A stretch of 34,640 nucleotides of DNA from a bacterium (GTDB lineage Bacteria; Bacillota; Clostridia; Lachnospirales; Lachnospiraceae). Below the pieces are notes generated by a model. That model saw only the letters and a program-made list of their open reading frames with translations, did not search any database and was not told where the DNA came from. The stretch spans positions 1-34,640 of the forward strand of contig JAMPFT010000028.1 in NCBI GenBank assembly GCA_023664305.1. Reading direction: 5' to 3'. Within the stretch, counting starts at the first letter, position 1, and the number at the start of each line of letters is the position of its first letter. The position numbers and the translations under genes are program-made. Below are positions 1 through 34,640 of this stretch, piece by piece.

Positions 1-54
1 TTAAGACATCGCCCTTTCACGGCGGTAACACGGGTTCGATTCCCGTTGGAGTCA
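1..54 (+). tRNA. tRNA-Glu (TTC), 5' end cut off by the window edge
   Basis: The 3' two thirds of a tRNA is visible. The anticodon arm has a CTTTCAC loop with anticodon TTC, which decodes Glu. The T arm is ACGGG-TTCGATT-CCCGT, followed by the acceptor strand TGGAGTC and an A discriminator at 54. CCA is not encoded. The missing 5' strand would read GACTCCA or GGCTCCA. It is probably the last-but-one member of a small tRNA cluster with the tRNA-Cys sequences that follow. Confidence 0.9.
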
Positions 55-88
55 TCAGCTTTATGTCAGATGCATATAAATAGAATAT

Positions 89-137
89 GGTGCGATAGCC
101 AAGTGGTAAGGCCCCGGTCTGCAACATCTATATCACC
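89..137 (+). pseudogene. truncated tRNA-Cys (5' half only)
   Basis: The sequence starts GGTGCGATAGCCAAGTGGTA and runs like the neighbouring intact tRNA-Cys through acceptor 5' strand, D arm and GGTCTGCAAC anticodon loop (GCA). The similarity then stops: there is no proper anticodon 3' strand, no T arm and no matching acceptor strand, only AT-rich DNA ending in ATCACC. It shares GGTCTGCAACA with the intact copy 79 bp downstream. I read it as a tRNA-Cys gene cut at the anticodon, possibly by past recombination. Confidence 0.7.
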
Positions 138-166
138 TATAAAAAGCTGAATAAAATGTACTACAT

Positions 167-238
167 GGCGCAGTAGCCAAGCGGTAAGGCAATGGTCTGC
201 AACACCAGTACGCACCGGTTCAAATCCGGTCTGCGCCT
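167..238 (+). tRNA. tRNA-Cys (GCA)
   Basis: A full cloverleaf can be drawn. The acceptor is GGCGCAG/CTGCGCC with the U discriminator expected of tRNA-Cys, the D arm is AGCCAAGCGGTAAGGC, the anticodon loop CTGCAAC has anticodon GCA, and the T arm is ACCGG-TTCAAAT-CCGGT. CCA is not encoded. An intrinsic terminator follows within 5 bp. Confidence 0.95.
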
Positions 239-241
239 CTC

Positions 242-269
242 AAAAACCCCGAATTTCCGGGGTTTTTTG
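242..269 (+). terminator. intrinsic terminator of the tRNA cluster
   Basis: AAAACCCCG and CGGGGTTTTTT form a GC-rich hairpin around AATTTC, followed by a T run, directly after tRNA-Cys. Beyond it, 270-427 is AT-rich with no gene I can support. Confidence 0.9.
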
Positions 270-427
270 TTACCCACTTTTTCTCTCATTGTCCTTTTAG
301 ACCTAAGCCTCCGTTCTTTTTTTCATTATTTTTTCAAAATTTCATTTTTTACAAGCATCGTTTTAGACCGTTCAAAATCGAATAAAATCTTTTCATAAGG
401 TGGTAAGCAGGTGGAAAGGCATAGGTC

Positions 428-655
428 TTATAAATGGATGCTTTTACAGCCTTCCATATCCTGTTGGATTCCATTCCTGGAAAGAGCTAAAAGTTCCCCT
501 TCCCTTAGTCCGGTATTCAAAACGAATACAAGGGCAGGCCCATAACGGCAATTCAGTGTTCCGTCGGGCTTATAGGAAAGAGCCACGTCCCTGGAGATTC
601 TTCTTATGCCATGAGGGACATTATTTACCGCCGCGATAAGCCAGCTGAAAGGCAT
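428..655 (-). pseudogene. tyrosine recombinase (integrase) fragment
   Basis: About 75 codons on the minus strand contain the phrase ALVFVLNTGLREGELLAL, which is the first catalytic-arginine motif of phage/ICE-type tyrosine integrases. The reading breaks off a few residues later where such enzymes normally continue with a W/D-rich strand. The lysine, HxxR and tyrosine motifs are absent, and no N-terminal domain is evident. The fragment lies a few hundred bases from the 3' end of tRNA-Cys, a usual attachment place, and next to an AbiE-type accessory module. It is best read as the remnant of the element that brought the module in. The coordinates are those of the open stretch; the true ends of the homology are uncertain. 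Confidence 0.6.
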
Positions 656-740
656 GGACAGGGAATGGTATCTTGTCGGGCTGCCGGGACTGAAGATGGA
701 GGGGCTGGAGGTAAGGCTGGAATAACAGAGGATATTGGAA

Positions 741-770
741 CTTCGGCAAAAATAAAGGAAATTGCCGAAG
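741..770. promoter_or_regulatory. upstream operator-like inverted repeat
   Basis: CTTCGGCAA (741-749) and TTGCCGAAG (762-770) are perfect 9-bp inverted arms around 12 bp, ending 8 bp upstream of the -35 box. The same CTTCGGCAA recurs downstream of the -10 box. AbiEi antitoxins are known to bind paired inverted repeats in their own promoters, so this is a candidate autoregulatory site. Confidence 0.65.
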
Positions 771-778
771 CTCTAATA

Positions 779-807
779 TTGACTTATTTTCGGAAATTGC
801 ATATAAT
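779..807 (+). promoter_or_regulatory. sigma-A promoter of the AbiE-type operon
   Basis: TTGACT (779-784), a 17-bp spacer and TATAAT (802-807) are close to consensus. The predicted start near 814 lies just before the second inverted repeat, so a protein bound there would block initiation or early elongation. Confidence 0.85.
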
Positions 808-817
808 AATATTATAA

Positions 818-847
818 CTTCGGCAAAAAAAGATAAAAAGTGCCGAA
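818..847. promoter_or_regulatory. downstream operator-like inverted repeat
   Basis: CTTCGGCAA (818-826) and TGCCGAA (841-847) are inverted arms over the predicted transcription start. The left arm is identical to that of the upstream repeat. The pair brackets the promoter symmetrically. Confidence 0.6.
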
Positions 848-866
848 AATATAATGAGGTGATGCT

Positions 867-1673
867 ATGGACATGAAGGATGTTATTGAATACCTTCCCA
901 TGGATGAAAGTTTTACAAAGCAGCAGTTTAGCAGCGTGGTAAGGGAAGCCAATGCCAGCTATTCGGGGAGTTCTGTCTCATGGCTGTTATCAGAGCTGAA
1001 GAGGGAGCAGAAGATTGCCAGTGTTGGCCGGGGAGTATATATGCGTACTGAGAGGGAAAACCGGAAACAGGAATATCACTATGGACATCTCGAAACATAC
1101 CTGAAAATCGAGCAGGCGGTCAGCCGTGAATTTCCGCTGGTACAATTCCAGATGTGGGAGATGTACCAGATGAATGAATTTGTAAACCATTTGTTTGGGA
1201 AAAACACGGTATTTGTGGAAGTGGAAAATATGTGTGAAGCCCCGGTGTTTGAAATGCTGCATGAAAAATTTCCGGATGTGCTGTTCTGCCCGGATAAGGA
1301 TATGTATTACAGGCAGAGGGGAAATGATGATACGGTGGTGGTCCAGAAACTGGTTTCAGAAGCGCCCAGACCTGTTACAGGGCATTCTGCCCCATTGGAG
1401 AAGCTGCTGGTGGACCTGTTTTCCAAAAAGCTGACAGGCAGTCTGGTTAGCAGAAGCGAGTATCAGGGAATTTATGAAGAGGCGTTTTCCAGATACCGCA
1501 TTGATGAGGTGAAAATGTTCCGGTATGCAAGGCGGAGGCATCTGGAAACAGAGATAAAGACGTTTCTGGAGGAAAATACAAACGTAGCATTAAAATACAG
1601 TCAGGAGGACCAGGATGCTTTCAAAAGAGATATTTACACTGGAGTACATCAGAGGGCTGCAGAAACGGTATAA
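867..1673 (+). CDS. AbiEi-like antitoxin / regulator (DUF6577-type)
   Basis: This is a 268-residue protein starting at ATG 867, behind GAGGTG. The N-terminal part (about 1-60) has the feel of a winged-helix 'block' domain: helices, then a strand with GRGVYM, as in AbiEi and related transcriptional regulators. The rest is a mixed alpha/beta domain with LFGKNTVFVEVEN and a SAPLEKLLVDLF segment of the kind seen in proteins encoded beside AbiEii toxins. In type IV toxin-antitoxin systems this partner represses the operon and counteracts the nucleotidyltransferase without binding it. The inverted repeats around its promoter fit that role. It overlaps the toxin gene by 59 bp, so the two are translationally coupled. 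Family membership rests mainly on context and general sequence pattern; a generic helix-turn-helix regulator is the alternative. Confidence 0.7.
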   Translation: MDMKDVIEYLPMDESFTKQQFSSVVREANASYSGSSVSWLLSELKREQKIASVGRGVYMRTERENRKQEYHYGHLETYLKIEQAVSREFPLVQFQMWEMYQMNEFVNHLFGKNTVFVEVENMCEAPVFEMLHEKFPDVLFCPDKDMYYRQRGNDDTVVVQKLVSEAPRPVTGHSAPLEKLLVDLFSKKLTGSLVSRSEYQGIYEEAFSRYRIDEVKMFRYARRRHLETEIKTFLEENTNVALKYSQEDQDAFKRDIYTGVHQRAAETV

Positions 1674-2655
1674 AAAAGATCCGGGGCTGCTGGAAAGGGT
1701 CATGTACGCTTTTGGGCTGCTGGAGGCGCTGGCGCAGGCAGGCATGAGGTTTATTTTTAAAGGAGGCACCAGTCTTCTCCTGCTTACGGAGCACCCGCTG
1801 AGGCTCTCCACCGATATCGATATTATTGTGGAACCCGGAACAGATGTAGAAAAATTTGTGATGGAGGCGTCAAAAATCTTCCCGTTTAAGCGCCATGAAA
1901 AACAGGTCCGGGAAGGAAAAAATAAAATAGAAAAGGCACATTATAAGTTTATGTACGATTCGCCAATCCGGAAAAAGGATTTCTATATCCTGCTGGACAT
2001 AGTATTTATGGAGAATCCATATACTACTTTGACAGAGAGGGAAATACAGAACGATATACTGCATATCTCCGGGGAACCGTCAAAGGTTGTGATGCCGAGC
2101 GCAGACTGCATCCTGGGTGACAAGATGACTGCATTTGCACCCCACACCACAGGCATCCCGCTTGGGGTAAAGAAGGAACTGGAAATCATGAAGCAGCTAT
2201 ATGATGTAAATATCCTGTCAGAGATATTCACAAACCAGCAGGAGCTGTGGGAAACGTATGACAGGGTGGTGGCAGAGGAGATCGCTTTCCGGGATATTGC
2301 AGAAGACAGGGACAGTGTACTGCGGGATACGATCCGTGCAACAGCCTGCATTATTGGGAGGGGCAGCACAGACCCGGAGGAATACCCTATGTATGTGGAA
2401 GGCGCCAATGCCCTTGACAGCCATATCCTGCAGGGAAAATATAATGGGGAAATGGCTGCCATAAATGCCTGCCGGGTAATGTACCTTGCGGCCTGTGTAT
2501 TAAAAAGAAAACCATTTGAAAAGATAGTAAATCCGGAGGGATATATGGCTGAAACCATGGCAGGGAGCAGGTATAGGAAACTGTCCTACATAAAAAAGCA
2601 TAAGCTGGAGGCATATGGTTATCTTGTAGAAGCGGTGCGGCTTCTGGAGGAATAG
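1615..2655 (+). CDS. AbiEii/AbiGii-family nucleotidyltransferase toxin
   Basis: This is a 346-residue protein with the polymerase-beta-like nucleotidyltransferase signature: KGGTS at residues 49-53 and D-I-D at 67-69, with R63 just before. This is the AbiEii arrangement of glycine-rich loop plus metal-binding aspartates. AbiEii toxins transfer nucleotides to cellular RNA, in studied cases tRNA acceptor ends, and cause growth arrest or abortive infection. ATG 1615 was chosen because GGAGGACC sits just upstream, inside the preceding gene. The length is usual for the family and both active-site motifs look intact, so it is probably functional. The natural target here is unknown. Its place near tRNA genes and an integrase remnant is typical of defence modules carried on islands. 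Confidence 0.88.
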   Translation: MLSKEIFTLEYIRGLQKRYKKDPGLLERVMYAFGLLEALAQAGMRFIFKGGTSLLLLTEHPLRLSTDIDIIVEPGTDVEKFVMEASKIFPFKRHEKQVREGKNKIEKAHYKFMYDSPIRKKDFYILLDIVFMENPYTTLTEREIQNDILHISGEPSKVVMPSADCILGDKMTAFAPHTTGIPLGVKKELEIMKQLYDVNILSEIFTNQQELWETYDRVVAEEIAFRDIAEDRDSVLRDTIRATACIIGRGSTDPEEYPMYVEGANALDSHILQGKYNGEMAAINACRVMYLAACVLKRKPFEKIVNPEGYMAETMAGSRYRKLSYIKKHKLEAYGYLVEAVRLLEE

Positions 2656-2666
2656 AAGGTGATAAA

Positions 2667-3293
2667 TTGAGATACTATATTGCAGACCTGCATTTTTTCC
2701 ACACAAACATGAACACGAAGATGGACTGCCGGGGCTTTGCAGGCGTGGAAGAAATGAATGGATACATGATGGATAAGTGGAACAGAAAGGTCCGCAGGAA
2801 TGATGAAGTGGTCATTATCGGGGACCTTTCATGGGGAACAGCGCAGCAGACCAACAGCCTGCTGGAGCAGCTTCATGGGAGGCTGTTTCTGATAACAGGC
2901 AACCATGACCGGTATGTAAGACAGCCGGATTTCAGGAGCAGCCGTTTTACATGGATCAAGCCCTATGAGGAGCTTTCAGACAACAGGCGCAAGGTAGTCC
3001 TATGCCATTATCCTGTCATGTGCTATAACGGGCAGTACCGGATGGATGAGGATGGAAATCCCAAAACCTATATGCTTTACGGGCACGTTCATGATACGCA
3101 GGACCAGAGGCTACTGGAGCAGTTTCAGGAGATAACCCGGAACACGGTGACGGTGGACGCGCGGGGAGAAGAGCGGCACATTCCATGCAATATGATAAAC
3201 TGTTTCTGTATGTATTCGGATTATGAACCGCTTACGCTGGATGAGTGGATAGCGCTTGACAGAAAGCGGCGGGAAATGATACGGCCGGTATAG
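2667..3293 (+). CDS. calcineurin-like metallophosphoesterase
   Basis: This 208-residue protein has all five metallophosphoesterase blocks: D7-L-H9, G52-D53, GNHD at 78-81, H114 (CHYP) and GHVH at 139-142. It therefore has a complete two-metal site and should hydrolyse phosphodiesters or phosphomonoesters; the substrate cannot be told. The start is TTG at 2667, 11 bp after the toxin stop, with AGAAGGTG at a good distance. No in-frame ATG gives as complete an N-terminus, since D7 and H9 are essential. It is co-directional with and tightly spaced to the AbiE-like pair, so it is probably in the same transcript. Possible roles are a third component, for example reversing or limiting the toxin's nucleotidylation, or an unrelated passenger. 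Confidence 0.85.
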   Translation: MRYYIADLHFFHTNMNTKMDCRGFAGVEEMNGYMMDKWNRKVRRNDEVVIIGDLSWGTAQQTNSLLEQLHGRLFLITGNHDRYVRQPDFRSSRFTWIKPYEELSDNRRKVVLCHYPVMCYNGQYRMDEDGNPKTYMLYGHVHDTQDQRLLEQFQEITRNTVTVDARGEERHIPCNMINCFCMYSDYEPLTLDEWIALDRKRREMIRPV

Positions 3294-3330
3294 TGATAAA
3301 ACAGAAACCGGGCGTCAGTCAGCTTTTTAC

Positions 3331-3404
3331 TCTATAGGAAACTTCATCACGGCAAGGGAAGAATGCGAAGCATTCTTCTAAGTGCCACGCAGGGGCACTT
3401 TTTT
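3331..3404 (+). repeat. 74-bp twin-hairpin repeat, copy A (terminator)
   Basis: This 74-bp unit matches 10492-10565 at 60 of 74 positions without gaps. It contains a perfect hairpin GAAGAATGC-GAA-GCATTCTTC (3358-3378), then AGTGCC/GGCACT with six T's, an intrinsic terminator for the metallophosphoesterase transcript. Its last bases touch the stop codon of the convergent sirtuin gene. Confidence 0.8.
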
Positions 3405-4131
3405 ATAACTGCGAGAGCACTTCTCCGATAGGCGCCTGAATCAGCAGATCGGCATAGGCGTCTCTGGGTGTGGGGGCCTTGTTGATGACGACCAGCTTAT
3501 CGCCCTGGAAGTAGTCGATAAGCCCGGCGGCAGGATAAACGGCGAGGGAAGTTCCGCCGATGATCAGAACCTCAGCCTCGTGGATGTAGCGGACGGCGGC
3601 GTTTATGGTCTTTTGGTCAAGCCCCTCCTCATACAATACTACGTCCGGCTTTACCGGCCCGCCGCATTTGCTGCAGCGCGGCACGCCCTCGGAATGCAGA
3701 ATATAGTTCATATCGTGGAATTGTCCGCAGGCCTCGCAGTAGTTGCGCAGCACGGAACCGTGAAGCTCCAGGACGACCTTGCTCCCTGCGGCCTGATGCA
3801 GCCCGTCGATATTCTGGGTGATGACTGCGCGAAGCTTTCCGGCCTGCTCCAGCTCTGCGAGTTTACGGTGCGCGGCGTTTGGCTGTGCGTCCGTAAAAAG
3901 CATTTTGTTGCGGTAAAAACGGTAAAACTCACCCGGATTTTTGCGGTAAAAGGTATGGCTGAGGATGGTTTCGGGAGGATAATCATACTGTTGATTATAT
4001 AACCCGTCCACACTCCTGAAATCCGGTATTCCGCTTTCCGTGGAAACGCCTGCGCCGCCGAAAAAAACGATATTGTTGTATTTTTGAACGATGTCCTTTA
4101 AGGCGTTAATTGCATCCGTGTAATTTTCCAT
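3403..4131 (-). CDS. Sir2-family NAD-dependent protein deacylase
   Basis: This is a 242-residue sirtuin, which removes acyl groups from lysine using NAD and gives O-acyl-ADP-ribose and nicotinamide. The motifs are all present: GAGVSTESGIPDFRS (26-40, NAD binding), QNID (106-109), catalytic H124, a zinc ribbon C132-C135 and C153-C156, and GGTSLAVYP (192-200). The start at 4131 (ATG GAA AAT TAC) is preceded by AGGAGGAAA on the minus strand. An upstream in-frame start at 4239 would add 36 residues with no family match and lies before the ribosome binding site. Length and motifs are those of the small bacterial sirtuins (CobB/Thermotoga Sir2 type). It is monocistronic and convergent with the AbiE-type operon. 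Nothing looks damaged. Confidence 0.95.
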   Translation of the reverse strand: MENYTDAINALKDIVQKYNNIVFFGGAGVSTESGIPDFRSVDGLYNQQYDYPPETILSHTFYRKNPGEFYRFYRNKMLFTDAQPNAAHRKLAELEQAGKLRAVITQNIDGLHQAAGSKVVLELHGSVLRNYCEACGQFHDMNYILHSEGVPRCSKCGGPVKPDVVLYEEGLDQKTINAAVRYIHEAEVLIIGGTSLAVYPAAGLIDYFQGDKLVVINKAPTPRDAYADLLIQAPIGEVLSQL

Positions 4132-4160
4132 GGTTTTCCTCCTGTTTTTCAATATTTGCA

Positions 4161-4400
4161 TGTCAACATTGTACCATACCCGCAGTGCATGCTCGAAAAA
4201 CCTACGGTTTTCCTCGCTCGCGGGCTTCGCCCTATGCATCCATTCGGATATGCGCCTCGGCGAGCAAGCTCCCCTCTTCGCACATCCTCTGTCTGCGCAC
4301 TGCTCATTGCCATCGCGTACATTGTACCATGATTTTGTGCGCTTCAGCGCACATGGAATCAGAAGTTGACATAATGTCTTTCTGTGTCAACATTATACCA
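4161..4400. repeat. intergenic direct repeats bracketing a GC-rich, hairpin-forming insert
   Basis: Between the sirtuin and ydcF-like genes (4132-4545) there is no gene. TGTCAACATTGTACCA (4161-4176) recurs as TGTCAACATTATACCA (4385-4400), 15 of 16 identical. ACATTGTACCAT of the first copy (4166-4177) also recurs exactly at 4319-4330. The DNA between, 4178-4318, is GC-richer than its surroundings and has inverted GCAGTGC/GCACTGC near its ends. Downstream are GTGCGC-TTCA-GCGCAC (hairpin) and GTTGACA/TGTCAAC inverted arms. On the minus strand the repeats read TGGTAYAATGTTGACA, which looks like a -10 region of the sirtuin promoter. Confidence 0.55.
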
Positions 4401-4463
4401 GAATCGGGAAAGCATAGGAAGAAAAAATCAGAAAATCTTAAGAAAAACAGCGGCTTCAGGCTA

Positions 4464-4493
4464 TTGAGGCGGGTTCCCGTTTTGTGCTATAGT
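4464..4493 (+). promoter_or_regulatory. promoter of the ydcF-like gene
   Basis: TTGAGG (4464-4469), an 18-bp spacer and TATAGT (4488-4493) with the extended -10 dinucleotide TG at 4485-4486. This places the start of transcription about 45 bp before the ATG. Confidence 0.6.
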
Positions 4494-4545
4494 AGATGGG
4501 AAGCAAAAAGCAGGATACAGATTGAGGAGAGGCACGGTTCTTAAG

Positions 4546-5355
4546 ATGAAACGACAGAGACAAAAGCCGGTTATTTATCCTGAAAACCGCGGGCGAAGAG
4601 GAGGACGGATATCTGTGAGCAGTGTGGTATTCTTAACGGTTGGCGCATTGTGTCTTCTGTATTGTACCGCCATAGGGTTTTCCGGATTCGGCACAAGATT
4701 TTTCCTGATCTGGGGCGTGCTCGGAGCGGCGGCTGTTCTGCTTGGCCTGATTCTGAGCCGACGGGAGTTTATCAACGCCGTGCCGGGATGGCTGAAAGGC
4801 GCGGCCATAGGGCTATTCTGTCTGGGACTGCTCGTGTTTTTGGCGGTTGAGGGGATGATTTTGAGCCGCTTTGGCGCTTCGGCACAGCCGGGAGCGGATT
4901 ATTGTATCGTTCTGGGAGCGCAGTGGAAGGACGACGGCCCCAGCGAGGTGCTTCGGAGAAGACTGGACCGGGCGATAGAGTATCTGCAGGCAAATCAGGA
5001 TACGAAAGTGATCGTCTCCGGGGGACAGGGAAGCAATGAGAGGATTTCCGAGGCGGAGGGTATGCGCCGGTATCTTCTGGAGGCGGGGATCGGCGAAGAG
5101 CGGATTCTGACAGAGGACCGGTCCGTCAATACGAGAGAGAATCTTGCTTTCAGCGCGGAACTGATAGAGGGGGAGGATAACCGTGTGGTTATCGTGACAA
5201 ATAATTTTCATATGTTCCGCGCGCTGGGGATTGCCCGAAAACAGGGGTATCAGGCGGAAGGACTGGCGGCGGACTCCGTGGCATGGATGCTGCCGAATAA
5301 TCTTCTGAGAGAGTTTCTGGGCGTTTTGAAGGATTTTGCGGCAGGGAATATGTAA
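4546..5355 (+). CDS. YdcF-family (DUF218) membrane protein
   Basis: This is a 269-residue protein with a basic N-terminus and three hydrophobic helices (about 24-46, 50-70 and 82-104), followed by an extracytoplasmic DUF218/YdcF domain. The domain signs are CIVLGAQWKDDGPSEVLRRRLDRA, VIVSGGQG, E-AEGMRRYLLE, the D-x-S-x-N-T-R-EN motif and VTNNFHMFRALGIAR. Family members (SanA, YdcF, ElyC) have been tied to envelope homeostasis; the biochemical reaction is not settled. ATG 4546 gives a leader of normal composition with GGAGAGG 13 nt upstream. A TTG at 4522 is possible, but it overlaps that ribosome binding site. The gene is followed at short distance by a DUF951 gene and the rpsF operon. Confidence 0.88.
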   Translation: MKRQRQKPVIYPENRGRRGGRISVSSVVFLTVGALCLLYCTAIGFSGFGTRFFLIWGVLGAAAVLLGLILSRREFINAVPGWLKGAAIGLFCLGLLVFLAVEGMILSRFGASAQPGADYCIVLGAQWKDDGPSEVLRRRLDRAIEYLQANQDTKVIVSGGQGSNERISEAEGMRRYLLEAGIGEERILTEDRSVNTRENLAFSAELIEGEDNRVVIVTNNFHMFRALGIARKQGYQAEGLAADSVAWMLPNNLLREFLGVLKDFAAGNM

Positions 5356-5449
5356 GGGCGGGGATTTTCCGAGACAGCGGCAAATGTGTTGTCTGAGAAA
5401 ATGTTTGCGCCTGAAAGAATAATAGAAAGGTAAGAAGGCGGACTGTAAA

Positions 5450-5635
5450 ATGGAGATCAATATCGGAGATATTTTAAAATTGAAAAAGCAGCATCCCTGC
5501 GGCAGCAGAGAATGGGAGGTGCTCCGGGTGGGGGCGGACTTTCGGATCAAATGTAAGGGCTGCGGGCATCAGGTTATGATTGCAAGAAGGCTGCTGGAAA
5601 AGAATGTAAAAGAGATTCTGCAGGAAGAAGTGTAG
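5450..5635 (+). CDS. DUF951 family small protein (YyzM-like)
   Basis: This 61-residue protein has the DUF951 pattern: GDILKLKKQHPCGS, then W-V-R-G-DFRIKCKGCGH, then R-LEKNVKEI. One cysteine near residue 17 and a C-x-x-C pair suggest a small metal-binding or zinc-ribbon fold. The family is widespread in Firmicutes and lies near rpsF and ychF in many genomes. No function has been shown. AGAAGG lies upstream of ATG 5450. Confidence 0.9.
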   Translation: MEINIGDILKLKKQHPCGSREWEVLRVGADFRIKCKGCGHQVMIARRLLEKNVKEILQEEV

Positions 5636-5690
5636 ACGGAAACATGTCCCAAAACCGTGTCCGAAATCGTGTCCGAAGTCAAAAAAATAC

Positions 5691-5719
5691 TTGAAAAGCC
5701 GTAGGAAGTGTGGTATCAT
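5691..5719 (+). promoter_or_regulatory. promoter of the rpsF-ssb-rpsR operon
   Basis: TTGAAA (5691-5696), 17 bp, TATCAT (5714-5719). It leaves a leader of about 65 nt before rpsF. Confidence 0.75.
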
Positions 5720-5746
5720 GTTAATTCGTGATGAATCAAATTCCTT

Positions 5747-5766
5747 GCTCGCAGAAAGCTGCGGGC
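5747..5766 (+). promoter_or_regulatory. leader hairpin of the rpsF operon, candidate S6:S18 control element
   Basis: GCTCGCAG-AAAG-CTGCGGGC folds into an 8-bp hairpin with a tetraloop just upstream of the rpsF ribosome binding site. Many bacteria carry an RNA in this place bound by the S6:S18 complex for feedback control. The location fits, but I could not confirm the conserved bulge of that motif. Confidence 0.4.
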
Positions 5767-5791
5767 CAGAGACCAAAAGGAGGTAACAGGC

Positions 5792-6082
5792 ATGAACAAG
5801 TATGAATTAGCCGTAGTTGTGTCCGCCAATATCGAAGATGAAGAGAGAGCTGCAGTTGTTGACAGGTGCAAGGCTCTGATCGAAAGATTCGGCGGTACAA
5901 TCACAGAGGTGGACGATTGGGGCAAGAAGAGACTTGCTTACGAAGTCCGGAAGATGAAGGAAGCTTTCTACTATTTCATCAGATTCGACGCTGAGAGTAC
6001 GGTGCCCGCCGAGATCGAGAGCCGTGTCCGCATCATGGACAACGTCATCAGATACTTGGTCGTAAGACAGGACGAGGCTTAA
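5792..6082 (+). CDS. rpsF: 30S ribosomal protein S6
   Basis: This 96-residue protein has the S6 ferredoxin-like fold signs: MNKYELAVVVSANIEDEERAAVV at the start, then GGTITEVDDWGKKRLAYEVRKMKEAFYYFIRFDAES and RIMDNVIRYLVVR. S6 forms a dimer with S18 on the platform of the small subunit. GGAGGTAACAGGC precedes ATG 5792. It is first in the operon with ssb and rpsR and ends 24 bp before ssb. Confidence 0.98.
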   Translation: MNKYELAVVVSANIEDEERAAVVDRCKALIERFGGTITEVDDWGKKRLAYEVRKMKEAFYYFIRFDAESTVPAEIESRVRIMDNVIRYLVVRQDEA

Positions 6083-6105
6083 TTAGAAAGCGAGAAAAGT
6101 AAAAT

Positions 6106-6576
6106 ATGAACAAAGTAATTCTTATGGGACGTTTGACAAGAGACCCTGAGGTGAGGTATTCCCAGGGGGCCAGCCAGACCGCGGTTGCGCGTTTTTCGGT
6201 AGCGGTAGACAGAAGGTTTAAGCGTGAAGGAGAGCCTGACGCGGATTTCTTCAACTGCACCTGCTTCGGCAAGCAGGCCGAGTTCGTGGAAAGGTATCTG
6301 CACAAGGGGATCAAGATCGTGCTGTGCGGCAGGATCCAGAACGATAATTACACCAACAAGGACGGACAGATGGTTTACAGCGTCCGCGTCATGGTGGACG
6401 AGATCGAGTTCGCCGAGAGCAAAAACGCTTCCGCCGGAAACAATAACGGCGGCTACAACAATAACAGCTACAATAACGGCGGCTACGGGGGCGGCAGCGC
6501 GCCTGCGGCTTCCGGAGCGGGGGACGGCTTCATGAACATCCCGGATGGCATTGACGAGGAGTTACCGTTTAACTAA
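6106..6576 (+). CDS. ssb: single-stranded DNA-binding protein
   Basis: This is a 156-residue SSB. The OB fold covers roughly residues 1-110, from MNKVILMGRLTRDPEVRYSQG through FFNCTCFGKQAEFVERYLHKG to the VMVDEIEF strand. A glycine/asparagine-rich linker (about 112-140) and the acidic tip DEELPFN follow. The tip is the usual partner-binding end of bacterial SSB, here with leucine where many have isoleucine. Position between rpsF and rpsR is the classical arrangement. An N-x-S/A-rich linker is normal for the family. Confidence 0.98.
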   Translation: MNKVILMGRLTRDPEVRYSQGASQTAVARFSVAVDRRFKREGEPDADFFNCTCFGKQAEFVERYLHKGIKIVLCGRIQNDNYTNKDGQMVYSVRVMVDEIEFAESKNASAGNNNGGYNNNSYNNGGYGGGSAPAASGAGDGFMNIPDGIDEELPFN

Positions 6577-6606
6577 ATTTGAGTATGCAAGATAGGAGGC
6601 ACGAAA

Positions 6607-6870
6607 ATGGCTTATAATAAGACAGAGAAATCCGATGCGCCGATGAGGAAAAAAGGCGGGATCCGCAGAAGGAAAAAGGTTTGCGTATTCTGCGGCAAAG
6701 ATAATGTGATCGATTACAAGGACACGAACAAGCTGAAGAGATATGTGTCCGAGAGAGGCAAGATCCTGCCCCGCCGGATTACCGGCAACTGCGCGAAGCA
6801 CCAGAGAGCGCTGACCGTTGCGATCAAGAGAGCGCGCCATGTTGCGCTGATGCCTTACGTTCAGGACTGA
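6607..6870 (+). CDS. rpsR: 30S ribosomal protein S18
   Basis: This is an 87-residue S18 with a basic N-terminal region ([12 protein letters not shown]), then [50 protein letters not shown], the strongly conserved core. The CVFC and single later cysteine resemble the zinc-binding C+ form of S18. It closes the operon; a terminator follows 11 bp after the stop. Confidence 0.98.
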
Positions 6871-6880
6871 CAGGCTGTAG

Positions 6881-6919
6881 AAAAAAGCCGGATTGCTTTT
6901 TGGGCGATCCGGCTTTTTA
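6881..6919. terminator. terminator between rpsR and the convergent lacI gene
   Basis: AAAAAGCCGGAT (6881-6892) pairs with ATCCGGCTTTTT (6907-6918) around TGCTTTTTGGGCG. The flanking A and T runs make it work in both directions, as expected between convergent genes. Confidence 0.9.
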
Positions 6920-6939
6920 CATAATCAGGAAATTACGCC

Positions 6940-7989
6940 TTACCTCGCCGGCCCGCTGGAGGCCCTGACGGTGAGGGAAGGTTCGATATACTGCAGGGGC
7001 GGAAGAGGAGTGTTCGCATATATACCGTCCACGGTTTTAATCAGGGTCTCCGCAAACACATCATAGTTATAATCTATGCTGGTGAGCTTTGGCGTCACCA
7101 TATCGCAGAGCGACGTGTTGTCGTAGCCGATGACGGAGATATCGTCCGGAACCTTTAAGCCGTGATCCTGAATGCAGTTCATGGCGCCCACGGCGGCGGG
7201 ATCGTTGATACCGATGACCGCGGTGGGAACGTGATCCAGACGGAGCAGCTCCGTCATCCTGGCGTATCCCGTCTCGTAGTCGTAACCGCCGAAATTTTCA
7301 TAGAGCTCAGGTCTGCAGGGCAGCTGGTATTTTGCCATAATCTGCTTATATCGTCTCCGCTTTTCAAAAGAGGACGCCACGGTATCCCAGCCCCCGACGA
7401 TAGCGATATCCTGATGTCCCAGGGAAATCAGATGCTCCATCGCAAGATCCATGGTTTGAATAGAGTTGATCCGAACCTGATAGCAGGAGGTGCCGTCCAG
7501 CTTACCCGTGAGGATCACGGGAATGGAGTTGCTGATCTGGTTTACCTTTTCGACAAAGGCTTCGTTGGAATGCAGATCGTCGGCGCGGCCGCCCACCAGA
7601 ATGATGGCGTCTACCCGCTGTTCCTCCATGAGGACAAGCTGTCTTTCCTCGATGTCCTGCTGGCCCAGGGAATTTTCCAGAAGAAGAGAATACCCCGCCT
7701 TTCGGGCCGCCTGTTCGCAGGCCACGAAAAGCTTGGCATAGTAAGGGTTGCGCACGTCTGCCATGATGATGCCGATGACCTTGCGGCGCGTTTCCGACAG
7801 GCTTCTTGCAAGAGCGTTGGGCCGGAAATTATACTTTTCGATAATGGATTGAACGGCTTCGCGCTTGTCCGCTTTTACGCCCGCGTTATTGGTAAGCACT
7901 CTTGACACGGTGGCCGGCGATACGCCTGCTTCCCGGGCGATATCGTAAATAGTGATCTTTTTCCCTTCCAGATTTCTTAAGTCTTCCAT
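6940..7989 (-). CDS. LacI-family transcriptional regulator of the sugar locus
   Basis: This is a 349-residue repressor. It has an N-terminal helix-turn-helix (about 12-37, ITIYDIAREAGVSPATVSRVLTNN), a hinge helix with NALARSL at about 58-64, and a periplasmic-binding-protein-like core with IGIIMADVRNPYYA, the SLGHQDIAIVGG segment, INDPAAVGAMNCIQ and SVIGYDNTS. It would bind a sugar or sugar phosphate and release its operators. It is divergent from the solute-binding-protein operon. A LacI-type palindrome lies in its own leader and another over the start of the operon, so it probably controls both. GAAGGGA lies about 12 nt before ATG 7989. Downstream of the locus is a deleted paralogue sharing the unusual N-terminal leader MEDLR-x-x-EGK. 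Confidence 0.93.
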   Translation of the reverse strand: MEDLRNLEGKKITIYDIAREAGVSPATVSRVLTNNAGVKADKREAVQSIIEKYNFRPNALARSLSETRRKVIGIIMADVRNPYYAKLFVACEQAARKAGYSLLLENSLGQQDIEERQLVLMEEQRVDAIILVGGRADDLHSNEAFVEKVNQISNSIPVILTGKLDGTSCYQVRINSIQTMDLAMEHLISLGHQDIAIVGGWDTVASSFEKRRRYKQIMAKYQLPCRPELYENFGGYDYETGYARMTELLRLDHVPTAVIGINDPAAVGAMNCIQDHGLKVPDDISVIGYDNTSLCDMVTPKLTSIDYNYDVFAETLIKTVDGIYANTPLPPLQYIEPSLTVRASSGPAR

Positions 7990-8023
7990 AGTTCAGATAA
8001 ATCCCTTCGGAATAGTACATTGT

Positions 8024-8039
8024 TTGAAAACGCTTTCAA
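8024..8039. promoter_or_regulatory. LacI/CcpA-type operator 1
   Basis: TTGAAAACGCTTTCAA is a perfect palindrome except for its centre and matches the general LacI-family/cre consensus. It lies in the leader of the lacI gene, about 20 bp inside the transcript, which suits autorepression. CcpA binding cannot be excluded. Confidence 0.75.
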
Positions 8040-8063
8040 GGCTGTCCTCTATAAAACAATTTT

Positions 8064-8092
8064 ATTATACAGGAAAACAGGGGATTTGTCAC
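8064..8092 (-). promoter_or_regulatory. promoter of the lacI-family gene
   Basis: On the minus strand GTGACA (8092-8087), 17 bp, then TATAAT (8069-8064). Confidence 0.75.
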
Positions 8093-8113
8093 TAAGGGAA
8101 ATTACTTTTATTC

Positions 8114-8127
8114 GGCAACCGCTTTCC
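8114..8127. promoter_or_regulatory. weaker LacI-type half-palindrome
   Basis: GGCAACCGCTTTCC matches 11 of 14 positions of the consensus made from the two strong sites (TGAAAMCGMTTTCA). It sits between the divergent promoters and could be an auxiliary site. The support is weak. Confidence 0.35.
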
Positions 8128-8230
8128 TGCTTTAAAGAAGGAAATTATAATAAATATACAAAAACAACCGGTTTGTTTTTGGTAAAAACAACAAAATTAC
8201 CGGAGCAGTTGAGAAATTGTAAAAAATGTG

Positions 8231-8259
8231 TTGACAAAATGCCTGCAAAAAACTATCAT
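8231..8259 (+). promoter_or_regulatory. main promoter of the carbohydrate operon
   Basis: TTGACA (8231-8236), exactly 17 bp, TATCAT (8254-8259). Start of transcription is predicted near 8266, inside operator 2. Confidence 0.85.
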
Positions 8260-8265
8260 TTAAAT

Positions 8266-8281
8266 ATGAAACCGATTTCAA
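8266..8281. promoter_or_regulatory. LacI/CcpA-type operator 2
   Basis: ATGAAACCGATTTCAA shares the TGAAAMCGMTTTCA pattern with operator 1 and lies over the predicted transcription start. Binding there would block the operon promoter. Confidence 0.75.
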
Positions 8282-8330
8282 AACGGATTCGGAAATTATG
8301 CACTGAAAAGTGCGGTAAAGGAGGAAAAGA

Positions 8331-10430
8331 ATGAAAAAGAAGGTTGTAGCATTACTGATGAGTGCCGTCATGGCATTCTCACTGGCAGCCTGCGGCGGAG
8401 AAGATACCCCCCCCAGCAGCTCTGCGCCGAGCAGCGAAGAGTCCAAAGAATCGACTCCGGAAAGCTCTGCACCGTCGGTAGAGACTCCGGCGGAAACGGT
8501 TACGATCCGTTACGGTACGCACTGGGTAAACGCGCTGGATCCCTATCATGTGGACGATGTGACGGGCGAGTATACCATGGGCGAGTCGGAGAGGCAGGCG
8601 GCGCTTGCAGGATTGGACGCCATCAAGAACGAGTTGAATGTGGAATTTGAGTTTATCCAGTATGCGGAGGATACCCGGACGGAGCTGATGACCAGCGTGC
8701 TGGCAGGCGACCCGGTCTGCGATATCGCGGTGCTCTGGGGCGGTTCCGAGTCTACGGTTCTGGCGCAGAATATTCTGCAGAAGCTGGACGACTATGTAGG
8801 CCTTTTCGAGGATGACGAGGCGGCATGGCTTTTGGACGAGGCACTGTTCGGACACTATTATCTGCTGGATAACGACATGGACTATGTGCCTTACTTCCCT
8901 CTGGTGGTAAACCTGACCCTTCTGGAGAAGGTAGACGCTCTGAAGGATGCGGACGGCAACACGATTTACCCGATGGATCTGTACTTGAACGGCGAGTGGA
9001 CCTGGAGCAAGTTTGAGGAGTACCTGACCGCAGTGGACGCTTATTACAGCAATGTGGCGGCTCCCGCGGACGCAGGCTTCTATGATACGGTGCAGGCTTA
9101 CGAGACAGACTTCCGTTACGCGGCTCTGGCGGCTATGTACTCCAACGGCAGCGGTATTTACAGAGACGGCGCGATTGCGGCGGACTCCGACGCTTCCATC
9201 GAGGCGGTGCAGTTTATCGACAAGCTCAGGAAGGCAGAGCTTCTGACCGACTGCGGACTTTATGACGACGGCTATGTGCCTCAGTGGTGTGAGGGCGGAA
9301 ACGACTTCGGCCGCGGCGCTACCGTATTCTCGGATGTGCCCAACTGGTCCATCGGCGGATATGCATCCTCCTGCGGCGACCGCGGAGAGAGCATTGCCAT
9401 CATCCCCTGGCCCAGAGCTGACCGCCTGTCTGCTGACAGCGACGATTACAAGCAGGTTCTGAACATGGGCGACAGCGTAGGTATCTTAAAGGGCAGCAAG
9501 GTAGACACCGAGCTTTCACTGAAGGCATACATCCTTTACTGGCAGACCTATTATAAGACCCTCGGCGGCGTGGACTCCGTGACGGAGTATAAAAATTCCG
9601 CATCTGCCAACGTGCTGGCGGGATACGGCGTTGACCTTTACAACGAGGTTTACGGCGACGCTGCGCTGGCTTGCTTCCAGGGCATTGCGAATAATCTGGC
9701 AGGCAACCCGGCAGGCCTTCTGGGCATCTGGGAGAACAACGACGCTTCCTTCGCAACTCTGCTGGGCAAGTCCCTGACGGGCGTGGACGGAACCGCTTCC
9801 TACGATGTAACCATCAAGGCAAACAAGGACGCTATGAACAACCTGATGAGCGATATCGCGAACAGCCTGGCATCCGACGCCATCCATGACAACCAGAAGC
9901 CTTCCATCACCAAGGAGACGGTTGTCGTTCCCGTTGGAACCAAGTATGAGGATATCGACTGGACGCAGTATTTCACCGCAGAGGACTCCGTTGACGGCGT
10001 TCTGGATCCCGCGAGCGCAACCTTCGAGGACATGACCGGCGGAAGCTTCCAGGATAGCTTGAATACCGTAGGCATCTACGAGGGCGACAGTTCCGTGAAG
10101 ATTCATATCAGCGATTCCTCAGGGAACGAGGAGACCTCCCGGTTTAAGGTTGTAGTATACAACCCCGACAATACCGCGGCTCCCGTCATCACCCCTAAGG
10201 CTGAGTTGGATACCGTAAAGGTTGACACGGATGCTTCCTCCATCGACTGGAAGAACTATATCGATACGGCGGTAGACGCAGACGGCCTTGACGTGAAGGA
10301 CAGCGTGACCGCAGATCTGTCCGAGCTGGATACCACTACCGCAGGCACTTACAACGTGGCGGTTACCGTGACGGACTATGCGGGCAATACAAGCAGCGTG
10401 ACGCTGGAAATCACAGTGGCGGCTGAATAA
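8331..10430 (+). CDS. solute-binding lipoprotein of a sugar ABC importer, with Ig-like tail
   Basis: This is a 699-residue lipoprotein. The signal peptide ends in the lipobox LAAC with the lipidated C21, followed by an S/E/P-rich linker (about 24-55). The main domain (about 58-515) is a family 1 extracellular solute-binding protein: TIRYGTHW, TSVLAGDPVCDIAVLWG, WTWSKFEEYLTA and a late GDSVGILKGSK stretch. From about 523 onward are two Ig-like, DUF5011-type beta-sandwich domains (523-610 and 617-699), each with DW-x-x-Y, D-x-L/D and DYAGNTSS- or DSSGNEETS-like ends. Such tails are unusual on transport binding proteins and may space the receptor or bind polysaccharide. It is first in the operon behind AAAGGAGG. 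Stem-loops and a terminator follow, so it may be made in excess over the downstream genes. Confidence 0.9.
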   Translation: MKKKVVALLMSAVMAFSLAACGGEDTPPSSSAPSSEESKESTPESSAPSVETPAETVTIRYGTHWVNALDPYHVDDVTGEYTMGESERQAALAGLDAIKNELNVEFEFIQYAEDTRTELMTSVLAGDPVCDIAVLWGGSESTVLAQNILQKLDDYVGLFEDDEAAWLLDEALFGHYYLLDNDMDYVPYFPLVVNLTLLEKVDALKDADGNTIYPMDLYLNGEWTWSKFEEYLTAVDAYYSNVAAPADAGFYDTVQAYETDFRYAALAAMYSNGSGIYRDGAIAADSDASIEAVQFIDKLRKAELLTDCGLYDDGYVPQWCEGGNDFGRGATVFSDVPNWSIGGYASSCGDRGESIAIIPWPRADRLSADSDDYKQVLNMGDSVGILKGSKVDTELSLKAYILYWQTYYKTLGGVDSVTEYKNSASANVLAGYGVDLYNEVYGDAALACFQGIANNLAGNPAGLLGIWENNDASFATLLGKSLTGVDGTASYDVTIKANKDAMNNLMSDIANSLASDAIHDNQKPSITKETVVVPVGTKYEDIDWTQYFTAEDSVDGVLDPASATFEDMTGGSFQDSLNTVGIYEGDSSVKIHISDSSGNEETSRFKVVVYNPDNTAAPVITPKAELDTVKVDTDASSIDWKNYIDTAVDADGLDVKDSVTADLSELDTTTAGTYNVAVTVTDYAGNTSSVTLEITVAAE

Positions 10431-10451
10431 TAAAAGATTTTCAGTTCTAAG

Positions 10452-10484
10452 AAGGGGCGGGAGGCTGGAACCTACCCGCCCCTT
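10452..10484 (+). terminator. stem-loop after the first solute-binding gene
   Basis: AAGGGGCGGG and CCCGCCCCTT form a perfect 10-bp stem with a 13-nt loop. No T run follows, so it may act in mRNA stability or as a weak terminator. Confidence 0.6.
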
Positions 10485-10491
10485 GCTATAC

Positions 10492-10565
10492 CTTATAGAA
10501 AACTTTGTCACAGCAAGAGAAGAATGCGAAGCATTCTTCCAGGTGCCGCTGTGCGGCACTTTTTT
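10492..10565 (+). repeat. 74-bp twin-hairpin repeat, copy B (terminator inside the operon)
   Basis: Second copy of the unit at 3331-3404. The GAAGAATGC-GAA-GCATTCTTC hairpin is identical. The second hairpin is GTGCCGC-TGT-GCGGCAC plus six T's: its stem differs from copy A but keeps its pairing. It should terminate much of the transcription leaving the first solute-binding gene. Confidence 0.8.
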
Positions 10566-10568
10566 CCC

Positions 10569-10600
10569 GCGGCCAAAGCGCTTTCGCGCGGTCGGGCCGC
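10569..10600 (+). repeat. GC-rich stem-loop upstream of the membrane-anchored receptor gene
   Basis: GCGGCC (10569-10574) pairs with GGCCGC (10595-10600), with an inner GCGC-TTTC-GCGC hairpin. No promoter elements are evident between here and the next gene, which therefore probably depends on read-through. Confidence 0.55.
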
Positions 10601-10639
10601 AGTACAGGAAACCGAAAACGGGAAGTGAGAGGGCGCCCT

Positions 10640-13564
10640 ATGAAATGGAAAGAGCACAGTAAATTAATAGCGATACTGGCGGCAGCGGCGGTGATCATCG
10701 TTTTGTTGGCGGTGATAGGAGTCCGGTCAGGAACGCATCATGAGGCGAATGCTGTTCCAAAGCAGATGACAGCCTCATACGAAGACAGCTACAGGGAATA
10801 CCTGGAGGCAAACGGTTATGACGGGAGTCTGTCCGGCAGTGAAGTGGCGGTAAATCTGGAAAAATTTACCCTGTCGGCGGATATGGTTGCAAATATTGGC
10901 GAGCAAGGGGTCCTGACCGAGGATAACGGAACGATTACCTGGGAATTTCAGGTGGCGGAATCGGGCTTTTACAATGTGGAGCTGGGTTATATCGCCCTGC
11001 CCGGGACGACGTCCGATATCCAGAGGAAGGTGTACATAGACGGAGAGATTCCCTACGAGGCTTTGTCGCAGATCGTGATCAAACGCTGGTGGCAGGACGG
11101 GGAGATCCGGGTAAAAAACAACAATGAAATCCGTCCCGAGGCGGCTGAGGTTTACAGCGAAACCAAGTGGTTCCTGGAGGATTATCAGAGAAGAAACAAC
11201 GGCGCTTTGGTCGTTTATCTGGAAAAGGGTAAGCACACCGTAGGCTTTGAGGTCATCAAGGAGCCGCTGGAATTTACCTCCATCACCTTTAAGGCGGCGG
11301 AGCAGCCCGTCGCATATGCGGAAGCGATCAGCGCGCTGAAGGGGCAGTATCCCGTGTACGGCGGCGAGATAGCCGTTTATCAGGCGGAGCGCCAGATTGA
11401 CGGGACGGCGGGAATCATCAAGAGTTCCTCCTCCATCAATATTCAGAAAAATTATTCGGACAGCGAGCTGCAGCCGTTCCATCCGTACTATATCGTTTAT
11501 AATACGATCGGCGCGGAAAACTGGGCACAGCCCGGCGATTCCATCACCTGGCAGGTGGAGGTGGCCGAGGAAGGACTGTATGAGCTTTCCTTTAAGGGAC
11601 GCCAGAACCTGAACAGGGGCGTCACCAGCTACCGCAGGCTTTACATAAACGGCAAGGTTCCCTATGCGGAGATGCAGGCCGTCGGCTTTGATTATCAGAA
11701 CGGCATGAACAATTATACCGTGGCGGACGAGGAGGGGAATCCCTATCTCTTCTATCTGCAGGCGGGCGTCAACAATATCACGCTGGAAAACGTCATGGGT
11801 CCCATGGGAAGCATTATCACCCAGGTGGAGGAGAGCATGACGGTTTTAAACAGCACTTATCTGGACGTGATTCAGCTGACGGGACAGGTGCCGAACCGTT
11901 TTATCGACTATGAAATCATGAAAAAGCTTCCTGATTTCAAGGATACCATGCAGGAGCAGAGCGAGGTCCTTTACTCCATCATCGACGAGATCGTGGCGAT
12001 CACCGGAGAAAAGGGCGAAAACACGGCCATGCTGGAGAAGATGGCTATGGAGGCCTCCTGGCTGGCGGATGACCCGGAGAGCGTCATCATGGAGCTGGGA
12101 CAGTTTAAGAATAACGTTTCCGCTTTGGGCACCTGGCTTGTCAACGTGGCGTCCATGCCGCTGGAGCTGGATTATCTGGTGTTGAGCGGCGAAAACGCGC
12201 AGCTGCCGAAGGCGCAGGATTCCTTCTTCGCGGGGCTGGGCAACGGCACGGTGCGGTTTTTCTCCACCTTCTTTATCAAGAACAGCCAGATCACGGAGAG
12301 CGATTCCGGAAGCGGCGCGAAATCCATCAAGGTGTGGCTTGCCTCCTACGGGCGCGAGCAGGCGCAGATGATCCAGAACATGATCGAGGAGGATTTCACT
12401 CCCAACAACGATATCTCCGTAAACCTTCAGCTGATTCCCGTGGACGTGGTGCTGCGTGCGGCGCTGGCGGGCAACGGTCCCGACGTGGTAATCGGTCTCG
12501 GACAGGGGACGCTGCAGGATTTCGCCATGCGTAATGCGGTGCAGGAGCTGTCCGGGCTGGAGGGCTACAAGGAGGCCACGGAGCGGTTTTATGACAGCTC
12601 CCTTGAGGCGTCGGTCTTCCAGGGCGGGTATTACGGAATCCCGGAGCAGACCACCTTTATGATGCTGTTTACCCGGGACGATATCCTTGCGGAGCTGGGG
12701 CTGGAGGTTCCCGATACCTGGCAGGAGCTTCGTGAGATGATACCGGAGCTGCAGAAAAACAATTACAATATTTACATTCCTAACGTACAGCAGACGGAGG
12801 CCACCACAAACAGCAGCTCCATCGCCTACAATATGAATCTTTACCTGGGGATGGTCATGCAGAACGGCGGCGACCCTTATCTGGGGACGGGGGACGATTA
12901 CGGGATCGAGAGCGGCCTGGCAAGCGACGCGGCCATGATTGCGTTTAAGGATTATACGGACTTCTTTACCGGCTACGGGCTGGACGTACAGGTAGACTTC
13001 AGCAACCGTTTCCGCACGGGAGAGATTCCGGTCGGCATCACGGGCTATACCACCTTCAACCAGTTGGAAATTTTCGCCCCTGAAATCAAGGGCCTTTGGA
13101 GCTTCCATCCCATTCCCGGCGTGGAAAAGGAGGACGGCACCATCGACAGATCCTTCACGGTGGACACGACCCAGTCCGTCATCATGGCGAAGAACAGGGA
13201 TCTGGATTCCTGCTGGGAGTTCCTGAAATGGTGGACCTCCACGGACACCCAGCTTCAGTTTGCAAACTCTCTGGAGGCGCTGATGGGAACCTCCGCCAGA
13301 TATGCGGCGGCGGACCCGGAGGTCTTAAGGCAGCTGCCTTGGAGCAACGTCGAGCTGAACAGTCTCTTAAGCCAGTTTGAGCAGACCGCGGGCATCGAGG
13401 CGGTTCCCGGAAATTACATGACGACCCGTATGGTGCAGTATTCCTTCAACGATGTGGTTTCCGACCACGCAAATCCCAGAGAAACGCTGTACCTGAATAT
13501 CAAGGATATCAACCAGGAGCTCACCAGAAAACGGGAAGAGCTGCATCTGTCGGTGAAGGAATAG
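10640..13564 (+). CDS. membrane-anchored fusion of CBM-like domains and a solute-binding domain
   Basis: This is a 974-residue protein. After a basic start, one hydrophobic helix (about 9-28) without a lipobox anchors it outside the membrane. Two similar beta-sandwich modules follow (roughly 50-240 and 265-430). Each carries the phrase TWEFQVAESGFYNVEL or TWQVEVAEEGLYELSF and a later strand with YLEKGKHTVGFE or YLQAGVNNITLE, the look of CBM6/35-like carbohydrate-binding folds. A helical linker (about 440-555) leads to a family 1 solute-binding domain (about 560-960: SIKVWLASYGREQAQMIQ, ALAGNGPDVVIGLGQG, WQELREMIPEL, WEFLKWWTS). I start at ATG 10640; an earlier in-frame start at 10505 would run through the terminator repeat. 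It probably captures polysaccharide and hands oligosaccharide to a permease. Domain limits are estimates. Confidence 0.85.
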   Translation: MKWKEHSKLIAILAAAAVIIVLLAVIGVRSGTHHEANAVPKQMTASYEDSYREYLEANGYDGSLSGSEVAVNLEKFTLSADMVANIGEQGVLTEDNGTITWEFQVAESGFYNVELGYIALPGTTSDIQRKVYIDGEIPYEALSQIVIKRWWQDGEIRVKNNNEIRPEAAEVYSETKWFLEDYQRRNNGALVVYLEKGKHTVGFEVIKEPLEFTSITFKAAEQPVAYAEAISALKGQYPVYGGEIAVYQAERQIDGTAGIIKSSSSINIQKNYSDSELQPFHPYYIVYNTIGAENWAQPGDSITWQVEVAEEGLYELSFKGRQNLNRGVTSYRRLYINGKVPYAEMQAVGFDYQNGMNNYTVADEEGNPYLFYLQAGVNNITLENVMGPMGSIITQVEESMTVLNSTYLDVIQLTGQVPNRFIDYEIMKKLPDFKDTMQEQSEVLYSIIDEIVAITGEKGENTAMLEKMAMEASWLADDPESVIMELGQFKNNVSALGTWLVNVASMPLELDYLVLSGENAQLPKAQDSFFAGLGNGTVRFFSTFFIKNSQITESDSGSGAKSIKVWLASYGREQAQMIQNMIEEDFTPNNDISVNLQLIPVDVVLRAALAGNGPDVVIGLGQGTLQDFAMRNAVQELSGLEGYKEATERFYDSSLEASVFQGGYYGIPEQTTFMMLFTRDDILAELGLEVPDTWQELREMIPELQKNNYNIYIPNVQQTEATTNSSSIAYNMNLYLGMVMQNGGDPYLGTGDDYGIESGLASDAAMIAFKDYTDFFTGYGLDVQVDFSNRFRTGEIPVGITGYTTFNQLEIFAPEIKGLWSFHPIPGVEKEDGTIDRSFTVDTTQSVIMAKNRDLDSCWEFLKWWTSTDTQLQFANSLEALMGTSARYAAADPEVLRQLPWSNVELNSLLSQFEQTAGIEAVPGNYMTTRMVQYSFNDVVSDHANPRETLYLNIKDINQELTRKREELHLSVKE

Positions 13565-13577
13565 GGGGGGTATGGAC

Positions 13578-14480
13578 ATGAAAAAGAACAAGAGCAAAGT
13601 TGCCGATGCCTGGAGAAGGCATAAATATAAATACCTGATGGTCGCCCCCTTCGGACTCATATTTCTGATCTTTACCTTTTTGCCGGTGGTGGTATCCATT
13701 GTTTTCAGCTTTACCTCCTTCAATATGGTGGAGCCGCCCGAGTTTGTGGGCTGGAACAATTACCTGGATCTGATCGTGTACGATCCGATTTTCCTGACGG
13801 CAATCAAGAACACCCTGTTTTTTGCTATCATCACAGGGCCTGTCAGCTACATTATGTGCTTCCTGTTCGCCTGGATGGTGAACGACCTGCCCAGGATTCC
13901 CAGAGCGATCATGACGCTGGTGTTCTACGCGCCGTCCATCTCAGGTAACGCGTACCTGGTCTGGAAGCTGTTGTTCTCCTCCGACTCCTACGGATGGGTG
14001 AACGCGTGGCTGATGAAGCTGGGGATTACGCAGGAGGCGATTCAGTGGCTGGTGACAAAAGAGTATATCATGCCGATCCTGATCGTCGTACAGCTGTGGC
14101 TGAGCCTCGGCGTCAGCTTCCTGACCTTCATCGCGGGCTTCCAGAATCTGGATAAATCCCTGCTGGAGGCGGGTTCCGTGGAAGGAATCAAGAACCGCTG
14201 GCAGGAGCTTTGGTACATTATTCTGCCCTCCATGAAGCCTCAGCTGATGTTCGGCGCGGTGATGCAGATCACAAGCTCCCTGTCCGTATCCCAGCTGTCC
14301 ATCGACCTGGTGGGATTCCCGTCCGTGAGCTATGCGGGCCACACGATTCTGACCCATCTGCACGATTTCGGTAATGTCCGCTATGAGCTGGGTTATGCCT
14401 GCACCATCGCGGTGATTCTGTTCCTGATCATGATGTTCTGCAACATCGTTGTGCAGAAGCTGCTGCGGAAGTTGGGTTAA
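13578..14480 (+). CDS. sugar ABC transporter permease (MalF/UgpA type), pair 1
   Basis: This roughly 300-residue membrane protein has six predicted helices and the binding-protein-dependent transport motif LLEAGSVEGIKNRWQELWYIILPSMKPQ (EAA loop) in the middle, which docks a cytoplasmic ATPase. An N-terminal Y-K-YLMVAPFGLIFLIFTFLPVVVSIVFSFTSF stretch is typical of the CUT1 family. I prefer ATG 13578, because the G-run at 13564-13570 lies 7 nt before it; ATG 13572 leaves almost no spacing. It pairs with the next gene. No ATPase is encoded in the window, so a shared MsmX-type ATPase is presumably used. Confidence 0.95.
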   Translation: MKKNKSKVADAWRRHKYKYLMVAPFGLIFLIFTFLPVVVSIVFSFTSFNMVEPPEFVGWNNYLDLIVYDPIFLTAIKNTLFFAIITGPVSYIMCFLFAWMVNDLPRIPRAIMTLVFYAPSISGNAYLVWKLLFSSDSYGWVNAWLMKLGITQEAIQWLVTKEYIMPILIVVQLWLSLGVSFLTFIAGFQNLDKSLLEAGSVEGIKNRWQELWYIILPSMKPQLMFGAVMQITSSLSVSQLSIDLVGFPSVSYAGHTILTHLHDFGNVRYELGYACTIAVILFLIMMFCNIVVQKLLRKLG

Positions 14481-14493
14481 GGGGGAATATGGT

Positions 14494-15381
14494 ATGAAAA
14501 TATTCAAGTTTATCAGTCATAAACTGAAACAGCGTAAGCTGAAAAGGAGAAACAGGAGCCTTGGGGGCGATATCGTCCTGATCCTTGTGCTGGGACTGTT
14601 CGGGCTGTTCAGCCTGTTCCCGCTGGTGTACACGGTAGTCAGCGCCTTCAAGCCTCTGTCGGAAATCTTTATCTTCCCGCCGAGACTTACGGTGGATAAT
14701 CCGACGCTGGATAACTTTTTTGACCTGGGAACCATCATCGAGGACTTCACGGTGCCTCTTTCCCGTTATCTGTTCAATACGCTGGTGATTACCGGGGTGG
14801 GAACCTTCGGAACCGTGTTTTTGGGCTCCATGGCGGCGTATCCGCTGGCAAAATACGAGTTTCCGGGTTCTAAATTCATGAACAACCTGATCGTGTACGC
14901 CCTGATGTTCAGCACGTCGGTTACGGCGATCCCGAACTATCTGATCATGAGCGCACTGCATATGATCGATACCTACTGGGCGGTGATCCTGCCGGCGGTG
15001 GGAGGAACCCTGGGGCTGTACCTGATGAAAAACTTTATGGTGCAGGTGCCGGACGATATGCTGGAGGCGGCTAAGATCGACGGCGCTTCCGAGTTCGGAA
15101 TTTACTTCAAGGTGGTAATGCCCCTGTGTAAACCCGCGTGGATTACGCTGGTGATTCTTTCCTTCCAGCAGATGTGGGGAACCACGGGCGGCGTGTTCAT
15201 CTATTCCGAGGAGCTTAAGCCTTTGAGCTATGTGCTTTCTCAGCTGGCCAGCGGCGGTATCTCCAGGACGGGCGTGACCTCGGCGGTGTCTCTGATTATG
15301 ATTATCGTACCGATCACGGTGTTCGTAGTCTCCCAGAGCAACGTCATCGAGACTATGGCGACGTCCGGAATCAAAGGATAG
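14494..15381 (+). CDS. sugar ABC transporter permease (MalG/UgpE type), pair 1
   Basis: This is a 295-residue permease with six helices. The EAA loop is DDMLEAAKIDGASEFGIYFKVVMPLCKPAW, and the start of the first helix DIVLILVLGLFGLFSLFPLVYTVVSAFKP is typical of the second CUT1 subunit. ATG 14494 follows AAGGGGGA, 13 bp after the stop of its partner. With that partner it should form the membrane channel for an imported oligosaccharide. Confidence 0.95.
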   Translation: MKIFKFISHKLKQRKLKRRNRSLGGDIVLILVLGLFGLFSLFPLVYTVVSAFKPLSEIFIFPPRLTVDNPTLDNFFDLGTIIEDFTVPLSRYLFNTLVITGVGTFGTVFLGSMAAYPLAKYEFPGSKFMNNLIVYALMFSTSVTAIPNYLIMSALHMIDTYWAVILPAVGGTLGLYLMKNFMVQVPDDMLEAAKIDGASEFGIYFKVVMPLCKPAWITLVILSFQQMWGTTGGVFIYSEELKPLSYVLSQLASGGISRTGVTSAVSLIMIIVPITVFVVSQSNVIETMATSGIKG

Positions 15382-15391
15382 GAGGGGCGGC

Positions 15392-16921
15392 ATGAAAAGA
15401 AAAAGTTGGAAATGCCTTGGAGCGGTTCTGGCGGCTGTCATGATGCTTCCCATGACTGCTCAGGCGTCTGCTGCGGACGGCAGCAATGTTGTGTATGACG
15501 GCTATACCTACGACTATTACGGCAATGCCAAGGACAGTCCCGCGGCCTTTGTGCTGGAGAGGACGGTCACGGAGGCGAATCTGGGCGGCACGAAGCTGGC
15601 GAGCGTGGACGACGTGGCTACCAGCGAGGACGGCAGGATCTTTATCGTCGATTCCCTGGAGAGCCGTGTGGATATCGTAGACAGCGAAGGAAACTATATT
15701 CACTCCGTGAAGCTTTTGAGAAATGCGGACGGAAAGATCGCTCTGGACGACGACGGAAACCAGATCATGCTGACCAATCCCGAGGGCGCATGGGTGCATG
15801 AGCAGGAAAAAGAGCTCTATATTGCTGACACGGGAGCGCAGAGGATTGTGGTGCTGAACCTGGACGACTACAGCTTAAAGAGAATCATCGGACGGCCCGA
15901 CAATCTGTCCGGCGACGCCCAGTTTAAGCCCTCCAAAATTACGGTGGACTTTGCAAACCGGATCTATGTGGTGGTGCAGTCCAGCTATGAGGGAATCCTG
16001 GAGCTGACGGCGGAGGGAGACTTCAGCGGTTACTACGGCGTGAACGTGCCGATGTACAGCTTTATGGATTATTTCTGGAAGTCCATCTCCAGCGACGAGC
16101 AGAAGGCCCAGATGTCAAAGACCTACGCGCCTGCCTTCAACAATATCACCCTGGACGGGGAAGGCTTCGTCATGGCGGTGACCTACGATACCTCCGCCCA
16201 GGACAGCGTCTTCCGCTTGAACTCCAAGGGCGAGAACGTGCTCAGAGAGCAGGAAAACATGGGTGTGCAGGGAGACATATGGTCCATGCATTCGGACGAT
16301 ATGGGAAGCCAGTTTGTGGATATTGCGGTGACGGATTACGGCACCTACGCCTTGTTGGACAGAAACAAGGGACACATTTTCCTCTACGATTTCGACGGTC
16401 AGATGCTGAACGTTTTCGGAAGCACCGGAAACTTAAAGGGCGAGTATAAGAACCCCGTGGCCATCGCCTGGCTGGGCGACAAGCTGGTGACGGCGGATAA
16501 GACGCTGAAATGCCTCTACATCCTGGCACCTACCGCTTTCGGGCAGGCTGTGCTGGACGGCAATGAGAGCTACTATTTCGGAAGATGGGACGAGGCGCTG
16601 GTCTCCTTTGAGAAGGCTGTGGCGTTAAACGCCAACTACGAGGTGGCCTACAGCGGCATCGGCAAAAACTACCTGATGAAGGATGATTACAAGACGGCGA
16701 TGTACTACTTCAAGCTGGGCAACAACAGGGAGTTTTACTCCAAGGCCTACAACGGCTACAGAGGCGAGTGGATGGAGGAGCATTTCGGAATCATCATGAC
16801 GCTGCTTTTGCTGTTGGTGGGAGCGGTGGTCTGGTCTGAGGCAAGATACCATATGGGCCTGAACAAAGAGAGAAAGCGGAAGCTGGCTGCGGCAATGCGG
16901 GGGAAAGGAGCGGAAAAATGA
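15392..16921 (+). CDS. secreted NHL-type beta-propeller with TPR and C-terminal membrane anchor
   Basis: This 509-residue protein begins with a Sec signal peptide (cleavage probably after AQASA, near 28). Repeats with the NHL pattern follow over about 60-380, for example VDDVATSEDGRIFIVDSLESRVDIVDSEG, NPEGAWVHEQEKELYIADTGAQRIVVLN and NPVAIAWLGDKLVTADKTLKCLYIL. They suggest a six-bladed propeller. A short TPR pair (about 385-450: YYFGRWDEALVSFEKAVALNANYEVAYSGIG) and one membrane helix near 465-485 come next, with a basic cytoplasmic end. It would therefore display the propeller outside. NHL propellers bind carbohydrate, protein or RNA; no catalytic residues are evident. The next gene overlaps it by 4 bp (ATGA), so the two are coupled. 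Confidence 0.8.
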   Translation: MKRKSWKCLGAVLAAVMMLPMTAQASAADGSNVVYDGYTYDYYGNAKDSPAAFVLERTVTEANLGGTKLASVDDVATSEDGRIFIVDSLESRVDIVDSEGNYIHSVKLLRNADGKIALDDDGNQIMLTNPEGAWVHEQEKELYIADTGAQRIVVLNLDDYSLKRIIGRPDNLSGDAQFKPSKITVDFANRIYVVVQSSYEGILELTAEGDFSGYYGVNVPMYSFMDYFWKSISSDEQKAQMSKTYAPAFNNITLDGEGFVMAVTYDTSAQDSVFRLNSKGENVLREQENMGVQGDIWSMHSDDMGSQFVDIAVTDYGTYALLDRNKGHIFLYDFDGQMLNVFGSTGNLKGEYKNPVAIAWLGDKLVTADKTLKCLYILAPTAFGQAVLDGNESYYFGRWDEALVSFEKAVALNANYEVAYSGIGKNYLMKDDYKTAMYYFKLGNNREFYSKAYNGYRGEWMEEHFGIIMTLLLLLVGAVVWSEARYHMGLNKERKRKLAAAMRGKGAEK

Positions 16922-17547
16922 AGGCACAGGTAAAAGAAAAGCTTTATTATTTGAAATATTCCTTTTTCCATCCCTTTGACGCTTTTTACGAGATGCGGTT
17001 CCGGGGAAAGGGAAGTCTGCTGATCGCGGTAATTTCCATCGTGCTGTTTGGAATTTTGCAGTGCGTGAAGTATCAGTACACGGGGTTCGTCATGAATATG
17101 ACGCAGATCGCGGCCATGAACAGTCTTTCGGTCTTTGCGACCTGGGTAGCCGGGATTGTGCTGTTCATCGTCAGCAACTGGTCGGTGACCACGCTTTTAA
17201 ACGGCAAGGGCGGTCTGGGGGATATTACCCAGGTGATCGGTTACTCCCTTGTCCCTGTGGAGCTGACGATGGTGATACAGATTATACTGAGCAACTTTGT
17301 CATCCGCGAGGAGGTCATGATCGTCAACGTCATCAGCGGAATCGGGATCGTGTGGTTCCTGTTCATGATCGTGGCGGGGCTGTGTACCATTCACGAGTAT
17401 TCCTTCGGGAAGAATATCGCGTCGGTTTTCCTGAGCTTTGTGGCGGCGGTTATCATCATTTTCCTGGGCGTGCTGTTCTTCACCCTGATTGAGAAGATGG
17501 TTACCTTTGTTGTGGATGTTGTTCAGGAATTTATCCGCAGGATGTAG
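16918..17547 (+). CDS. YIP1-family membrane protein
   Basis: This 209-residue protein has a short N-terminal cytoplasmic part with YSFFHPFDAFYEMRFRGKGS, a typical YIP1 start, and five hydrophobic helices. The first lies near 35-52; the last run is IASVFLSFVAAVIIIFLGVLFFTLI. The Yip1 domain is named for eukaryotic Rab-interacting proteins; bacterial members have no settled function. The start overlaps the stop of the NHL gene, and the stop is 9 bp before the DUF5696 gene. The three probably act together. Confidence 0.8.
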   Translation: MKAQVKEKLYYLKYSFFHPFDAFYEMRFRGKGSLLIAVISIVLFGILQCVKYQYTGFVMNMTQIAAMNSLSVFATWVAGIVLFIVSNWSVTTLLNGKGGLGDITQVIGYSLVPVELTMVIQIILSNFVIREEVMIVNVISGIGIVWFLFMIVAGLCTIHEYSFGKNIASVFLSFVAAVIIIFLGVLFFTLIEKMVTFVVDVVQEFIRRM

Positions 17548-17556
17548 GAGGGGAGT

Positions 17557-20169
17557 ATGGTGAACAAAATAAAATCATTTTATGCAGCGCATACCATAGG
17601 TAAGATCTTCCTGACAATCCTGTTGGCGGCTGTGCTGATTTATGTACTGGTGAGCATTCCGGTGTGGAGCGTCAGGAAGACACCGGCGCCGCAGACGGCG
17701 TCCAGAGAGCCCCTGACGGGAGAAAAGCTTGCCAATGACGCGGGGAAGGTGACGCTTGCGGAAAGCGGCGGCAAAACCCTGACCCTGAATACGGAAACCC
17801 TGACCTTTGAGGTAAAGGACGAGAGGGGCAATGTTTTTTCCACGGCGGTGTCGGGAACGGACGCCGGAACGGAGCGGGCGCTTTTGATCTTAACCTATCT
17901 GGGGGACAATAACAATCTGTACGAGTGGAACTCCTACGACCAGAGCGTAGTCTTCGGCTCCTATGAGCTGTACCGTCTGGAAAACGGCGTCAGGATCGAC
18001 ATGAACCTGAACGAAGGGGAATCCAACCGTTTCTACGAGTATCTGCCCAGAAAGGTAGCGCCCGAGAGATACGAGGAAATGTTTTTAGGCGGGATCGAGA
18101 AGCTGCGGGACAGCGGCGAGCTGGACGAGACAAGGGCAAACCGGTATCTGCAGACCCTTTCTCTGGTGTATAAAAGAAGCGTACAGGAGGAGTGCTACGC
18201 GGTGACCTATACCGGCACACCCCCGGCCAGCGCCGTGACGCAGATGATCGAGATCGCGGGATTGGTGGGCTATACCCAGGAAATGCTGCTGGAGGATGCG
18301 GATACCTTCGGATTCTCCGTGTCCTTCACGGAACCGGCGCAGTTTGACATTGTGCTGGAGGTGACGCTGGAGGAGGGAGAGCTGAAGGCTCATATTCCCA
18401 GCGGCGCGTGTGTCTCCGCAAACGACTTCTATACGATACAGGAGATCGATCTGCTTCCCAATTTCGGGGCGGTGACGGAAGCGCAGTATGCGGAGGGACA
18501 GATTTTAATTCCCGACGGAAGCGGCGCGCTGGTGGATTTCAACTCCTACAAGGCGGACATCCGGGATTACGAGAGACCTCTTTACGACAACGATTATTAT
18601 AAGGACTATTATTTCCAGCCTCAGTACGGCGAGGAGCTGAACATGCCGGTGTTCGGTATGCTTTACGGCCCCGCGGACAGGACGGAAAAGGGCTTTCTTG
18701 CCATCGTGGAGGAGGGAGACCGGACGGGCTACATCCACATGAAGCTGGCAAGCCAGGGGGCAGACAGCTCCAAGTACAATAAGGTGTTTGCTTCCTTCGA
18801 GGTGGCCCAGTATACCCGTGTCAAGATTAACGGCGCGTACAGCGAGAGCTCCGCAAACTATCTGGTAAACACGGGAACCCAGAATATCGACTGCACGGTG
18901 CGCTATCAGTTTTACGGCGCGAAAGCCGGATATTTCGATCTGGCAAAGGGCTATCAGGATTATCTGGCGGCAAGGGAAGGAATCGAAAAGAGCTATGACG
19001 ACGGTTCTACAAAGCTGTACCTGGAGGCTGTGGGCGCGCTGAATATCACAAAGCGCTTTGTGGGCATCCCCTACAGCAGCGAGCACTCCATGACGAACTA
19101 TAAGGAGCTGCTGGCGATGATGCAGGAGCTTGAGGGGACGGATTACCTCATGCAGTACGACGGCGTCTTTAACAACGGCTGGAACGGAAAGATGAACAAT
19201 AAGACAAAGCTTTCCTCCAGCAACGGCAGCAAAAAGGACTGGAAGGCCGTGCAGGAGTATGCGGAGGCCAACAATATTCCGCTGTTTTTGGAAACCTCCC
19301 TCACAAAGGTATGGGAGAGCGGAAACGGGTTCCGTGCCTCCAGGCAGGCGATTCGGGATTTTGCCAACGATCCGGCGGTGAACTCGCGTTATATGCCGGT
19401 GCTGGGGATCCAGCTGGCTTCCCTTTCCGACGGGATGCAGCACGATACCTATTACACTCTTTCGCCGCAGTATCTGGATGCCGTGACGGACGGCTTCCTG
19501 AAAGGGGCGGGGGACTATAAATACCTGTCGGTGGAGGATATGGCCGGTATGTTTTACGCGGACTACCGCTTCAACGGCTTCATCAGCGGCGAACAGGGAA
19601 ATCAGGTGCTGGAGAACAATCTGGCGAAGCTGGCGGAGGGAAGAGAGCTGGCGCTGACCGACCCTCATATTGACAAGATCGGATACGGCAGCGTTGCGGT
19701 GGATATCTCCCGGGAGAACAGCGACTACATGACCTTTGCCAAAACAATTCCTTTCCGGCAGCTGGTGATGAACGGCCTGATCGACTACACGACGGAAAAT
19801 GTGAATCTTTCTTCCAGAAATCCGGCGTACTTTGTGCTACAGGCCGCGGAGACGGGGGCGTATCCGAAGTTTGTCGTGACGGCGGGAAACGTGGATGTGC
19901 TGCAGGACAGCGATTACAGCTATCTCTACTCCGTTCAGTTCTCGCTGATTAAAGATAAGATTGATGCAGTGTACAGAGAGTGCAGCGAAATCCGCTCCAA
20001 AATCGGGACCTCGGAGATCACGAATCACGAATGTCTTGCCGATGGCGTGTACAGAACGACTTACGCTACGGGAGTGCAGGTGACCGTAAACTATAACCTG
20101 TACGACGTGACACTGGAGGACGGCGGCTCCATCGAGGCCGAAGGCTATCTTGTAGAGGAGGTGCAGTGA
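17557..20169 (+). CDS. DUF5696-type large membrane-anchored protein, glycosidase-like
   Basis: This 870-residue protein has one N-terminal membrane helix (about 14-36) and an extracytoplasmic body. The first 330 residues are strand-rich and end with IPDGSGALVDFNSYK. A middle region (about 480-740) alternates strands and helices like a TIM barrel: NYKELLAMMQELEGTDYLMQYDG, VQEYAEANNIPLFLETS, YMPVLGIQLAS, YLSVEDMAGMFYADYR. The end (about 830-868) is again beta: YRTTYATGVQVTVNYNLYDV. That order resembles several glycoside hydrolase clans with a mutarotase-like N-domain, but I cannot name catalytic residues. I recognise it as DUF5696-like from this cluster type, where it goes with NHL, YIP1 and permeases. 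GGAGGGGAG precedes ATG 17557; the stop overlaps the next start. Confidence 0.65.
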   Translation: MVNKIKSFYAAHTIGKIFLTILLAAVLIYVLVSIPVWSVRKTPAPQTASREPLTGEKLANDAGKVTLAESGGKTLTLNTETLTFEVKDERGNVFSTAVSGTDAGTERALLILTYLGDNNNLYEWNSYDQSVVFGSYELYRLENGVRIDMNLNEGESNRFYEYLPRKVAPERYEEMFLGGIEKLRDSGELDETRANRYLQTLSLVYKRSVQEECYAVTYTGTPPASAVTQMIEIAGLVGYTQEMLLEDADTFGFSVSFTEPAQFDIVLEVTLEEGELKAHIPSGACVSANDFYTIQEIDLLPNFGAVTEAQYAEGQILIPDGSGALVDFNSYKADIRDYERPLYDNDYYKDYYFQPQYGEELNMPVFGMLYGPADRTEKGFLAIVEEGDRTGYIHMKLASQGADSSKYNKVFASFEVAQYTRVKINGAYSESSANYLVNTGTQNIDCTVRYQFYGAKAGYFDLAKGYQDYLAAREGIEKSYDDGSTKLYLEAVGALNITKRFVGIPYSSEHSMTNYKELLAMMQELEGTDYLMQYDGVFNNGWNGKMNNKTKLSSSNGSKKDWKAVQEYAEANNIPLFLETSLTKVWESGNGFRASRQAIRDFANDPAVNSRYMPVLGIQLASLSDGMQHDTYYTLSPQYLDAVTDGFLKGAGDYKYLSVEDMAGMFYADYRFNGFISGEQGNQVLENNLAKLAEGRELALTDPHIDKIGYGSVAVDISRENSDYMTFAKTIPFRQLVMNGLIDYTTENVNLSSRNPAYFVLQAAETGAYPKFVVTAGNVDVLQDSDYSYLYSVQFSLIKDKIDAVYRECSEIRSKIGTSEITNHECLADGVYRTTYATGVQVTVNYNLYDVTLEDGGSIEAEGYLVEEVQ

Positions 20170-21080
20170 TGCAGGGCAGTAAAAAGAAGCTTCCATACAG
20201 AACAAAGAAAAAAATAAACGGATTGATCTTCGCATCGCCCTTTCTCATCGGTTTTATTGCTTTCTTCCTGATGCCGTTGGTCAATACCATATATTATTCC
20301 TTCAATAAAATCGGCGTGGGCGAGCAGGGAGGCATGACCTTTGAATGGATCGGCATCCAGAATTATATCGATCTGTTTGCCACGGAGGTGACCACGAACT
20401 CCCAGCCCATGGCGCGGCTCTTTACGGAGGAAAACACCAACATGCTCATCAGCCTGCCGCTGATTGTCATCTTCAGTCTGTTTATGGCGCTGCTGGCAAA
20501 CCGGAAATTTAAAGGACGTGCGATTGTCCGGCTGATTTTCTTCCTCCCCATCATTCTGGGTATCGAGGTTGTGGTGGATATGCTTGCCATGACGACCGGT
20601 ACGGGGGACGCGCTGGATACCGGCAGCGGACTTTTAAACGGAAGCTATATCACCATGTTTATGATGCAGGTTCTAAATGTGCCCAGAAGGATTCTGTTCC
20701 CCATCATGAATTATGTGGAGAACATATTCGATCTGATTTCCCAGGCGGGCGTTCAGACTCTTGTGTATCTGACGGCGCTGCAGTCCATCAGCCCCAGCCT
20801 TTACGAGGTGGCAAAGATGGAAGGGGCTACGGCATACGAGACCTTCTGGAAGGTAACCATCCCCTCCATCATCCACATCACGCTGTTTGTCATTATTTAC
20901 ACCGTGGTGGAGCTGTTCCTGGGCTCGGCCATTGCGCAGGAGGCTTACAGCTTCGCATTTACGCAGAATAAGATCGGTATCGGCTCGGCGCTGTCGGTGG
21001 TCTACATATTCAATGTGCTGGCCGTCCTGGGGCTGGTCATGCTGCTGATGGGAAAGGTGGTAAAGAAGAATGCAAAATAA
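20169..21080 (+). CDS. sugar ABC transporter permease, pair 2, first subunit
   Basis: This 303-residue CUT1-type permease starts KKINGLIFASPFLIGFIAFFLMPLVNTIYYSFNKI and carries the EAA loop SPSLYEVAKMEGATAYETFWKVTIPSI. ATG 20169 overlaps the preceding TGA (TGATG), with GAGGAGGTG just before; a GTG at 20166 is the alternative. It is distinct in sequence from pair 1, so the locus encodes two importers. Confidence 0.93.
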   Translation: MQGSKKKLPYRTKKKINGLIFASPFLIGFIAFFLMPLVNTIYYSFNKIGVGEQGGMTFEWIGIQNYIDLFATEVTTNSQPMARLFTEENTNMLISLPLIVIFSLFMALLANRKFKGRAIVRLIFFLPIILGIEVVVDMLAMTTGTGDALDTGSGLLNGSYITMFMMQVLNVPRRILFPIMNYVENIFDLISQAGVQTLVYLTALQSISPSLYEVAKMEGATAYETFWKVTIPSIIHITLFVIIYTVVELFLGSAIAQEAYSFAFTQNKIGIGSALSVVYIFNVLAVLGLVMLLMGKVVKKNAK

Positions 21081-22101
21081 GAAAAATGTTCGCCTTAAGA
21101 AGAATAAAATCAAAGCGGGAAACGACGCGTCCCTTGCAATCTATCTGTTTAAAAACCGCGCGAAAAAGGGAGTTGTCAGCGTCTTCTCCATGATCCTGAT
21201 CCTGGGACTGTGCTTTACCATTTTGTATCCCATTTTAAGCCTGGTGCCTATGGTGTTCTCCTCGATTGAGGAGTTGGGAAATCCGAATGTCATCTGGATC
21301 CCCCTGGAGAGCTCCACGGTAAGCTTTAAGGCGGCCGTCCGGCTTGCCATGCCGGAGGGAATCATGACGATGGTGAAATCCGTGGTGTACGCGGCGGGTA
21401 TCATGGTGATTCAGGTTTTCTTTTCCGCCATGGTGGGCTATGCGCTGGCGAGAGTGGACTTCCCCGGCAGAAAGCTGGTTTTCGTGCTGGTAATCGTAGT
21501 GTTCCTGCTTCCCAGACAGTCTCTGTTGCTGGCGCAGTACATTTACTTTACGCACTTTGACGTCCTGGGCATCATGAACCTCTTCACGGCGGCGGGGGAG
21601 ATTAAGCTGATTAACAACCCTATTGCCCTGGTGATGATGGCGGTGTTTGGCTTCGGCGTCAATCAAAGCCTGTTTATCTTCCTCTTCAGCCAGTTCTTCA
21701 AGAACATACCCAAGGAGCTGGAGGAGGCGGCGCTGATCGACGGCTGCGGCTTTTACAGAACTTATTTCAAGATTATGATTCCCAACGCGGTGCCGATTAT
21801 TTCCACCGTGGGAATCCTGTCCTTTGTATGGAATTACGGAGACACCTATCTCACCAACTACTTTAACCCGGACGGGGCGTACATGAGCACGATCCTGTCT
21901 ACCACCTTCAACACGGCCAATAAGGAGTATATCCAGAACGCCGTGCGGACCTGGTACGAGATACCGCTGGTGACGGATATGGCCTTTGACGCCGTGAAAC
22001 AGGCGGCCGTCCTGATCTTCCTGATCCCGCTGGCAATCGTGTACCTGATCGGTCAGAGAAAGCTGGTGGAGAATATGGAGAACTCCGGATTAGTCGGTTA
22101 A
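21070..22101 (+). CDS. sugar ABC transporter permease, pair 2, second subunit
   Basis: This 343-residue permease starts 11 bp inside its partner gene. It has six helices and the EAA loop IPKELEEAALIDGCGFYRTYFKIMIPNAVPI. Between helices 5 and 6 is an insertion of about 40 residues (YLTNYFNPDGAYMSTILSTTFNTAN and following), longer than in pair 1. It may serve the second receptor. The operon's dense part ends here; a structured intergenic element follows. Confidence 0.93.
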   Translation: MQNKKNVRLKKNKIKAGNDASLAIYLFKNRAKKGVVSVFSMILILGLCFTILYPILSLVPMVFSSIEELGNPNVIWIPLESSTVSFKAAVRLAMPEGIMTMVKSVVYAAGIMVIQVFFSAMVGYALARVDFPGRKLVFVLVIVVFLLPRQSLLLAQYIYFTHFDVLGIMNLFTAAGEIKLINNPIALVMMAVFGFGVNQSLFIFLFSQFFKNIPKELEEAALIDGCGFYRTYFKIMIPNAVPIISTVGILSFVWNYGDTYLTNYFNPDGAYMSTILSTTFNTANKEYIQNAVRTWYEIPLVTDMAFDAVKQAAVLIFLIPLAIVYLIGQRKLVENMENSGLVG

Positions 22102-22102
22102 A

Positions 22103-22239
22103 GCGTGAGAAGAAAATCTAACGCTCGCGGCAAGGGCCGCTTCGCGAAGATTTTCTACGGCGCAAAGAAGCGCCTACTCACGCGGAAGAATGCCCAAGAG
22201 GGGGCGTAGCCCACCTCTTTGTTGAGGGGGCATTCTTCC
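22103..22239. repeat. multi-armed palindromic element between permease and GH30 genes
   Basis: An outer stem GCGTGAG (22103-22109)/CTCACGC (22177-22183) encloses two arms: AGAAAATCT (22111-22119)/AGATTTTCT (22148-22156) with inner GCGGC/GCCGC, and GGCGC (22159-22163)/GCGCC (22170-22174). Right after it GGAAGAATGCCC (22184-22195) pairs with GGGCATTCTTCC (22228-22239), enclosing a GGGC-GTA-GCCC hairpin. No T run follows. It may be a MITE-like palindrome or a processing/stability element. No gene lies in 22102-22316. Confidence 0.6.
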
Positions 22240-22316
22240 GGACTTGCAGCGATTGTTTGTGCCGCCGTTGGTGGCATGACGGGAAGTGTGCGGCAGATTT
22301 AGGATGAGGTTAGAAC

Positions 22317-23903
22317 GTGAAAAAGAAGAAAATGATTTTGGCTGCGCTGGGGCTGGCTGTCGTGTTGGCCGGCTGCGGCGCGCGGGGGGCGGAGACGCCC
22401 CCTTCCGAAAGCGGACAGGTGGAAGGTGAGAGCGCAGAGAACGGTACTGCCGACGCGGAAGAAGTAAATTGCGGCAGAATCACCGTGGACGAAAGCGTTA
22501 CTTATCAGACTATGGAGAGCTTTGGCACCAGCGGATGCTGGTGGAGCCAGTATGTAGGGGGCTTTACCAAGGACGCCAACGGGACGGGCGGCAGTACGAG
22601 GGAGGATATCGCCACGCTGCTGTTTGACCGAGAAAAGGGGATCGGCCTGACCTGCTATCGGTATAATCTGGGGGCGGGCTCTGTGGAGAGCAAAACCGGC
22701 ACCTTTTGGGATCCTCACAGAAAGGCCCAGTGCTTTGAGACGGAGCCCGGCGTATACGATTTTACCAAGGATGCCAACGCGGTGTGGTTTTTGGAGAAGG
22801 CCTGCGAGCTGGGCGTGGAGGAGGTAATCTTCTTCTGCAACAGCCCTCTGGTGCGGCTGACGGATAACGGCCTGCCTCATATGACCGAGGGCGGCAGCAG
22901 GTCGAATATTTCACCCGAAAAGTACCCGGAGTGGGCGAAATACTGTATGGATGTAATAGAGCATTTTGTGGAGGAGGGGATTCCCGTGAAATTCCTCTCC
23001 CCGATCAACGAGCCGCAGTGGGACTGGTATAACGGGCAGGAGGGCTGTCATTATGCCAAGACGGAGGTGGCGAAGGTGTATACTGCTTTTCTGGACGAAC
23101 TGGAGAGCAGACCGGCGCTGGCGGACGTAAAGCTGGCCGGGCCGGAGAGCGGCGAGTGGAAGGGAGACGCGGTGGGCTATACCTCCGCCATCCTGAACAA
23201 CGCACGGCTCAGAGAGCATTTTGACGCTATCGACAATCACTCCTACTGGTCCGACGCGTCGGATAAGAAGAGCTTTAAAAACTGGATGACGGTGCATTAT
23301 CCGGATGTGAAGATCCGGGCCAGCGAGTGGTGCGAGATGGTGAACGGCAGCGATTTTTCCATGGATTCCGCCATCCACATTGCTCAGGAGATTGCGGAGG
23401 ACTTAAAGGTCCTGGACGTGGTGTCCTGGCAGAACTGGGTTGGCGTAGCGCCCGGCGGCTACAGGGACGGTCTGATTTATATTGACGAGTCCAGCCAGAA
23501 GTACAGAGCCTTGAAGAGACTTTGGAGCTACGGAAACTACAGCAGATATATCCGTCCGGGCTATGTGCGGGTGGACGTGCAGACCCAGGAGAAGGATCAT
23601 GAGGCAATGCTTCCCGTGGCCTTTACGGGAACGAACGATAACGGGGAGCAGGAGCTGGTGATGGTGCTTATCAACGACAAGACGAAGGACGGACAGGAGC
23701 CGGACGAAAAGACGACGAAGGAAGAGTACGCGGATCAGGAGTTCCTGCTGACGGGAGCGGAAGGCTATAGCAGAATCGCCGTGTATGTGACCTCGGAGGA
23801 TTACGATCTGGAGTGCGTGCTGGAGGAAGAATTTGACCCGGCCAGGCCTGTGACCGTTCCGGGCGGAAGCGTGACGACGGTTGTGCTGACGAAGGGGAAG
23901 TGA
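22317..23903 (+). CDS. GH30 lipoprotein, probable endo-beta-1,6-galactanase (GH30_5-like)
   Basis: This 528-residue protein has a lipobox LAGC (lipidated C20), then an acidic linker to about 50 and a GH30 barrel. The start MESFGTSGCWWSQ (66-78) and the INEPQWDWYNGQEGC segment (230-244) match the GH30_5 pattern; the acid/base is E232. The nucleophile should be E337 in RASEWCEM. GH30_5 enzymes cleave beta-1,6-galactan, as in side chains of type II arabinogalactan. Lipid anchoring puts it on the cell surface, upstream of the importer. The C-terminal part (about 420-528) is the usual beta-sandwich. The start is GTG 22317 behind GAGGT; no ATG gives a full signal peptide. It precedes a GH35 gene. 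Confidence 0.88.
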   Translation: MKKKKMILAALGLAVVLAGCGARGAETPPSESGQVEGESAENGTADAEEVNCGRITVDESVTYQTMESFGTSGCWWSQYVGGFTKDANGTGGSTREDIATLLFDREKGIGLTCYRYNLGAGSVESKTGTFWDPHRKAQCFETEPGVYDFTKDANAVWFLEKACELGVEEVIFFCNSPLVRLTDNGLPHMTEGGSRSNISPEKYPEWAKYCMDVIEHFVEEGIPVKFLSPINEPQWDWYNGQEGCHYAKTEVAKVYTAFLDELESRPALADVKLAGPESGEWKGDAVGYTSAILNNARLREHFDAIDNHSYWSDASDKKSFKNWMTVHYPDVKIRASEWCEMVNGSDFSMDSAIHIAQEIAEDLKVLDVVSWQNWVGVAPGGYRDGLIYIDESSQKYRALKRLWSYGNYSRYIRPGYVRVDVQTQEKDHEAMLPVAFTGTNDNGEQELVMVLINDKTKDGQEPDEKTTKEEYADQEFLLTGAEGYSRIAVYVTSEDYDLECVLEEEFDPARPVTVPGGSVTTVVLTKGK

Positions 23904-24082
23904 GTCTGTGTTTGCAGTGAGGCGTTCTGTTATGGCTGACCTGCAGTGAGAGAGTTTTTGACTAAGGCGGGCGTGGGCATATAGCGAACAAGCGCAAAAA
24001 ATGACAGCTGTGTCGTGAAACGAGCCGTTGAAAACAATGATTGCGTCGGGCAAGGAAAGCAACAGCACGAATAAGAAATACG

Positions 24083-24108
24083 GCGGCCGCGCCGGAGGAA
24101 GCGGCCGC
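24083..24108 (+). promoter_or_regulatory. GC-rich hairpin with a ribosome-binding-like loop before GH35
   Basis: GCGGCCGC (24083-24090) and GCGGCCGC (24101-24108) pair perfectly around GCCGGAGGAA. GGAGG is thereby held in the loop just ahead of ATG 24110. It may influence translation of the GH35 gene. The rest of 23904-24082 shows no gene and no clear promoter. Confidence 0.45.
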
Positions 24109-24127
24109 CATGAAAGAGGTAATGCAT

Positions 24128-25876
24128 ATGTCTGGAAACTTTGAGATCAAGGATACCTTTTACCTGAACGGGAAGCCTTTTCAGATTTTGTCGGGAAGTA
24201 TACATTATTTCAGGGTTGTTCCTCAGTATTGGCGGGACAGATTGGAAAAACTGAAGGCCATGGGACTGAATACGGTGGAAACCTATATCCCCTGGAACGT
24301 ACATGAGCCGAAAAAGGGAGAGTTTTGTTTTGAGGGGATGGCCGATGTGGTCGGTTTTGTCCGGCTGGCTCAGGAGCTTGGACTGTATGTCATTTTAAGG
24401 CCGTCCCCCTATATCTGCGCGGAATGGGAGTTTGGCGGACTTCCCGGCTGGCTTTTGGCGGAGGACGGGATGGAGGTAAGAAGCTCTTCGCCGCTCTTTC
24501 TGCGGCATGTCAGGGAGTATTATAACGTATTGCTGCCGATCCTGAAACCCCTGCAGCTGACGGAGGGCGGCAATGTCATCCTCATGCAGGTGGAGAATGA
24601 GTACGGGTATTTTGCGGACGACGCTTCCTATCCGGAGACCTTGAAGCGGATGCTTCGGGAGGGCGGGATTAACGTGCCGTTTATTACCTCCGATGAGCCG
24701 AAGGCGGAAAGCATTCTGGGAGGCCGGGTAGAGGGCGCGCTTCCTACCGGCAATTTCGGATCGAGAACGAAAGAACGTTTTAGTATATTGAAGGAGTTTA
24801 CCGGCGGAGGGCCGCTGATGTGCGCGGAGTTTTGGGTGGGCTGGTTTGACCATTGGGGCAACGGAGGTCATATGACCGGCAATCTGGAGCAAAGCGCAAA
24901 GGATCTGGAGGATATGATCCGCCTGGGACATGTGAATATCTATATGTTTGTCGGCGGAACGAATTTCGGGTTTATGAACGGCTCCAACTATTACGATGAG
25001 CTGACGCCGGACGTCACATCCTACGACTACGACGCCGTGTTGACGGAGGCGGGGGATCTGACGGAAAAATTTTACCGTTATCGGGAAATTCTGGGGAAAT
25101 ACCGGGAGCTTCCGGAGCTGACGGTCAACGCTGTCGGCAAAAAGAAGGCTTACGGAAGGGTAACGGTACAGGAAAGAGTCGGGCTTATGCAGACGCTTTC
25201 GAAACTGGCCGTTCCCGTGGAGAGCAGACAGCCCCGGAGTATGGAGAGGCTGGGGCAGAGCTACGGGTATATTTTATATACCTCCCCGATTCGGAACGAG
25301 AGGAAGCTGGAGAAGCTCCGCCTCTGGGACGCCAACGACCGGGCGAACGTTTTTCTGGGAGAAAAGAGGCTGTTGAACCTTTACGACAGGGAGCTGTCAG
25401 AGGAGCATAAGCTGGATCAGGAGACCGCGGAAGGGGAAGAGCTTGCGATCCTCGTGGAAAATATGGGGCGGGTAAATTTCGGTCCCAGGATGAACCGGCA
25501 GCGCAAGGGAATCGACGGCTGCGTCCAGATCAACGGACACATGCATACCGGCTGGAAGCAGTATACGCTTCCTCTGGATAACGTAAGCCGGGTAGATTAC
25601 TCCGCCGGATATACGGCAGGAATGCCCGCCTTTTATCGATTCCGGCTTGAGGTTGAGGAGCCCTGCGATACCTTTCTGGAGCTGGAGGGCTGGGGGAAGG
25701 GCTGTGTCTTTTTGAACGGCTTCCACCTGGGGCGGTTCTGGGAGATCGGGCCGCAGAGGAGACTGTATGTTCCCGGGCCGCTGCTGAAAAAGGGCGGTAA
25801 TGAGATTGTTGTGTTTGAGACGGAAGGAAAAGCGACGGGGGAGATCTGCTTTTGGGATGCGCCGGATATCGGGTAG
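24128..25876 (+). CDS. GH35 beta-galactosidase
   Basis: This is a 582-residue cytoplasmic enzyme (no signal peptide) that removes terminal beta-galactose. It shows LSGSIHYFRV (21-30), RPSPYICAEWEFGGLPGWL (91-109), the acid/base E158 in VENEYG, the nucleophile E234 in MCAEFWVGWFDHWG, and the GGTNFGF segment. C-terminal jelly-roll domains end with GCVFLNGFHLGRFW and GPQRRLYVPGPLL. The length matches single-subunit bacterial GH35 enzymes. ATG 24128 has AGAGGT 8 nt upstream; ATG 24110 or 24122 are possible and would add only a few residues. Inferred role: final breakdown of imported galacto-oligosaccharides made by the surface GH30. Confidence 0.95.
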   Translation: MSGNFEIKDTFYLNGKPFQILSGSIHYFRVVPQYWRDRLEKLKAMGLNTVETYIPWNVHEPKKGEFCFEGMADVVGFVRLAQELGLYVILRPSPYICAEWEFGGLPGWLLAEDGMEVRSSSPLFLRHVREYYNVLLPILKPLQLTEGGNVILMQVENEYGYFADDASYPETLKRMLREGGINVPFITSDEPKAESILGGRVEGALPTGNFGSRTKERFSILKEFTGGGPLMCAEFWVGWFDHWGNGGHMTGNLEQSAKDLEDMIRLGHVNIYMFVGGTNFGFMNGSNYYDELTPDVTSYDYDAVLTEAGDLTEKFYRYREILGKYRELPELTVNAVGKKKAYGRVTVQERVGLMQTLSKLAVPVESRQPRSMERLGQSYGYILYTSPIRNERKLEKLRLWDANDRANVFLGEKRLLNLYDRELSEEHKLDQETAEGEELAILVENMGRVNFGPRMNRQRKGIDGCVQINGHMHTGWKQYTLPLDNVSRVDYSAGYTAGMPAFYRFRLEVEEPCDTFLELEGWGKGCVFLNGFHLGRFWEIGPQRRLYVPGPLLKKGGNEIVVFETEGKATGEICFWDAPDIG

Positions 25877-25909
25877 ATTATGAAGCAAGGTATTAAGGAA
25901 CAGAGTATT

Positions 25910-26090
25910 ATGGAAGATCTGAGGAGCCCGGAGGGGAAAAACGACGAGTTACGATCTCTTTGCGGAAACGCTGGCGCGGACGGTGGAGGGCGCTTACAAT
26001 TCCAACCCGCTTCCGCAGATTCAGACGATCGCTCCGACCCTGGTCGTCATGGCTTCCGGCGGGCCGGTGAGAGATTTAGCGGGAATGGTC
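25910..26090 (+). pseudogene. LacI-family regulator reduced to its two ends
   Basis: From ATG 25910 the reading is MEDLRSPEGKN, like the start of the intact regulator at 7989 (MEDLRNLEGKK). After 11 codons the frame shifts by one, and from about 25941 the reading is SYDLFAETLARTVEGAYN followed by NPLPQIQTIAPTLVVMASGGPVR. This aligns with the last 40 residues of the intact protein (YDVFAETLIKTVDGIYA, then NTPLPPLQYIEPSLTVRASSGPAR). Helix-turn-helix and nearly all the sensor domain are missing. It is therefore an internally deleted, frameshifted paralogue. The original stop is also lost; the C-terminal frame runs on to 26189. Confidence 0.8.
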
Positions 26091-26225
26091 AGGAGTTCGA
26101 GCCTCTGCCGGCATTGTCTTTTTGCGTCCAGAATAGTTGAAAGTTTTGATAATCGGTTAATTTTCAAGGAAAGAAAGCCGATTATATAAGTATAGCAGTG
26201 AGCGGCTTAGGAAAGGCGGTATTTT

Positions 26226-27005
26226 ATGAAGTGTAAGAAAATAGTTATGATGAGCGCGGCGATAGTTACATTTATGAGTATGTCCCTGAATGTTTCCGCG
26301 GCGAGGTCGTCTGTAGACAAATATATAAACCGTCTGAAGGAAAGCGGGCAGATTGACCTTATCCTTGATGTGGAGGCATACAGAGCGGCTTACAGCGATC
26401 TGGAAGAGGCTTTTGGCGATGATGAGGATGCTTATATAAAGCATTATCTGACTGCGGGTGTTTATGAGGAGGAGAGGAGAAAGGGCGTTCTCTTCGACCC
26501 GTTAGCTTATGCGGAAAGCTACGACGATATCATGGATGCATTCGGAGATGATGTGCTGGCTATAGTCTCCCATTATGTGACTTACGGGGTAAAGGAAAAT
26601 CGGATTGCGGGAACTGCCGCAGGTTATGAAGATATTGCGGCGGCAATGGAGGAGAGTGCGGTTCAGAGCGGAGGCGTAGTATCGGTAAAGAGCAGCTCCG
26701 TCGTGTCCGAAAGCCGGGCGGAAGAGGTTCGGATGGAAGCGGCAGGAAGCCGGACGCAGGACAAATTATCCGGTTTTCGTATCGGCCATACGACTTCTAT
26801 CTATGCCGATGATGGCGCTACGTTGATTCGTGTTGAATATTATGATGAAAATAATAAGCTGGTCTATTACTCGGATGTGATCGGTTATGACAGCGCCACA
26901 AATTCATACACAGAGAATATATATTCCTATGATGAGAAAGAACAGCGGGAGGTTCTTGAGCAGACGGATATCTATGTAAACGGAGCCTGTTCTTCCGCCA
27001 AATAA
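26226..27005 (+). CDS. secreted protein with two Y-x-DL-x-x-AFG repeats
   Basis: This is a 259-residue protein with a signal peptide (about 1-25, ending NVSAA). Two repeats of roughly 40 residues follow: EAYRAAYSDLEEAFGDDEDAYIKHYLTAGVYEEER and LAYAESYDDIMDAFGDDVLAIVSHYVTYGVKENR. Repeats of this form occur in many exported Firmicutes proteins, often with enzymes or adhesins; their binding partner is not known to me. A serine-rich linker and a C-terminal part rich in Tyr/Asp/Asn complete it. No catalytic motif or wall anchor is seen. GGCGG precedes ATG 26226. TAATCGG/CCGATTA inverted arms at 26150-26184 lie in its upstream region. Confidence 0.75.
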   Translation: MKCKKIVMMSAAIVTFMSMSLNVSAARSSVDKYINRLKESGQIDLILDVEAYRAAYSDLEEAFGDDEDAYIKHYLTAGVYEEERRKGVLFDPLAYAESYDDIMDAFGDDVLAIVSHYVTYGVKENRIAGTAAGYEDIAAAMEESAVQSGGVVSVKSSSVVSESRAEEVRMEAAGSRTQDKLSGFRIGHTTSIYADDGATLIRVEYYDENNKLVYYSDVIGYDSATNSYTENIYSYDEKEQREVLEQTDIYVNGACSSAK

Positions 27006-27097
27006 AAAATGCAGTGAAGTTTCCGACTTTTTTGCCGGGCTGCCCTGCAATCATCAGGAGCGTGCGGCACGCCGTGAGTCTGCCGCCTGTGAAGTGA

Positions 27098-27125
27098 AAA
27101 AGGAGCCTATACAGACTCCTTTTTT
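27098..27125 (+). terminator. terminator after the secreted-protein gene
   Basis: AAAAAGGAG and CTCCTTTTTT pair around a 10-nt loop, with T run. It closes the carbohydrate cassette. The 90 bp between the stop and this hairpin hold no gene. Confidence 0.8.
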
Positions 27126-27129
27126 CAAT

Positions 27130-27147
27130 TGTGTAAATTTTTACACA
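27130..27147. promoter_or_regulatory. operator-like palindrome upstream of gdpP
   Basis: TGTGTAAA-TT-TTTACACA has perfect 8-bp arms with a 2-bp centre. It lies about 75 bp before the gdpP -10 box and immediately after a terminator. The shape is that of a dimeric repressor site; the binder is not identifiable. Confidence 0.5.
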
Positions 27148-27198
27148 GCGGTAAACTCGGACGACACAAAACCTTTCCTTTTTCGACAAATTAAATGG

Positions 27199-27227
27199 TG
27201 GCACAGCCGCCGTAAGTGTGCTATAAT
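27199..27227 (+). promoter_or_regulatory. promoter of the gdpP-rplI-dnaB operon
   Basis: TATAAT (27222-27227) is perfect. The -35 (TGGCAC, 27199-27204, 17-bp spacing) is poor, which suggests dependence on an activator or low basal activity. Confidence 0.55.
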
Positions 27228-27238
27228 GGTTGGAAGGG

Positions 27239-27271
27239 AAAACAGGTGGCTGCGGGACGCGGGCCTGTTTT
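27239..27271 (+). promoter_or_regulatory. 5'-end hairpin of the gdpP transcript
   Basis: AAAACAGG (27239-27246) and CCTGTTTT (27264-27271) form a perfect 8-bp stem at the predicted 5' end of the mRNA, ending 15 bp before ATG 27287. It could protect the transcript or affect translation. Confidence 0.5.
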
Positions 27272-27286
27272 GTGGGGTCTGTGCAT

Positions 27287-29338
27287 ATGAAGAAAAGAAT
27301 AAAACTGAAAGGCCGTATCAAAACCTATCTACAGTTCGGGATATACCTCGGGGTGCTCCTCTGCGGCATCGACGCCGCGGCTTTTTTGATCGATGTGCGG
27401 GCGGGCGCGCTGATTGCGGGGTATATTGTGGTCTATTTTGCGATCACCCTGTCCCTGTATTTCTGCAATAAGCCCATTATCATGAACGAGCTTGTGAGCT
27501 TTGCCACGGAGTACGGCCAGATCCAGAGGAAGCTTTTGCGGGATATGGATCTGCCCTACGCCCTTTTGGACGACAACGGGAAGGTGATCTGGACCAATAT
27601 CGCCTTTGAAACGGTCACGCATCAGCCGAAGGGATACCGCAAATCCATTACGGCGCTTTTCCCGTCCATTACCCGGGACAGGCTGCCGGACGACAACGGT
27701 CTGGACGAGGCGCAGTACGAGCTGGAGTATGAGGGAAGCGAATATGTGGCAAAGTTCAAAAAGATTTCCCTGAAGGAGATGGCACAGCACAGCGATATGA
27801 TCGACGCGCAGGATTACGACGGATACCTGATTGCGGTGTATCTGTACGACGAGACGGCGCTCCGCATTGCCCTGCAGGAGGTGGACGATCAGAGCCTGGC
27901 GGTGGGCATGATTTATCTGGATAATTACGAGGAATCCATGGAGAGCGTGGAGGAGGTGCGCCGTTCCCTGCTGACCGCGCTGATCGACCGTAAGATCAAC
28001 AAGTATATTTCCTCGTTCGACGGTATCTGTAAGAAGCTGGAGAAGGACAAGTATCTTGTCATTATGAGAAAGCAGTCGGTGACGCAGCTGCAGTCGTCGC
28101 GCTTTGAGCTTTTGGAGGATATCAAAACCGTAAACATCGGCAATGAGATGGCGGTGACCATCAGCATCGGCATCGGCCTGGACGGTCTCACCTACGCGCA
28201 GAATTACGAGTTTGCCCGTAACGCCATAGACCTTGCCCTGGGGCGGGGCGGCGACCAGGCGGTTATCAAGATACCGGAAAGCATTACATATTACGGCGGC
28301 AAGAGCCAGCAGGTAGAAAAAAATACGAGAGTAAAAGCGAGGGTAAAGGCGCAGGCGCTCTGTGAGATCATCACCGCCAAGGATCTCGTGCTGGTCATGG
28401 GGCACCGGATGCCGGACGCGGACAGCTTCGGCGCGGCGGCGGGAATCTACAGGATCGCGCAGACGCTGGGCAGAAAGGTCCATATCGTCCTGAATGAAGT
28501 GACCTCGGCCATCGCCCCCATGGTGGAGCTTTTCAAGAACAATCCCGAATACGAGGAGGATATGATCATCGGCAGCCAGCAGGCCATCGAGCTGAGCGGC
28601 GGCAACTGCGTGCTTGTGGTCGTGGACGTGAACAAGCCGTCGATTACGGAATGTCCGGATCTGCTGCGGCTCTGTAAGTCCGTGGTGGTGCTGGATCATC
28701 ACAGGCAGGGCACGGAGACCGTCGAAAACGCGACGCTTTCCTATGTGGAGCCTTATGCTTCCTCGGCGTCCGAGATGGTATCCGAGATTTTACAGTACAC
28801 CTATGACAATATCAAGATACGCACGGAGGAGGCGGACTGCATGTACTCCGGTATCATGGTGGATACGAACAACTTTATGACCAAGACGGGAGTGCGCACC
28901 TTTGAGGCGGCGGCCTTCCTGCGCAGAAACGGGGCGGATGTGACCAGGGTGCGCAAGCTGTTCCGGGAGGACGCCCAAGAGTATAAGGCAAAGGCTGACG
29001 CGGTCAGCCAGGCGGAGATTTATAAGCAGTATTTTGCAATTTCCATCTGTACGGCGGACGAGCTGCCCAGTCCTACGGTCATCGGGGCGCAGGCGGCCAA
29101 CGAGCTGTTGAATATCAAGGGGATCAAGGCGAGCTTTGTGCTGACGGATTATCAGGGTAAGATTTATATCAGCGCCCGTTCCATCGACGAGGTAAATGTG
29201 CAGATCATCATGGAAAGGATGGGCGGAGGCGGTCACCTGAGTACGGCGGCCTGCCAGATGGAAGGCGTGGGTATCATAGAGGCCATCGGCGCGCTGAAGC
29301 GCACCATCGATACCATGCTGGAAAATCACGAAATTTGA
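27287..29338 (+). CDS. gdpP: c-di-AMP phosphodiesterase GdpP
   Basis: This is a 683-residue protein. Two membrane helices (about 15-53) come first. A PAS-like domain (about 70-160, with MDLPYALLDDNGKVIWTN) and a degenerate GGDEF domain (about 170-310) follow. The DHH/DHHA1 phosphodiesterase has VMGHRMPDADSFGAAAG, VVDVNKPS, VVLDHHRQG and the final GGGGHLSTAAC. GdpP degrades cyclic di-AMP and so sets potassium and osmolyte balance and wall homeostasis. ATG 27287 gives the normal MKKRIKLKGRIK start; an earlier in-frame start at 27230 lies within the leader hairpin region. It is followed by rplI 19 bp after the stop, as in Bacillus and many Clostridia. Confidence 0.95.
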   Translation: MKKRIKLKGRIKTYLQFGIYLGVLLCGIDAAAFLIDVRAGALIAGYIVVYFAITLSLYFCNKPIIMNELVSFATEYGQIQRKLLRDMDLPYALLDDNGKVIWTNIAFETVTHQPKGYRKSITALFPSITRDRLPDDNGLDEAQYELEYEGSEYVAKFKKISLKEMAQHSDMIDAQDYDGYLIAVYLYDETALRIALQEVDDQSLAVGMIYLDNYEESMESVEEVRRSLLTALIDRKINKYISSFDGICKKLEKDKYLVIMRKQSVTQLQSSRFELLEDIKTVNIGNEMAVTISIGIGLDGLTYAQNYEFARNAIDLALGRGGDQAVIKIPESITYYGGKSQQVEKNTRVKARVKAQALCEIITAKDLVLVMGHRMPDADSFGAAAGIYRIAQTLGRKVHIVLNEVTSAIAPMVELFKNNPEYEEDMIIGSQQAIELSGGNCVLVVVDVNKPSITECPDLLRLCKSVVVLDHHRQGTETVENATLSYVEPYASSASEMVSEILQYTYDNIKIRTEEADCMYSGIMVDTNNFMTKTGVRTFEAAAFLRRNGADVTRVRKLFREDAQEYKAKADAVSQAEIYKQYFAISICTADELPSPTVIGAQAANELLNIKGIKASFVLTDYQGKIYISARSIDEVNVQIIMERMGGGGHLSTAACQMEGVGIIEAIGALKRTIDTMLENHEI

Positions 29339-29357
29339 GGAGAAAGGAAGAGATATC

Positions 29358-29804
29358 ATGAAAATAATACTGTTACAGGACGAGAAAAAGCTGGGGAAAA
29401 AGGGCGATATCATTGAAGCCAGCGAGGGATACGCGAGAAACTATATCATACCGAAGAAGATCGGCGTGGAGGCTACGCCGAAGAATCTGAACGATCTGAA
29501 GCTGAAGAAGGCCAACGAGGAAAGGATTGCCCAGGAGCAGCTGGACGCGGCCAGGGCGCTGGCGGCTTCTCTGGAGGAAAAGACCGTAGTGCTCAAGATC
29601 AAGGCGGGAGAGGGCGGAAAGGTGTTCGGCTCCGTGTCGTCGAAGGAGATTGCGGCTGCCGTGAAGGAACAGTACGGGATAGAGTTTGACAAGAAGAAAA
29701 TTCAGCTTGCGGAGAACCTGAAAAGCTGCGGCAGCTACGAGGTAAATATCAGGCTGCATCCCCAGGTTACGGGAAAACTGACTGTAAAGGTGACGGAAGC
29801 CTGA
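29358..29804 (+). CDS. rplI: 50S ribosomal protein L9
   Basis: This 148-residue L9 has the N-terminal rRNA-binding domain MKIILLQDEKKLGKKGDIIEASEGYARNYIIPK, the long central helix (about 42-75) and the C-terminal domain with GGKVFGSVSSKEIAAAVKEQYGIEFDKKKI. It is in the usual place between gdpP and dnaB, with GGAGAAAGGAAG before the start. Confidence 0.98.
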   Translation: MKIILLQDEKKLGKKGDIIEASEGYARNYIIPKKIGVEATPKNLNDLKLKKANEERIAQEQLDAARALAASLEEKTVVLKIKAGEGGKVFGSVSSKEIAAAVKEQYGIEFDKKKIQLAENLKSCGSYEVNIRLHPQVTGKLTVKVTEA

Positions 29805-29825
29805 GGGAAAAGGGATGCTGACGGT

Positions 29826-31175
29826 ATGGATGAAAATGTAATAAAGAGGATACTGCCTCACAGCATTGAGGCGGAGCAGTCCGTGATCGGTTCCATGCTG
29901 ATGGACCGCGAGGCGATTGTGGTGGCGTCGGAGCTGATTTCGGAGGAGGACTTTTATAATAAACAGTACGGCATTCTTTTTGCGACGATGGTTGAGTTAA
30001 ACGATGCCGGGAGCCCGGTGGACTTGGTGACGCTCCAGAATAAGCTGAAGGAGAAGGATGTCCCGCCGGAGATCAGCAGCCTGGAGTTTATCCGGGATCT
30101 GATCACGGCAGTGCCTACGTCGGCAAACATCAAATACTATGCCAATATCGTGGCGGAAAAATCGACTCTCAGGCGTCTGATCCGGCTGAACGAGGAGATT
30201 GCCAATACCTGCTATGCGGGGAAGGAAAGCCTGGAATACATATTAGAGGACACGGAAAAACGGGTCTTCCAGCTGATACAGAAGCGGAACGTGGACGATT
30301 TCGTCCCGGTGCGGCAGATCGTGATGAACGCCATGGACCGGATCGAGGTTGCCTCCAGAAACAAGGGAAACGTCACGGGCGTGCCCACCGGATTTGTCGA
30401 TCTGGATTACCGCACGGCGGGGATGCAGCCCTCCGACCTGATTCTGATCGCGGCCCGTCCCTCCATGGGAAAGACGGCCTTTGAGACCAATCTGGCGCAG
30501 TATATGGCGTTTCGGAAGAATATGACCGTGGCTCTGTTCAGTCTGGAGATGAGCAAGGAACAGATGATGAACCGTCTCCTTTCGCTGGAATCCAGCGTGG
30601 ACGCCCAGAAGCTGCGCACGGGACAGCTGAACGACAGAGAGTGGGAAAGACTGATAGAGGGCGCGGGAACCGTCGGGAAATCCAGACTGATCATTGACGA
30701 TACCCCGGGCATCAGTATTGCGGAGCTTCGCTCCAAGTGCAGAAAGTATAAGCTGGAGCATGACCTTTCCATCGTGATGGTTGACTATCTGCAGCTTATG
30801 TCAGGAGGCGGGAAGGCGGAGTCCAGACAGCAGGAAATTTCGGAGATTTCCCGGTCGTTAAAGGCTCTTGCAAGAGAATTGAACGTGCCTGTCATCGCGC
30901 TGTCACAGCTGTCCCGGGCAGTGGAGCAGAGGCCGGATCACAGACCCATGCTTTCCGATCTGCGTGAGTCGGGGGCGATCGAGCAGGACGCGGACGTCGT
31001 TATGTTCCTGTACCGGGACGATTACTACAATCACGATTCGCCGGAAAAGGGGATTTTGGAGGTAATCATCGCCAAGCAGAGAAACGGCCCGATCGGAACC
31101 GTAAAACTGGCGTGGCTGCCTGAGTATACGAAGTTTGCGAACCTGGAACATAAAAAGGGCGACGAACTGATATAG
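29826..31175 (+). CDS. dnaB: replicative DNA helicase DnaB
   Basis: This is a 449-residue hexameric helicase. The N-terminal collar domain (about 1-110) has LPHSIEAEQSVIGSMLMD. The linker is followed by a RecA-like motor with Walker A ARPSMGKT (210-217), Walker B MVDYLQLM near 315, and the later LSQLSRAVEQRPDHRPMLSDLRESGAIEQDADVVMFLYRD stretch with arginine-finger residues. Length and motifs are complete and no intein is present. It unwinds the chromosome at the fork. GGGAAAAGGGA lies upstream of ATG 29826. A long perfect hairpin follows the stop. Confidence 0.98.
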   Translation: MDENVIKRILPHSIEAEQSVIGSMLMDREAIVVASELISEEDFYNKQYGILFATMVELNDAGSPVDLVTLQNKLKEKDVPPEISSLEFIRDLITAVPTSANIKYYANIVAEKSTLRRLIRLNEEIANTCYAGKESLEYILEDTEKRVFQLIQKRNVDDFVPVRQIVMNAMDRIEVASRNKGNVTGVPTGFVDLDYRTAGMQPSDLILIAARPSMGKTAFETNLAQYMAFRKNMTVALFSLEMSKEQMMNRLLSLESSVDAQKLRTGQLNDREWERLIEGAGTVGKSRLIIDDTPGISIAELRSKCRKYKLEHDLSIVMVDYLQLMSGGGKAESRQQEISEISRSLKALARELNVPVIALSQLSRAVEQRPDHRPMLSDLRESGAIEQDADVVMFLYRDDYYNHDSPEKGILEVIIAKQRNGPIGTVKLAWLPEYTKFANLEHKKGDELI

Positions 31176-31186
31176 ATACTATTTAC

Positions 31187-31218
31187 GAAAGAGAATGAAC
31201 AGGAGTTCATTCTCTTTC
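31187..31218 (+). terminator. perfect 14-bp stem-loop between dnaB and the merR-like gene
   Basis: GAAAGAGAATGAAC (31187-31200) and GTTCATTCTCTTTC (31205-31218) pair fully around AGGA. No T run follows, so it is not a clear terminator; an RNase processing or stability element is as likely. Confidence 0.65.
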
Positions 31219-31239
31219 CGCGTTCAGAAAGGAGAATAA

Positions 31240-31857
31240 ATGAGCGACTATCTGTTGATTTCCGATGCAGCCAAAGAGGTCAGAGTGGAAAGCCATGTAC
31301 TGCGGTACTGGGAGGAGGAGCTGCATCTTCCCATCAAACGCAACGAGCTGGGGCACCGCTACTATACGGAAGAGGATGTAGAACGCTTTAAGCAGATAAA
31401 AGGGATGAAAGAGAGGGGGCTCCAATTGAAAGCGATTAAAATGATTTTAAAGGACGGCAAATTGGACGTGCTGTCGCCGGAGGAGACGCCGGACAGGGGA
31501 GAGGAAGAAGAAAACGCGCAGCCGTCCGGCGGTCTGGCCATCGATATCATAAAGACCGGCGGACAGCCTGCGGAGGCGGAATTTAGAGAGGACAAGTCCA
31601 AGAGGCTGCAATGGCTGCTGCAGCAGCTGATCCGTGAGACATTGCAGGAGAACAATGCGGAAATCTGCAGGGAAATCCGGGACAGCGTTGTAAAGGAGCT
31701 GGACTATCAGTTCCGGATGCAGGAAGAGCGGGAGGAAGCCAGGGACAGAAAGCTGGCGGAGCGGGACGAGGAGCATTATAAAAAGATGGACGAGCTGCTT
31801 CGGAAGAAGAGCCGCAGAAAGCTTCTGCCGGAGAAAAAAAAGAAGGGTGCCCGTTGA
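31240..31857 (+). CDS. MerR-type helix-turn-helix protein with coiled coil
   Basis: This 205-residue protein has a MerR-like winged helix-turn-helix at about 4-70: LLISDAAKEVRVESHVLRYWEEELHLPIKRNELGHRYYTEEDVERFKQI. The acidic middle (about 80-110) is low in complexity. The C-terminal half is strongly charged and helical (about 115-200, REEREEARDRKLAERDEEHYKKMDELLRKKSRRK), probably a coiled coil. There is no metal- or drug-binding cysteine set, so it is not a classical MerR sensor; such proteins beside dnaB may be nucleoid or division-related. This is inference. AAAGGAG precedes ATG 31240. Confidence 0.8.
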   Translation: MSDYLLISDAAKEVRVESHVLRYWEEELHLPIKRNELGHRYYTEEDVERFKQIKGMKERGLQLKAIKMILKDGKLDVLSPEETPDRGEEEENAQPSGGLAIDIIKTGGQPAEAEFREDKSKRLQWLLQQLIRETLQENNAEICREIRDSVVKELDYQFRMQEEREEARDRKLAERDEEHYKKMDELLRKKSRRKLLPEKKKKGAR

Positions 31858-31870
31858 GGACGCCCTTTTT
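31843..31870. terminator. bidirectional terminator between convergent genes
   Basis: AAGGGTG and CGCCCTT pair around CCCGTTGAGGA, with a T run after it on the plus strand and eight A's before it (31834-31841) that serve the minus-strand ferredoxin transcript. The hairpin overlaps the end of the merR-like gene. Confidence 0.8.
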
Positions 31871-31875
31871 CCTTT

Positions 31876-32046
31876 TTAAGCTTCCGAAATCGCGCTTACG
31901 GGACACTGAGCTGCGCAGGAACCGCAGTCGATGCACTTATCCGCGTCAATCTCAAACTTGCCGTCTCCCATGCTGATCGCGCCTACAGGGCACTGAGCTT
32001 CACATGCGCCGCATGCTACACAAGTATCACTGATTACATATGCCAT
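31876..32046 (-). CDS. 2[4Fe-4S] ferredoxin
   Basis: This 56-residue protein has two cluster motifs: C9-x2-C12-x2-C15-x3-C19 and C38-x2-C41-x2-C44-x3-C48, each ending CP. It is a clostridial-type low-potential electron carrier. Start 32046 (MAYVISDTC) has AAGGAGG on the minus strand; a start at 32085 would add an unconserved leader. It lies downstream of pflA on the same strand and might supply electrons to that radical-SAM enzyme, though such ferredoxins serve many partners. Confidence 0.95.
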   Translation of the reverse strand: MAYVISDTCVACGACEAQCPVGAISMGDGKFEIDADKCIDCGSCAAQCPVSAISEA

Positions 32047-32158
32047 GACCTTATCCTCCTTATTTGTTGGTACATAGAATTTCATGCTTTCACTTCATTT
32101 TAATATAAATCCGCTCCAATTACAACAACATTTTAACAAAAATATATATTAGGTATAC

Positions 32159-32923
32159 CTAACCGTGGTTAGACGCATCTGCCCTCCTGGCCTTAATCCC
32201 GTCCAGAATCACCTTCTTCTTTTCCAGAAGCCTGGCCTTATCCATCGCCGGAACCCCCTTCAGCTTATAAGCCATGCCCAGGCTTTCGTACTTCTTTTCA
32301 CCCATCGTATGATAGGGGAGCACATCCAGAGCCTTGAGATTGCCAAACTGACCGATGAAATAACCCAGGTCAAACAGATATTTGTCATCGTCCGTGATAC
32401 CGGGCACCACCACATGCCGGATCCACATATCCACATGCTTTTCGTCCAGATACTCCGCAAATTTCAGAATGTTCCGGTTCGGCTGACTGGTGAGCTCCCG
32501 GTGCTTCTCCGGATCGATATGCTTGATATCCAGCATCACCAGATCGGTCATGCTCATAAGCCGATCCAGCTTTTCGCGCTGAACCGCGCTTTCCGGATTG
32601 TAAGCGATACCGGAGGAGTCGATACAGGTATGGATCCCACGTTCCTTTGCAAGCGTGAACAGATCGATCAGAAAATCAATCTGCATCAGTGGCTCCCCGC
32701 CGGTGACCGTAAGGCCGCCGCCGTTGGCATAAAAGGCGCTGTTCCTCTCATACTGCTCGATAATATAAGACGGCTCCATAAGAGTACCGCCGTTCATCTC
32801 CCAGGTATCGGGATTATGACAGTAAGCGCACCGCATGGGACACCCCTGTACAAACACGACAAACCGCGTGCCGGGACCGTCCACGGTGCCAAAACTTTCC
32901 AATGAGTGAATCCTGCCCTGCAT
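32159..32923 (-). CDS. pflA: pyruvate formate-lyase activating enzyme
   Basis: This 254-residue radical-SAM enzyme makes the glycyl radical on pyruvate formate-lyase. The [4Fe-4S] motif is C28-x3-C32-x2-C35 (GCPMRCAYC). TVTGGEPL near 80 and DIKHIDPEKHRELTS are typical. Length and start (MQGRIHSLESFGTVDGPGTRFVVF) match PflA proteins. AGGAAGGAG is upstream on the minus strand, and the intergenic DNA 32940-33050 contains two TATAAT-like boxes for a minus-strand promoter. pflB, which often precedes pflA, is not in the window; the recombinase segment lies where it might be expected. Confidence 0.93.
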   Translation of the reverse strand: MQGRIHSLESFGTVDGPGTRFVVFVQGCPMRCAYCHNPDTWEMNGGTLMEPSYIIEQYERNSAFYANGGGLTVTGGEPLMQIDFLIDLFTLAKERGIHTCIDSSGIAYNPESAVQREKLDRLMSMTDLVMLDIKHIDPEKHRELTSQPNRNILKFAEYLDEKHVDMWIRHVVVPGITDDDKYLFDLGYFIGQFGNLKALDVLPYHTMGEKKYESLGMAYKLKGVPAMDKARLLEKKKVILDGIKARRADASNHG

Positions 32924-33055
32924 AATAAAAGTCTCCTTCCTTCAGCAGATAATAATCCTATTATAATCAGGAACAAAATCATTATAACAAATAAGGGGAT
33001 AAATGAAAAGACAGTTTTATTTTAGTATAATGTCGGTTGGAACGCATAAAAAAAA

Positions 33056-33087
33056 GAATGCAACAAAAGATATAATTTGTTGTATTC
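33056..33087. repeat. left 32-bp recombination-site candidate
   Basis: Near-palindrome with 11-bp arms GAATGCAACAA and TTGTTGTATTC around AAGATATAAT. It matches the reverse complement of 34117-34148 at 28 of 32 positions. In the minus direction the hairpin is followed by eight T's (33055-33048), so it can also terminate transcripts running from the recombinase toward pflA. Confidence 0.8.
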
Positions 33088-33505
33088 CTGCCTTACACTA
33101 TCTATTTCGGATGAATCCGAAAAAACTTTAGCCCTGTTTGAAAATTTTTTATATCTTTCTCATTTGCCAGAGTAAATTCTACCCCCATTTATTTCAAATG
33201 CAAAAATTGCTTCGGCAAAAATCCCTTCTCACTTGTCTAACTTCCACCCCTGAGACGCTGCACAGCAGCCTGTTTTGGCGCAGCATAGCTTCCGGAACAG
33301 CAATCGGCGGGAGGCCGTGTCTGTTTTTGCGAACGCTCTGTTGAGATCAGTGTACTGAAAAGACGAAACGTATCTTGAAAGAATATCCGGTATTCCCGTT
33401 GACTTTGATGAATTGTCCGACAAAACATATTATGCTCCGACGAGCATACAGCCTCCCTGCTGACGACCGATGCGACCCTGTCTTGAAAATCGGCCTGTGT
33501 TACGC
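33088..33505. other. segment between left site and recombinase, no supportable gene
   Basis: Short open readings exist on both strands (for example 33428-33237 minus, with GGAG before its ATG) but have no recognisable family. One plus-strand stretch, DETYLERISGIPVDFDELSDK at about 33371-33430, looks protein-like but is cut by stops on both sides. Two perfect small hairpins are present: TTTCGGA-TGAA-TCCGAAA (33105-33122) and TATGCTC-CGAC-GAGCATA (33431-33448). It may be decayed coding DNA. Confidence 0.4.
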
Positions 33506-34090
33506 TTATAACGAAATTTTCAGAAAAACACTGTCCCTGTCATCCTGCTCGATTCCAAGATACCGTTTGGTGATCCGGAAAGAAGAGTGATTGTAGATAT
33601 CCATAAGCAGCACGGAGGACACACCCTGCCGCCAGGCGTGATAGCCGAAGGTCTTGCGGAGAGAATGACAGCTGATATGCCTGCTCATGCCGTTGGCGTC
33701 CGCGGCCTCCCTGATGATACGGAAGGCCTGACTGCGGCTGAGCGGCCGGTTGACGCCCTTCCTGCTGGGGAAAAGATAATCCTCCTCAGAGGGACTTGTC
33801 CGCAGCAGAGAAAAGTAATCCTGCAGCGCGTCGATGACAGCCTGATTCAGGGCGATCTGATTGACCTTTCCCGTTTTCTGCTCCGTAACACAAAGATGTG
33901 AAAAACAGGTCTGCCGGGAAAGGTCGTAGACATTTCCCCACCTTAATCCCAGCAGATCGGAGATCCGCAGGGCAGTATTCAGCCCCATCACGCAGAGGGT
34001 ATAATTTCTGACATTCGTTTTCCCCAGTAGATAATAATCCTTAAAATCCTGTAACTTTTCCGTGTTTCTGATTGGTTCTGCAGCGCTCAT
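33506..34090 (-). CDS. short tyrosine recombinase (candidate DNA invertase)
   Basis: This 194-residue protein is essentially a bare catalytic domain with all active residues: R42 (NTALRISDLLGL), K72 (EQKTGK), H142-x-x-R145 (CHSLRKTFGYHAW), H168 (YNHSS) and nucleophile Y177 (RYLGI). The N-terminal core-binding domain of phage integrases is missing. Small enzymes of this build include FimB/FimE-like and other phase-switch recombinases. GGAGG lies 7 nt before ATG 34090. An extended -10 (TGATATAAT, minus strand, 34136-34128) lies inside the right-hand site, so the enzyme may repress itself when bound. The two inverted sites on either side make site-specific inversion the likely reaction; excision or a mini-element are alternatives. 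Confidence 0.9.
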   Translation of the reverse strand: MSAAEPIRNTEKLQDFKDYYLLGKTNVRNYTLCVMGLNTALRISDLLGLRWGNVYDLSRQTCFSHLCVTEQKTGKVNQIALNQAVIDALQDYFSLLRTSPSEEDYLFPSRKGVNRPLSRSQAFRIIREAADANGMSRHISCHSLRKTFGYHAWRQGVSSVLLMDIYNHSSFRITKRYLGIEQDDRDSVFLKISL

Positions 34091-34116
34091 GCTTTTTCCT
34101 CCATTCTTTGGTCTGC

Positions 34117-34148
34117 GAATACAACATATTATATCAAATGTTGCATTC
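34117..34148. repeat. right 32-bp recombination-site candidate (inverted copy)
   Basis: In reverse complement the arms are GAATGCAACAT and ATGTTGTATTC around TTGATATAAT. Compared with the left site, the innermost arm bases changed together (A/T to T/A), so pairing is kept. The asymmetric centre GATATAAT is shared and sets the opposite orientation. Confidence 0.8.
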
Positions 34149-34230
34149 GAAAGATTGCCGGACGGTGAAAAAGGAAGCGCGTTTCAAACGCAGATTGGCA
34201 GGGAAGCCGGAGGACGGCAGGGAGGTTGAG

Positions 34231-34533
34231 ATGTTAAGACTGACGGTAAGCACGGAAGAGTATTTGATGCTGGGGGACGATATCAAGGTAGTCTTTCTCG
34301 GAGGAACGGGAAAGCACATGCGGATCATGATAGACGCCCCGAAGGATGTAAACATCGTGCGCAGCAGCGTGATCGAGAAAAAGTTCGCTGAGGATCCGGA
34401 GCTGCAGGCAAAGCTTCCGAAATACTACGCCGAGCCGGAAAGACCGATGAAGTACCGGAAAAAGAGAGTAATCGTAACGGGCGCGGCAGGACAGGACAAT
34501 TCCTCCGACCGGCAGTCCCGGGAAGAAAAGTAA
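34231..34533 (+). CDS. csrA: CsrA-like RNA-binding regulator with C-terminal extension
   Basis: This is a 100-residue protein. Residues 1-50 fit CsrA: ML-LT at the start, LGDDIKVVFLGGTGKHMRIMIDAPKDVNIVR with the RNA-contacting R44. CsrA dimers bind GGA in mRNA leaders and control translation, in Gram-positives notably of flagellin. The tail (51-100) is longer than in standard CsrA of 60-75 residues, basic then S/D-rich. ATG 34231 follows GGGAGG; upstream in-frame starts run back into the recombinase region and have no such site. Bases 34149-34230 show no promoter. Transcription may come from the recombinase segment. It reads away from the segment. Confidence 0.75.
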   Translation: MLRLTVSTEEYLMLGDDIKVVFLGGTGKHMRIMIDAPKDVNIVRSSVIEKKFAEDPELQAKLPKYYAEPERPMKYRKKRVIVTGAAGQDNSSDRQSREEK

Positions 34534-34640
34534 GAGGCAGCCGCCGGACGGCGTTCGGACAGGGAACGGAAAGAGCTGCAAGACAGGATAATAACCGGAT
34601 GCGGAAGCATCGAAGCCAAGGGCCCGGCCAGGGCGGAAGC
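34534..34640. other. window end, nothing recognised
   Basis: GC-rich DNA after the csrA-like stop. No start with a good ribosome binding site, terminator or repeat could be supported before the sequence ends. Confidence 0.3.

What the first reader, a model, noticed from the sequence alone, without database searches (positions are those of the whole stretch)
33056..34148. Tyrosine recombinase bracketed by inverted 32-bp near-palindromic sites: candidate invertible DNA switch
Seen: the 32-mers at 33056-33087 and 34117-34148 are reverse complements at 28 of 32 positions. Each is itself palindromic (11-bp arms, 10-bp centre), and two of the four differences are compensatory within the arms. The similarity stops sharply at both ends. 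The recombinase between them has all catalytic residues but no N-terminal arm-binding domain. Known: tyrosine recombinases recombine such sites, and inverted orientation gives inversion. Inference: the 1.03 kb segment with its own recombinase flips. I know of no described switch of this form beside csrA.
Basis: partly seen in the sequence, partly recalled or inferred. Interest (0 to 1): 0.82.

Follow-up and report, generated by a model that had tools for sequence, protein, structure and literature searches.

The report
Self-flipping promoter switch for flagellin
A short stretch of DNA in a gut bacterium carries both an enzyme that can flip it over and a promoter that, in one orientation, would switch on a flagellin operon; relatives carry the same device beside flagellin genes, some of them flipped the other way, so these commensals probably vary a major immune target by DNA inversion.

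Summary
In detail: 28/32 inverted near-palindromes bracket a 194-aa tyrosine recombinase. The reading as an invertible switch is supported and extended. Just inside the left arm lies a sigma28 (flagellar) promoter motif, pointing outward and away from csrA. Relatives repeat the layout arm, recombinase, arm, csrA, flagellin. Of 115 distinct recombinase genes with an arm pair, 110 lie beside csrA or flagellin, and 100 have the outward motif 38-53 bp from an arm's outer edge, against 14 of 2300 shuffles. By this rule 103 of 115 are OFF, the window included, and 4 are ON. Two related genomes carry the segment in opposite orientations relative to csrA, with the switch of similarity inside the arms. 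The six central bases agree between the two arms in 109 of 109 pairs, while centres differ between loci. It works like Salmonella Hin but with a FimB/E-like tyrosine recombinase. Two loci sit between two divergent flagellins. Not shown: flipping of the window's own copy in reads, promoter activity, or which flagellin follows the window's csrA. The open-access literature searched gave no description.

The parts
33056..33087 (.). Left (far-side) recombination arm, 32-bp near-palindrome
   Evidence: the six central bases agree with those of the right arm
34117..34148 (.). Right (csrA-side) recombination arm, inverted copy of the left one
33506..34090 (-). Tyrosine recombinase, 194 aa, catalytic domain only, inside the segment
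   Evidence: PF00589; invariant residues; model pLDDT 91.5
33104..33130 (-). sigma28-type promoter motif TAAA-N15-TCCGAAAT reading outward over the left arm, 48 bp from its outer edge; points away from csrA (predicted OFF)
   Evidence: conserved position in relatives
33088..33505 (.). Segment part between the recombinase stop and the left arm; holds the promoter
34149..34233 (+). csrA leader between right arm and csrA start; no sigma28 motif
34234..34533 (+). csrA, first gene of the switched operon (99 aa)
   Evidence: PF02599
34534..34640 (+). Start of the presumed flagellin leader; the contig ends here
   Evidence: resembles the csrA-flagellin spacer of L002; joining to a flagellin is inferred

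Best explanation
A self-contained invertible sigma28-promoter cassette that phase-varies a csrA-flagellin operon. The recombinase made inside the segment binds the two near-palindromic arms, exchanges strands in the central 6-8 bp and inverts the roughly 1 kb between them. In one orientation the sigma28 promoter just inside one arm reads across that arm into csrA and flagellin (ON); in the other it points away and the operon has no sigma28 promoter (OFF). The window is in the OFF orientation. Shown by sequence: anatomy, conservation, both orientations among relatives, arm-bounded inversion between two related genomes. Inferred: promoter activity, flipping of this copy in cells, which flagellin follows the window's csrA, and that the operon's CsrA acts on the flagellin leader hairpin.
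For: Arms real and unique. Same layout with csrA and flagellin in copy 2 of the same genome. 110 of 115 distinct recombinase genes with arms lie beside csrA or flagellin. Outward sigma28 motif (score >=10 of 12) in 108 of 115, at 38-53 bp from the arm edge in 100; shuffles 79 and 14 of 2300; outward in 97 and inward in 3 of 104 in an earlier set. 0 of 78 loci have such a motif between arm and csrA, 4 of 76 between csrA and flagellin. Both orientations relative to csrA; L217 against L218: with the segment turned, 680 bp at 82.6% and 254 bp at 82.7% run through the arms; unturned, the segment does not align. Centre identity 109 of 109 within pairs; same central 8-mer within a locus 93 of 109, between random loci 129 of 20000. 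ON loci are scattered in the tree.
Against: No reads: flipping of this copy is not seen, and its contig runs through both arms unbroken. L217 and L218 are different species, and their far flanks are not alike. The window's -10 reads CCGAAAT, not the commoner CCGATAT. 44 of 159 recombinase genes have no arm pair by my criterion, among them some beside csrA. L222, in a one-contig genome, has a recombinase before a flagellin with one site and no sigma28 motif, and L262 a recombinase with one site and no csrA. 5 of the 115 have no csrA or flagellin nearby. The contig ends before the window's flagellin.
Confidence: 0.87

Rival explanations
1. The switch is real in the family but locked or decaying in this organism: this copy no longer inverts and its csrA-flagellin operon stays silent.
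For: Four mismatches between the arms; -10 CCGAAAT; contig shows one orientation; some relatives have lost an arm (L262, L222).
Against: The recombinase is intact with its invariant residues; the central six bases agree; CCGAAAT also occurs in copy 2 and in several other loci such as L050 and L154; copy 3 of the same genome shows an assembly break at an arm.
Confidence: 0.15
2. A small mobile element: the arms are the ends of an inserted recombinase-only element that happens to lie before csrA.
For: The far flank differs between loci (L217 against L218); several copies per genome.
Against: 110 of 115 beside csrA or flagellin; a promoter at fixed distance from an arm; both orientations; lone sites before csrA copies without the recombinase (10 of 10, one degenerate) are not clean empty sites.
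Confidence: 0.04
3. The switch serves mainly another output: csrA as a global regulator, or the pflA-like gene that the promoter faces in the present orientation.
For: The promoter now points toward the gene at 32159-32923, about 130 bp beyond the left arm; csrA is the first gene of the operon.
Against: Two loci switch flagellins without csrA; the promoter is of the flagellar type; the far-side gene was not found to be shared (L217 against L218).
Confidence: 0.06

Closest known systems
Salmonella Hin/hix flagellar phase variation
   Same: About 1 kb segment with the recombinase gene inside, short inverted sites, a promoter in the segment that is turned toward or away from a flagellin operon (PMC3798978, passages; that the gene lies inside, the sigma28 dependence and the fljBA operon with a flagellin repressor are recalled).
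   Different: Hin is a serine recombinase that needs Fis and an enhancer; this is an unrelated tyrosine recombinase. Partner gene is csrA instead of fljA.
E. coli fim switch (FimB/FimE, fimS)
   Same: Small tyrosine recombinase without an extra N-terminal domain, invertible promoter; NCBIfam FimB/FimE-type models match at E 6e-15 and 2e-14.
   Different: Scores 55.5 and 54 against cut-offs 221 and 222; in fim the recombinases lie outside the segment and the target is fimbriae (recalled). L031, L041 and L086 do have the recombinase outside.
Clostridioides difficile flagellar switch (RecV)
   Same: Clostridia, tyrosine recombinase, inversion controls flagella (PMC5386303 and PMC7446863, passages).
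   Different: 154 bp with 21-bp repeats in the flgB 5' UTR, no promoter inside, acts through Rho, and RecV also serves other switches; here promoter and recombinase are in the segment and the target is flagellin itself.
Invertible promoters of gut bacteria (invertons)
   Same: Promoter between inverted repeats.
   Different: The 2019 survey could not be opened, so whether any of these loci is listed there is unknown.

Membership tests
Tyrosine recombinase superfamily | PF00589 fold and conserved R, K, H..R, H, Y | tested here: met
   91 bits, cut-off 27.1; invariant in 30; model; XerA 5hxy TMq 0.70
Invertible-promoter phase switch | Inverted recombination sites around a promoter | tested here: met
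   (promoter by motif only)
Invertible-promoter phase switch | Both orientations occur | tested here: met
   Among relatives. Not tested within one population
Invertible-promoter phase switch | Inversion in the living population | not testable with these tools
   No reads; the 55-bp fork at copy 3 is suggestive only
Hin/hix system | Serine recombinase of the Hin family | tested here: not met
   The recombinase is PF00589, tyrosine type
Hin/hix system | Recombinase and promoter inside the segment, flagellin operon outside | tested here: met
   for the window itself the flagellin lies beyond the contig end
fim switch (FimB/FimE) | Curated FimB/FimE family cut-off | tested here: not met
   55.5 and 54 bits against 221 and 222
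C. difficile RecV flagellar switch | Promoterless element upstream of flgB | tested here: not met
   A sigma28 motif inside, csrA-flagellin as target; compared
CsrA family | PF02599 cut-off; NCBIfam CsrA equivalog cut-off | tested here: inconclusive
   Pfam met, 59.9 against 27; NCBIfam not met, 40.1 against 73 and 29.1 against 70.1

The most novel reading that the evidence does not exclude
A genome-wide flagellin repertoire system. The promoter-recombinase cassette not only switches its neighbour: lone sites before silent csrA-flagellin(-glycosyltransferase) operons let it be joined to different flagellins, and each operon's CsrA paralogue then decides, through a leader hairpin with an ANGGA loop, which flagellin is translated. 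Support: 10 of 10 examined csrA copies without a recombinase have a site-like sequence upstream; in L080 the lone site has the cassette's own centre TTTACTAT; tandem silent operons in L259; switches between two flagellins in L178 and L193. Against: in G512 the lone-site centres differ from those of both cassettes, so exchange there should be poor.
Probability: 0.25. Interest if true: 0.92.

Novelty: new variant of a known kind. Interest (0 to 1): 0.8.

Why it matters
If right, flagellin in many Lachnospiraceae, gut commensals whose flagellins are immune targets (recalled), is under DNA-inversion control by a device that reproduces Hin's logic with an unrelated recombinase: a case of convergent evolution. 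It would offer a reason why no promoter was found for some commensal flagellin genes (reported in PMC3720852, passages; I did not check those genes) and why most assemblies here are in the OFF orientation. It makes flagellin expression state readable from DNA, also in metagenomes. Ten full-text searches of an open-access library gave no description of it; three inversion surveys I tried by id are not held, so single loci may be listed there.

Tried and rejected
Mobile element: disfavoured (see rivals). Rfam on L131, L129, L128 and L001 at E<=0.5: one hit, far below its gathering score. The first promoter scan took another place in the window as best because it required A at the last -10 position; with A or T allowed and spacing fixed at 15 the site at 33104-33130 scores 10 of 12. 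Same-species strains in opposite orientation: none found; the closest opposite pairs seen are 77-84% identical in the recombinase. Contig ends near arms (L038 10 bp, L043 16 bp; L257 0 bp, L261 8 bp) hint at assembly forks, but most contig ends are not at arms, and I count this as no evidence. The exact 55-mer at copy 3 is found twice, both next to 100-N gaps; the second branch of the supposed fork was not found.

Rows dropped before counts: L004-L007 (distant recombinases or duplicates of the window); matches under 40% identity or covering under about 140 residues, and identical recombinase genes beyond the first. 44 of 159 have no arm pair by the score; this undercounts, since for example L021 and L029 show a site on each side, and three (L031, L041, L086) have the pair between csrA and recombinase. 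A deep clade of the tree mostly without arms may not belong to this system. The neighbour test looked only 1.5-1.8 kb away, and L137 lies at a contig end.

Full report
Observation. A pattern of the site hits only these two places in the genome. The ORF between them is a 194-aa tyrosine recombinase. Its model (pLDDT 91.5) is closest to XerA among solved structures (5hxy, TMq 0.70), which is also the only PDB sequence match at E<=1e-10. The window is one whole contig, C20 of a 3.58-Mb genome in 44 contigs.

The unit is repeated. The genome holds two further recombinases of this kind, 63% and 55% identical. Copy 2 (L002) has arms of 33 nt (88%) around the recombinase, then csrA, then flagellin; copy 3 (L003) has arms of 29 nt (86%) of another site type, GGTAAC...GTTACC. 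The window's csrA is followed by 107 bp that resemble the csrA-flagellin spacer of copy 2, and there the contig ends; contigs C14 and C21 each have a flagellin start at their very edge. The genome has 7 flagellin and 4 CsrA matches; one flagellin on C40 has a fixed sigma28 motif (TAAACTTATTCGGAATTACTCCGATAT) 233 bp upstream, without a site in 700 bp.

Relatives. A scan of genome contigs found 381 related places and kept the best 80; most of these are titled Lachnospiraceae, some carry other names. In the window's genus 44 of 138 genomes match at E<=1e-45; in an even draw over the family 30 of 397 at E<=1e-40. After removal of identical genes 159 recombinase genes remained, 115 of them with an arm pair of score >=13. 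For these 115, by the side of the best outward sigma28 motif (score >=9) and the neighbour: csrA on the start side of the recombinase, motif past its end, 93; csrA past its end, motif on the start side, 10; csrA past its end, motif past its end, 3; csrA on the start side, motif on the start side, 2; flagellin on both sides 2; no csrA or flagellin 5 (L040, L132 which is copy 3 as assembled, L137 at a contig end, L159, L161).

The promoter. The sigma28 consensus for Butyrivibrio used by Neville et al. 2013 is TAAA and MCGATAa (PMC3720852, passages). The motif TAAA-N15-NCCGATAW lies inside the segment and reads outward over one arm at a nearly constant distance: score >=10 of 12 in 108 of 115 loci, and 38-53 bp from the arm's outer edge in 100; in dinucleotide shuffles 79 and 14 of 2300. 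In an earlier set of 104 loci 97 had it outward and 3 inward. In the window it is 33104-33130 on the minus strand, 48 bp from the outer edge of the left arm; copy 2 has it at 48 bp too. Between arm and csrA 0 of 78 loci have one of score >=10; between csrA and flagellin 4 of 76 (L018, L019, L037, L052), none of them with an intact CCGATA. So for these loci the only sigma28 motif for csrA-flagellin is the one in the invertible segment.

Orientation. By that rule 103 of 115 loci are OFF; 4 are ON (L022, L189 which is the same place as L109, L085, L207); 1 is unclear (L147: equal scores on both sides; treated as start side, which would make it OFF); 2 lie between two flagellins; 5 have no flagellar neighbour. 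Assemblies show the majority state only. In a tree of 155 recombinases the 13 with the promoter on the start side need one change (support 88/84), and the ON loci are spread: L022 near L023, L189 near L188 and L165, L207 with L096 and L206, all OFF; L085 with the unclear L147. L217 (G033) and L218 (G511) show the inversion itself. With the L217 segment turned, 680 bp at 82.6% and 254 bp at 82.7% run through the arms on both sides; unturned, only flank pieces of 212 and 49 bp and a 37-bp arm piece align. MAFFT gives 1100 against 823 identical columns. The csrA-side outer half-site (GAATCTGTTAC) is with csrA in both. They are different species and their far flanks beyond the extended arm are not alike.

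Crossover zone. Over 109 arm pairs, identity between the arms of a locus is 1.00 at the six central positions (-3 to +2), 0.62-0.69 at -7, -6 and -4 in the outer half, 0.97-1.00 at -10 to -8, 0.90-1.00 through the inner half to +13, and 0.23-0.38 at 16-18 bases out on either side. The central 8 bases agree within a locus in 93 of 109 and between random loci in 129 of 20000; there are 83 different centres. This is the pattern expected of a recombinase that needs an identical overlap within a pair. The pairs were chosen by similarity, which raises the general level but should not favour the centre over the outer half.

Variants. In L031, L041 and L086 a segment of about 0.18-0.45 kb with its own arms lies between csrA and the recombinase, which is outside, as in fim; the motif inside reads away from csrA (scores 9, 9 and 11). 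In L193 (flagellins of 597 and 459 aa) and L178 (492 and 491 aa) the switch lies between two divergent flagellins and no csrA, so flipping would alternate them. Of the 36 csrA places in 24 genomes, 8 have no recombinase place beside them (G513 five, G512 two, G088 one); with L080's second csrA and the one at C11:708 in the own genome, all 10 have a site-like sequence upstream, one of them degenerate, and none has a motif of score >=10 in up to 600 bp; for L257, L261 and L129 only about 110 bp or less next to csrA is readable, so for these absence means little. The main csrA on C40 has no site. Counterexamples: L222 (one-contig genome) has a recombinase before a flagellin with one site and no motif, and L262 has a recombinase with one site and no csrA.

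CsrA. In 68 of 72 distinct csrA-flagellin leaders an ANGGA lies in the loop of a hairpin of at least 5 bp, against 2 of 76 reversed leaders. With the strict rule (pairs closing directly on the NGGA loop, at least 4 bp) it is 59 of 72, and stem positions 4-6 change on both sides while staying paired (for example CG, TA, GC; 59, 57 and 57 of 59 paired). An ANGGA in a hairpin loop is the known form of a CsrA target, and CsrA represses flagellin translation in B. subtilis (first part recalled; second cited in PMC3720852). That the cassette's CsrA binds there is inference.

Assembly trace. In copy 3 a 55-bp stretch, from the inner edge of the csrA-side arm into the csrA leader, occurs twice in the genome, each time abutting a run of 100 N. 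A de Bruijn assembly with k=55 would end contigs like this at a fork, as expected if two sequences follow that arm in the reads. The second branch was not found, so this is suggestive only.

Literature. Ten full-text searches listed no paper on a flagellin inversion switch in Lachnospiraceae. I saw passages, not whole texts, of PMC7446863 and PMC5386303 (C. difficile), PMC3720852 (no occurrence of recombinase, integrase or phase), PMC7278147, PMC11868660, PMC3798978 (Hin) and PMC8987985. Three inversion surveys are not held.

Verdict. By comparative evidence a real switch, of a known kind (invertible promoter) in a new combination: FimB/E-like tyrosine recombinase inside the segment, sigma28 motif, csrA-flagellin as target, spread over the family and present in several copies in some genomes. 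Function in cells remains to be shown.

Noticed in passing
L002 and other flagellin leaders, about 21-110 bp before the flagellin start: Hairpin showing ANGGA in its loop, with a stem that changes in matched pairs, in 68 of 72 leaders: probably a CsrA site.
   Followed up: partly
L193:2884-4244 and L178:2643-3775: The switch lies between two divergent flagellin genes without csrA; in L178 each flagellin is followed by a similar glycosyltransferase-like gene.
   Followed up: partly
L259:2310-15149: Tandem csrA-flagellin(-glycosyltransferase-like) operons, each with a lone site and no sigma28 motif; three csrA copies in one contig.
   Followed up: partly
L041, L086, L031 (upstream of the recombinase): Small invertible-type segments with the recombinase outside, as in fim, before the same csrA.
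   Followed up: partly
G000:C11:708616-708670 and 812908-812962: Identical 55-mers ending at an arm and abutting 100-N gaps: looks like an assembly fork at copy 3.
   Followed up: partly
window 32159-32923: pflA-like radical SAM gene about 130 bp beyond the left arm; in the present orientation the sigma28 motif points at it.
   Followed up: no
L040:4891-5686: Arms and a strong outward sigma28 motif (12 of 12) but no csrA or flagellin within 1.5-1.8 kb: unknown target.
   Followed up: no
L165 (G047:C2:258500-275000): Three complete switches with csrA and flagellin within about 12 kb.
   Followed up: no
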